DNA of 64,000 nucleotides, from assembly GCA_026874595.1 (NCBI GenBank), contig CM049317.1, positions 35,680,901 to 35,744,900 of the forward strand, written 5' to 3'. The position numbers and the translations under genes are program-made. The notes under the pieces were generated by a model. It did no database searches and had not been told where the DNA came from. It worked only from the letters and a program-made list of their open reading frames with translations. The stretch is from Sipunculus nudus (taxonomy: Eukaryota > Annelida > Sipuncula > Golfingiida > Sipunculidae). Numbering within the stretch: the first letter of the stretch is position 1; each line of letters starts with the position of its first letter. This document shows positions 1 through 64,000 of this stretch, one piece after another.

Positions 1-766
1 ACTTAAATGCACTTGTGAAACTGGCTCATAAATTGCCGTTTCAAGAGTCTCCTTAGCGGGCTGAATATTTCACCTTTATCCCTGTGTTGTCTTCTTCCGG
101 TTTGCATGCCGCGTCATCGTCTGAAGCCTTATTGAAAGAATTCCAGCCATAATAATCGTAAGTTTTACAAATTTTTCATAGCTGTCTACAGAAATGCATA
201 TACATAAGGGGAGATCTTATGATATTTAACATCCTTACCTTAAATTCCTGTTAGTTTGGAATATACACAAGCCATTCCAGGGTAAAAGTCTGGCTAATAA
301 GCTCAGCATCTGTAAGAGAGCTGCCTTGAACTATCTTGGTTAAGTTAGGATAACGTAAACAATTTTGATAAAGTAAACAAGAAAACCAGCTTAATATTGC
401 ATGAAGTTAAAATAATCTGACATTGCTTCAAGCCTGTTATACATGCAGCAGTGGCACGTGTTTGCATTAGCAGTTGTATTTTATTGAGACATTGTTCCGA
501 AAAGTACGGGATGATTCTAACTCGATAACGTAAAACACATTCGTGAAAGATTTGTGTTCATTCAGGTTTTTTTCATACTAACTTTACAACTTGATAGAAC
601 AAAGGCAATTTTAGTTGAAAGCTAATCAATATGTTTCTTTTTTTCATTTATATATAGATATATTTAACCTTTTTCTAATTCAATTAAAGACACTTCATCT
701 TACTCTGGATATCGTAAAACACTAAGCCATGGTAAATGATTAACTCTTTAAATATTAATTTTGCAG
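1..766. other. No gene seen; AT-rich flank
   Basis: I see no supportable coding sequence in this AT-rich stretch. A pyrimidine-containing TTTTGCAG acceptor at its right edge (AG at 765-766) suggests that the gene starting at 771 has an untranslated first exon somewhere upstream, here or outside the window. No terminal repeat or RNA gene was recognised. Confidence 0.5.
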
Positions 767-770
767 TGAA

Positions 771-1013
771 ATGAGGCATTCAGCGGCCAATCAGCGCCGG
801 TACAGGGAGAAACTGAAGGCCACAGACCCTAAGTATCTCCAAAGAGAGAGCAAAAGAGTGCTTAAGTATTACGTTCGAACTGAATTATTAACACCAGCAG
901 AGGTAGAAGAGAGGAGAAGGAGAGGCAGAGAGTCAATGCGTCACCAGAGGGCCAAAACAAAGGTTGTTCAGCATGTCATGCCTCCTCCCACGGGCAATGC
1001 TGGGTCTTTTTCT
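771..1013 (+). CDS. Exon 1 of the DDE-like gene (basic N-terminus)
   Basis: This exon starts at ATG 771, just after an AG acceptor at 765-766, and ends in phase 0 at a GTGAGT donor at 1014. It encodes 81 residues rich in Arg, Lys and Glu (RRYREKLKATDPKYLQRESK), probably nucleic-acid-binding and nuclear. The reading frame stays open only 3 codons past the donor, which fits an exon end. Confidence 0.6.
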
Positions 1014-1532
1014 GTGAGTACATAAAGTGAAAATTATGAACTTGGGGGAAAAATAGAAAACACCAGGACAGTATATAAATAATAACATTTCAGTATATAA
1101 ACTGTTAATTAATAGATAAAAATAATCATATAAATAAAAAAGAATCAATAAAACATTAAAAACTAAGATAAGAAATTAAATGAATATATTATAAATGGCT
1201 AAAATATATGCAAGTATAATAAATAAATATAATATTGATAAATAAATAGAAAAATATGTGATTATGATGCTATATATTAACAGTCATACCTGAAATTAAC
1301 ACCGAATTACAAGCATATGCGTTTGTATGGCAACACTGTAAATATCATTAAATAAAAATATAATTTACAAATATAATATAAATGAATTTAAATAAATTAT
1401 GTTTATAATGTAAAATTTATAATATATATCAACACTTATATTACCAACATTATACAAAAAAATAACATTCTTAAGTGTAAATTGATAAAATATATGAAAA
1501 ATTAATTAACAAACTTAGTTTATTAACAACAG

Positions 1533-1633
1533 GGCACAAGGAGATCATTGAGACTTGACGAGTCTGCTTTCCTCAGTACTGATGTTTCGAACATTGACAA
1601 TGAGAGTCAATCTACGTCCTCACTTGCAGGAAA
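1533..1633 (+). CDS. Probable exon 2 of the DDE-like gene
   Basis: The acceptor is at 1531-1532 (AACAACAG) and the frame is phase 0, beginning GTRRSLRLDESAF and Ser/Thr-rich. The candidate donor GTATGAG at 1634 leaves two bases (AA), which fits the one-base remainder of exon 3. The frame runs open to 1757, so a longer exon with a different donor cannot be excluded. I chose this donor only because its phase and sequence both fit. Confidence 0.4.
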
Positions 1634-2140
1634 GTATGAGCCAATGACATCCTCAGGAACAACCCCAAGCACGACAGATTTGGCTACCTCCGATGATGAA
1701 AGTTTTACTACTGCAGAAAAGCAAGCTATATGCAGGGTTATAGCTAGCCAAATTTAAATGGCGTTGGTCTGTCTTATAACTATTTTAAATGATATAATTT
1801 TGGCTCTCAATATATTCATTTTTGTAAACATTCTAATGAAGCAGAACTTTAATGCAGTTTTGGGTAATAAATAACCAACGTTTTATGGCTAGTAACTGTT
1901 TTTTGAAGATCTTTAAGATCTTATATGCTGGTCCGTGGGTTGCAAATTTTAGGTCTGTGCCGGTCGGCTGCAGCAGGTCCTGGCTATCCCAACGGGCGCC
2001 AACTGGCGTGGCTGTAACCCTTGTTATAAAGTTCAATTTACTTTTACCATAACATGTACGTATAATGCGTACTTGTAATATGATAACTTTGAGCAATATT
2101 CCCTTTGTGATGCATTATTATATTTGTGGTTTTTTTTCAG

Positions 2141-3587
2141 ACTTCAGGTGAAACTGCCGTTTATGACCCAGAGGGCAAAAATTAGTAAAAGAATTAGTCG
2201 TCAGGTTGCGATCCTCAATCAACAAAAAAGCAAAATGACTGCAGAGATACAAAACCTTAAGCGCACTATATGGAAGCTAAAAAAGCGGAACAGCCGTTTG
2301 AAGACCAGAGTTAAGACCAGAATTGCTCCTGTTGATGCCAAAAAGAAGACAGTTGTTCAGTCTACTCCTGTGAAGGAAGCTGACTCATTGCTCAGAAGTG
2401 AGCGGTTTTCTCCAAGAAAATGCAGGGAAGTGAGAAAGCGTCTGATTATGAGTTCCTCCCTATTGGCTCACATGTGCACAATGCAGGAGAAAGATCAGAA
2501 GAGGGCTGTAGCATCTGTGGCACGCACATTATCTGCCAGACTACTTGCACGGTCTTTAGACGTTAATCGAAAGTTGGGAAAACAACAAATTAACAAACGA
2601 AAGATTCAAGCAACTCTTAATAAAAAGGCCATCCAGGCTTTTTGTCTTGATCCTGCTAATTCCACTTGCCTCCCAGGCAAAAAAGATGTTATAAAGATAG
2701 GTGGGCAAAAGGTGCAGAAACACATTCTCAGTGACAACACTGATATTTTGCATGCTCGATTCAACTATGAGAATCCTCGAAAAAAGGTTGGGCTATCTAC
2801 TTTCAAGAAATATCGCCCAAAAAATGCACTTCCTGTCAAGCGGGTGATACGCAATGTGGCACTCTGCAAGATCCATCAAAATTTTGTGTTGCGACTGCTG
2901 CCCCTGAAATCTATTGGAGTTACCCAGTGTACAACCAAGTTCGTCACTGAATACACAAATGAAACTGCTTCAGAAAAGCTGCAGGAAATTCAGGATCGAG
3001 TGGTCAAGTTTCGGCAGTGGAGGGCCTGCACTGAGGATCTTAAAGGCAAACCAGTTAAAAGGACAGTTCTTACTGATGTTGTTGAAGAAAAAGCCCTTTT
3101 CAAACACAATTTCCTCGATTGTCTATTGTCGTTCAGAGAGCATCACGCCAGGGTGATCAATCAGTATGAAATCTTCGCTCATCTGAAAGCAAATTTACCT
3201 GTCAACGAGGCAACCGTGCAAGTTGATTTCGCCGAAAATTATGTTTGTAATTACGGAGACGAAGTTGCGGCTGCATACTTCTCAAAGGTACAGGTGACAA
3301 TCCACCCGGCAGTGTTCCATTTTAAAGGTGAGAACGGCAGGTTGGAACACAAGAGTGTTGTTGTCCTTTCGGATGAAACCTCTCACAAGGCCACAACGGT
3401 TTTCGCCTTTCTGAAGAAATTGATGGAATGGTTGAAGAGAGAGAAGCCTCGAGTGAAAGCCATCCACTACCTCTCAGATTCACCTATGTCCCAGTACAGA
3501 AACAGTACAATATTTGGAATTGTCTTCCACCATGAAGGATTATTTGGAATTTGGGCAACCTGGAACTACTTCGGAAAGGAGCATTGA
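2141..3587 (+). CDS. Main exon of DDE-like gene, ends at premature stop
   Basis: About 480 codons follow the acceptor at 2139-2140. Order: a coiled-coil Lys/Arg/Gln region (about 50 residues), a low-similarity linker with RFSPRKCREVRKRL, then conserved blocks near 3225 (VDFAENY) and 3466 (HYLSDSPMSQYRN). Asp in each block is a plausible catalytic acidic residue by analogy with DDE enzymes (inference). The TGA at 3585-3587 truncates the frame exactly where I would expect a His-Gly-Lys-Gly-type block in relatives. A third catalytic position may therefore be deleted. Confidence 0.6.
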
Positions 3588-4277
3588 TAAAATCTGCCCA
3601 AGATTTTATGCATTGGGGCACAGGTCTCGGGGACAAATCAGATGTGTTATTTCTTTTGGTTCCATCCAGCAAGGTAGAAGAAGCCACGCGGCAGCTTGAT
3701 TTGATAGCAAAATTCCCTGTCCCACACACCATGAAGACACATGCTATTGTTCCCGCACAGGGGAAACTGTTCACCAGGAAAACTTCCTGTTTCAAGGAGT
3801 GTTGTTGGTCTCTTGGCAATTTCCACCCGCAGTGCTTTGGCTGGGAGTGTCATGATCAGAATATAGAGGAGAAGTCCATAGCTGCAAGCCCAGTCCAAGA
3901 CAAGGGCGACACAAAGACATCTGAATATGACTTACAATTGACTAGCTCAACAATCCAGGAAAGTCGACGGTGAGGTGGCAAGCGATGAAAAAAAACTGGC
4001 TCCTTTCTCCGTTGGACAGTATGTGGCGGTAAGATATTCAGGTGAAATATACGTTGGGAATATTCTCGAAGCTGAAGACTATGAATACCGTATTAACTTT
4101 ATGGAAAGTGTCACCAAATCCGCTCTCAATTTCCGATGGCCGACAAGACCTGACGTATTGTGGGTAGTACCAGAAGATATCCTCGGTGTTCTTGGCTCTC
4201 CTATCCCTAAAGGCCGTTCGCAGCGGTCTTTTTTATTTTCTAATGATGACCAAGAGTTTCTGTCCAATTTATATTAA
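3588..4277 (+). pseudogene. Frameshifted 3' remainder of DDE-like gene
   Basis: Two frames carry the rest of the protein. From about 3588 to 3973 reads LIKSAQDFMHWGTGLGDKSD and a Cys/His-containing region with CFKECCW. From about 3972 to 4277, in the next frame, reads a small beta-rich domain (VGQYVAVRYSGEIYVGNI; RPDVLWVVPEDILGVL). No GT-AG intron explains either frame change, so I treat both as mutations. Confidence 0.55.
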
Positions 4278-5660
4278 TATTTTAAATATTTTTATGATTA
4301 ATTTGTCTGTTTCTGTCAAGGACTGGGTTCACAAACTGTTTTTCAATGCATTATTTTCATCGATAAGAAATGCAATGGATAAGCACCATCGTGGACGAAA
4401 CAAATTCTTTACACTAAATTTTGTAAGGTGTCGTGTACTTCCATTTATGCTACTGTGCCCAAAAGGATACCAGGTTTCATGGCTCTCCTCTATATAAGTT
4501 GATGTTTGCCAGAGTTGGATTGGTAAATATGTATCAATGAACCTTATTTCTTAGCCATCAATGGACTTTTTCAGTGTAACTGATATATTTGATTATCTGT
4601 CTACCTATCTATATAAGTTGATGTATATACATACAAAAAAGCTGTTTTTAAGGAAAACAATAAAAATTTTTATATCTTGGTTTTTTTATTTGAGTATATG
4701 TTTGTTTAAATATATATATGTGTGTGTGTGTGTGTGAGATGATATTTCCTTTTAATTCAGTCAGATATCTGCTGGTCTCTCCTTTTATAAAATTATTAGA
4801 GGTTTTTCCCAGTTTTTCCCATTTTCCCACTTTGAGAGGTTTTTCCAAAGGCGGTAAATATTGGTATTTACCAGCTGGTAAATACCGCACTGGGAAAAAC
4901 TTAACAACCCTGACTGTTATATGTTTTTTACGTTATCCGATTGTATGGAGAGTATGAAGCCAGTAGATACAGGAAACAATGTGCCATTCGTTTTTTTTTT
5001 TTTATTTTCTTTTTATTCTCTGGGACAAATGCCTTACCAGCAATTTGAATATAGATTTAAAGAAGAATAATCTGGAGGGAAAACTTATGATGAGGTAAAT
5101 ATCAGGCGTTTTATTTAATTTCTTGTTAATAACATTGAAAACTCACAACTGCACATGATAAAGTGACGTTTCTGATCAAAGGCATCATATAATGCCTTTG
5201 TGGTTATCAGGAAATACTCAATAAGTTGTAACTGAATAATACTTTTTCCGCCCATACTGGGCCATAAACTGTGTGTTTTACGTTATCTTAGATAAGGTTG
5301 CTCATGATAAGCCTATGCGTTTCCTTTAAATATTTAAGATTATCATATCATATGTAATTTTAGACTTGACAGGATGCTGCTTCTTTTTAAAACATAAAGA
5401 GTTACCATTGATTCTATTTGTAAGCACAGCAGGATTTGATATGAGGTTGAATTGCCATGTTTTTCTGTACTCTCCTGTGTTTATTGTAACAGGTGAGTTC
5501 AAACCAGCCATATTAAATTTTATATATAGCTTAGGGACATCTTTTGGTTTTAAAATGTTGTAAGACAATTGTATTCCATAGTGGTGCCTCTTTTTTCAGA
5601 ATTCATGTCATATAATTATGAATAAATGTTTTCTTGTTGAAAAAAACTTCTGGATCTTGT
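4278..5660. other. Intergenic, with a TG repeat and a perfect palindrome
   Basis: There is a (TG)n microsatellite at about 4719-4736. A perfect 24-bp palindrome at 4862-4885 is centred on AGCT, with GGTATTTACC arms, flanked by T/C-rich repeats of TTTTTCCCA. The palindrome and its flanks look like the end of an interspersed repeat. A candidate poly(A) signal for the upstream gene is AATAAA at 4659-4664. No gene is visible. Confidence 0.5.
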
Positions 5661-5661
5661 A

Positions 5662-7571
5662 AACAAGGGACCCATGGGTCACGGCGCTCAGCTGATCGTG
5701 ATTGGACTATAAATGTTTCTCCACTGTGATACTATATCGAGTCGATAAAGCTTATGAATATCATGTACATGTTGGGCTATTATAAAGGAATGTAATGTAA
5801 TATGTGAGTAAATGATAAATGAAATTACCTGACTGATGGATTAATAGAGTCAAATAAAGTGGTTTATTTTTTATTTATTTAGGAGGGGTTGAAAATTGTG
5901 ATATACTTGAGCAAATATGAATGCAATGACAGCAGTAATAAGCAGTAGTAGAATGATGATAAGGCTATTTGTTGAAGGATCTAAAGTGTATGGTAGTCTG
6001 CAAGTGTTCAATTTGACAGATATGATGTTATGATTAACTATGCTGATGAAGTGATTTATGAATATGTGACTGTATGACACAATATCTCTTTAGTCTTGAC
6101 AAGGTACATTATTGTGATGCCCACTATGTCTTCATATTACACAATATTGACATAATTTCTGGCATGTACATAGGTACCTATGGACGAATAGTTATACAAA
6201 ATATTAAAGTATGAATATATCTGATTCATCTTGTTCTTGCTTACTGAGGCTGACTTTGGGATGGGGTTCGGAGACGGGAAAAGTGAGGGCAGCACGAAGG
6301 TGGATGTAGAAATATTCTATTGTAATGTTTTTCATTTATATAAGAATATGAAAAGCTAAGAGGAAAGGGGCCCTCCTACTTGGTTATAGTAAAGTTCTAA
6401 ATATATGATTGCAAACTAATACTCTGACAAGACTGTCATGAAGAAAAACAGTAAAAGTTTTGAGATACTGTGTTGCATACGAAAATTTACAGATGGACAG
6501 GCAAGTGGACAGAATGGACTAATACCTTTATTTCACTTTCAAGAGAATAATGCATTTAAGTTTATATATAATTCTTTTTTTTTAAGCAGATCCATTTTTT
6601 CCATTAAGAAATTGTTATCTGAATTTATCTATTTTTTTTCCTTAATATCTCGAAGGAACAAAGTCTTAATGACCCAATTTTCGGTATGGTAGGAGATTTT
6701 GGGGACATCTAAAATTATGTCAACAGCCTGGGGAGCATAGAGAGGTGCACTGAATGACCTACAGTCATCAAAGTGGACTGCTTGACAATGTAAGGGAATA
6801 CAAGAGCCTCCAAAAAAATTCAATAACTAGCCTAATTTTGCAGCTTTTTTTTCAAATTTCAGATTTTAACAGATTAAATCCTTATGTATACATGGTGTGA
6901 AAATTAAATCCACAGTAATAACAGGAAAAAAACATGCCATGGCCAAAGTTGGGCAAAATTTAAGGTACCAATTTTATATTTTTGCCAATATTTAAAAAAA
7001 TTTAACAAATTTTGATCTAATTTTTGGTATACAATTAAATTTTGATTAATTAAAGTTGTATTACTGGAAAAAAGTCCCTACCTTTAACACTTTTGGTCTT
7101 AAGTGACCAAATATCTTCCTGATTTTTTTAACAAAGTCCATTATGTTTGGGCCCATAACTTTTTTTTAAATTATATAATACTGACTTAATATCTGGCATG
7201 TACATAGGAACTATATAGAGGAATATTTATGGTAAATATAAAGAAAACCAGATGAGTGGTTTTGATATTAGGCAGTCCTGAAGTGTGAAAATAGATTTCT
7301 AATAAAAAATTGAGGTTTTTCCTTAATATCTCAAAGGAACGAAGTCCTATTGACCCAATTTTTGTCATGGTAGGAGATTATGGGGACATCTAACTGCAAG
7401 CCGAAATTCAGATTCGTAGGTCCAACGGTGTCGAAACGTGCCAGTCTAACGGACAGACATCCAGACGGACAGACAGACAGACGGACGGACAGACAGACAG
7501 ACAGACAGACGGACGACGGACAATGGACCATGACTATAGCTCAGATGACTTCTAGTCAGCTGAGCTAAAAA
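5662..7571 (-). mobile_element. HINE-like (non-autonomous Helentron-like) element, copy A
   Basis: Read on the minus strand, it starts TTTTTAGCTCAGCTGACT at 7571, runs through a GTCC/GTCT microsatellite (7450-7515), and ends with TCAGCTGAGCGCCGTGACCC, a GACCCATGGGTC palindrome and CTTGTT at 5662. The subterminal repeat GCTCAGCTGA occurs inverted at both ends. The 5' end can also fold (AGCTCAGCTGACT with AGTCATCTGAGCT). The body matches three other copies in this window. No protein is encoded. The Helentron-related classification is inferred from architecture. Confidence 0.65.
7450..7515. repeat. GACA/GACG microsatellite inside HINE-like copy A
   Basis: A run of GACAGACAGACG-type tetranucleotides. 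The same position in the other copies holds GTCC/GTCT runs, so the microsatellite is a family feature and not a chance insertion. Confidence 0.8.
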
Positions 7572-8497
7572 CATAGATAAATTAGCTCTCATGAGAGGCT
7601 TAACATTGAGCCTTTACTGAAGATTGACAATTGCATATTTGATGATACCATTTTTTTACCTAGGTAGGCAAGAGCTTTAATTTTTAGACTCATAATTATT
7701 ATGAGGATACAAATATGTTGCATTTATTTCCATTTTGAACACTAGCTGGGGGCATTTACAGTGGCCTGACCCATATATGAATGTGATGCTATATTTCCTA
7801 ACATTTGTAATAAAAATGTAATTAATAAATGATATCTTAAATAATGGTGTGCTTTGTTGCAGGGTTGGCAAGTTTTAGGCAGGAAGGTTTTAACCATAGG
7901 TGTTAACCTGGTTAAAACTGCCCCGCCTAAAACAGGTTTTGGGCAGGTTTTAGGCACCAAAAGTGCCTTAAACCTCTATTTGTTTAAATTTCTGACTTAA
8001 AGATCTATAAAACTACCAAACTGGCTGGGGTGATGCAGTCACAAGGGTTTGCTGGGCTTCTGGAAGGTTTCTGGTATTACTAGTAATGCATGATTTCCTG
8101 TTGGCTGGCATCATGCAGTCTTCAAAGAGCCTGTATAGGTTTCATGAGACCATGTTTGAGTGGCACATAGTTTCATTGACAAATGTAAAGTCACTAACAG
8201 GACCCTTTGGGTTTACTAATGAGTGCCCTTCTACCTTGAATGATGTTATAGAGCTTCCAGTATGCCTCCTGTAACTTAGTGTAAGGCAGAGCATCAGAAG
8301 GGAAGGGGTAGGCATGCTTGATTAGACCAGAAAATTACTATTTATCAGGGTGATGGGGGTAATAAGAAAAAGTTTGTTGTATGTGAATAACTAACGAGCT
8401 TGATTAAAGACAACCTAATGATCATGTGACCTGTATTGATCGATCAGTGTTGGTTACGTGTCATGGCCGTTGCTAATTACACATAGTCACGCTAAAC
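7572..8497. other. No gene seen; internal repeat around TTTTAGGC
   Basis: The stretch contains a short imperfect inverted segment near 7866-7950, with AGTTTTAGGCAGG and CTGCCCCGCCTAAAACAGG and repeated AGGTTTTAGGC, possibly a MITE end. No open reading frame here resembles a gene. Confidence 0.35.
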
Positions 8498-9126
8498 ATG
8501 GAGCCGGTAAGAGGTACACCGTCTTTATGGGACCGTTTAGCTTCCATAACTGAAAGTGCATTGGCTGAGCAATCATCCAAACACCCTACGAAGAGTCAGA
8601 GTCAGCCAGAAGCGGAAAACATAGAGGCCCAAGAGAAATTAAGAAAATACTGGATAAACTTCGGGCAGAGCTACAAGCAAAATTAGGGAGACAATTAGGA
8701 ACCGTGGTTTCACCTGGTGCTGGCATTTCCACAGCCTCAGAGTCCGTACCTTTGACACCTGATGCCGTTGGTTCTACAGTGTCACAGTCCGTAACGGTTA
8801 CAGATGGTGCGTCAAGTTCAGCTGCATCACATTTAGTTTGGGCGAGTGTCAATACAGAAATTGTAGAAACAGCAGAGGCTGCAAGTGAATGCAGTTACAG
8901 CAGTCGGAGCCGAGGCGCATGCAGCAGAAACATCAATCATATCACACATACTCGCTTAATCAGAAATGTGTTAGTGTCCAAAGAATGGTGTATTAATTGG
9001 CTTATGGAACAAAAAATACTTGTGGACAAACATGTCTGTCCTGTATACCAAACTGCCATGCGCCTAGTAACTGTAAACAGAAGTGATTACAGCGATCGTC
9101 CGATCGACCGAGGCAACACAATTTAA
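8498..9126 (+). pseudogene. Merlin/ISXO2-type transposase N-terminal remnant
   Basis: An ATG at 8498 opens 62 codons. One frame shift near 8620-8640 joins it to a second frame that continues to 9126 (in that frame: REIKKILDKLRAELQAKLG, then a Ser/Thr/Val-rich linker). The last part reads EWCINWLMEQKILVDKHVCP followed by VYQTAM. From memory of the family, ISXO2/Merlin proteins have a WL-x-L-CPxCxxxM N-terminal zinc motif. Here the second Cys is Tyr, and the sequence stops before any DDE domain. I judge it a truncated, frameshifted relic. It could instead be a host gene exon. Confidence 0.4.
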
Positions 9127-9147
9127 GACTGTCCAGTCTTCACGAAG

Positions 9148-9290
9148 CGGGACCGATTTGGCAGAAGCGATATATGGGCGGGACCGAATGGCAACCACGC
9201 GGGACCGAAACGGCAGTTAGCAAACCTCAATCGGCCCCGGGACTGAAATGGCATACGTTACCTACCGGGACCATATATAACTAATGGTAC
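9148..9290 (+). repeat. Five iterations of a CGGGACCGAAATGGCA motif
   Basis: Variants of CGGGACCGAWWYGGCA begin near 9148, 9178, 9199, 9238 and 9268 (the last shortened), irregularly spaced by about 20-40 bp. They sit between the transposase remnant and the OTU element and may be protein-binding iterons or the eroded end of another element. Confidence 0.5.
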
Positions 9291-9309
9291 CCACAAACCC
9301 GTACCGTCA

Positions 9310-9319
9310 CTTCGTCACC
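9310..9319. repeat. Left target-site duplication of the OTU element
   Basis: CTTCGTCACC, repeated directly at 13883-13892 on the other side of the 4.56 kb element. Because of one ambiguous base at the junction the true duplication is 9 or 10 bp. Confidence 0.7.
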
Positions 9320-9619
9320 GGTCCCTTGAAACACCCAAAACACCGGTGTTTTGGGTATGTATGACGAAACACCACGAAACACCTATTATCTCTTTAATTA
9401 TAAGGAAAATATTAGTACCAGTGAATGAATAGTCACCTAACTGATATATCTGTACAATTTTAGGCACTAAATCGGTAAAATAAAGTAAAACGAGAGTGTT
9501 ACGTCATACGGTCGGCATGATGACACTTGACAGCACAGAGCCGCCATATTTCATATTAATGCTACTGCCCCCTGGCGGAGCTTTTGTAAATTACTGTGAA
9601 TGGTGTTTTGGGTGATTGA
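9320..9619 (+). repeat. Left terminal inverted repeat of the OTU element
   Basis: It pairs with 13368-13882. It holds a 24-bp perfect palindrome at 9333-9356 (arms ACCCAAAACACC) that the right copy lacks, and a CTCF-like sequence at 9562-9581 on the minus strand. It is also the undisturbed empty site for the MITE that split the right copy. Confidence 0.8.
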
Positions 9620-9844
9620 ATAAAACGATAGTATTCTTTGTAATAGAAGTGAGAATACGATTCTCTATGTGTATTGTTGTATTTGCTAATATTTCCAAAC
9701 TGTCTTTATACAGTAATTTGGAGTGTCACTGTGCACTTTATCAAGACTACAGTTTTTTTTATTGTAAAATGTTCCAATCAAAAATGAACTGTTATTATTT
9801 CTAAATGAACACTTGTAAAAAATTGTAAAATATTCCTAGTCAAA

Positions 9845-10172
9845 TCAATCAATTATTTAATTTTATACTATATTAATTTTTATTATTATTGTTAAGCATC
9901 AGTTATTTATTATTTTAAGCATTGATTATTTAATATTATTTCTACATGAAGTTTCTATTGACACATTTGCCGTTATAATTTTTGTTCATAATTATAAAAA
10001 AATTAATCAATCAATTGTTAAATTTAATCCTATATTTATTTTAATTATTATTGTTAAGCATCAGTTATTTATTATTTTAAGCATTGATTAATCATTTATT
10101 ATTATTTCTACATGAAGTTTCTATTGACACATTTGCCGTTATAATTTTGGTTCATAATTATAAAACATTAAA
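9845..10172. repeat. 162-bp tandem duplication
   Basis: Two adjacent copies share AAGCATCAGTTATTTATT and CATGAAGTTTCTATTGACAC. Equivalent positions are about 162 bp apart (GTTAAGCATC at 9891 and 10053). AT-rich and non-coding, upstream of the PHD-OTU gene. Confidence 0.8.
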
Positions 10173-10767
10173 TCAAACCAGGCACAAAAAACCTACATAC
10201 CTTTCATTTATGTGTTCATCAAGAGTCGTAGATAAGGAATGAGACTGCTCAGTAAACAGTTGTTGCGCATCAGTTGACACTCAGAACGATATTACAGTTT
10301 GACAGTAATCAAGATGTCAAGTGAACTCACAACAATCTCACAGTTTGTCAGTATTCAAGATGATATATTCAGCCGTTCAATCAAACATGACTAAACTGGT
10401 CACAGATGACCACAGATGACCCTAAGTTAATTAGCGCTTCAGTTGGTTTGGCAGATGAGCGATAACTTCTTAATTAATTACCCCTTTGAGTTACTAGATC
10501 AAAGACTAGTTATTGCATCAGTCGTTTGGGGTTGAGTAATCACGCATGACCGGAGGTGTGAAGATGTTTGGATTATATCATACTTGAACTCACAATTATT
10601 CATTATCGGTTTTAATTACAGGTGGAAAGTTTGTGATTTATCATAGTTTGTTTGTCTGTCATGCATGCGTGGCTGAACTTCAAACGAATGTCTACCCTAT
10701 AAACATGTGAGGATTAACATAACTGTTCATTCCATATGTGAATACGCATGTTGTAACAAAGCAAGTT

Positions 10768-12081
10768 ATGCAGTTCAGCAGAAGAAAACGCGCTCGTCAT
10801 GTCAAGTGGCCCTGTGGATCTTGTGGTGGTGAATGCCAAGAAGAGACCGTGTTCTGTGAGCAGTGCTCCTATTGGTATCACAGAGAATGTGAAGACTTAG
10901 CAGAGACTTCCTTCACCACTTTATCAGGAGAGTCGGCACCGTATTATTGTCGTCACTGTACGCACAATGCAGACGGCCGCTTCAAATTCCCTCGTGCCAT
11001 TTCACGCCTGCATGGAGCATCCAGGAAGAACTTGTACCAGCTCACCAGTCACGCCATTGTGGAAGGAATCCTTATACGGAACAAATTTCTCGCCGGACTA
11101 AGGAGACCACTAGATGTAGCTCTCGAGACTGATTACGAAGCCAAGGCCATCGTTGATAAATGCCGCCTGAATGACCTTCCAGGAGAGCCGATTGCTGTGT
11201 CCGGAGACGGGAACTGCCTCTTTAATGCAGTATCCGGTTATCTTACTGGTGACGAGACTCTGGCTACAGATCTGCGAGTAAGATGTGCTGCAGAGATGGC
11301 CAGACACAGGGATGTCATTGAGAATATGCCAAACGCAAGTGACATTGCAAGTGTTTCGCCGAATTATGACGTGGCATTTAGAGACTGCTGTACTGAGGGT
11401 GGATACTCATCAGCCTGGACCATCCAAGCACTTGCCAACGTCACCAGGACACCCATCAGAGCAATCTTCCCGCCCATGAACGGGCTTAATGACATCGTTC
11501 GCAAGATTCTCACAGCAAGATACGTACCGGTGCACTCTCCTAGTGAAGCAACATCAGAAATCACCATAATGTGGTCCAGACTTGGTCCCATCACAGGAAA
11601 ATGGTGGTCAGCAAATCACTTCGTTCCAGTTATGGAGAAGACATGGTCATCATACGGATCTGATATTCCTGATGTCTCCCCATTTCGACCAGCGGATTAT
11701 GATTTAGAGTTCCCGCTGTTTGATTTGCCGTGCGATCATTCGACCCCTAAGAAAGGACCTGAGGCGACACAGGACCTGATTGAGAGTTTATACCCAGAGG
11801 TCAAGCTTCAGATGTTAAGCTTGCGGCGTTGCCTTCACGGATTTGGTGAATACGTACTATGTCCACAGCACAAGCGATTTTTCAAGCCGGACAGTGTCTG
11901 GCGTCAGCTCTCTGATGATGCTAAAGAGGAACATTTCTGCAAGTTTCTTCGCACAGCCATAGACCAACCGACAGATGGAAAATACATCAGAGCAACGCAA
12001 TTGGAATTTGCGATCCCAAAGGAACCTGCAGTAGCCAGCGTCGCCGTGGACGTAGTGAGCGCACCACAACTTGTTGAATGA
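10768..12081 (+). CDS. PHD-finger and OTU-domain protein (transposon-borne)
   Basis: A single uninterrupted exon of 437 codons. I start at ATG 10768; the frame is open a little further upstream without an ATG. Residues about 16-70 form a PHD-type zinc finger: CGSC, CEQC, YWYHREC and YYCRHC give the Cys4-His-Cys3 order, expected to bind a histone tail or DNA-bound partner. Residues about 140-290 form an OTU cysteine-protease domain with GDGNCLFNAVSG (Asp147, Cys150 nucleophile) and WWSANHFVPV (His284). OTU enzymes remove ubiquitin or related modifiers. The C-terminal third (CLHGFGEYVLCPQHKRFF) is not recognised; a vertnin-like relation is possible but unproven. AATAAA lies at 12121. The gene occupies the centre of the long-TIR element, with both catalytic motifs intact and no stop or shift. 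Confidence 0.85.
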   Translation: MQFSRRKRARHVKWPCGSCGGECQEETVFCEQCSYWYHRECEDLAETSFTTLSGESAPYYCRHCTHNADGRFKFPRAISRLHGASRKNLYQLTSHAIVEGILIRNKFLAGLRRPLDVALETDYEAKAIVDKCRLNDLPGEPIAVSGDGNCLFNAVSGYLTGDETLATDLRVRCAAEMARHRDVIENMPNASDIASVSPNYDVAFRDCCTEGGYSSAWTIQALANVTRTPIRAIFPPMNGLNDIVRKILTARYVPVHSPSEATSEITIMWSRLGPITGKWWSANHFVPVMEKTWSSYGSDIPDVSPFRPADYDLEFPLFDLPCDHSTPKKGPEATQDLIESLYPEVKLQMLSLRRCLHGFGEYVLCPQHKRFFKPDSVWRQLSDDAKEEHFCKFLRTAIDQPTDGKYIRATQLEFAIPKEPAVASVAVDVVSAPQLVE

Positions 12082-12120
12082 TTACGGACTTGGAGTTTGT
12101 TTGTAAATAATGTTTATTAA

Positions 12121-12126
12121 AATAAA
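12121..12126 (+). terminator. Poly(A) signal of the PHD-OTU gene
   Basis: AATAAA 40 bases after the TGA stop, followed by T/G-rich sequence. More AATAAA copies follow downstream (for example near 12191). Confidence 0.6.
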
Positions 12127-12860
12127 ATGTTGAAATATGTACGCTTGTTTGTTTTCATATTGTAAATAATAGCCTTCATGTATTTTATGATAATAAAGAA
12201 CTTTCACAAGCAAGAAAATCGTTTTATTATTTTTTTAATGAGCATCAGTATTTATATGTATACAGAAAAATATCCATGCATTTTATATTTTTATTAGCTG
12301 GTATAAAACAATAAATGATCAATACATAAATGTTTTTTATTTTATTTTTTAAATTGTTCTATTAAAATGCTATATAAATAATCATGTAAATAATAAAATA
12401 ATAAATAATCAATACTTCCTTTTTTTAATTTTCTAAATTCTTCTATTAAGATGCTATTCACATTTTATTTATTCTGTAACAAATATCAATGCATAAAGAT
12501 CTTGTTTTTAATTTTTAAAATGGTACAATAAAAAGCTATTCAAATTTTTAAAATTCTGTAACAACTAACTATTAAAACATAAAAAAGTTATTTTTTTTCT
12601 AATTTTACACGTTCTTAAACAAAATGATAAACAACCCTTGATATATTTTTGTAAAGTCTGTTGTTATTTGTAATATTGTAAAATGTAATCTGTTCATATT
12701 GTAAACAAAATGAAAAGCAACACTTGTAATAATTTTGTAAATACAATTGTTACTTGTATAATTACAAGATTGTATGATGTACTCTGTTCAATAAAAGTTA
12801 TAATTAATATCAGACGACTCCTATAAAAAGGAATAGGTCTTGCATCATAACCTTCCATTA

Positions 12861-13364
12861 TGCTACGGTCACAATGTGAAACTGCCGCCTGCCGATTTTT
12901 AGACATCGGCGGATTCTTAAAGTTATATGCCGCCGGCCGATTTTTTGCAAATCGGTGCGAGTGGTTATAAATAACTGCCAGTAAAAGGCCGCCTGACGGG
13001 CTCCGGGCAGCCCAAGGCAGTGTCTAAGTTCGAGGGGGTGTGTTACGTCATCAGGGTGTTGGCCGGTGGCAGTTAGGCGACCGAATAAAAATCGCGCTGC
13101 TGCCCGCCTGCCGCTTGATAACCACCGCGCGACTTCAAAAAGCGCCCAGCCGGTGACCTGACGACTGGCATAATTGGAAAAATCGGCCGGTGGCAGACAG
13201 AATTTTAACTTTTTCTTAAAATTTCAGCGGCGTCCTAGCGGCGTCTAAAATGCCGACTGCCGCCTGCCGATTGTGCCTGCCACCGAGCTGCCACCTGAAG
13301 AATTTTAGTGAAAACTGGCAGTTACCACGCCGGCAGGCGGCTTTAGTGATTTGTGACTGTAGCA
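12861..13364. mobile_element. GC-rich MITE, PIF/Harbinger-like, TTA duplication
   Basis: The ends match as inverted repeats: TGCTACGGTCACAA on the left, and the complement of TTGTGACTGTAGCA on the right, with GCCGCCTGCCG further in on both sides. TTA flanks both ends (12858-12860 and 13365-13367), the 3-bp duplication typical of PIF/Harbinger. Inside, GCCGCCTGCCGA and its complement recur, making it far more GC-rich than its surroundings. It encodes no protein. It inserted at the inner edge of the right TIR of the OTU element. Confidence 0.7.
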
Positions 13365-13367
13365 TTA

Positions 13368-13882
13368 ATCACCCAAAACACGATTCACAGTAATTTACAA
13401 AAGCTCCGCCAGGGGGCAGTAGCATTAATATGAAATATGGCGGCTCTGTGCTGTCAAGTGTCATCATGCCGACCGTATGACGAAACACTCAAACTTACTT
13501 TATTTTACCGATTTAGTGCCTAAAATTGTACAGATATATCAGTTAGGTGACTATTCATTCACTGGTACTAATATTTTCGGCCCGAGTATAGAATCCAGTC
13601 ATCATTTCCAAGATGGGTCTAAACTGGCTTGACCGTCTCATATTAGTAGTAATCAACATACGCCATGACATGCCTGATGATATGACATCGACATGCCTCT
13701 TTCTTCTTCCATTATATGAATCCTATCCATCATTACGTCCGTATGTATACACCCATAACCTCGTTCATGTAGACCGGATTCTATACTCGCTCCATATTTT
13801 CCTTATAATTAAAGAGATAATAGGTGTTTCGTGGTGTTTCGTCATTTTGTGTTTTGGGTGTTTTGGGTGTTTCGAGGGACCC
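13368..13882 (-). repeat. Right terminal inverted repeat of the OTU element (split)
   Basis: Complement of 9320-9619, interrupted by a 215-bp MITE with its 8-bp duplication (13571-13801). It holds a CTCF-like sequence at 13403-13422. The outermost bases read GGTGTTTCGAGGGACC. Confidence 0.8.
13579..13793. mobile_element. 215-bp MITE with 8-bp duplication, nested in the TIR
   Basis: The terminal inverted repeat is GGCCCGAGTATAGAATCC at the left and the complement of GGATTCTATACTCGCTCC at the right (two mismatches). ATATTTTC flanks both sides (13571-13578 and 13794-13801). The left TIR of the host element shows the uninterrupted site, which proves the insertion. An 8-bp duplication fits hAT, P or Merlin-type enzymes; the termini do not look like a standard hAT end, so the class is open. 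Confidence 0.8.
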
Positions 13883-13892
13883 CTTCGTCACC
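13883..13892. repeat. Right target-site duplication of the OTU element
   Basis: CTTCGTCACC, identical to 9310-9319. On this side the flank also contains the complement GGTGACGAA about 12 bases on, forming a small hairpin. Confidence 0.7.
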
Positions 13893-14670
13893 ATTTTCCT
13901 GTGGTGACGAAACGACTGCATTTACTATCCGGCCCGAGCGATAATATAGCACACTGACGTATTCGATAAAGAGTCCCCATAGATTGGGTGACAGCGTGTA
14001 TGACGATGGTCATCAATATGTAAACCACTTATCTGCTTGGCTATGCTTGTTTTCTGGTGTATTTCAAGCTGTGTTCCTTGGATTTGCTCACTCTGGCTCG
14101 TCATCTTTGCATGAAGCTCACGAGTCGGCAGGAGTTTGTTGGTATATAAAATGCGTGCACGCATGCTTTTTCACGTGTGCGCATACGTTGGATAGATTCA
14201 TTAATTTTGGGCTAGACCGAATTATTCTGCAGCCATTTTTGGTAATGTTCAACACACTGTCCATTTAAAAATACATGTATATCTGCCCTGTTTCCGGCAC
14301 ATTTCTGATATTTTCATAGATCCTAGGACATCCACTGCTTAATTCAACCCAGAAATACAAATCATGTCTGAATGGTTTTCGCGTTATTAACTTGTTTCCA
14401 TTGGAAGCTCCAGATGGCACCACTGCGCTGAACAATTCATAAAATTTTAACATCATTTACTGGCTGTTTCACCGTTGCGTTTATAATCGCAAAAAAATCT
14501 CCAGCCATACTCAAGGCACGCCGCTGCGTCAGTGTAACCTTAATTTGACTGCGCACACGGTCAGGTTTTCGGTCCGCTAGAATCCAATGTGCAATCATTT
14601 GCACTTTAGGACGTTAAACAAGTCGAGAAAACTGCAAATTTATTTGGTACCACTATAACAAAAAAATTAT
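13893..14670. other. Intergenic; no gene seen
   Basis: Unique-looking AT-moderate sequence with no coding frame that I can defend. Confidence 0.4.
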
Positions 14671-14935
14671 GGTTCTCGGGCACTTTTCTTTTTGGATCAG
14701 TGCGGGCGGGGGATTTTTGTTTTACCTTTTTTGTATGTTTCAATTAAAATGTCACATGATCTGGGAAAAGCATGATAATTTAACAGAATGTTTTGCTAAA
14801 CAGGTAAAAGCACTACATTGTCTACATAACAATGGAAATCTTATCAAACATTTTTCTAATCTGTTTGAAAGATAAAATCAAAATAAAATTTTTTGATGTG
14901 GGGGTTGAAATTAATGCGGGCGGTGCTTGAGAACC
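14671..14935. mobile_element. Possible 265-bp MITE
   Basis: GGTTCTCGGGCAC at the left and GTGCTTGAGAACC at the right form an inverted pair. GCGGGCGG also occurs near both ends. I could not find a clear target duplication. Confidence 0.4.
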
Positions 14936-15115
14936 AAACTCTTTTTTTTTGGCCTAACAGTTTTATTTTCCGAATAAATAATCATTCACAACGTCGCTAT
15001 ATCACTATGCCAATGCGTGCGAACAGAACCTGAGCACGACGTGATTATCTATACTAAGCTATTGGACACGATTCAAGAATCTCTATAAAAAAAACGACGT
15101 GCTTGAACTTTGCTC

Positions 15116-15146
<31 letters not shown>

Positions 15147-16754
15147 CATCAAGCATGATTATGGACATGCGATAAATCGAAAAATGAAAATGAAATTTTC
15201 TTTGCATTTATATATGCTGAGATGCACTTAAAAAAAAAATGGTAATTACTATAGAATGCGGAATCACCAATGGAACTGATATTTACGTTATACCAGAGAG
15301 GATCAATTTATAAAACATTGACATCAGTGCAATTATCCAAGATTGGTGTTATAAGTTTTTTTATCATATATAATGCTATATGTGATTCTAAGGGAACTCG
15401 AGTGAATTTTTACTGATTTAAAGAGCTGATTAATAGAAAACTGTTTACGCCAGTCTGGTGAAGTCGAGTTAATTTTTACTGATTTAAAGAGCTGATTAAT
15501 AGAAAACTGTTTACGCCAGCCTGGTGAAGTCGAGTTTTCCCACAAACGTTCAGTTAAGTTTGCCTTCAAGAAAAAATGAGGGGATGGGGTCCCCCTTTTT
15601 TAAAGCCATTTAAAGGCTATACCCTGTACTTGCAACTAATCATTCAAATGGTCTAAACCTTACATATAATTCAGGTACCATCCTTTGAAGAAACCTTTGT
15701 ATCCAAAATCAATCCAAAAGTTATTTTAAATCATGGTTTTACCGGGAAATGTTAATATAAAGCAACAATGAACAAATGGTGTGAAATAATAGGCACAGTT
15801 TTGCTCCTGATTATGCCCCTTTAAAACTGTTATTGAATCAAAATTTAAAAATTTTAGTTTAAGGCTTAACAGAAACGTGACATAGGAGATGTTGTCATGT
15901 AGTATTAAAGCAATCTACTAAAACTTGTTTTGGTATTACTGGGTGCTTAAAATATATAAGATAAACTTTTAAAATTAAATAAATGTAATAAAATCCTGTA
16001 AAAATGAATGAAAATTTAAAAATACGTGTACCACCAGAAAGATCACTATCCTGTTATTATAATGTTGTTTAAAGAAAATGTCACAGAGCGATTTAAATAT
16101 ATGCATGGCTTAATTAAATCAACTTTATCTTTAATTATTGTATACTCTTGCACACTAAATATGAATTAAACTTAAAGCCTACAGTAAGCTCCAGTGAAAT
16201 TAAACCAAGATATAGTTTAGCCAGTTTAAATTATATTCTAATTTTAAGTACAGAAAAGGTACTAGTAGAGAGCGAAGATCGACACTGGTTAAGCTCAGAG
16301 CTACGAGTACACTATAAGGCCGTGTATTACCTATTTATCTGTAACTTAAACGGGTTAAACCCAAAGGTTTACGTTACCTAAGCTTGTCTTAAAATCCAGG
16401 ATTCTTTAAAATATACATAGCGTATATGTCGGTAAACTAAAAAAAATTATCTTTAAAGGGGAATGCTGAAATAAACACCCCCGCTATCATATTTTAGTTT
16501 AATTTAAAAAAAAACATAAATTGTAAAACCACGCCACAAATATCAAGTTTACTGTAAAGTTAACATAAATAAGCACATGTCTGTCAGATTTATGTTTCTC
16601 CTTGAAATAAAAATTTTATGTGAAGTAAAGAATACTAATTCTAATACTGTCGATAAACGTTTAACAAAACGTATATACATAAATTTAAACAAAATAAATG
16701 TACGTAAATTTACTATTTTCTTCAGATAAGCATAAATACGGTGGCTCGTATAGG
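14936..16754. other. Intergenic; TA microsatellite and 66-bp duplication
   Basis: (TA)n occurs at about 15116-15137. A near-identical 66-bp tandem pair lies at about 15405-15538 (unit contains AGAGCTGATTAATAGAAAAC). The rest is AT-rich without a supportable gene. Confidence 0.5.
15405..15538. repeat. 66-bp tandem duplication
   Basis: Two copies with TACTGATTTA at 15411 and 15477. They differ at only a few positions (for example GCCAGTCTGG versus GCCAGCCTGG), so the duplication is young compared with the surrounding repeats. Confidence 0.8.
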
Positions 16755-17420
16755 ACATGCACAAAATTATTTTTTATCTCGTTCCCACGCGATAGTATCT
16801 CGTTCCCACGCGATAATTATCTCGTTCCCACGCGTTAGTATCGCGTGGCTACGCGTTAGTATGCCATGCTATAGCTTAAGCCCTCATTTAGACAAGAATG
16901 TCTGTGGTCTGTTTTATATCGAGCGTCGATGCAGCTTAAATTGTTTTTATGTATTTCCTTGTATGTTTGTTTGCGCCGAATGCTTTGAGGTAAATTTCAA
17001 CAGTTTTCATTGCGTTTGTTCACCATTTTATTGCGTTGGTTCAACTAGCCCATTTTTATTTGTTCCTGGAAAACTGTATTGAGTTTGTTTTAGGGTAAGG
17101 GTGATATAAACCCTTGTGTACCAAACATGGATTAAACTGAAACACTTGTTTGTATTTTACCTTCCCAGAAAATCTTATTTTTTAGTACTATAGGGTTGGG
17201 TTATTAAATTTCGGGTATACCGAACAGGGTAAACAACATGTCGGTTTGTGTTATGTCTCAAGGTAGAAGCTTACAACAAAAGGTCTCAGCCATGCCACTT
17301 CATTATGACTGGGGGAGGGGTTAAGGAGACCTTTTTACGAGAAATTTGCTCATTTTTTCCCTTCACATTTTTCTTTCTACAATATAAATTCAGTTATGGA
17401 TTCATAAGCGGCGAAACCGT

Positions 17421-17444
17421 GGGGGGGGGGGGGGGGGGGGGGGG
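17421..17444 (+). repeat. Poly-G run
   Basis: About 24 consecutive G; could form G-quadruplex-like structure and is a likely site of assembly or length error. Confidence 0.9.
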
Positions 17445-17600
17445 TTAGCTTCATTCTAATCACATTCACCTGATGATCGGGTCGCATCCCGTGAAACAGA
17501 CTGTTGTGAATTAACTGTGTTGTTTTTCTCCAGAGTTATACCGCTCTGGCCTAGTCTGTAGGCCATAGAGCACTTTACATCGGAGGGTAACACTACCTTC

Positions 17601-17601
<1 letters not shown>

Positions 17602-17674
<73 letters not shown>

Positions 17675-17930
17675 AATAATAATATATATAATATATATGT
17701 ATATATTATATATACATAATATATATCCTAGTATATATATAAAATATGTATCATATATATACATACACACATATATATATATTCTATTTGGGTATACTAT
17801 ATATATGTATACTATATATATAATATATATGTATATATAATATATATAATATATATATATACTAGTATACATATAATATATATATTATATATACATACAC
17901 ACACATATATATATATAATTTATATTGTGA
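17602..17930. repeat. TA-rich microsatellite
   Basis: A long, imperfect (TA)n tract with interspersed TGTATA and CACACA. Open frames across it (Tyr/Ile repeats on the minus strand) are artefacts. Confidence 0.95.
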
Positions 17931-18175
17931 ACATTTTTTATGAAAAATATTTTACCCGAACTAGCCCCCCCCCCCACCTTTCCCCGCTCACACATTCTCC
18001 AGACAAACATAGCCCACGAGTGTTCTACGAGTGCCCGTTGTATCATTTCACGTCTCAGCATATTAAGTCCGCTCAAAAATTATGCAAATAATTGACCATA
18101 GTCTTCATCCAGTGTAAACAAGCATGCCTCAAGGATTTAAGATGTAGGTCTTACTGTATTATCTATCTACATTTA

Positions 18176-18405
18176 TCTCGTTCACACGCGATAATTATCG
18201 CGTGGCCACGCGATAGTATCGCGTGGGAACGAGATAATTATCGCGTGGCCACGAGATACAAACGCGTGGGAACGAGATACTAACGAGTGGGAACGAGATA
18301 ATTATCGCGTGGCCACGAGATACAAACGCGTGGGAACGAGATAATTATCGCGTGGCCACGAGATACTAACGCGTGGGAACGAGATACTATCGCGTGGGAA
18401 CGAGA
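18176..18405. repeat. Tandem CGCGTGG-ACGAGATA units
   Basis: Consecutive 18-20 bp units alternate TATCGCGTGGGAACGAGATA and ATTATCGCGTGGCCACGAGA. The CpG-rich palindromic core contrasts with the AT-rich surroundings. Confidence 0.85.
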
Positions 18406-18426
18406 TAAAAATAATTTTGTGCATGT

Positions 18427-21400
18427 AAGATAGTGTTAGTAAATTTTATTTTCCTCATCTGAAAAGGATTTTTATATGACGTGAACAGCACCAATTTAGA
18501 AAACATGTATATATTGTTTTGCTTTATATATATATATATAAATAATTTTTTAATAAATTTAGCATTGTAGAAAATGTGCTGAACGTTATAACTTTATCTT
18601 CATCTAATTAAAAGATATGTTATATTATTTCAAAAATGTTTAGGTAAAATGAAGAATCCACTGACCTGATTTATTTTTCTGAAAGGATGAATTGATTTGC
18701 CTTTTTTCACAGGTAATCTTTGGTAAAATCATAACAATTATAATATATTTTGTGACATGCAAAATTAATATATCATTTATCTATCGATTGGTATACTGTC
18801 CTCATGATTGTAGGCCTATAATGCTTGAGCCGACAGATTCTGTTTGTTTTGTATAGTAGTTTATAAAATGCATTAGACATAGGCGTGGAAGCAGAGGATG
18901 CGATTGTCCCTAAAATAAAAGTTGGAAGACAATGGTATATATATATATAGTCCCCCCCCCCTTAATACTTTTTCTAACCAGGGCAGATCCAGGATTTATA
19001 TATGATAAACTGGGCCTATTTACAAAATTAATTTAAAAAATTCAACCATTCAAACAGACACCACACAAACACACGCTGCCCGCTCCAGCAGAAAAAAAAT
19101 CGAGTCGGAAACAGCTAGATACGTGCTACGGATGTGCACAGTGTGCTAATTGGCCTGACCTACGTAACTTTTATCTTGCTAAGCGGCCAACATGCTGGCG
19201 CCCACATATTACAACAAAGAACTATATTCATGTATATATATATAGGAAAAAGTCGAGTGTGTTACTTTTGGTAATTGGTCTTCCTCTAGTTAAAAAGGCT
19301 CAGAGCCAATCGTTTTTACATCATTGTGCACATGTTAGCACCAAGCGCGTGATCTGTTATTAAAGGATAACGGTTGGGATATTTGGGAAATTAACGATTT
19401 TATTATAAAATCGTTTAGATTTATGTTCACATATATAATACACTTCATCCAGTTGTAAGAAATGTTCTATTATCGTGTCTTTTCAACATCTAATTAACTA
19501 TATGTGCTAGGTCCTCGGATTTACCGGTGTTATTTTATATTTTTGACTTTTTGACAGGTCATTTATGATTAAAGAGTTGAGTTTGAAACACAGGTCACTG
19601 GTACCGAGACCATGAATCGCGCATTTTAGCCTAGGGCTATGACCGTTTCGTAAATAGGGCGGTTTGAGCAGTCGTCTATTTAATATTAGCCCAGCGGAGT
19701 GAGTCCAGGAACCCAATTGCTCAGCAATTGATATCATTATATTATTACCGTAAAACTGAAACTAAGTTATACTATAGGAAATTTTTAATAATAATGCAAA
19801 ACCAGAGGAGTTAAATTAAGCAAACTTTTAAATTGTGAATAGTTGTTAAAAGGTATCAGTTCTGGCAAAGATGTCCATAAACATTTTGGTGGAATACATA
19901 GAATAATTCATCAACTTATTTTATATATTATCAGACAAATTCAGAATAGGCCTAAATGTTTCAGCTAGGTTGCACATGGGTGGATAATAATCAAATCTGA
20001 TATGAACATTTGCACGTTAGGAAATTGTTGAACTCATGTACTAACTATATATAAATTTCACATGCTGATATTTAGTGTCTGGAATTAGAGAAACTTCACA
20101 AATATCGCATGCAAAGTCAAGCTGGGGGAAAAGGACATGGACAGAAGTTCATGTTCTGTGCCCTTCAAAATGAGAATGTTCTGTTTTATCTGGGGATGCT
20201 CCATATTTCATTTCTGAGACTTTTCGGTTTTGAAAAAGGTAATTAACCATGGATGACAGATTCACGCCCAGGCATTTTTATATGTAAAGAAAACTACTTC
20301 AAAGGATATACATTTAGTGCTGGACCCTCGAAAATGGTAAGTTACTTCTGCTGCCGCGTAGGTGATTCTTACATATAGTTCCCAGCCTGCTTTGCGCGCG
20401 TGAGCATAGAGTGCAAAGCAGTCTGGAACTATACGCAGTAGCTGCCAGGCTATAGCCATGACAACATGACATATTCAGGCTTTTTAAAAATAAACTAATA
20501 TTTGGCCTTGAGTCATGATACAAGTCATAATAAAAAGGACATTAATTCCAATGATCGGAACAATATATTTGCTGTGTGGTAGTTTTAGACATCAGATGCT
20601 TATATAGGCCGGGTCCTGTTTTATTTCCTAAATAATGAAGAAAAATGTCGTTAAATAAACTTTGTGGTGGTTGCCCTGGCGGTGAGAATTGTTTGAAGCA
20701 GTTTCGGTCACCGCAGTTTCAAGGAGTCAAACCGAGTAAAACCAGCCTCGTTATTAAAAACCGCTGTCTGAATACAATTCAGGGTAAATGTAATTAATAT
20801 TGTCTTTTTGTCTTAACCCTGGAAAATAACAATTGGGAAAGCAGATGAAAATGAAAAAAGTACTATTATACAAAATGCGTGCATTTCTTCTTACACTAGA
20901 ATTGATCTGAACCCTATAGCCTGTACTGCCACCTTCAACACGTCTTCACTTAATTAGGAATCGACGTTTGGGTGGCAGGCTGCCGCTAGGTCAACTCAGT
21001 CATGCTGATCTAAAATGAAACACGGAAACTAATTAATAAATCACAGGTAACAAGCCTGGGCAGCAAAGATCCGGGATCACGTTTAACAAAACATTACTGA
21101 ATATACTATAAGGCTGAATGCAGGATCTCTAGCTCAGTCACGATACGCAAATAAATTAAAAAAGAAGGAACAAAGAAAATTCTGCATGTGTGTGTGTCTG
21201 CGCGTTGGCAGGGGTTCTGGAGGGGAATATATATGCACTTAATATGTGTGTGTGTGTGTGTGTTTGTTTCAGACTTGCAGTCGGTATTGAATTTGAGATA
21301 CTGCATGCAGAGAATAAGCTGTGTACTTGAATATTCTTGTAAAAGTTTATCACTCCGAACAAGATGACATATTGTATAAACGAAAATTAAGAATGACAGA

Positions 21401-22097
21401 GGAAACGTCTTTTTTCTTTTCAAATTAATATTTTTTGTTTATTTTCTTCAGTTTCTCAGCTAATTATCTCATGACCAAATCAGACATGATGTTCCTGTGA
21501 TCGATCTCTAGCTATGTAAATTGTTGTAGGCCTACACAAAAGTCTGCAGTAATGAAACTTGATGTAAATATGACTGATATATTATATGTCTGCTATCATT
21601 TTTAACTTGAGTGATCAGATATATTGGTGAATTTTGTCATAATCTGTTCACTCCAGTTTGTACCTGAAGAGTTAATTAGCCGGCTATATCGACTGCTACT
21701 CTCACGAAAAAGATCTGTCGCACAAACGGATGAAGTCAAACTAACCGTACATTAATTTATTAATAATAATAATAATAATAATAATAAATATATATATATA
21801 TATAAACACATCGGTGCAAGATTAACATAACAATTTTACAAAACACCGTGGAAAAGATGTTTTTCTGACATAAAAAGGTGTGTATTCCTATTTGTTAGAT
21901 ATGTGTCATCTATTTCTGGTGTCTAGCGCGGCATCCTAGCATCCTGTCATAAAAAAGACTCAGTATGGCACCATATATGGCTTTCCAGCGTCTGATGTCC
22001 GACTTCCCAGAGTTAGTCCACACAAGCGGAATGAAATATTGAGCACGGTACCAGTCAAGGGGGTGGAGTCAGTGACTAGTCATGACTCTTATACGTG
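18427..22097. other. Intergenic upstream of the seven-exon gene
   Basis: The stretch contains TA, TG (21181-21196, 21245-21262) and TAA (21761-21788) microsatellites and C-runs near 18952. A GGCGTGGAAGCAGAGGATG segment near 18881 resembles one near 50547. No gene is supported. Confidence 0.45.
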
Positions 22098-22107
22098 TAT
22101 ATAAAAG
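22098..22107 (+). promoter_or_regulatory. TATA box of the seven-exon gene
   Basis: TATATAAAAG, a strong TATA match. Transcription would start about 25-32 bp on (about 22125-22140), giving a 5' leader of about 260-270 bases before ATG 22398. No intron is needed in between. Confidence 0.55.
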
Positions 22108-22397
22108 AATCGTGCAAAAACAATCAAGTAAGAGAGGCAGTCGTGCAGACGGGTTTACCTTATGTAACGCTTGACTCAACATGTTTGTCAATCTCTGAAT
22201 TCAGCGTATTACTAATCAGCACCCAAATCGTGACACGACCGAACAGGAAACATTGGATTTTGATGTTGTGATCTGTAGTTGTAGGTTAGCAGTACGGTTC
22301 ACCATCTGAGAGCACCGGCCCGTCGCTGTAGTTTGTACTGTACAGCAGTTATACAGGTTTAGCCTCTACCAAACTGACAGTCGTGGCCGCAGAGGCA

Positions 22398-22446
22398 ATG
22401 GGTTCGTTTGGTATAGTCGTCTGCACTGTATTGTTTTGTGCAACAG
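22398..22446 (+). CDS. Exon 1: signal peptide
   Basis: ATG 22398 to donor GTAAAT at 22447, phase 1. It encodes 16 residues, hydrophobic with a small residue at the end. A (TC)n tract begins 12 bases into the intron. Confidence 0.75.
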
Positions 22447-22456
22447 GTAAATACTA

Positions 22457-22518
<62 letters not shown>

Positions 22519-25500
22519 ATTCACTCCCTCTGTCTCTCGCATTGGCTGTAGCCTAGGTGTGTCAGTGCTTCTGTGATGGTGTTAGGTCTTGAGTTTTTTA
22601 AAGTTTTTATTTTGTATTTCCTTCCCGGGGGGGGGGGGGGGGGGGGGATTTATGATATTAATTAACGTCATCATTATAAACAAGTGATATACATCTGTGT
22701 AAAAACTAAAAAAAAAAATACTAAAATACATAACAAAAAACTAAATACATGTAAGATTTCTGTAAATATTACCCATTAGTTCAACAAATTAACTTCTTTA
22801 AAGGGGCCTATATTCACATATAGCACATTGAATTAACATGAAAATAAGCTTCTACCTCTTGAAATAAATTTCTAAAAAACGGGGTTACTTTGGCCCTTGG
22901 AGGGTAACTTTGGCCCACCTAAAAAAAAGTGTTTTAACAGTAATAACACCACTCTTTTATGGTTTTAGATTATATTTAACTGATTATATGTATTTCCTTT
23001 AAAAAGAGTGAAGTCTTTTCTTTCATACATGCTCTACGTGGTTGAACATTAGTAAGTTTTTAGGTCACAGTTTGTAATGTTCTGAAGATATCACAAATCT
23101 GTGTTTTTTCACATCTATGCTAACTTTTAATGCTTCACGGAATACATGGAAAGCAATCACCTTTGTGCTGTTTCTTTAATACTGTCCATGGTCTGAGTGA
23201 TACATCTATGTGAAAACAAATTTATTTTGAGTGTAATTTAATTCTTTTAAACCTGTTTTTTTTCACTAGGGTAACTTTGGCCCGCTAAACTGGGGTTTCT
23301 TTGGCCCACTTTATATTACTTCTATTTTAGGTATATAATCAATTTTAATTGATAAAAAATGTGAGGTTTGTTTCTTGTACATTAAGACAAGCAGAACTAT
23401 AACATATAAATACTTTTAAAAAAACATGAAGACTTTTAGAACTCTCCATGCTAAACAGATTTAGTTTTATCAGACCTTAGTGTTCTGGCAATGTCTTATC
23501 CAGATGATTAAATGTTTCTTATTTTCAAACCAATGTTTTTTAAATATGGGATTCATTGTAGATTTGCATTTGCTTTCAAAGGTATCTGCAAGTTAAACAT
23601 TTTTTATTTAATTTGAGGCAACCGCTTCCATTGTTTTAACATGACAGCTTAACTTTTAAGTGTACACCTGCTGGATTCTCTCCATTTCAGTTCTAGACTA
23701 TGTGACAGGGAAGTAGCACAGGAATATCCTTGTGTCACCAAGAATAGGTTTATCCTGAATCCAGTTAGAGCTCAGTAGTCAAGCTCCACCTGGAAGTAGG
23801 TTTACCATCCTCTTGATCCTGGGTGTGTAATCATCCTCATTGCTGGGTCATAACAGAGAAACTCTGAAAGGCACACTCTTTGTGAGTGAAACATGGCTGC
23901 AGGGCACAGCCATACCATTAAGCCTACAGAATGCTAACTCTCGTGGGGTTGACCATGGGAACTCTTGTGATTCTTGGGCTGAGATATGATATCCCCTTCT
24001 TTTGAGTCCTGTACCCCACCGAATATGAAACCAGTAATTACACCAGTGGTTAAGATGTTAACTTATAAAGTGGTTTCCTAGTAGCTGAAATTTATAAAAA
24101 AAAATTGTCATTTCTACATGTAGATGTAAGGAATTCTATAAAGGATGCATCAGCTAATCACTTTTAATAGTTTTATCTTGTTGCTTTTTATATATTTTAG
24201 TTATATATACTGTCTGAACAATTTCTATTATTGCTTGGACACTGAAAGAGAAAATTTAGTTAAAAGTTAGAAATATGTCCAAATCTTGGTATTGGGCACC
24301 AAAGAGCTGTGTGGTCTTATGTGCTCAAAATATTTTTACCTTCTTCACTTTTAAATATTTTATTGAAGTATACTCTTGGTTACTTGATGAGAATGTTAAT
24401 GTTTATATATTTACTCTTGGGGTTTAAAAAAAAGTCAAAATAGGTTGAGACTATGAATTAACTACTTTGGACATTATAAAAAAAACGTTCAAGTCCAGGT
24501 AATAATGCCTTAAATGGAAGTCTACCTGTAGGCTTTTAATCGTGGTTCTTTGAAACAATATGAAAACATGACAATTTTGGGCCAAAGTAACCCCGTATTA
24601 CGGTACAAATTGTACCTGACAAAAAAATTGCCCTGGAACAATCTGCTTACGTACTGCTATAAATGAGTCTTAAAATCAGTGGTCTGGAGGCAGTCACAGG
24701 TGTCAACATAAACACAGCGCGTGCATCATAAGGATATTATAAAACATAATGTGAAGTGTCAATCAGGAGTTGCCATGACTGACTTGGCCCAAAAATGTAA
24801 TACATGTTCCCGCTGACTGAAACATTGCTTGTTGCCGCTCACAATCAGACCTCCCGTCGAGCAGCCTTGTAACGGTAAACAGACACTCGTGGACTGTGTT
24901 TATCAACATGAACATGCAGAGCCATAACAATGGGTTTAACATATGTATTAATGAGGAGTAATGATCAAGACTGTGTTCTTAGATGGTTGTGCATGGAAAA
25001 GTTTGTATAAAGCAAAACTGAATGATGTGAAAGAATCTAGGCATAATGTTGCTCCTGATATGTCCCTCTAATAATCTAATGTTTTAATGCCATGTAAATT
25101 AAACTGTGATACACCCATGTGTCCATCAGGAATTATGCATGTCAGGTGAATTTTCTACCAGAATGATTATATCCTGTAGTGGTAGGAATTGGTTTTAAAA
25201 TCATAGTCAATGATTAAAAAATAAAAATGATTGATGATGGATTATGAATCAACTATTTTATGTACTTTTTATGTAACCTTAAAATCTGCTGTATATTAGT
25301 ACATGTACCAAATATATTGACCCCAGTAAAAATTCTGACATGTACATCAGTATTTATAATGAATCCATCAATCGACCCGCAACGTAGGTCGACTTGCCAT
25401 CAGACGATTGTTGGCTGCACATGGTTTTGATGCTGTGCGCTACTTTTAGTTTGTATTTCTCTGACAGGATAAGATTCTTTGCTTGTGAACGCACAATTCT

Positions 25501-28500
25501 TTTTAATTGATTATGCAAAAATGCAATTGATTTAACCGATTTTGAAAGAAAACGACCTGCTTACCAATGTGCCCATACACTGTTTTACTATTTTATGCAG
25601 TTCCTTATTTGGAGTTCCTTATTTCTCTGATATTTTCATCATTGTATGTATGGCTAAATGATCTATAGTTTTTCCTCACTATTTTCACCCTCTGTAAATT
25701 ATACCACAGTGTACAGAACAGTAACAGGAGAAACAAGCTTATTTATGGTGCTGTGCATTAAATGCATTCTATTTGTTACACACCCAGGTCTCTTATGTAA
25801 ACCAGCAAATTTTGTATTTAGATATGACATTAAGTCCCCATCATCAAAGTAAATATATGCATTGTAAGAAAATGGCAATAAATGGTTCTGATTACTTTCA
25901 AGTTTTTTAGCATAAAGGGTTGCTGTAAGGCTCAAAGCTGAGGTTCAAAACCCATTAATTATATATATAACCCTACTGACAGCATTAAGGGGAACATCCT
26001 TTATTTTAGGCATTAAAGGGACAGTTTTTAATTTATGTTCATTTGGGAAAAATAAAGCCAAGAGGGCATAAATTGGTCTTGAACACATGAAAAAATGTCA
26101 TTCTAATCTAGACATAATGGTTCTTAATGGAAAATTGACCAATTTTCAATGTTTATCTAATAAACTTTTTTAAAATATTTTGGGGATCATATGTCCCCCA
26201 AATCTTTTGCATTCCCATTGTCAATCATAAAAAATTGGCAACAAATAGTTCAGCTTACTATAAGTTTGTCAGCGTGATATATATATAATATATATATTAT
26301 TTTTGTTCTTATGGTCATTTCTACTTTTGCAGTAGGAGTGTATGGAATGTGTGGTCCTGGAAATGGGAATGCAACAGAATTCATTGAAATTCCAGAATCA
26401 CAGTGGGACAGGCATGTATTTCTCATTTGTAGCCTTATACATTTTTTACAGACAAAGCTTAAGCTGAATTCTGCATTAATTATACAATATATGTATAATA
26501 GATGCAAGGTTTACCTACAGTAATGAAAAAAATGTAAATTAACTCTTTGTAAACAAAAGTGAATGTCACTGATATGAACTGCCTTACAATAGCTCTTATT
26601 AAATAAGTATTTATACTAAATGTATACTTGTACAATTTTGAGCAAAATCCATGCATATTTAATGAGGTCAGAGGTCACCTCACTTTGGAGGCACCTTTGT
26701 GACTGACCAAAATTCCTATGGATTTACATGAAACTCATTAAACATATTTACAAATAGAGTTTCTCACGTGAACTACCTTCTCATCAAACTTTATGCATAT
26801 TTAATGAGGTCAGAAGACACCAGATGCAAGACAGGCGTATTATGGATGTTTGTGGTGCTCTTGTTTGCATTGTTATTTAAAGCCATTGGTTGATTTTTCA
26901 AGGTTTTAGCATTTCTTTCTATGTCTGATACCAGAAATCTTATCTGACATCTGTTGAACATGGTTTAACATTTAAAACGAGTACAGTTGAACCTCTATAT
27001 AACGAACACCAATGGGACCACCTTGAAATGGTCACATTTTCAAGGTGGTCGTCTAAGTCTGGTTTGTCTATTAAGGGTATTACAACAGCTCTGCTAACTC
27101 TAAGTGCCCTGTGATGGGTCCGTACCTATATAATATAATTTGGAATTGCTGATTACGTTTTCATAATAAGACAGGAAATTGACACAATAGAATTTTGTAA
27201 TTTTATTTATTAATACTGAAAAATGAGGAAAAGTCAGATTTAAAAATAATAAAATTCATATCCATGCACATCTCAAGCACAACTTCTATAAATAACAATA
27301 TTACAATATGTACAATGAATTCTTGTATGATATTTAAACTTGATATATCATAAACAATAGCCACAGATCAAACAGAACCATTCTACAGGGCCCTGATAAT
27401 GTCTGTTTCCTTGGAAACCTATCTTTGTACAAAGTTGCCCACTTTCACACTTTGCGTGCAGAGCTCCCTCCTGCTGCTTGTCCTTCAATGAAGACATTTT
27501 ATATCGCTGAGTTAACCAAAGAGTACTAAGTCACTTTCCTCAGCCAATAAAATTTATAAAGAGCCCAATGGAGAGTTAGATTTAAACAAGTCATAAATCT
27601 TAATTGACCAGTGAGTTATTCAAAAATAATGGCCTATGCGTCACATGTATAATTATTGGCAGGCCACAAAAGGTTATGAAATGTAAACATTCCTGGTGTG
27701 ATCTTCCAGCCGTGAACACATTTTGATATATGCCCTGCACTTGTTTCACCTACTGCCCTTTACTAATTAGTGATGTAATGCATTAAGCTCGACCCTCTGC
27801 TACGCCTGGCCAGGCAGTGTTTACGCTGTACTTAGTGGTGGCATATTTGAGGCTCAGATCATCAGATAGAACCAAAATAAATGGTTGTAAAATGAAAAAA
27901 GGAGGTGTCTGGTATTCAAAGGTTTAAATTGATCTAAAGAATAAAATAAATCGGGACCATGAAAAGTGGTCTTAATTTTGAGGTGGTCGCTTTACCAAAG
28001 TTTTACAGTATTTGATTATCCACCAGGTGTCAACATGTGACTCTTTCTTTCACAGGTTCATTTTGCAACAGGTAAAAAAATATTAATATTCACAATTTAA
28101 ATCTGTTCATGGATTTAACTATGAAATTCATTCAGTTATTTTACAAAGCCTAAACTGTTACTGAGACTAAGAATAAATTAAAATTCATTAATTTAAAATA
28201 AATAACACATATATAGAGAAATAAACAGAAGTACATATTTAACAGACTGAAATATAACTTTTGTTAACCTGTTTACCAGACTACATATCAGTGCCCTGGC
28301 TATGAGTCATGTGAGTTTGATACAGCAGAGAATGTACAGTCACCAGCCATCAGTGTTTGTGTGATATAGCTTTATTGATGCATACTGAATGCTTATCTGA
28401 TATTGTGGTGGGAGTGTTTGATGCTCGTGCGTTTACTATATGTGTCACTCTCATGTTGATGTTTATGCTGATGTATGTTTTACATATAATTTAATATATG

Positions 28501-30456
28501 CACATGTGTAGTCATAAAGTTCATATAAGTCATAACATTTTGTTGTGATGTATATTATTGAATTTGGTGTGACATGGGTTAAAGGTCAGCCTGATGATCA
28601 AGTAATATGCCATGCACTTGGGTCCTCTGGATGAATTAACTGTGACAAAGTCACCCAGTTTTAAACTTTCACTATGATTTTCCTAATCTATGTAACTGAC
28701 AGGTACACATAATGTTGAAGGCTGAAGATGCCTTCCCATATATATCTGTAAAAGAACTGACCTTAGCTAATAACATGGCTACGACACTATAAAACTGTAA
28801 CTGATCTCCTCTTGTTCTCAACATGATGGCTAGTCTATCTCCTTTAAAGTTGTTGCTGTGTGAAATGCACATATAGATTGGTCTTGTTTTCTAGATATTT
28901 ATTGCACCACCAAAAGTCTTCCATGTATGACTCCATTATTAAATTGACATTTGCCTAATTCCACTAAATGGATCTGATAGCATATAATGAAAGGAAGATA
29001 ACATATTGAAATGCACCATAAAGCAGTCTAATTCACTGTGTGTTTATACTGCCAGGCATTTTTAAAGCAGTTAATGCAGTTACAATGTATGTACATTACA
29101 TTTGGTATTGTAATGTGCCAGTTTTGGTGTGCACCCGGTGAGACGCATCCCGATAAGACGTACGTCCCGACGGACCGTGCGATAAAACGCAGGGCGGCAG
29201 GACGCACTATATAAACAATGACGAGTGGCCGGTAGGACGCACTCCATAAACATCGCCCCGTCACCAATTAGGCGTGTCGTGCTGCGGGACCCGGCGTGTT
29301 TACCTCCTGCCCGTCTTCGTCTCTCTTTCAAAAGGGTATTTTTATTACAAAAACTACGCTAAACGAACCCTGCGTGTATACTTTCTGCCCGTCTACGTCT
29401 CTCTTTCATAAGTGTATTTTTTATGGCTAAAACTACGCTAAACGAACCCTCCTGAGTAACACCTATGATCGTCACCACAGCTGAGTCTGTGAATTCATCT
29501 GGTGTCAATCAGTAGTAAGCCACAAACATTAATTATAAGTCATTAATTATAATTCCCTTCCTTCTTCGCTCCTTCCATCCTTCTTTCTTCCCTTCGTTAT
29601 CTGATTCTTTCTTTCAGTCTTTCATTCTTTCTTTCAGTCTTTCATTCTTTCTTTCAGTCTTTCATTCTTTCTTTCAGTCTTTCTTTCTTTCTTTCAGTCT
29701 TTCTTTCTTTATTTCATTCTTTCTTTCAGTCTTTCTTTCTTTCTTTCAGTCTCTCTTTCTTTATTTCAGTCTTTCTTTCAGTCTTTCTTTCTTTCAGTCT
29801 TTCTTTCAGTTTTTCTTTCTCTTTTTTCTTTCTATCAGTCTTTCAGTTTTTCCTTCATTCTTCCCTTCATTACATGATTAATTACTTCTTTCTTTCTTTT
29901 TTTTCTTTCAGTCTTTCTTTCTTTCAGCCTTTCTTTCTTTCAGTCTTTCTTTCTTTCTTTCTTTCAGTCTTTCCTTCATCCTTCCATTCGTTTCATGATT
30001 CTTTCTTTCTTTCTTTTTTTCTTTCTTTCATTCCTTCTTTCAGTCTTTCTTTCTTTCTTTCAGTCTTTCTTTCTTTCTTTCAGTCTTTCTTTCTTTCAAT
30101 CATTTTTTCTTTCAGCCTTTCTTTCCTTCAGTCTTTCTATCTTTCTTTCAGTCTTTCCTTCATCCTTCCCTTCGTTACATGTTTCTTTCTTTCTTTCTTT
30201 CAGTCTTTCAGTCTTTCTTTCCTCTTCCGGTCTTTCTTTCAGTTCTTTTTTTTTCTTTCTTTCTTTCTTCTTTTCAGTCAATCTTTCCTCTTCGGGTCGG
30301 TCTTTCTTTCAGTTCTTCTTTTTTTTCTTTCTTTCAGTCTTTCTTTCTTTCAGTTTTTCTTTCTATCAGTCTTACCGTATATCCTCATTCTTCCTTCGTT
30401 ACATATTCTTTACTCCTTTCTTTCTTCCTCCGGTCTTTCATTCAATTTTCTTTTAG

Positions 30457-30488
<32 letters not shown>

Positions 30489-33400
30489 TTGTCTTTCAGT
30501 CTTTCCTTCATTCTTCCCTTCGTTACATAACTTTTCTTTCTTTCTTTCTTTCATTTATTTTGTCTTCTGGTTTTACATTAAGTTTACGGTTGGTTGATGG
30601 AAGATGGGTATTCATTAACGGTTCTTTATGGACTCAATTAGCGGTTAGTAGGAACTCAAAGGTATAATTGTTATTCGTCATTCACTATTCAGCGGTTTCA
30701 ACACATAGACTGACCCGTGAAATAAAAAAAACACACACACACAATTTATAGAGGAATCTTCAATCAGCAGGATAGCTTATAACACTGTGGTTTCAACATG
30801 CAGACACACGCGAGAAATTAAATATACACATACAATTTTGAGAGAAATCGTTTTCAGGATAGTTTTATTGTCCACACCAACCGCGGCACTTAATTTGTTC
30901 CAAAATAGGTCACCCGCCACCAATCGTACTAGAGCGGATGATACTAACTGAATACTACGCACAGGTAGTATTTTCATGTTAACAAAATAACAACCAACCT
31001 CATTTTTTATTCTATAAAGTTATTTTTTCTCATAAAATTGTTGTCTATTTATAATGTCTTTTATTCGGAATGTGGTCCTGTCAGAAGTCGAATATAATCA
31101 AAATATGTAAATATTTATTCTTTCCTTAATACATTAAGTACCTGTAAGAGATCAATATAAATGATTCATCATCCAGAAACCTTTGATCGACATTTTTCGT
31201 CCGTTAATTAAAGGTTCATTCTTTGAACTGTACGAGTGGCCGCGTCGGGTGAATGGTTTCTCGTGACCGCGTTTATACTGCGGCTTCGCTGGTCTCTGGT
31301 GAGCAGTTCGTTCATGTTTGAGCAGACTTGATATGTTCTCACGACATGATATACATACTTATAATAGTGAAAATTGTAACAGGAATATGGAAAATAAAGT
31401 AAGATGTTACACGTTTAACCTATAATTATCAGTCATTTAAACCTCTGGTTAGGCCAATAAATTGGAGAAGGCTGATGGGTTAACCATACCCGGAGTTTAT
31501 CACTATTGAGGGATGGTCGTACTTTAAGCCAAAATAATGCTCTAATTAACAATAAAATTACTAAATATTTTGTCAAACTTCAGTTAAGTAACACAACGAT
31601 ATAAGTGCATGAGGGTTATATAGTAATAATGGATAACACAGACATACTAGGCATTAACGTGTGCTGATTTGACGTATGTTGCATTGATCACAGAGCTTAA
31701 TGATTTCCCAAAGTGACCCAAGAGAGGGTTTACTTACGAAAGTATAATTAACTTTTATTACTTTGTCTTTCTGTTTTAGTAAGTGTAAAGTTTAGACAAT
31801 CAGACAAGTGATACATGTACTCTTATTTTAACAATACGTCCTATCGGGATACGCTTCAGTGGGTACGTCCCGGCGGCCTACGTCCCAAAAATCTGCGTCT
31901 CACCGGCCTTTAGTCCCAGTTTTACACTTTAACTTAAGTGTAATTTATTGCAGGACATGGAGTGATATTTCTGATGATGGGAAGCGCCCCCTGGGATTCA
32001 TGAAGGGCACCGTCTATTTTAATTCACCCTCACATCCAAACCCTTGCATTTTGGTCAGGGGTGCCAGTGACAGACATATTGAGGTCAAGGTGAGTGAAGG
32101 TCACTATGTCTTACAATAATTTCTGACCTATAAGCAAGACTCAAGAACACAGGGAGGTCACAAAGAGGCAAAAGTGCATGCTGCTAGTAAAAACAGGATC
32201 ACCACAGCAGATCAGTTGAAATTGTTATTAAAAAAATGGAATTCAAAAGTTAATGCCACATTTAATTAGTCTTTATTTCAGAATTTATGAACATTCTTGA
32301 TAGGTATAGGTGACTACAATCATACATTAACTGAAAAGGCAGTTCATTAGTATTGTGTCAGCTTCTTGCTACAATGGAGCATGTATTATGTATTCTTTGC
32401 CCAAATAACTGTAACAATGAATGTCCAATTTATCAAATATATTGCTAGCTTAAAATGTTTGTGTAGACAATTAAGCTTATAACATGAAAGCTGAAAGTAT
32501 TCAATAATTACTTCTCAGAGAGTGAAGAATTAGTTCTGGTTCTTTGCCCAAAGTTTTCAGTTTGGGCAGTGTGTAATTTGTGTAGCTGTATATATGAAGG
32601 ACTCATTACTTAGTGTAATGTACAATGAATCACTTTTTCATTTCCCTCCTTGTCCCTGGGATTAGTGTGTATTTATTAATAGTCATCATGTGGTAATGAG
32701 GCATTCAGAGGCTGCACAGGTCATGGCTTGATATATATTTGCACAGTATACAAATTTATGAGAGAATAAGAGTGTGACTTCATTAAATATAATTGTCCAG
32801 CCATTAAGCTGCATATTTAGAAGCTTGTTATGTCTGTAATAGTGCACTTGCAATTCATTCTAAGACGAATAAGCCATATTTATTTATTTTTTTTTTAATT
32901 TGGTGGCCATCTTGGATATTGACCAAACTAGAGTGAATTTCACTTGGCCTCATATCTGGAAATATTGAGTATGTTCTGGAGAACTATTATGGCAAGTTTT
33001 CATTTTTTGCGTGATTCTTCTCTTAACAGTTGGACTATAAGCAATAATGTCACAGGGATATATTACAGTATCCCCAGACAAAGTCGGGGAATACTATGTT
33101 TTCATGCTAGTCCCCCCCGCCGCTGCATATAAATCTTGTTGGCACAATAACTCAAAAAATATTTCACAGGTCTTTACCAAACTTGGTATATGTATAGATA
33201 TGGGTGAGAGGACGACGTCTATTCAAAATAGGTTCATTACCTTTACTTGGAGAGTGTCCTTGACCTTGAATAAGTCCAATTCTGGGGAAAATCACACAAA
33301 TTCTTAAATATCTTAAGAAATCTGTCATGGATTGATCCCAAAATCAAGTTGATTGAAGATCATGGATAGGGTTGTCATGATCCAGAAACTTGTGGCGCCA

Positions 33401-36400
33401 CCTATTATTCTTTACTTGTTTTCGTGCCTTTTAATACCCTCAAAATTGCCACTTGACAGTACTGTGAGCATTATAGGTCAAAAACTAATTGACAGATTTC
33501 TTTAATATAATGCATATACATAGATATTGGTTATGGGATGATGTTTATTTAAATTGGGGTCATGACCTTTCCTATCAGAGTGGCCTTGACCTTGAATATT
33601 CCCATATATGGTGAAATTCACAAAAAATCTTTTAATTTGGTGTGATAACTAAAAAAATATTTCATGGATCTTTACCAAACTTGGTATATGTATAGATATG
33701 GGTAAGAGGACGACGCCTATTTAAAATGAGGTCATGACCTTTACTAGGAGAGTGTCCTAGACATTGAATAGATCCAATTTTGGGGAAAATTACCCAAATT
33801 CTTAAATATCTTAAGAAATCTTGCATGGATTGATCCTAAAATCAAGTTGATCGAAGATCATGGATAGGGTTGTCATGTTACAGAAACTGGTGGCGCACCT
33901 ATTATTCTTTATTTGTTTTTGTGCCTTTTAATACCCCCAAAATTGCCACTTGACAGTATTGTGAGCATTATAAGTCAAAAACTAATGGACAGATTTCTTT
34001 TATATTATACATATGAATAGATATGGGTTATGGGATGATGTTTATTTAAATTGGGGTCATGATCTTTCCTATGAGAGTGGCCCTGACCTTGAATATTCCC
34101 ATATTTGGTGAAATTCACACAAAATCTTTAATATCTCAGAAAGGGAAACATGGAATGATCCAAAAATCAAGAAGATCTTGGATAGCTTTGACTTTTGCAG
34201 AAGACAGGTGGCGCCACCTTGTGTCGTTTTCTTGTTAAAATGATGTTAATGCAATAACTTTTTAAGAATTTAAGGTACAGTCACCAAACCCTCAGGATTG
34301 ATGCATCTTATCAACGGCTAAGACAAGTTCGAATATGGATGACCTTGATGCATTTTTCAAGGTCACAGCAGTGATTATGCTAAAATGATATTCAGGCAAT
34401 AACTCAAAAAGAATTTGTGGTAAAGTCACCAAACCTACAGTTTAGATGCATCTTATCAAGGGCTAGGCCAAGTTCAGATAAGATGACCTTGATGCATTTT
34501 TAGCTCAGCTGACTATAAGTCATCTGAGCTGTAGTCGTGGTCCTTTGTCCTTTGTCCGTCCGTCCATCCAGCAGTCCGGCCTTTAACAGGGCACGTTTTA
34601 AAACCGTTGGATTTACGAATTCAAAACTTTGCATACCATTAGATGTCCCAAAAATCTCCTACCATACTGAAAATAGGTTCATTAGGACTTCGTTCCTTCG
34701 AGATATTAAGGAAAAACCTCCATTTTCATTAAAAAAGCCATTGTTACACTTCAAGGCTGCCTAATATCAAAACCACTGATCTGTTTTTGATCATATTTAG
34801 TATTCATATACTTCCATACATTTTCCATGAATATACAAAAAATTAGGTCAGTATTGTGTATTATTTTAAAGTTTTGGGCCCAAATATAATGCAATTTTTA
34901 AAAAATCAGGAAATCTATTTACTCACCTAACATGAGAGTTGCTGAAGCTGGAGACACTTTTTCAGAGATATAACTTCATTTAATCAAGATTCAATTGTTT
35001 ACCCAAAATTAGATCTGAATTTTGCAAATTTGTCAAGTTATTAGCATAAATAAAAAACAATACCTTAAATTTTGTCCAACTTTGGCAATGGCACGTTTTT
35101 TTTCCTGTAAGCACTGTTGATTTAATTTTCACAACATGTATACATAAGGATTTAATCTTTTAAAATCTGAAATTTCAAAGGAATTGATTGAAAAGAGCAG
35201 CTTTTATTCAAGTTTCCATACACCATGTCAAGTGTTGTTTACATCTAGCCCACCTGGTAGTACAGCCTTCACTTGCATTATGTAACTGACCCAAGGCAGC
35301 TTGCCTTGGCTCAGCTTGGCCACTGCTAGCAGGCTTCCCCTCTGCCCTGCACTCCCCCCCCCCTCCCCCCAGATGGTGCATTAACTAGATGAATGTTATA
35401 AATTTCTGTATTTTATTTTATTCTTGGCTATGCTACATTTTAGATTTTGTATTGTACCACCAGGGTTACAATGATTTAAGTGCACATTTAATTGTGTCCA
35501 CAAAGTGGTGTATTGCCATGAACGTGTGGATGTTCATCAGATAAGTAATTTCTTACTTCAGAAGAGTAAAAACTTCCCCAGGTGTGAAATTGAATATCAA
35601 TTCCAGTAATAAATTATAGCTGAGATAGTCATTAGCACAATGATATTGTCTGTTCCTCATTCAACCAACAGTGTGTATACTTTATTTGAAAAGATGTTTT
35701 TATTTTATCAAATTTACTGAAACTTTTATTTCATTTCAGTGAACTAAATTAAGCATGTACAAAAAACTCCAATGTGTAAAACTTGTTAATAGAGATTCAA
35801 GGAATAATCTTGTAGATGCCATGTTGTGGCATTATTTTCTTTTAAATTCAGTTTAAACATTTGTGATTTAAAAATAAAAAAATAGATGTGTATGCATAAT
35901 ATGACCCAATATGAGCTACACTCTAGATATATATAATGATTGCAACTTAGAATTCTAATATTTTAACTTATATTTTCAGTTTTTTTTTTATTACAAATTT
36001 ATAAAACTTATAAATAAAAAAAAATGAATCAGATAAAAACTATTTTAATGGAAAAAGTGGATATGCTAAGTAAAATAGTCTTATATATAAACTTAAATGC
36101 ATTATTCTCTTGAAAGTGAAATAAAGTTATTAGTCCATTCTGTCCATTTGCCTGTCCATCTGTAAATTTTTCATATGCATCACAGTATCTCAAAACTGTT
36201 ACTGTTTTTCTTCATGACAGTCTTGTCAGAGTATTAGTTTGCAATCATATATTTAGAACTTTACTATAACCAAGTAGGAGGGCCCCTTTCCTCTCAGCTT
36301 CTCATATGTTTATATAAATGAAAAACATTACAATAGAATATTTTCATATTTTTGCATTTGGTAAAAATTTCAAACTTCAGCCGAGCGCCGTGACCCATGG

Positions 36401-39400
36401 GTCCCTTGTTCAAGGTCACAGAGGTGATAACACCGAAATGTTAACTTTAATATCTCACTGAGGGATGCATGGATTGGTCCAAAAATCAAATTGACATTAG
36501 ATCTGTGATAGCATTGTTTTCTGTAGAAGACAGGTGCTGCCACCTTATGTTGATTTCTTGCTAAAAATGATGATTAAACGGAATAACTTTGTAAGAATTT
36601 GAGGGACAGTCACGATTGCATCTTATCAACAGCTTGGCCAAATTTGAACATGGATGACCTTGATACATTTTTCAAGGTCACAGCAGCGATAATGTTATAC
36701 ACAATAACTTGAAAAAAAATTGTTGGTACAGTCACCAAACTTACAGGTTAGATGCATCTTATCAATGGCTGAGGGGAGTGGGGGGGGGGGGGGGTTATTG
36801 TCTCGGGATACTATGGCACCGCAATGGCACCTGCGGTGCCAAGAAATATCTAGTTTATTAATGCAGAAAGATCAGTATTAAAAAAAAAAACTGACATTGG
36901 GCTTCCATATACTTTACTTGATTGTTTCCCTCTTTGTTTAACCTGTTATCAGGCATGCTATCTGATATTATCTCCTCCACAAATGATGTTTAATAGGGCC
37001 GTATGGTTACCAGAGTTTTTCTCCTAAATACTAAATTTGGCAAGGGCGAGGATCAGAGTGTGGCTTTTGAGGGAGTTTTTTTTAGAGTAGGTACTTGGAC
37101 CTAAGTGGGCTCTCCATAAAGGGACCTTGCAAACTCAGGCTGCTGCTATTAACAGATGTGCAGCCATAAAAAGGGTTCTATGGTGAATGTCACTGGTAAT
37201 GGATACATGGACAGTTAATTGCTATGTCTATCTGATTCAGACTGTCTAACATGTGTTAATTTATACCCACACAGTTCCGATATTGACAGTATAGCTCATG
37301 TTGGTACTGTGTGCATTCACATGACTCATGACTGGCCATGATGTGGTGTGATATGTATGATGTTAACCAGGAAATAAACAGGATGTAGTGATTCAGGAGA
37401 TGGATTTATAGTTATTCATATTTACAGGCTCTGTCATGCACAGCAGAGAATTCTTTTCCTTCACTTTGTATATTTTTGCATGTATTGTTTGTTAATAAGA
37501 AATGAAAGGTTGTTCATCATTTCTCTTGCAAGTAGAGATAACAAAAGGGAACCCTGTGGCTTGATAGGGATATTTCTCGGATATTTTTATAAAATCGGGG
37601 ATGGATTTAGAATGGGCACAGAAGGAATTGACACCCACATTAAAATATAACCTGCATGTATTATATATATATTGTGCACTTTTCTCTTTCTTCCCTGTAC
37701 TTTTGCATGTATGAGTTAGTAATAATTTACCAAAAAAAGTTTTCTGGCATTCCCGGCACACTTGTACACCTTGGCCAGGGTGTTAACGCCCTTCTTTATT
37801 ATATAAAATCCTATATCTGCAACTGTAACAGTATCATGCCGTTATTGCAGGAAGTGAAGTAGAACTGTTTTAATGCAAAAAATGTTCTCCTTTGAAGGAA
37901 GTGTATGTTGGTATTAAATGTGGTAATATTATAGTGTAAAGCACAAGTTACATTCTTGTATCAGATGTAGTGTTCAGGACTAAAGCTATCAGCTGCCATT
38001 TGTAAGTTCATAGTGTTTTAATTTTTAATTAGAATTAAAGCATGATCATCTGTTTTCAGGCCATTTTATTCACTAATTATTTAAGTCTGCAGTCTTCACA
38101 CTTTACAACATCTATAACCAAATTCTTTAGATACAGGTTTTCAAAATACTATCAGTACTTCATCTCAGATGATATAACTGATGCTAATTAGATGTACCAA
38201 CTTTCTCCTAACAATTACAGGGATCACATAGAGTTACTTATTATATTTTTTTAGCAAACCTGTGAGTTTATGCAATGGTGGGGCATCGTCTGGCGTCAGT
38301 TGGCCGTCGTCCTTCATCTGTACATTTACCCATACTATCATAAAAACAGCAGGAGTTAGCATTGCAGAATTTTATGCAAAATATTAGTCATCTAAAAAAA
38401 CTCTATTGGATTTGCTTATTTTTTGGCTAACTGCATTTTCTTAGATTTTATAGGGAAAAAGCTTAAAAAAAAATTTAAAATCTTTTCCTCCGAAACTGTT
38501 CAGCCAAATTGTCCAGTATTTCACAGAAATGATTCCTAAAACAATTTCTCTCAAGTTCGTTCGAATGGTTTAAGTTTGGTGATTTTTGGCTGAGTTACAG
38601 GAAGTTGAACTTGGTCATCTGTCCAAAAAAGCATACTAAAATTTCAGTCTCAGAAATGGCTGGAGCTATCATTTACCAAATTTTATGCCAATGTTGGTCA
38701 CATGAGTCATATCTAAAAGTGAGGTATTGGTGGAGCCACCTGCATCGGCATTTTTTTTTGTAAGAGGGTCATCAGTGCCTATATCATACTGAGGGCTACA
38801 AAAAACTTCTTCTCTGAAACCATATGGCCAAAATGTTTAATATCGCACAAAAATTATCCTAGGGTAGTGCTTTCTGAAGTTTGTTCAAATGGTCTTGTTT
38901 AGTGACTTTTGGCCAAGTTATGGGAAGCTGAATTTAGTCATATGTCATAACTAGTGTTGGGACGATATGGGTTTTTGATATCATGATGATTATTCAAATT
39001 TTATCGTGATATACCATGATATCGCGATATTTTTAATAATAGATAAGAGCATTGATAAGCCATCAATAATGATATTAATAACAACCACCTTTAAATTCTT
39101 GACTTTATACGAGGGGTTAACTATTAATATTATTTATACCCATTGTGCCAGTACCACAAATTAACTCATTAAGTGATTAAATTGCATGAAGGCGCTGCAG
39201 ATGTGTAAGTTTGAGACGCGGGAAGTCCTGCCCCAATCGTCAAATCACGCTTGTCAGAACGTTTCACCAGTTTCCTATAGTTACAAAAAAGCCGGATAAT
39301 CCCGGAATTTTCGGAGAGCGTGTCATACCCATCATGGCTAAATATTCCAATCCAATTTTATATGGCAAAATATGCAACCCGTAAGGAATGTTCGATCCAA

Positions 39401-42400
39401 TGGTGACACTTTTATGTTTTATCGTTCCATGCAATAAAAGCATAAATATGTTTTATTGCTCTTCTTTATAATGTTATTTTCTCCTGGAATACTCAAGCTT
39501 TTGTCCTCTAAGATTCATCCTGCTATTTCCGGACATTTCCCGATGTCCTTAAGCACACGGTTCCACTGACACGCAGGTATTCAAATACATGTGGTTTATA
39601 AAAATAAATGTGATTCTTGGAAATACATTTATTTTGAACATGGACAGACACTTATGATGCCAGTTTTCTCCAGAAATATATAATTCAATGGCTTGTCTGT
39701 GAACCATAATCGTGAACAAAAATTGATATCGTGATATCGCGATAATAGGAAAGTTGACGGTATGATAACTGTGGCTGTGAGATATCGTGATAATACCGTA
39801 TACCGGTAACCGTCCCAACCCTAGTCATAACAGCCCATTTTAGCTCAGTGGCTACAAAGATCTTCTTCTCAAATCCACTGGGCCAAATTCTTAAATCTTA
39901 CACATTAATTATCCTCATATGTTGTTAATTCAAATTTGTGCAAATGGTTTTTGGTCAGTGTTTTTTGGCTGAGTTATGGGAAGCTCAACTTAGCCAGTTT
40001 GCTGTTTCTTCCTAATAAGTTATAAACCTGCAAAATGTTTTTCCTACTGACGCCACTGTAGCCAATTTGTTTAATATTTTACAAGAATAATCCCCACAAT
40101 AATTCTTATAATAATTGTCTTCAGTGGTTCCACATGAATGATTTTAGGCTGAATTATGGAGATTGAATTGAGTCCTTTTATCATATATGTTAGCTGTGTG
40201 AAGCAGTTACAGCGAGCCTGGTACTGGTAGTTTATCAGTACCTATTACATCATGCCACTAGACATTTAGATTTCAGGTTAAATAGCTTGCCAGACTGCAA
40301 TCTATTACAGATTGGCAACAGTTTTAAGGTTAGTCTGGATCTATTTATAGCTTTGGCAGACTGGCAACTGTGTCAGATTAGGCAACAGGTCAAGAGTTCA
40401 CTCAGTGCAGCCAGGTATAGGTCAAGGGTTCGCTCAGTGCAGTAGCTGCATTCTATGTAAAGCTTTGGAAGACTGCCCAATGTATCAGATTTGGGGCCAA
40501 AGGTCAGTCTGGATCTGTTTATAGCTTTGGCAAACTGCCAACTGTGTCAGATTATGCAACAGGTCAAGAGTTCACTCAGTTCAGCAAGGTACAGGTCAGA
40601 ATTTTACCCAGTCTATCCAGTTTCAGGTCAGGAAGTTCACTCAGTACGGTAGCTTGAGCCAGCAATTTGTCACAGTTCACTCAGGGCAACTGCCTTTCTC
40701 ACCTAAGCCTGGTCAGCCCAGTGCATCAGACTCAAGGGAAGCTTGATGTATTGGCCTGATATTTTGACCTGTCTATGCGTCTTTGATGGCGTTCTTGTTC
40801 ACAAGACAGGTGTTGCCACCTACAATGACTTTTGCACAGTTTATGTGCCTGCTTATTTCTCCAGAGGAATCTGATATAACAGCCTGAAATTAGGCATATT
40901 TATATATATCGTAAAGCTTTGTCGTATACAAGACTTGTGGCGCCACCTACAATAATTTTTGCACAGTGTATGCATTATTTCTCATGAGGGGATGTCAGCC
41001 TGAATTTGTGCATATGTATACATCTCTGATACCTTCGTCACATACAAGACATGTAGGCCTACTTGAAAAGTAATTGCCCAGCATTGAAGCATTTTACCTG
41101 ATGTATAAACCATTGCATAGGTTTGCATTAGGCCTGTAGGCCTTGTTCAGATTAAATTCATGATCATGGAATTTTGTTCTGAAGAGAGCATGTTGATTTT
41201 AGTAAAAAAGTAATGCATTAACTGCATGCTAGTGTCTACTTGATGAGGCACCAAGTTATTGTTTACTGATTTGAAGTTAATCTTGCCATCAATACTATAT
41301 TTTTATACTTTCCCTATTATTTATTATAGGTGGAGAACCATGGTACCCCGATCAAGTAAGAATTTTCATAGCTATCATAGTAAATCTAACTTTTGTCATC
41401 ACTGTATTTTCCAGCATGCTTTTAAACTTTTACTGGTACAATTTAGATTTTATTTTTGGCATATACCTCAAAAATACATGAAATGTCTTCAAAATATTAA
41501 TTTGAGCACATGGGAAACTAGTTTTCACAGGTCATGGACTAATTTATTGTATGGTGCCTAAAATTATATCATTTTGCATGTTACTGCTCAGACATGCATC
41601 ATAAGTGTGTCTGCATTATGTCAAAGAAGCTTTTTCATGTAGAAATTACAGGTTTGAGTTTATGTTAAACTTGGGTTTTTGTTTACCTTTTTGTTTTAGG
41701 CACTTTATTACCAGAGAATGTTTAAGCATTAGTGAACTGATTATTGTATGACTTATTCAATTTAATTTTTTTTTTCAGCATGAAAGACCTGAATAACAAT
41801 GTTGTGCGAGTTCAGGTAGGTTATATATATGGAAACACATATAAAAGTACAGCTTTTACAAATATGTAACAATTTGTCAATTTATTAATATATGTTTAAT
41901 CAGTAGCATATCTGTGACCCTAACTGATGGAGGATTATCACACTCTTTATTTTTTACCTACAAATGTGTGCTTCCTGGCTTAATATAACATCATCATGTT
42001 AATAATTATTATCCCTGGTAACTTCTGAGTGAACTAAATGTAGCATCCTGTGTGGAAAGTTGTAGAATTCATGCTTATTTTTGGAGCATAAAATTGAGCT
42101 TAAATGCATTATTAACATATATTTCTCAACCAGAATGTAAAGTAACATAATATCGCAGTAATTAGTTCTTCAAGGTTGATGATAAGAAATTTACTGATAG
42201 ATCATTAAAAAAACAATGTTAAAGTCATATAGTGAACTTGTGACATGTAAAGACTTGAAAACTGACATAAATGGATGGATAATGACCTGCCCCTTGTTGC
42301 CCTAGTTTGTTACATGCCAAGTCTATCTGCTGAGAATTGTAACCACTTGGTCACTCCTGTTTTCTTGATACAGCGTGAACTCCAGCAGTGTGAAGCAGCC

Positions 42401-45400
42401 ACTGCCTCGGACATGTATTATGAGTTTTACCTGGACCCCAGTCAGGGTGGGTCTGAATCAGACGTCAGCTTCTGGTATAGGTTCACAAAAGGCCCAACCA
42501 GTGGTAAGTAATAGCAGCTTTGTTAATATATGGTTTCAAATACAGACCATTGAAAAGCATTAGGAAAATGTGTTTTAATTATATAACTCCTTAAAATAGG
42601 AAAATTAAATTTCAGGAAAGGGTTCCCCTATGTAAATGAACAATATTATGCCATTTGTCAGAATTTTTTGGGAGTGGATTTACCATTTTATTTCTAACAG
42701 CTCCTGTGTCTTTTTAACATCCTTTTTGTGATTTTTAGCTCAGCTGACTATAAGTCATCTGAGCTATAGTCATGGTCCATTGTCCGTCGTCCGTCCGTCT
42801 GTCCGTCCGTCCGTCCGTCCGTAGATGTGGCACGTTTTGAAACCGTAAGACCTAGGAATCCAAAATTCGGAATAATGTTAGATGTCCCCAAGATCTCCTA
42901 CCAAGCCGAAAACTGGGTGTTTGCAACTTCGTTCCTTTGAGAAATTAAGGAAAAACCTCAATTTTTTATTAAAAACCTATTTTCACACTTCAGGACTGCC
43001 TAATATCAAAACTACTCATCTGTTTTACCTCATATTTACCATAAATATTCCTCTATATAGTTCCTATGTACATGCCAGAAATTATGTCTGTATTATTTAA
43101 TTTAAAAAAGTTATGGGCCCAAACATAATGCATTTTGTAAAAAATCAGAAAAGATATTTGATCACTTAACACAAAAAATGTTAAAGCTATGGACCTTTTT
43201 TCCAGTAATATAACTTTAATTAATCAAAATTAAATTGTATACCCAAAATTAGATCAAAATCTTTTAAATTTTTTAAAATATTAATAAAAATAAAAAATTG
43301 GTACCTTAAATTTTGCCCAACTTTGACCATGGCACGTTTTTTTCCTGTAAGTACTGTGGATTTAATTTTCACAGCATGTTTTTGTTAGCATTTCAACTGT
43401 TAACACAAAAAATTTGAAACCAGTTGATCAAAAACTGTAGATTTTAATCAAGTTTTCAAGCACCATGTAACATATTGTTTACATCAAGCTAGTGTTATGC
43501 AGTTTGCAAGAGCTCAGCTCCCCAGCTTCAGCTCTAAGTTCCTTAAATTCGGCATACAGTTAGATGTCTCCAAAATGCCCTACCATGCCAAGAATTTGGT
43601 CACTAGGACATTCGAGATATTAATGAAAAACTTCATTTTTCCATTAAAAACCCATTGTTACACTTCAAGACTGCCTAATATCAAAACCACTGATCTGACT
43701 TTAATCATAAATAATATACATATTTTTCATTCTCTATGCACATGCCAGAATGATGTCAGTATTGTGTAATTGTTTTAAGTTATGGGCCCAAACATAATGC
43801 ACTTTGTAAAAAATCAAGAAATATATTTAATCCCTTAACAAGAGCATTGCTGAAGCTAGAGATTTTTTTGTCAGGGATGTAACATTATTTAATCAAGATT
43901 CAATTGAATACCCAAAATTAGTTCTGAATTTTTCAAATTTTATTTAGTATAAATATAAAATTAGTACCTTAAATTTTGCCCAACTGTGACCATGGCACGT
44001 TTGTTTCCCGTGAGCACTGTTGATATAATTTTCATATCATGCACACATAAGCATTTCAGCTTTTTAGTTTAGAAAGCTAAAAAGAAATTGGCCAAAAATT
44101 GTAGCTTTTATTAATGTTTTTTATGAGACCCTGTCAGACTTTGGCTCTCTCCAGCCCCTCTTGAGTCACCTGTATGTTGACCTTGTTGACCTTTCATCAA
44201 ATTATGCACGCTTGAGGCGAGGCATACATGGAATCCAGGCAGCTTATGGCAAGCGACAGTTGATCCAGGTGTCCAACCCAACTCATCTAGTAGTTTTAAC
44301 CAAGAACATAACAAAAAACAATAAATTAATAAATTTTTATTGGTTTTTAATAACAAATTAAAGAAAAATAGAAAAGGAATTTGTTAGTTTATAATAACAG
44401 GAAATTAACTTGCAGTCACTGATTATAAAGAATCTTGTATCGATGGGTAGAATGTCACATATTCCAAATAACACCATGCAGTCACCTATGGCATTTTTCA
44501 GTTCAATTTTAATGATAAAGAAGTAAATCATATTATTCATTACTAATCATTAGGGATCATATGAAGGAAATTAGACAAAGATGCAGTTGATAATATTAAT
44601 CTAGATTCCTGCTGAGTCTAGTGTGTACAATGATGTGAAATTAGTCCAAAATGAATTTTTTACAGTTATTTTTTAATATAAATAAAAGCCATAAAACCAG
44701 GTACTTATGATCATTATTTAAATGTGTGAATTTTGTATATTCTGGATTCTCAACATCATTGTTTGGTGAAAACTGAATAAATTCCAGACATGGTGCAAAT
44801 ACTATGTAATTGTATTTAAATACGAATATGATTTTGTACTCCATTATAAAATTTCTTGCATAAAGAATGGGAATTCAGGTAAAAATGAAAATATATGAAT
44901 ACTCGTGCAAATACTTTCAAAATGTATTCATGAATGCATTCATGAATATATTCTTTAATATTATTTTAATAATCATATCAGTTATATTTCATTTTAAAAA
45001 ATCATATGATTCTCTTATTATTTTTAATAAAAATTATATTTGGGACAATATTTGTATTTTTTTTAATAAATAGTTAAACTCTTATATTATATGTTCTGCT
45101 TATAAGTTATATGGCCAAGTCAAAATCTGTGTGACAATAGTACTCCATTTGTTAATAAAATAAATGAAATCAATCCTCTTCCCTGTCTCCAAAGGTACTA
45201 TCAAAATCATACATAAGCTAAACAACAACAACTCATAATACAGCTTATATTTATTACCACACAAAACCAGCATGTGCCTCATTTCTAAACAATATTTTTT
45301 TATCATATATAACAGCTGAGCGTCGTGACCCATAGGTCCCTTGTTTTTTTATCATTATGCTGTTGATAATCATATTGTGACAGTAACAGCAAGGTATGAT

Positions 45401-45760
45401 TACATGATATAATTTAGATACATTGATTACTGAAATATGTGTGATTTCTATAATCCTGCAAGATACAGATTTATTAATATGTGCACATGTTGTATATATT
45501 GACAATACAATGTACTCTGTTCATGAACTTCATGACACTGTTTTGTCATTGTGACTTATGTGTATGATCTATTTTTAGCTGAAGACTCAGAGGAGATGTG
45601 GTGTCAGAATCGTGACAATGCATTTCCAGGGAGTCTGCTGACGCTGCCGCCAAACTTTGACCCTTCAACAACTCCCAAGTACACTGGAAGTAGCACTCCT
45701 CTAGTCTCCTCAGTGTCCTTGTTGATAGTGACAGCTTTGTTCTGTGTTATTAGGGATTAA
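22398..45760 (+). CDS. Secreted, probably GPI-anchored 212-aa protein, seven exons
   Basis: Exons: 22398-22446, 26333-26411, 31954-32089, 41330-41355, 41779-41815, 42374-42503 and 45579-45760. Every junction is phase-compatible (1/2, 2/1, 0/0, 2/1, 0/0, 1/2) and the stop is TAA. Residues 1-17 (MGSFGIVVCTVLFCAT) are a signal peptide. The mature part has four Cys (YGMCGPG, NPCIL, LQQCEA, EMWCQN), likely two disulfides, an N-glycosylation site (NAT) and a patch DMYYEFYLDPSQGGSESD. The end is SSTPLVSSVSLLIVTALFCV then IRD: a small-residue site plus a hydrophobic tail, as in GPI-anchored proteins, though a short C-terminal membrane helix is the alternative. I do not recognise the family. Introns of up to 9 kb are packed with repeats. 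Intron 2 has a GC donor. Confidence 0.8.
22459..22514 (+). repeat. (TC)n microsatellite
   Basis: About 28 TC units directly downstream of the exon 1 donor. A pure polypyrimidine tract so close to a 5' splice site could bind PTB/TIA-type splicing factors (inference). Confidence 0.95.
22627..22647 (+). repeat. Poly-G run
   Basis: About 21 consecutive G in intron 1. Confidence 0.9.
22879..24596. mobile_element. 1.7-kb element with ACGGGGTTACTTTGGCCC ends
   Basis: ACGGGGTTACTTTGGCCC at the left end and its complement at the right. The sub-motif TAACTTTGGCCCA recurs internally near 22905, 23271 and 23300. No target duplication or protein was recognised. It lies in intron 1 of the seven-exon gene. 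Confidence 0.6.
24597..26332. other. Intron 1 remainder; no exon seen
   Basis: AT-rich intronic sequence. No segment has phase-compatible splice sites and a convincing coding frame. Confidence 0.45.
26333..26411 (+). CDS. Exon 2 (GC donor)
   Basis: Acceptor CTTTTGCAG at 26324-26332; encodes GVYGMCGPGNGNATEF, then IEIPESQWD. The donor is GACAG|GCATGT (GC at 26412-26413). The remaining AG joins with G of exon 3 to give Arg in ...SQWDRTWSDIS. The nearby GTATTT donor would put the next exon out of frame, so the GC-AG intron is preferred. Confidence 0.75.
26984..28008. mobile_element. Tigger/pogo-like non-autonomous element
   Basis: TA-flanked CAGTTGAACCTCTATATAAC at the left, and an imperfect inverted CAAAGTTTTACAG-TA at the right. 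GGTGGTC-type blocks (GACCACCTTGAAA, AAGGTGGTCG, GAGGTGGTCGC) face each other near both ends. TA duplication and these termini fit TcMar-Tigger. Non-coding; in intron 2. Confidence 0.5.
29126..31917. mobile_element. 2.8-kb element with CCGGTGAGACGCA inverted ends
   Basis: The left end is GGTGTGCACCCGGTGAGACG; the right end is the complement of GGGACTAAAGGCCGGTGAGA. AGTTTT flanks both (29120-29125 and 31918-31923), extending to CCAGTTTT if two end bases are shared. ACGTCCCG-type motifs cluster at both ends. Its interior holds the 1-kb TTTC tract. The right end is 36 bp before exon 3 of the seven-exon gene. Confidence 0.65.
29560..30560 (+). repeat. 1-kb pyrimidine TTTC/CAGT satellite
   Basis: Imperfect tandem TTTCTTTCAGTC units form an almost pure pyrimidine strand. 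Apparent proteins in it (Phe/Leu/Ser repeats on plus, Lys/Glu repeats on minus) reflect the repeat only. Long mirror-like polypurine/polypyrimidine DNA can form triplex (H-DNA). Confidence 0.95.
31954..32089 (+). CDS. Exon 3 of the seven-exon gene
   Basis: Acceptor TTATTGCAG, donor AAG|GTGAGT. One base completes Arg, then 45 codons: TWSDISDDGKRPLGFMKGTV, a Cys in NPCIL, and RHIEVK. Phase 0 at the end. Confidence 0.8.
32090..33066. other. Intron 3, left part; no exon seen
   Basis: AT-rich intronic DNA with no supportable exon or repeat boundary. Confidence 0.4.
33150..34497. repeat. Tandem ~500-bp units with GTGGCGCCACC
   Basis: TTTACCAAACTTGGTATATG occurs at about 33173 and 33670, and GTTGTCATG and GTGGCGCC follow in each unit (33394, 33890, 34208). 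Shorter 120-bp units with GATGACCTTGATGCATTTTT follow near 34340 and 34480. Confidence 0.8.
34497..36410 (+). mobile_element. HINE-like element, copy B, with readable empty site
   Basis: It starts TTTTTAGCTCAGCTGACT and ends CAGCCGAGCGCCGTGACCC, then GACCCATGGGTC and CCTTGTT. The flanks join as GATGCATTTTT|CAAGGTCACAG, a sequence that neighbouring repeat units at about 34346 and 36660 retain uninterrupted. The insertion therefore fell in a T-run and made no duplication beyond T, as Helentrons do (known preference for T-T). Confidence 0.75.
36780..36794 (+). repeat. Poly-G run
   Basis: About 15 G just before the 3' subterminal repeat of the surrounding element. Confidence 0.85.
36851..38943. 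other. Intron 3, middle; another repeat family from ~38250
   Basis: 36.85-38.25 kb shows nothing I can name. From about 38251 (TTTTTTTAGCAAACCTGTGAG) the sequence turns into degenerate repeat text (ATGGTGGGGCATCGTCTGGC; repeated GGCCAAATT/TTTGGCTGAGTTA phrases at about 38580, 38920, 39960), probably a further HINE-like family. Its 3' end was not found. Confidence 0.4.
38952..39823. mobile_element. hAT-like non-autonomous element, 872 bp
   Basis: Termini TAGTGTTGGGACGAT and the complement of ACCGTCCCAACCCTA; flanked by identical GTCATAAC (38944-38951 and 39824-39831). The 8-bp duplication and TAG-type ends are diagnostic of hAT. The interior has repeated GATATCGTGATAT-like palindromes. No transposase. 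Confidence 0.85.
39832..41329. other. Intron 3, right part; ~170-bp duplicated block
   Basis: Two copies of a block with AACTGTGTCAGATTA and CAACAGGTCAAGAGTTCACT start near 40350 and 40520. GGTGTTGCCACCTAC and GTGGCGCCACCTAC occur at 40808 and 40926. No exon was found before 41330. Confidence 0.5.
41330..41355 (+). CDS. Exon 4 (26-nt micro-exon)
   Basis: Acceptor TTTATTATAG, donor AA|GTAAG. Encodes VENHGTPI plus two bases. Its small size makes it the least certain exon alone, but the phases and the motif run HIEVK-VENHGTPIN-MKDL fit well. Confidence 0.65.
41779..41815 (+). CDS. Exon 5 (37 nt)
   Basis: Acceptor (T)n-CAG, donor CAG|GTAGGT. One base completes Asn, then MKDLNNNVVRVQ. Phase 0. 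Confidence 0.7.
42374..42503 (+). CDS. Exon 6 of the seven-exon gene
   Basis: Acceptor GATACAG, donor G|GTAAGT. 43 codons: RELQQCEAATASDMYYEFYL, then a Gly/Ser/Asp loop and VSFWYRFTKGPTS. Phase 1 at the end. Confidence 0.8.
42732..45345 (+). mobile_element. HINE-like element, copy C, with duplicated body
   Basis: It starts TTTTTAGCTCAGCTGACT and ends CAGCTGAGCGTCGTGACCC, TAGGTCCCTTGTT. The segment with TTAGATGTCYCCAARAT, CCTAATATCAAAAC and GTTATGGGCCCAAACATAAT occurs twice (from about 42870 and 43555), so the body is tandemly duplicated. It lies in intron 6 of the seven-exon gene. A GTCC microsatellite lies at 42784-42823. Confidence 0.6.
45579..45760 (+). CDS. Exon 7: C-terminal, GPI-like tail
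   Basis: Acceptor TATTTTTAG; two bases complete Ala, then EDSEEMWCQNRDNAFPGSLL, a Pro/Thr-rich spacer and a hydrophobic end, stop TAA 45758-45760. Confidence 0.8.
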
Positions 45761-48380
45761 TATTTATGGATATATCCTACCCATACAGAAAGCAAATGTC
45801 ACCAATGATTAACAGTTGCTTATTTATCTCAAAGAATTATTTAGTAACAACTTTTGACATTTTTTAGTTTTTATTTAATCTTTGAAATTACTAGTTGATA
45901 GGGATCAGGGACATCCATATGTTTTAAAGGCTTATATGGTGATATGTTAAAATGCAGAAAATGGAGAAAAGATTTGTTTATTACATGAAAATATCAGTAG
46001 GACAATGGAAAATGTATACTTAATTAGTTTGTAATTGATAGAAAGTTCATAATTCTTCTACAGATAAGATCAAGCTAAGATTTGCTGCCTTTCAAGTGCT
46101 AAGAAGTCACCTTAAAGTTAATTACCTGACTTGATATCTATGAGGTTTGATATGAAATGTCATTATGATGTCAAATATTATTTTTCATCATCAAACACAT
46201 TCCACATTAGCTTTCAGCTTAGTGCTTTTTGTATTCAACAGATTGGGTTAGTGCATTTTATGTGTTTTGAGTTTCAGAATTTTGTTAGGTGATACTTTGT
46301 AGAGGTACCAGCTGCAGGTACCTGGTTTTAGAAAAATTCTTGTTTCTGCCACAAAATGTTATTATCTGTTTGATCACAAGGTGTTACTTTGAGACAGTGG
46401 CAATAAGGTCAAAGTAAAAGTATCCCAGAAGCCCAACTCATTCAGGAATTCTGCAGAACATACTATGAGTCTTGAACTTATCTTTGCAGGGCTCAGTTTA
46501 ACAAAATATTTTTAGATTTCTGTTGTTTCATCAATGTGCCTTATACACAAAGATTTGTACCACCGGGGCGAGCCTTCAAACTATTTGTCATATACTGTTT
46601 GTAGAGATTGAGTGTGGGTTAAATATTGATACCTGTAGAATTATACCTCATATTATCTCCACATTTGTACATGTAGATATATACACAGTGAAATTAATTT
46701 ACTGTATTTTTTTGTGCCAGTCTCATTTCTGGATGGTACTTATTACACAATCCCTATGATTGTAAAGCCACAGAGCAGATAATTTTCTACTACATACTTC
46801 CTAGTATGCTTAGAGCATTTTGTTAGATGATGATGAGAAAAATTTTCATATAGCATTTACTTTGTATGTTCTCATTAACTTTCTGTTAGGTTAAATGTGA
46901 GATAAATATTTGGAGAAAAATGGGATTTTCATATTTTCATCTTGAACTTTAATAATTTTCAAGAAGATATACAAACTGTTAAATTACAAATTTAAAAGAA
47001 AAATCAAGTCTTTCTTTCTTTACTGATAAGTAGAGACCCAGATGTAGGTGTGGGAAGGAAGAGAAAATTTATTAACTAGCTGTCAGGTTAAAGAATGTAT
47101 AAATAGTATAACCTGATGGTGGATTGGCCACACATACATTATTCCCTTATGTCAGCATGTCCATACAATAATTTTCTCTTAGTTAATCAGTCTCACCTTA
47201 TCACTGTCATATTTATAACAGATAAAGTTGTAGAATTGCTTTATGTATGGACATTCTGATGTTCCAAAATTCAATTTTTATATGTTATGCAACAGTGTGT
47301 TAAATTTGTGTGTACATTCCACCTGTTTGTTATACATATATAGATTATAAGTGAAAACGATGTTTCATCATTTCGTTTGTTTTGGCTTTCCACCAAAGTA
47401 CTTGTAGTTATCATTTTTCTCCTACCTCCACCATGTATTATGAGTTCATATGTTTATTGGCTATATATCTGGGTAAGTGCAATTGAGTTTCATTCTATCT
47501 ATTAAAGTGTTAATATGTTCAGCTGCAGTCATTTATTTAAAAAAATGCCTTTTGAATATCTCCTGCATGTATATCCATAGACTTTTGACACAATCTTGCA
47601 TACGCATCTCGCATTTTTTCATTTGTCTTTTGTTGAATATTCCATTATTAATGCTCTGGAGACTGTCTCACCTAAGTTTACTTATCTTTGTACAAACTAG
47701 ACTACACAGACTGGCTGGCCAGCCTTGTTATAAATGTGCTTGTCATTTAGAGATCAGAATTTGATGCTTGAGGATAGTAAAGCATTTCACACATAATGGG
47801 AAAAATGAAGAAAGTATTATAGAATGTGTAATAGCCATGTTTCGTAAACAGTTGCTTTATTATAATACATGGGACAGCTGGTTGAAATGCGCACACAACT
47901 CATCGTTAGCCAATGACATGCCACGTCAACAGGGTTGGTATGGTACTGGAGTGGCCGTTAATGGTTTTCACTGAATTGGATAATCTATTAATTACTGATT
48001 TACTGTGACAGACGGCTGACCAGTTCTAAAGGGTTTATAATTTTCACAATTACCTTGTACTAAGTGCCTCAATGTTAAAACAAGTTTCAACGTATAAAAT
48101 TTAAAATGCTATTTCTATTAATGTTTTTTTCAAGAACAGAAAATATTTTATTGGTTTATATTGTAAAAGTGCAATTTTATAGAACTAAATAATTTTATGG
48201 AACATGGCCTCAACATTGTTCATAATATGCCAAGTGGTGTCATCACATCAAGCAGTGTGTTGGGTGTGATGAGAAGATACTGCTTTGTGATTTGTGGTCG
48301 ACTTACTATATTTGTCCTTCATATATGAAAATACTTATTTTCATACAGTAGTTATGAATAAAGGTCCATTTTAAGTGACA
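45761..48380 (+). other. Probable 3' UTR of the seven-exon gene
   Basis: About 2.6 kb, free of the repeat families that fill the introns, ending near AATAAA at 48357-48362, after which repeat DNA starts. That contrast suggests a long 3' UTR. Open frames in it are short and unremarkable. Confidence 0.45.
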
Positions 48381-48451
48381 TGGTGTGGTTTATTTCTTAA
48401 AATATGTCCTATGATTGGTCAGTCACCTTGCAGAGAGGGCTTCCATTCATT

Positions 48452-50150
48452 ATTTCACTCTGTGAACTTATGCCATGGTGCAGCGTTCGCCGTCCACTGT
48501 CAGCTGTCCACGGTCTGTTACCAAATATCTCAACAGCCAAAGCAGCTACCTTCATGAAACTTTGCAGAATTACTGATCATGGGATGGACATACTTTCTAC
48601 GGGACAAAACGTTCTTTTCCACTTCTTCCAAGATAAATCATAAAGTATTAATATTTTGGCCTTCATATCATAGTCAACAGTTCCTTAAAGGAAGGGGTAT
48701 AATTTGAGTATAAATTCAGTCGAGTCATTTTCAAGATGGCATCTCTACAGAACTTCAACTTGTGTCGATCACAAAAATTTGACAACTTTGATGTGTTTCT
48801 ATACATGATGCATTGCCTGTTAACAAATATCTTAGGAACTGCTGCAGCCTTCAGTTTCAAATTTCACAGGAATATTGATCATGTGACTGCTAAATGATTT
48901 TGACCTCCAGGTGGAGCCACCTGTATTGACCTACTTTCTACAGGCAGTAATGGTCTTTTCCACGTCTTCCAAGAAAAGTCATAAAGTATTAATATTTTGG
49001 CCTTCATATCATAGTCAACAATTCCTTAGAGGAAGGGGAATAATTTGAAAATAAATTAAGTCAATTCATTTTCAAGATGGCATCTCTACAAAACTTCAAA
49101 TTGTGTTGATGGCAAAATTTGACAACTGGATGTGTTTCTATACATGATGTATTACCAACTATCTTAGGAAATCCTGCTGCCTTCATTTTCAAATTTCACT
49201 GGAATATTGATCATGTGACTGCTAAATGATTTTGACCTGCACGTGGCGCTACCTGTGTTTAGCTATTTTCACCAGGCTATATATAATGGTCTTTTTTGCT
49301 TTTATCCAAGATGTGTTATTAAGTATTTATTTGTTATAATACGCCAAAACAGAGTCTCTGAGACCCTTGGACTGGTCCATTCTGAAACCCGGCATACTTG
49401 TTCCCTCACTTATGTAGCTGTAGGTAACAATGATAGATGACCTTTCTGTGCAGTACAATCCTGGGTGTCTTTAAGATAACAGCCCAAATCTCAGGTGTGA
49501 TTTGCCTTAATGAGCTGAATTTGCGCATGTCCATAGATCTTGAACTCCTCAAACTTACATGCACTAGAGACTGGTGGCGCCATCTGCAATCATTTTCCTG
49601 TGGCATCCATCCGTACATTTGCTTGGGGTGAAAATTGCTCATATCTCAGGACTGGTTCAATTTATTGGTCTGAAATATGGCATGTCCATCCATCTTGAAA
49701 AGTTTCTTGTAAACCAGACAGGTGGCGCCACCTACAATACTTTTTGTGGGGTGTCCATCTTTGCATTAACCATATGTTCGTCTTAGTGGTTAGTTCAGTA
49801 TATTGGGTTGAAATTGTGCATGTCTGTAGATCCTCGACACCTCCATCTCGTAAACAAGACTGATAGCACCATCTGCAATCATTTTCCTGTGGTGTTCATT
49901 TGTACATTTGCTTTGGGTGAAAATTGCTCTTATCTCAGGAGTATTGGTCTCAAATTTGGCCTGTGCATCCATCTTGGAAAATTTTCTCATAAACCAGACA
50001 GGTGGCGCAACCTACTTTTGGCAATAGGACAGTGTCTACTTGGAAAGGAATAAATGGTATTTTCACATTCACTTTTTTTCTGTTTTTAATCGTCCGCCAT
50101 TGTGCATAGTAACTCACAGAGTGAACATTAGACCCCTGGGTCTCTTGTTT
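48452..50150 (+). mobile_element. HINE-like element, third sequence family
   Basis: The 5' end reads TTTCACTCTGTGAACTTATG. The 3' end has the exact inverted 12-mer (TCACAGAGTGAA, about 50113-50125), then an AGACCCCTGGGTCT hairpin and CTTGTTT. The interior carries two ~340-bp units (CATAAAGTATTAATATTTTG at 48639 and 48980) and several GGTGGCGCCATCTGCAATC-type blocks. Confidence 0.6.
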
Positions 50151-50317
50151 ATCTGTTGTGTTTGATTCGTTGTTTTGTGGTTGTCACCAAAATTTGTTGA
50201 AAAGTGACAAACGAAACTCCAGTATTTATGTTCAGAAGTGAGGTTCCGTCAGCCCTTAAACTGATTGACGTTTGTTGAACATGTCCCTGTACCTTTATGT
50301 TACTTTATGTTTTTTGT

Positions 50318-50567
50318 CCCACGCTTCCGCGGAACGTTGGCCATTAATTTCGGTTTGTTTGTCCGTCCGTCAGGTTTTTGTTTCTCTGCGATAACTTTCC
50401 TATATATTATCCGATTTCATTCGAATTGTGGTCACTGATTGCACTCATGCATACCTTGGTTGTGATTGGTTTTTGTCTGAAAATGTATTATCACCAGAAC
50501 ATATTGAGAAGGCAAGCATGAAGATCACAGGAAGCCAAAATAACAAGAGGCGGAAGCAGAGGACATA
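50318..50567. mobile_element. Possible 250-bp MITE
   Basis: GTCCCACGCTTCCG at the left and CGGAAGCAGAGGACA at the right are imperfect inverted matches. A GTCCGTCCGTC run is internal. Weak evidence. Confidence 0.35.
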
Positions 50568-51246
50568 AATTTCTTAAATTTGCTTGTTAGTTTGCTAGTT
50601 TGCTGTTACAGACCAGTAAAAGACCTTGGTGTTTGTTATATATAACAAAGGTTTGTTGTGTTCTTGAGGTAAAACGGAAATACTTGAGCTCCACAAGTGA
50701 AGTTTATTTACAGAGAAGCAAAATCCAAGAAATTCTCGAAGACTTCAACAAAACTTATGTTTTAGACTGTGCCAGGGTTACTCATTGTGTACAACCATTT
50801 CGACTTGCACACATTTTCAATATTTTCCATCTCTACAGGGGCGCACATTTCGTGTAGCAGTGGTTGGGTGGGGGCCTTGGAAGGTCCCAATCATCCTGGA
50901 ATTCTAGAAGATCCTGGAAATTGGATATCCCTTTTGCAGTCTGGGAGAAAGTCATATTGAGAAATATACTAAAGATCAGGGGAAAAACAATGAATTTGAT
51001 TGTCCTTGAACGGAAGAGGTCGTCTCTGTTCAAAAAGGGTATCCAGTGGATAAATGTCTATCATAACATTTGTAGGTGTGATGCCCCAAAAGGGTTGACG
51101 TTATTATCCTGATATTTTCAAAAATGTCAAGGGGAAATCGGGGAATTCCCTTTTAATGTAATGGTGAGAATCCTGGGAGAGGGCTGACAATAACATTTGG
51201 CACGGTTTCCCTGTGAACTTATCTTCAGTCATTACAAAAAGGCAGG

Positions 51247-51267
51247 GGTGGGGGGGGGGGGGGGGGT
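51247..51267 (+). repeat. Poly-G run
   Basis: GTGGGGG... interrupted once near the start. Confidence 0.85.
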
Positions 51268-51399
51268 GACCATATATTTTACCCCCACGCGATGTTTTGC
51301 TACTAAAGAGGAGGTTATTTTCAGTAAAACTGACAAATTCTCATTTAAATCCAATGAAAATGAAATGTTTAATTTTATCCGTCAAAACAAAGTTTTGCG

Positions 51400-52620
51400 A
51401 ATACTATGTTTTTGACCGGGTTCCGCCGCCGCCGCTTTCGTTTCCGGAATAGAACTCTGAGATCATTGGACCAATTTTTTTCGAAACTAGACACCATTAT
51501 CGGGTCACATGTGAATTGGTGACCTCTGACCTTTCCTCTCTGCAGTGCGTCCATCTGTGCGTCTATTTTGGCACATTAACCCACATATCTTTGAACATGT
51601 TTGACCAATCGGGTTGAAAGTTTGTTCGTATGTAGCTCTTTGTTAGCTTTATCACATACACAAAATGGTGGCGCAGTCTGCAACCATTTCCACATAGCTT
51701 CAATCTGGTTATCTGCCTTGGGTTAAAACACTCATCTTTGCAGTGGCTGGACTTATCCACCAGAAATTTTGCATGTGTATACATCCTGAATACTTTTCTC
51801 TTTTTTTTATGACAGTTGGCGCCACCTACATTCACGTTCAAGCAGCAGACATCAAGGCTAATATCTCAGCACAAAAATAGGTAGCGCCACCTGCAACCAT
51901 GTTTGCACAGCTTCCGTCTGTTTGTCTGCCTTAGGATAAAATCACTCATGTCGGCAGTGGGTTGACTTATCTGCCTACAATCTTGCATGTATATACATTT
52001 TGGATAGCTTTCTTGATTTTATGGCAGATGGCGCAACCTACATTTATGTTTACGCTGCAGAGCTCCATGCTAATATCTCCGGACTGATAAGACGCATCAG
52101 TCTGAAATTTTCCATGTGTATAGATTGCACATAGCAAATAATCATTCGCAAAACTTTTTTTGCAACCATTTTTGCACAGCGTCCTTCTGTTTGTATGCCC
52201 TGGGATGAAATCACTCATATCTCAGGAGTAGTTTGACTTATTTGCCTAAAATTTTGCATAATCATACATCTTGGATAGCTTTCTGGATTTTGTGGCAAAT
52301 TTCGGCTGCAGACATACATGCTAATATCTCAGGGCTAGCTTGACGTATCAGCCTAAAAGTATGCATGAGAATAGATATTACAAGGCTCTACAGCATATAC
52401 AAATTTGATGGTCCATCTTACAAACGCTTTGCATGGTGCCCATCTGTTCATCTGCCGATGCCTATGGTAAAAATCACTCATATCTCAGCAGTGCTTTGAC
52501 TTATCCACCTGAAATTTTGCATATGTATACATCTTTGATAGCTTTCTCTTTCAAATATGAGATGAGGCCCCCTACAATCATGCTTATATGCAACACATCT
52601 CACTTTATTTTCCCTTGCCA
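51400..52620. repeat. Diverged repeat units with GGTGGCGCCACC blocks
   Basis: Units of about 150-200 bp repeat phrases of the type CATGTGTATACATC, TTGGATAGCTTTC and TGGCGCCACCTACATT (51667, 51815, 51885, 52028). Same motif class as at 33-34 and 49-50 kb, further decayed. Confidence 0.65.
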
Positions 52621-52848
52621 CTTAATCAATGCCTCGCTCTACCCGTCCTACTTCGACTCGGCGAATACACGTATTCGCCCGTCGAATACCTGGAAATGTC
52701 TCCGGGGGACCCATATATAGCTGGTGATTTTGTTCCGGCAAAGTGCACAGATTTCTTTCAAATTCCTGTTTCTTCATTGAATTTGGTGTTTCGTCATTTT
52801 GATATTGCATGTTGTCATATCGGCTGGAAAGTTTGTCTTTTGGATAAG

Positions 52849-54063
52849 TTTTTTAGCTCAGCTGACTATAGGTCTTCTGAGCTATAGTCGTGGTCCGTCC
52901 GGCCGTTCCTCCGTCCGTTAACAAGGCACGTTTTTAAAACCGTTGAACCTATAAATAAAAAATTTTGCATACAGTTAGATGTCCTCAAAATCTCCGACCA
53001 TATAAATTTGGTCACGAGGACTTCGTTCCATCGAAATATTTAGGAAAAAACCTCCGTTTTTCATAAAAAAGCCATTGTAACACTTCAATGCTACCTAATA
53101 TCAAAACCACTGATCTGTTTTTGATCATATTTAGTATTCGTATTCTTCTACACATTTTCTGTTTACAGTCCAAAACTTAGGTCAGTATTGAGTATTATTT
53201 TGAAGTTATGGGCTCATATATAATGCAATTTTTTAAAATCAGGAAATATATATACTCAGTTAACATGAGAATTGCTGAAGCTGGAAATTTTTTTTCAGGG
53301 ATATAAATTTATTAAATAAAGATTTAATTGTTTACCCAAAATTAGATCTGAATTTTACAATTTTTTTTAAGTTGTTAGCATAAATTAAAAAAAAAAGAAA
53401 CATACCTTAAATTTTCACAGCATACATACAAAGGGATTTAATCTTTGAAAATCTGAAATTTAAAAGGAATTGATTGAAAAGAGGAGCTTTTATTCAAGTT
53501 TTCATACACCATTTCTAGTGTTGTTAACATCAAGCCCACCTAGTAGTACAACCTTCACTTGTGTTCTGTAACCCTCTCCAGGCAGCTTGCCTTGGCTCAG
53601 CTTGGCCATTACAAGCAGTAATGTTATATTTTAACTTATATTTTCAGATTTTTTTTATTACAAATTATAAAAACTTGAAAATAAAAAATGAATCTGGTGT
53701 AAACTATTAATTGAATAAAATAATATTATTTAATAGGCTTTAATATAAACCTAACTGCATTATTCCCTTTATAGTGAAATAAAGGTATTAGTCCATTCTG
53801 TCCACTCGCATTTCGATCTGTAAATTTTTCATATGCATCACAGTATCTCACAACTTTTACTCTTTTTCTTCATGAAAGTCTTGTCAGAGTATTAGTTTTG
53901 CAATCATATATTGAGAACTTTACTATTACCAAGTAGGAGGGCCCCTTTCCTCTTAGCTTCTCATATGCTTGTATATATGAAAAACATAGAATATTTTGCA
54001 TATTTTGCATTTGCAAAAATTTCAAACTTCAGCTGAGCGCCGCGACCCATGGGTCCCTTATTT
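52849..54063 (+). mobile_element. HINE-like element, copy D
   Basis: T-run then AGCTCAGCTGACTATAGGTC; ends TTCAGCTGAGCGCCGCGACC, CATGGGTCCCTTATT. Its subterminal repeat is a perfect inverted 10-mer (GCTCAGCTGA). At 1.2 kb it is a shorter version of copy B, lacking part of the middle. Confidence 0.65.
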
Positions 54064-55129
54064 TGTTTTCTATATCTACCAGTGTTGTTTCACATAATCG
54101 ATCATATCGATAATTGGTGGTTTAATCTCATAATCAATTAAATCGATTACATTTCTGAATATATGATTACTTACAATAATGTTTGCACATGCAGAATAGT
54201 CATAATACCCATAAAAACTAGTCTAATCATATAAAAGTTAAAAAATGGAGGGACTACATTAAAACTGAACCTTGTGCAGCTAGCAATGTCAACAACCCGG
54301 CCGTACCTTGAAATCTCACCATGAAGTACTAGTCAGACTGTATCTTATCGGTCAATATATTTTATATAATTTTAACAGCAAATTTCAAGGAAATATAGCA
54401 GGTACAAAAATAATCGATTAATAATCGATCATCGGTCGTTTTATTATTTTCAATCATCGAGCATGATTTAACAACCAATTCTTACAACTAATTATCTACC
54501 AAACAACTTCTCGATCGAGAACTTAATTTTGTTTGTGGACAAATTATGTAGTTTAGGGAAGCCGTTTTAATAATTAAATTCTGATAACCAATGCACGGAC
54601 CACTTAACACGATGTCAACTTTGTATGTATTGCAGGCCTGCCAAAATACTCTTTTTTAAAAGAGTTAAGTCTTTTTCGAGGATTTACTGAACATGACATT
54701 AATTACTGTTTTTTTTACCAGCTCTCTTTTTTCCATTTTTTTCAGCGAAAGAAATCTGAAATATTTATCATTTCTTTCCTTCTATAACATTCCAATTAGA
54801 ACAAGCATGGGACATTTTTTGTGTGCATATGTCCAGCATGTGTCACAACGTGTGGAAAATCTTCACGCAGGGGGAATTGCATCATGTATGATTCTAACTT
54901 ACAGTATGTCACATACGTAAAATGTGACGCACATTTTTATTCAGTCTTTGGTAATAAAATGGCGAATTGCCGTAAATTTTACTCTCTGTTTACTCTTTAT
55001 TTCAAAGAAGGCTACTCTTTTTTACTAGAACATTTACTCATTTTTTTCGGTCAATTCCCTTAGGCTGGCCTGTATCCGTTATCCAAACAGACATATATTT
55101 CCATTGTAAAGGTTAACTGAGTTTTTACT
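54064..55129. other. Intergenic; ATCGAT-rich block, maybe a decayed hAT element
   Basis: From about 54083 (CAGTGTTGTTTCACATAATC) to about 54476 the text is rich in ATCGATTA/ATAATCGATC and ends TTTAACAACCA, weakly inverted to its start. No clear duplication. Confidence 0.35.
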
Positions 55130-55135
55130 TTTATT
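55130..55135 (-). terminator. Candidate poly(A) signal of the lectin-like gene
   Basis: AATAAA on the minus strand about 140 bases past the stop codon. Confidence 0.45.
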
Positions 55136-55274
55136 AAATACTACAATCTTCTGTTTCATCGATCGACTATCCAATGATTTTCCACACTAAACAGCTTTGT
55201 CCTCCGAGTTATTGGTATTCTATGTATCACCTACGCCGGCACGATGTTAACCAATTGACTGGTTTTTTTTTTCT

Positions 55275-55668
55275 TCAAAATTGACTGACATAGACAGGGT
55301 TGTTTTCTACACAAATATGCCCATCCATGACGTCACTGTAATCCGTGATATCATTTTGCCGTTCTGTGAAGACATCATGTGCGTGTATGACGTCAGCTTG
55401 GGAGTGGCTGGAAAATGTTTGTGGGGTATAATTTGATAAAGGACAAGACTCGTAGGGATATTCCACGAACTGTTCGACTTCTGTGAATCTCATTAAAGGT
55501 TCATCATACGAGGTCGCTGGAAGGGTTGTTAGGTTCGGGTATTCCTGTCGAGTGAGCACAGTTTCTGTGGGGCCTCTCCAACCATTGTCGTTTACCTCGG
55601 AGTAAAGCGGTGAGAGCCAGCGGGCGCTCCTCTGTAACGTCTCTATGAAGGTCCGCGGGCGAGTACTT
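55275..55668 (-). CDS. Exon f: cytoplasmic tail of the receptor
   Basis: One base completes Arg; 130 residues follow to TGA. Tyr-based motifs LYSEV, YDEPL and NNPVYV (NPxY form) suggest sorting or adaptor/SH2 binding (inference). Confidence 0.7.
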
Positions 55669-58600
55669 CTACAACAGGAAACCGTAAGCTTTTGCATGCA
55701 CAGGCGATTCATTTAGACATAAATCAGTCAATTCAACAGTCTTGTATTTATCAAAGTATTTTCTAATTTAGACAATTTAGAACTGCACAAGCTTTAATTA
55801 AACTTTAAACAATAGAGATCAATTAATTTTGAATGTCATTATGACAATTATACGTGTTAATGATCATTACACTTTTTTTTTACAGAAATATAACCGAATG
55901 TTTTCAAACTCGTAAAAAGTAGATAAATGGAGTATAGCCTCGTATGATTCATAAAAAAAAGTGGTTATTTTGACTGTGACTGAAATTTTAGAATTGCACG
56001 AACGCATAATTACAACCACACATATGGAACATGCGTGATGTTGTCAGTGCAATGGAAAGGCTACGTACCTGCCTGAAGTATCCCCATTGTTGCCAGCGTT
56101 GTGTTTTCTCAGATTTAAAATTTTATGTGCCCGGCAGGTTACACATGCACAGCACAGGGTAGAAATGACAGCCACAATTGCGCACGACACCACCACCCCG
56201 AGCCACATGGTATAACCTGAGAATTAGTTGTTTTAAGAATCACTTGGTGTAACACAAAACAGAATTTACAAAACCATACTATTAAAAAACCTAATATACA
56301 GTGGATCCTCTCCTTACGGGCTCCTCTGTACTAAGGGCACCCCTTATTTACGGCCACTTACGGACAGTCATTGAACGTAGGTCCCGAAATAACCTATCAC
56401 CTCCTAACATCGCTATTGCCTGGGCAAAATGTCCAGTCACGTCAGTGTCCGTAAATCGGAGATTCTGCTGTATGTGATTTATGAGAGTCTGCTGATTTTC
56501 CCTCAATGAGTTTGAAAGTTTAATCACCTCATCCGGGTCATTTCCCTAAACTGACACCAGGTGACACTGGCTTATGAATGGCAATGAAAAAAACTCACAT
56601 GATGAAAATGACCTGTTATTATTAAGCCATTTGTAATCTGACTTACGTGCCTACAAAAAGGGAGTTTGGTTCGCCATATATTCGAAGCCAGTATTAAGCT
56701 CTTAAAAACAGGCTGTTTTTCGATACAAAAATTATCCTCGTCGGGAGTTGGAGAAATAAACTGAATCCAGTTGCATGCATAACCGACCTTATTTTAAATA
56801 AATGGTCTTTTCTGTTTATCATCTGGAGTTCTTGCCAAGAATATAAACTTTTTTTAAACACTTTATTAATCAAATAAAGTACATGTACAACGACGAATAT
56901 CAATTTCAACAATATATAACAATACGCGATCCATATACATACAACAACAAAAAAAACCCCATACAACTGACATACATAAGGACCAAAGGAACCTACATAC
57001 ACCAACACAAAACAAGACAAAGCAGGTATATCTCAAGCGCATTTTTTTAAAATTAAAGTTAACTGTTTTATTTCTTTGTAAGCCTCTTCCTATTATAATA
57101 AATTGAGTAGAATTTATATAGTATATTTATTCCATTTATTTAATTGATAAATATATTTTAATGAATCTAATAAACACTTCACCTCCCCCCAGTCGATATT
57201 AAGCATTGTTTAAGTTGGTAATTGGTTTCCAGAGATTTTCGTGATATTTAAGTTTACCTCTGGAAAGTGCCACCTTTTTTTTCAATGTCATAGTAGTATT
57301 TTATAAAATTTCTTGCACCATTAAATGACAACACCTCTCTTTTACACTTGTTCACATATATGTAATATTTTACAAAGAGTATAATTTTGTCCAGTAATCT
57401 ATTTAAGCTTACATTCAGAATTATTATTTTAATTGAGAAAATGTTTGGAATACCAAAGAATATAAACTTACTTTGTAGTGTTGTGCAAGGTTTATTCTTG
57501 GTAATGTTTGGACCACCAAAGAATGTGATCGGACCTCCCGCCGTGGCAGACACATCTTAAAATTGAATAACTAGATGTTACGAGATGAATGATTTACACT
57601 TTGTAAAAGAAATACGATCATAAATCAGAACAATGGCAAACATTGGGTAAAACAACTTTAAAGTCATCAGCGCTGTTTAACAATATCGACGATTTAAGAA
57701 AATCCAGGACCATTTGAATTAAAAATATTTCATTTTATTTGATAGAAGATGGTTGAATTTGTCAATTTAGTATTTTAGTAAATGCAGTGCCAAAACCTAT
57801 ATTTGACATTAAGCTATGAAGGCTATGTTGATTTGACAATTCTTACTCCCAGTGTTATTTTCGTCAGTGTTGACTAATCTGCCACAGACCGCGGTCAGCT
57901 TAGTTGAACAATCTGTTACTGTCCACTCAGTTTCCGTCGTCGTGACAGTGGTACAGTTGTGTGTGTTAACACTTTTCTTACTAAACAGGATCCCATTTGG
58001 AAGTTTCTTTTCTGGAAAAAGCATAAACATACTTTCTCGCTTTTTTTCTTAACATCTTATATACATATAAATATATTCCATGCATTTGGGAATTTAGGAT
58101 ACAGAAAGAGAAAAAATATACTAGTATCGGGCACGTTTTTATTTGAAAGTATGACAAAATTTATAGTTAATTTTAATTAAAATTTTCATCACAAGATCAT
58201 CCTACCCGGTTTAGTCTTTCCTCAATATAAATTTAATATAACTTTGAAAAATTACAGACCCCAGTTCATCTTTAAGACTTGATAAAAGACATGTATAAAT
58301 GCGATAACTATCTTACATAAAACAAAAAATAAACTTGCTGCTCGAAGGAGCCGGTTAACAGACAAGCTTTTTTTCTATTTGCCACACATAATAGAATTGG
58401 GCTATGGCTATCTTATAAATAATCAATTATGATTTCTCTTATTAGCCTTGGAATACAGGTACCTCCATCCGGCTTCACGAAGAACCACTCGGCAGACGTC
58501 CATCCGATCCAATATTCTTTTTGAGTATCCAGACCCCAACTGTCCGAAGGTTTGTCAACAGCTAGGTGGCCTCCGAGATGCCTACACTCGGCTCTAGCAT

Positions 58601-59559
58601 TGTACCAGTTAAACGAGGCGTATATGTGTCGGATGCAGCCACGGGGAAGGAGTCTGCAGTTCCATGGATGACACCAGCTGCAGTCTGTATTGAATTTATT
58701 TCAATAACATAGGTGGCCTAAGAAATCTCATCGTTAAAAAGGGAACCAAATGCCGATATATGGGTAGATGTTCAAGCAACATTTAAATACAGTCTTGTTT
58801 ACTTTAAATTTACCTATACGTATATCTCCATATTTAAGTCAATATAACTTGTTTCATGGATCAAGCGGTAGTCAGTCGCCTCTGCCAGAAGGGTATGCAT
58901 TCATCCCCGTTCGTGTTTGTTTGCTCACGTATTTTTAATGTGAATCTTATTAAATGTTCACTGCATTTTGGGAATAGGCCAATGAAGAATCGGTTAGATT
59001 TTTGTGTGGATCCGGCACATAACTAGGACTGAGGAATGATATCAAGGATATGCTAAAATGTAAAATCATTTTTGCACCAATAAACCTAGGAATATGGGCT
59101 GAATAAGAGAATGCAAACTCGGTTTTGGGAGCATCCCACGATTGGAACCCCTACATGGCGGAGGCTTGCATTCCTAAGACTGCAGATTTCTAGTTAAAAA
59201 ATATGCAGTCAGAGAGGAGTTAGAGAGAGTAAAATTACCATTTTAACAAATAACTCGTTTTCCTTTCCTCGTTTACATGTAAACAGATATATGATAAAAT
59301 GTGTTTTCATCATTTAAAAGAAGGGGAATTTTATAACTACTTTCGCACACACTATGCACTATGCGTCTTCCAGAAATTTAACAAATGAAATCTTTCACCG
59401 GAGGTCCTCCTTTCCTTTCATACTCAAACAGCTCACCTGTTGTCTCACATAGGGCACCATGAACAGATGCATTACATAGTACTGCTCGCTCTTTTCCTTT
59501 CTCAACAGTCAAACATGTTCCCCCTTTCTTGAGACTGTTCACCGGTTCTGGTCTTCTGT
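55275..59559 (-). CDS. C-type-lectin-like membrane receptor, six exons (5' end missing)
   Basis: Minus-strand exons: 59559-59437, 58684-58463, 58011-57847, 57555-57472, 56216-56069 and 55668-55275, all joined in compatible phases (377 residues). Exon a is the tail of one C-type-lectin-like domain (GGTCLTVEKG...VLCNASVHGALCET). Exons b and c form a whole one (FNWYNARAECRHLGGHLA, YWIGW, EWTVTDCSTKLTAVCG). Exon d is a short spacer with an N-glycosylation site (NIT). Exon e holds the membrane helix (WLGVVVSCAIVAVISTLCCA) and a basic stop-transfer. Exon f is a cytoplasmic tail with LYSEV and a C-terminal NPVYV. The sugar-binding EPN/QPD and WND motifs of classical lectins are absent, so calcium-dependent sugar binding is doubtful. 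A signal peptide and first half-domain must lie further right but were not found. Confidence 0.75.
56069..56216 (-). CDS. Exon e: transmembrane segment
   Basis: Acceptor ATTCTCAG, donor GTACGT. The helix of about 22 residues has a Cys-rich inner end (CCACVTCR), a possible palmitoylation cluster, then RAHKILNLRKHN. Confidence 0.75.
56299..56470. mobile_element. 172-bp Tigger-like MITE
   Basis: TA-flanked CAGTGGATCCTCTCCTTACG at the left and the inverted CGTAAATCGGAGATTCTGCTG at the right. It lies in the intron between exons d and e of the receptor gene. Confidence 0.65.
57472..57555 (-). CDS. Exon d: extracellular spacer
   Basis: Acceptor TTTTAAG, donor GTAAGT; 27 codons, Gly/Pro/Thr-rich (ATAGGPITFFGGPNITKN), one Cys. 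Confidence 0.65.
57847..58011 (-). CDS. Exon c: second half of the lectin-like domain
   Basis: Acceptor TTTTTCCAG, donor GTAAGA. 54 codons ending the fold with EWTVTDCSTKLTAVCGRL; N-glycosylation sites NCT and NNT. WND of classical lectins is replaced by WTV. Confidence 0.75.
58463..58684 (-). CDS. Exon b: first half of the lectin-like domain
   Basis: Acceptor AATACAG, donor G|GTACCT. 73 codons: CSWCHPWNCRLLPRGC, then FNWYNARAECRHLGGHLA and YWIGWTSAEWFF. The donor is weak, but its phase gives a continuous VKPDGEKKLPNG; the alternative AAG|GC donor is out of phase. Confidence 0.75.
59437..59559 (-). CDS. Exon a: end of an upstream lectin-like domain
   Basis: Acceptor TTTTCACAG, donor ACAG|GTGAGC. 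40 codons with the terminal Cys pattern of a C-type-lectin-like fold, implying a first domain upstream. Confidence 0.7.
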
Positions 59560-60128
59560 CTGTGAAAATCACATAAAAATGTCAGAAGAAAGTGTCAAAT
59601 AGAAGTTTTTCTCCAACGGTAATGTGGGTAAAAAATGTTAAAACTATTGATCTGAACAATTTAAAAGCTCCTGAAAAAAAATCTATTGCACCTGCAAAAA
59701 ATGCTCAAGACCTTACGATATTCTATACCGAATTAAGAAAGCAAATATTGAATTGGATTCAAAACAACTTACAATGGACGAATGAGTTATGTAGTGACGT
59801 TAAAACCTTATATGTCTGTTACTGGGAGATCTGTTGTGATAACACCAATATGGTTTTCTTTTCTTTATAATGTTTTTAATGTGGGCAAATCTATATTCTG
59901 TAAGGTGGACATTTTTCCCAAATAATGTGGGCAGTTCATCGGATTTCTGAGTTGAAGTGTATTCCTATTTAAATTTTAGAAACTTTATAAATTGTAAATT
60001 GTTATTTATTAGTAATTAGTAAAAACGTTAATTATTAAATATTTCTATTTCAACTTTTTTATGATAGCAATCAAATAGATTAACATCAGTCAGAGGTGTA
60101 TTACTGTCTTATTGCATAATCATAATAG
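59560..60128. other. Upstream of exon a; no further exon recognised
   Basis: AT-rich. The preceding exon of the receptor should end in phase 1, but no minus-strand candidate with lectin-like sequence was seen here. Confidence 0.4.
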
Positions 60129-60651
60129 TAGTGGTGGGAGTCTGTTCCTTTTTCATAATCGATCATCGGTTTAAGCAAACCGATCGATGATCGATTATTA
60201 ATCGGTTCAGAAAAATATGAAGAAATATGCAATTATCTGTGAAACTGTACTTCACTTAACCTAGCCTGCATGTCTGAGAAATTCTCCCTTAAGAATATGA
60301 GTTCTTGCCTTTTTGATTTTCCATTTAATACTAAGTTATGATATCCCAAGTATCATTTTAATTAATTATAATAATCAAGAATTAAAACACAATTTATTAA
60401 GTTCTCCGTTCTCGCATCTACTGTGTCATGCTAGTAACATACGGAAGTTATTTGGGAACACAGACTCATTATATGAAGTGCGAAATAATGTAAAAAAAAT
60501 GAATCATTGTCGTCTCTAACATAAAGGCATCATGAAAAAAAAACAAGTCATGATTATGATGTAATCGATAGTTGCCTTTGGTAATCGAGCGCTTGAAAGT
60601 GGCAGCAAACCGACTGACTTTCGATAAAACTCGATGATCGGCCCATCACTA
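60129..60651. mobile_element. hAT-like MITE, 523 bp
   Basis: TAGTGGTGGGAG at the left, complement of GGCCCATCACTA at the right; flanks CATAATAG and AATAATAG (7 of 8 match). The interior is rich in ATCGATTA/TAATCGAT palindromes, resembling the block at 54.08-54.48 kb. Confidence 0.65.
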
Positions 60652-61854
60652 AATAATAGCCTTCTTGACTCGAGGCAAGCGATACATGCATACTAATTAG
60701 ACTACTTTGATGAGCCTGTTCCGTATGGTCAGACCCCAGCCCAGACCTGCTGTTGCTGTGATGTTTCAGCAGTGAATGCACCACCCAGTAGCCATTCATA
60801 CTGGACTGATAGACATACTTTGATTTAGCTGTCATTAGACTTTTTTTTGTCAATGAAGCAAAAACCAAAATGCTATAGTTAATACCATGAGTGCATACCC
60901 TGCTAACTCATCCAATTACTTGGTACTCAAGGATAAAATGATAGGGCAAGGGTCCCATGTCTCAGTGCAATGTTTACTTTTCAGTTGCACTTAATGATCA
61001 ACACCAAACAGAGGTCATTCGCATGCATTTTGGTCATATTCACTGTTACTAACACCTAATAAAATGTCACCCCCAGACTGGTATATAATATGGTATATCA
61101 TAAGATGCATTGGGTACTTATAAGAAATATAGAAAGATTAAAATAACAGGATCAATGCTGGTAGGTTATGTCCATCGATATATGTTATAACACACATACA
61201 TATATTACCAATTATATTTTTTTACTTATTAGCCTTATGTTTATAAAGGAAGAATGTACGTGCATCACGTTAAATACTCTTAAGACTGGAGCAACTGAAG
61301 AAATATTTCCTCAAAGTAGGCTGCAGTACTGAATTTTGCCTCAAGGTGGCCACATTTACAGTAACAGATACAAATGTATTACGTTTATTCCAGGACGCTG
61401 CGAGAAAATGAAAACATTCCAAAGTATTTCTTGAATAACAGTAATTTTCATTTCGTCAAATCCAATTTACCATCATCCCTAATCACTATCAACATACCTC
61501 TTGTGTTAAAACATTGCCATAATATGATGACTGCGCATGATTAAACCTCAGACATTTATGGTCAGAGATGGTTTCCATGAAAGCTCCGATGTCTTCAATC
61601 AAGTGTTTCACCATGATTCATTTTTGAGACAGAGAAACCAAATTCAAATCTGCGGATATTTTTGTCTACGGAAGTTTACAAAGTAAAGACCCAAGGAAAA
61701 AGGAAAAAAAAAAAAAAAACACACACACACACATTTGGTTGTCATAAGGGCCCCTTAAAATTGTTACCCTGTGCTTATGTAAGTAAGTACATTTTCTGTA
61801 ATAATCATCAAATATGGTGTTGCCTCTATACTATAAACCTCAGTTACAGAAACT
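60652..61854. other. Intergenic; A-run and CA repeat
   Basis: A-run 61704-61719 followed by (CA)n to 61733. A 104-codon minus-strand open frame at 60554-60868 has no recognisable domain and I leave it out. Confidence 0.4.
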
Positions 61855-63066
61855 ATAGCTTGGTTTCTTCTTTTGGGTCTTCTTCATAACCTTGGAAAGT
61901 CATCTGGTCTAAATCTTGTGTCACTTTGTCTGTATGTCTGTCTGTTTGTCAGTTGTCCTCTTCGCCTGCTTGCTGGTTTTCGATTATATAGCATTCTATA
62001 GGCCACAGTTTTGAAAGAATTCTGTTAAAACTGGTACATGTTATGTCTTAATATCTCGAAAGTGATTTTTCATTTTGCGAATATGGCCGCTAGGGGGCGC
62101 TGCCCATGACCCTCCCCAACATATCATGTTTTTGGCCATATCTCCATAACTATAATTCTCAATTACAGAAACTATGGCTTATTTTATTTCTCTTGGTTTT
62201 CCCCATAACCTGAGTAAGTCATGTGGTCTCATTCTTGTGTTACTTTGTTAGTATGTCTGTCTGTTTGTCAGTTGTCCTTAAATTCGCCTGCTTGCTGATT
62301 CATGTGTCTTACATAGAGCATTCTAGAGGCCACAGTTTGAAAGGAATCCTTTTGAAACTGGTACATGTTATGTCTAACACAAATATCTGGAAATGAATTT
62401 TTCATTTTCCGAATATGGCCGCTAGGGGGCGCTGCCCATCACCGTCCCCAACATATCATTTTTTTGGCCATATCTCCATCACTATAATTCTCAATTTAAG
62501 AAAATATTACTTATTATCTTCCTCTTGGTCTTCCCCGTAACCTGAGTATGTCATGTGGTCTCATTCTTGTGTTACTTTGTTGGTATGTCTGTCTGTTTAT
62601 CAGTTGTCCTCAAATTCGCCTGCTTGCTTTTTCTTGTGTCTTACATATACCATTCTTCAGGCCACAGTTTTGAAGGAATCCTTTTGAAACTGGTACATGT
62701 TATGTCTAATACTAACATCTCGAAAAAGATTCTTCATTTTCCGGATATTGCCGCTAGGGGGCGCTGCACATGACCTTCCCAAAAATTAAATTTTATTTTC
62801 TTCCTCTGAGTCTTATCCATAACCTGGTTAAGTCATCTGGTCTAAAGCTTGTGTCACTTTGTCAGTATGTCTGTCTGTTTGTCAGTTGTTGTCAGCTATG
62901 TCTGCTTTCATGTTCTTTTTATGTGAAATATGTCGTTCAACAGGCTTACTTTTCACCAGTCGTTCTGAAAGTCACTCAATTGTTAGAAAACCGAAAGTTT
63001 AATCTGTCTGTCCGTCTGTTTGTGATTTCAACTTCCGGCAAGCGTTCGACCTTTGGTCGTCTAGTT
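61855..63066 (+). repeat. ~325-bp tandem units, three with a CTCF-like site
   Basis: Four units begin near 61855, 62165, 62500 and 62800. Shared phrases include GTCTGTCTGTTTGTCAGTTG, GGTACATGTTATGTCT and GCCGCTAGGGGGCGCTG (62097, 62419, 62751; absent from the fourth). The block ends with a CGACC-TTT-GGTCG hairpin and TCTAG then a T-run, reminiscent of a Helitron-type 3' end. Confidence 0.8.
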
Positions 63067-64000
63067 TTTTAATGGTTATTCTAGTTTTCTCTTATTCATG
63101 TGTATACTTAACATGTCATTAATTTCTGAACTCGAATTTTTCCATATCAGTAACTGTGCACATGGTACATTTTCAATAAATACTTACTTGTTGATGAGTG
63201 TACAAAAAAATTCTGTTCATATTGATAGTTTTTCATATGATCATTAAAAAGATGTCCTCTCCAGTGAATATATAAAATCATTTTTTCAACAGGGAGAAAA
63301 GAATTATAGCCTCAATTGTCTTTTTCTGACATATATCATCAGCTGATAAACCCAATGTACCGGGCTTTTTACCGGGGATGGGAGATGTATTAACTGAGAG
63401 GAGGAATGTTGGTCATTTTTTATAAATAAATTAAGAAATATAGAATTTCAGTGGGTTACTGTATCAATAAGATGTGTACAAAAAAATTAACATCTCTTTT
63501 GTGGCGCTGTGCTCTTGGCAAGAAATTCATTAACCGGTATGTTGACCATGAAGAACTTGTCTGTGACAATGTTCAAATTTGCGAACGGGAATGGAACGTG
63601 GGGGCACTCAGGTTTTCGATGATCTTGGACTGGTTACTATTTTTGTTCGTATAAAGAATAGGTTGATGTTAGGAAGACATAAGATATTAATTAAATGTAC
63701 GCTTTATGGCAAGGAAATGGTTTCTGAAGAAAGAAACGGAACTATGCATACCTCATTAGTAACAGAAACGGTACAAATGGGGATCCAGGGGGTCTGTCCC
63801 TCTTTTTAGCCGCAAACTTTTTTACATCGTATCAGACCAATTTTGGGGCCTGGAAAACTCCCGAACCCATTCCACCCATTTTCTGGAAATTGGTACCATG
63901 TATTAGGTTTTGTCGTTAATCCTCCTGGGTTGAACCCCTTCTTTTCATAAAGCAAGAGTTATAATATGTGTTTCACATTGACTGACCACGCACGTGGGTC
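63067..64000. other. No gene seen at the right edge
   Basis: The open frame of 63451-63654 (with WRCALGKKFINRYVDHEELV) has no recognised domain or clear splice sites. It could be a transposon fragment or an exon of a gene continuing outside the window. Confidence 0.35.

Follow-up and report, generated by a model that had tools for sequence, protein, structure and literature searches.

RESULTS

The transposon insertion at positions 9320–13881 of the window, the 64,000-nucleotide stretch of Sipunculus nudus DNA analyzed here, is very probably a non-autonomous MULE that has undergone an internal deletion. Full-length copies of its family encode a single ~1000-aa PHD-OTU-DDE protein. The window copy is not an autonomous MULE: the DDE core is missing, and its open reading frame (ORF) consists of the first third of the full architecture joined in frame to the last ~100 residues.

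Boundaries of the Insertion

The insertion has terminal inverted repeats (TIRs) of ~298 bp, a target duplication of 9–10 bp, and one open PHD-OTU gene of 437 codons. Its ends and non-coding parts are as follows.

9310..9318, no strand: target-site duplication, left copy (CTTCGTCAC; the tenth base, C, matches too), from flank comparison
9320..9617, + strand: left TIR, from arm alignment and matches to the repeat in the same genome
9842..10176, no strand: tandem duplication of 166 bp within the 5′ non-coding part, shared with copies L010 and L011, from sequence comparison
12861..13364, no strand: nested 504-bp element n2, with ends TGCTACRGTCACAA and TTA at either side; missing from L010
13367..13881, − strand: right TIR, interrupted by n1, from arm alignment
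13579..13793, no strand: nested 215-bp element n1 inside the right TIR, with ATATTTTC at either side; missing from L010
13883..13891, no strand: target-site duplication, right copy, from flank comparison

The TIR arms pair over 9320–9344/13857–13881, 9361–9412/13794–13845, 9405–9488/13495–13578, and 9494–9617/13367–13490, with a complementarity of 96%–100%. When gaps (n1 and two short unalignable stretches) are left out, 274 of 277 aligned bases are identical, and the termini read GGTCCCT[T/C]GAAACACC. The repeats with matching termini, put at ~290 bp in the preliminary description, are thus confirmed at a slightly greater length. The right TIR is split by n1 and adjoined at its inner edge by n2, and the sister copy L010 lacks both.

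The direct flanks, CTTCGTCACC at 9310–9319 and 13883–13892, are the sole two occurrences of this string within the window, and the right copy is preceded by one additional C. Most other copies with a duplication show 8–9 bp and an additional base adjoining the TIR; 9 bp is therefore the best reading of the flanks originally given as 9–10 bp. In a random control, 93 of 200,000 position pairs had at least 9 common flanking bases within ±2. As a caveat on the duplication, the right flank belongs to a short inverted repeat, TTCGTCACC...GGTGACGAA, at 13884–13911. Target duplications were sought with shifts of ±3 bp across 14 TIR pairs. Exact duplications of 8–10 bp were observed for the window, L009, L012, L013, L014, L015, L017, and L023, one of 12 bp (C-rich) for L025, and one of 11 bp with a single mismatch for L022; none was found for L010, L016, L018, and L026.

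A search for VANC-like target motifs picked out GCATCAGT, with five copies in the non-coding parts of the element versus 0.03 expected from shuffles, an enrichment of an 8-mer chosen among thousands and with two of its copies inside one tandem duplication. The motif is retained in L010 (five copies) and L011 (four, in the stretch searched) and is absent from L012.

The Open Reading Frame

The window ORF extends from the ATG at 10768 to the stop codon at 12079–12081 and encodes 437 aa.

10768..12081, + strand: 437-codon ORF with PHD, OTU, and MULE transposase C-terminal tail, the product of an in-frame deletion
10813..10959, + strand: PHD finger with aromatic W14 and W36; nearest solved relatives are Pygopus PHDs (profile and structure-database sequence match)
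11173..11652, + strand: OTU cysteine-protease domain with Asp147, Cys150, and His284 (Pfam profile and residue alignment)
11772..11773, + strand: deletion junction, at which 1584 nt (528 codons) are missing relative to L010, with 1-bp microhomology
11773..12081, + strand: transposase C-terminal tail, residues 336–437 (alignment to relatives)

The PHD finger matches PF00628 with 26.1 bits (cut-off 24) and the OTU domain matches PF02338 with 28.1 bits (cut-off 23.3). The uninterrupted frame and the Asp/Cys/His residues (D147, C150, and H284) agree with what was first described. The final residues are read in a shifted frame owing to a 13-bp deletion after 12033. A six-frame Pfam scan of the element returned no transposase domain, only PHD, OTU, and their look-alikes; a search of NCBIfam gave only matches far below the cut-offs, and the window gave no tRNA or Rfam match.

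Relatives Encode a Fused Protein

At least 43 TIR matches were found in the window's own genome (1.43 Gb; 40 of 540 candidates scored), and 23 of the 29 stretches fetched around other TIR matches encode parts of one protein. L012 (C9:75526514–75529534) has a frame of 1007 aa without stops, 1000 aa from the first Met, in which PHD and OTU are followed by a MULE-type DDE transposase. PF00628 and PF02338 exceed their cut-offs in this copy, and PF10551 (MULE) reaches 23.7 bits, below its cut-off of 27.6; the latter profile scores 30.1 bits in L009 and 30.6 bits in L011, and no match to it was reported for L027. The PF10551 transposase of L009 and L011, target duplications of 8–11 bp, and long TIRs (pairs of 286–301 bp, for example in L010, L012, and L013) identify the family as a MULE.

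Codons 1–337 of the window ORF align with residues 1–337 of L012 at 65% identity and its tail aligns with residues 896–983, also at 65%, with nothing between; the intact frame of L012 is ~65% identical to the window in protein and its TIR ~80%. The 95 protein matches include 16 distinct loci with the OTU-side part and the tail 1–2 kb apart on the same strand, and more distant loci (~30%–50% identity) also show the two at full-length spacing. The preliminary description had proposed looking for an autonomous relative and for TIR copies enclosing PHD-OTU: PHD-OTU sequence does lie between two TIRs, for example in L010 and L012, and in relatives it forms the N-terminal portion of the transposase. 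Within the window's subfamily (TIRs 96%–97% alike), no copy was seen with OTU and DDE both whole.

Other copies have lost different parts. An OTU-less version with 524-aa open frames is present in two places, L009 and L011, and its deletion also takes the last two PHD zinc ligands. These two copies are 99.4% identical across 6907 bp and differ in their left flanks; the right TIR of L011 was not found in the stretch read. Partial OTUs are observed in L010 and L041, and there are many other, differing gaps among the copies.

Origin of the Window Copy

The nearest relative found, L010, differs from the window by a single-point gap of 1584 nt. The resulting junction is spanned by the window alone (one of seven matches; seven of seven candidates scored), and no second copy of the PHD-OTU-tail derivative was found among the relatives. 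An internal deletion would have taken these 1584 nt, including the whole DDE core, and, with the frame kept by chance, joined PHD-OTU to the transposase tail; the element would transpose by means of a transposase supplied in trans. The initial picture of a MULE-like insertion without a transposase holds insofar as the element is MULE-like, has no transposase domain here, and links PHD-OTU to a transposon. It does not hold for a "stand-alone PHD-OTU gene," as the gene crosses a junction found in no other match and ends in the C-terminal tail of the transposase.

Selection on PHD, OTU, and DDE

The dN/dS comparison that had been suggested gave w values between subfamilies of 0.09 for PHD and 0.07 for OTU, which are rough, with synonymous sites saturated at this distance (dS 1.6–2.8); judged from these substitutions, PHD and OTU are under constraint between subfamilies. 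For L011 and L012, the dN of OTU was 0.155 versus 0.143 for the transposase part. Young pairs showed no constraint, with 2 synonymous and 9 non-synonymous changes between L012 and L027 and 3 and 7, respectively, between L011 and L009. Counted over the 23 fetched loci with matches and the window, among rows covering them, the OTU residues are kept in 8/8 (Cys), 7/7 (His), and 7/9 (Asp), and the DDE residues in 10/11 (Asp), 11/11 (Asp), and 17/18 (Glu). The conservation of OTU at the level of the transposase part, together with the retention of its Cys and His in a relative at 32% identity, suggests that OTU probably functions as part of the transposase. It may nevertheless be dispensable in cis, given that L009 and L011 share the OTU-less version, with its PHD cut, in two places.

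Alternative Explanations

The preliminary description had also raised the possibility of a captured host gene, that is, a cellular PHD-OTU gene taken up by a MULE to give an animal Pack-MULE. Gene capture by MULEs is documented (PMC6446971), and the window copy has no transposase domain. However, the same PHD-OTU stretch forms the transposase N terminus in related copies, the window ORF itself terminates in the transposase tail, and distant loci keep the OTU side and tail at full-length spacing. PHD-OTU thus belongs to the transposase gene of the family, and capture, contradicted by L012, is extremely improbable.

In parallel with the KP deletion derivatives of the P element, which act as repressors, the truncated PHD-OTU-tail protein could be a trans-acting regulator kept because it modulates the full transposase. 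The 437-codon frame has stayed open with its PHD and OTU key residues, and the chance probability of such a frame is 3e-10 for the ORF's own composition, although most of its length is inherited. Against this, one-third of deletions retain the frame by chance, the 13-bp deletion changed the C terminus, and the 10 non-synonymous and 3 synonymous changes on the window branch fit neutrality (P 0.58) and not w = 0.1 (P 1.6e-4). Because these changes fit neutrality and the junction occurs in no other copy, there is no sign that the truncated gene was selected, and we regard a regulatory role as unlikely. The window's subfamily includes both kinds of derivative, each with an open frame (437 aa, and 524 aa at two loci), and the near identity of L009 and L011 despite different left flanks would suit a two-component system in which PHD-OTU elements and OTU-less transposase elements cooperate as halves. 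Yet a single PHD-OTU half was found, and its changes look neutral, the deletion in the other half extends into the PHD zinc ligands, L011 has no right TIR in the stretch read, and the many different gaps among copies point to random deletions; such cooperation is very unlikely. Internal deletion from a fused PHD-OTU-DDE element is the reading that we retain.

DISCUSSION

Proposed Role of PHD-OTU in the Parent Transposase

The best solved relative of the window PHD is that of Pygo (E 4.5e-7), and the PHDs of MLL1, RAG2, DIDO1, and CXXC1 were also matched. By sequence alignment, W14 and W36 correspond to Pygo Y341 and W366 of the K4me pocket and E31 to Pygo E360, residues as named in PMC2726290, with the Pygo numbering placed from the EVND motif. 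Perhaps the transposase is tethered to H3K4me chromatin by its Pygopus-like PHD. In the parent protein, PHD would dock on H3K4-methylated chromatin and OTU would deubiquitinate either the transposase or proteins of chromatin or repair, which would stabilize the transposase or ease insertion. A broader version, in which histone reading and deubiquitination are built into the transposase of this MULE lineage, OTU protects the transposase or defeats silencing, and derivatives like that in the window free PHD-OTU to act in trans on full transposases, is a doubtful extension.

Comparison with Known Systems

An OTU-bearing MULE is already known: the Hydra MuDR-6_HM group is entered in Table 1 of PMC6446971 with an "Ovarian Tumour Gene" as an additional motif. 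That entry, the sole basis of comparison, lists neither a zinc finger nor TIRs, whereas the Sipunculus family has a PHD. The MULE-Cg group of Mollusca has TIR lengths of 48 and 296 bp, the latter near the 298 bp of the window, but its description in the same source, against which the family was set, lists no OTU or PHD. In Ginger1 elements, a DDE transposase is joined to OTU or to Ulp1, in one case to Ulp1 together with PHD (PMC2836005); there a Gypsy-integrase-type transposase carries a C-terminal protease, in contrast to the MULE-type transposase with N-terminal PHD-OTU in Sipunculus. In a Pfam search, L012 matched PF10551 and PF00872 weakly and no integrase family at E ≤ 1, which does not place it in Ginger1.

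The KAONASHI/KIU VANDAL MULEs of Arabidopsis also have a ubiquitin-like-protease domain, and KIU/VANC proteins counter silencing, but the protease is Ulp1, encoded by a gene separate from the transposase in non-TIR plant elements (PMC13317346 and PMC2528002). OTU/VTD Helitrons likewise encode deubiquitinase-type domains but are rolling-circle elements; the three VTD domains tested in PMC9741609 were active, and transposon OTUs were not assayed in the work as described there. Vertnin is an inactive OTU relative (PMC10318531). No PHD-OTU-MULE fusion in print was found among the matches listed, the nearest being the Hydra table entry and the Ginger paper, and the PHD-OTU-DDE fusion appears to be new, although an earlier description in Repbase is possible. 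Searches for relatives gave none in viral contigs or phages and 15 pattern matches, none confirmed, in prokaryote genome contigs; the TIR string had no match in viral contigs.

Significance

Ubiquitin/SUMO-pathway proteases recur across unrelated transposons (Ginger, Helitrons, and plant MULEs). The window copy alone is an ordinary defective element, and greater interest lies in the family: a single genome contains both the fused PHD-OTU-DDE transposase and a natural deletion series of OTU without DDE (the window), DDE without OTU and with PHD cut (L009 and L011), and partial OTUs (L010 and L041). With OTU and the transposase part conserved to the same degree between subfamilies, the family could serve to test of what use an OTU domain is to a transposon.

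The Window Element

As the preliminary description had it, a single insertion unit with long inverted repeats and a direct flank is present: the element spans 9320-13881, with TIRs of ~298 bp in four blocks (96%–100% complementary) and CTTCGTCACC at both ends. The TIR arms are identical at 274 of 277 aligned bases (gaps left out), and within the window CTTCGTCACC is confined to the two flanks, with no further occurrence.

Features of the window element and its full-length relative
10768-12081, open frame of 437 aa, the sole sizeable gene of the element
12861-13364, nested 504-bp element adjoining the inner edge of the right TIR, between two TTA
13579-13793, nested 215-bp element splitting the right TIR, between two ATATTTTC
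C9:75526514-75529534, full-length copy L012 elsewhere in the genome, uninterrupted frame of 1007 aa (1000 aa from the first Met)

Both nested elements are absent from the sister copy L010. At another TIR-bearing locus (L026, near 7515), the TIR is adjoined by sequence resembling the right end of the 215-bp element, which therefore may have entered TIRs of the PHD-OTU-MULE family at least twice. Of the 8-mer GCATCAGT, a possible binding site, the window element has five copies in its non-coding parts (9896, 10058, 10267, 10515, and 12242), L010 has five, and L012 has none.

Origin of the PHD-OTU Frame

The 437-codon frame is uninterrupted, and both of its predicted domains were found by Pfam (PHD, PF00628, 26.1 bits; OTU, PF02338, 28.1 bits), with Asp147, Cys150, and His284 of the OTU domain in place. 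Pfam detected no transposase domain in any of the six frames of the element. The reading of a stand-alone PHD-OTU gene did not survive comparison with other copies: the frame consists of PHD-OTU joined to the C-terminal tail of a transposase. Codons 1-337 match 1-337 of L012 at 65%, the tail matches L012 896-983 at 65%, and nothing aligned between 337 and 896. No relative closer than L010 was found (96% DNA identity over 2.1 kb); compared with it, 1584 nt (528 codons) are missing at position 11772, where the joined deletion ends have one base in common. A DNA search across this junction gave seven matches (7 of 7 candidates scored), none but the window itself spanning it. At the protein level, with 96 of 141 candidates scored, the genome gave at least 95 matches, and among these the window is the single one in which PHD, OTU, and tail are continuous. 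A 13-bp deletion changed the last residues of the protein. Judged by these alignments, the frame is the product of an internal deletion and the copy an ordinary internal-deletion derivative, which explains the finding as posed.

A candidate for the autonomous relative with a DDE transposase, a search for which had been proposed, was found in L012, the sole stop-free match over the whole query among 57 matches listed (45 of 338 candidates scored). Pfam detects PHD, OTU, and MULE transposase domains in it; its MULE score of 23.7 falls short of the curated threshold (27.6), but the same transposase part in the deletion copies L009 and L011 scores 30.1 and 30.6. This part carries GID, GSDEEK, C..H, and NNNSES motifs, which we take to be those expected of a MULE DDE core. 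Among the rows covering each position, the first Asp is present in 10 of 11, the second in 11 of 11, and the Glu in 17 of 18.

Copies across the Genome

In the assembly (1.43 Gb, 153 contigs), the proposed TIR search gave at least 43 matches to the left TIR (40 of 540 candidates scored). Parts of the same PHD-OTU-transposase protein were found by tblastn in 23 of the 29 stretches examined around TIR matches, window excluded, and none in L021, L024, and L025 (E ≤ 1e-3) or L032, L036, and L037 (E ≤ 1e-5). Exact target duplications of 8–10 bp flank 8 of 14 TIR pairs (window, L009, L012, L013, L014, L015, L017, and L023); L025 has a C-rich 12-bp duplication and L022 one of 11 bp with one mismatch, and the duplication is absent in L010, L016, L018, and L026. 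At 16 distinct loci among the protein matches (17 rows, two being one locus), the OTU side and tail lie on one strand 1–2 kb apart, a spacing like that of the full-length layout; a pairing of any kind is seen for 24 of the 37 tail rows.

Other copies have lost other parts. L009, with both TIRs and an 8-bp duplication, has a 524-aa open frame without OTU, as does L011, and the deletion extends into the PHD, which is cut and without its last two zinc ligands. The two are 99.4% identical over 6907 bp; since the match begins at the left TIR, their flanks differ. The right side of L011 is rearranged, with no right TIR seen. Different parts of the OTU are missing in L010 and L041, and gaps are scattered among copies, as abortive gap repair would be expected to leave them.

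Most of what PF10551 and PF02338 detect in the genome lies outside the family. PF10551 gave at least 131 matches (150 of 252 candidates scored), some forty being 607-aa frames of another MULE family and 7 coinciding with L012-protein matches listed. Of 52 PF02338 matches (105 of 105 scored), the window and C1:64855272 coincide with family protein matches listed. At C6:58345622-58347613, an uninterrupted 903-aa frame is 35% identical to the transposase part, and ~1.6 kb upstream of it lies a PHD-like match. OTU domains also lie within frames of ~2230–2250 aa, perhaps Helitron-like, at several loci (e.g., C8:80138213, C3:43367663, and C4:36176029).

Selection on the OTU Domain

The proposed dN/dS comparison gave a divided answer: PHD and OTU are constrained between subfamilies, but the window branch is neutral-like and young pairs give no sign of constraint. 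Between window and L012, ω (NG86; rough because dS is 1.6–2.8) is 0.09 for PHD, 0.12 for the linker, 0.07 for OTU, and 0.25 for residues 296-335. With a dN of 0.155, the OTU differs little from PHD (0.151) and the transposase part (0.143; L011 versus L012, 449 codons), so over the history of the family the OTU has been kept about as tightly as the transposase. All 8 rows covering its Cys have that residue, as do all 7 covering the His; the Asp is there in 7 of 9. Two distant subfamilies have an OTU beside a MULE-type transposase: L038 (C7:49850800-49855800, ~54% identity), with Cys and His present and Asp replaced by Asn, and L039 (C17:26668600-26673400, 32%), with Cys and His present, all read from frames.

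The young pairs L012/L027 (2 synonymous, 9 non-synonymous differences) and L011/L009 (3 and 7) show no constraint, which is usual in transposon copies after insertion. On the window branch since L010, the changes number 10 non-synonymous against 3 synonymous (4 others not polarisable), which matches neutrality (P = 0.58) and not an ω of 0.1 (P = 1.6e-4), although some of them may be older than the deletion and synonymous sites in the outgroup are saturated. Of all 24 differences from L010, 15 are non-synonymous (P = 0.07 under neutrality).

Neighboring Features

759-1022, 2079-3584, 3536-3970, and 3942-4274, plus strand, frames with DFAENY and SDSPMSQYRN motifs
8569-9123, open frame directly left of the element, with a zinc-ribbon-like C..C stretch at its end
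16764-18418, TATCTCGTTCCCACGCGATA-type repeats in inverted arrays

The frames within 759-4274 have the look of a single gene, broken or multi-exon, presumably resembling a DDE-type transposase-derived gene. Pfam gave nothing above cut-off in 2079-3584 and 3536-3970; the outer frames were scanned with NCBIfam only, whose matches all lay far under their cut-offs. The 8569-9123 frame has no Pfam match; its C..C stretch, we assume, resembles ISXO2/Merlin transposases.

Discussion

Beyond the architecture, junction, and between-subfamily constraint observed here, how the protein works is inferred. The parent protein would bind the TIRs and cut. Its PHD may read H3K4 methylation, because among solved structures Pygopus PHDs rank first as its relatives, ahead of those of MLL1, RAG2, DIDO1, and CXXC1, and because W36 and W14 fall in the alignment at Pygo residues W366 and Y341 (Pygo numbering assigned in this analysis), which are described as lining the K4me pocket (PMC2726290). 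The OTU, probably a deubiquitinase, would keep ubiquitin off the transposase or off a partner in repair or chromatin. The Ginger paper proposes repair after transposition as a role of such domains (PMC2836005); the VTD paper suggests protection from the proteasome and states that no transposon OTU has yet been tested (PMC9741609). The window copy would move solely with transposase from another copy.

Related arrangements are known. Table 1 of PMC6446971 lists an OTU in one MULE, MuDR-6_HM of Hydra, and gives MULE-Cg, a mollusc group, a TIR of 296 bp, compared with ~298 bp here. The C terminus of Ginger1 is described as bearing either OTU or Ulp1, with a PHD accompanying Ulp1 in one case (PMC2836005), and the plant KAONASHI/KIU elements as carrying Ulp1; VANC proteins are reported to counteract silencing (PMC13317346; PMC2528002; PMC5735166). 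Among the literature matches listed, which do not cover Repbase, no description of a PHD-OTU-MULE fusion was found, and the domain arrangement is apparently new. The interest that is left lies in the family: in this arrangement, in the evidence for an OTU that is of importance to the element, and in the natural deletion series among the copies, which allows that importance to be tested.
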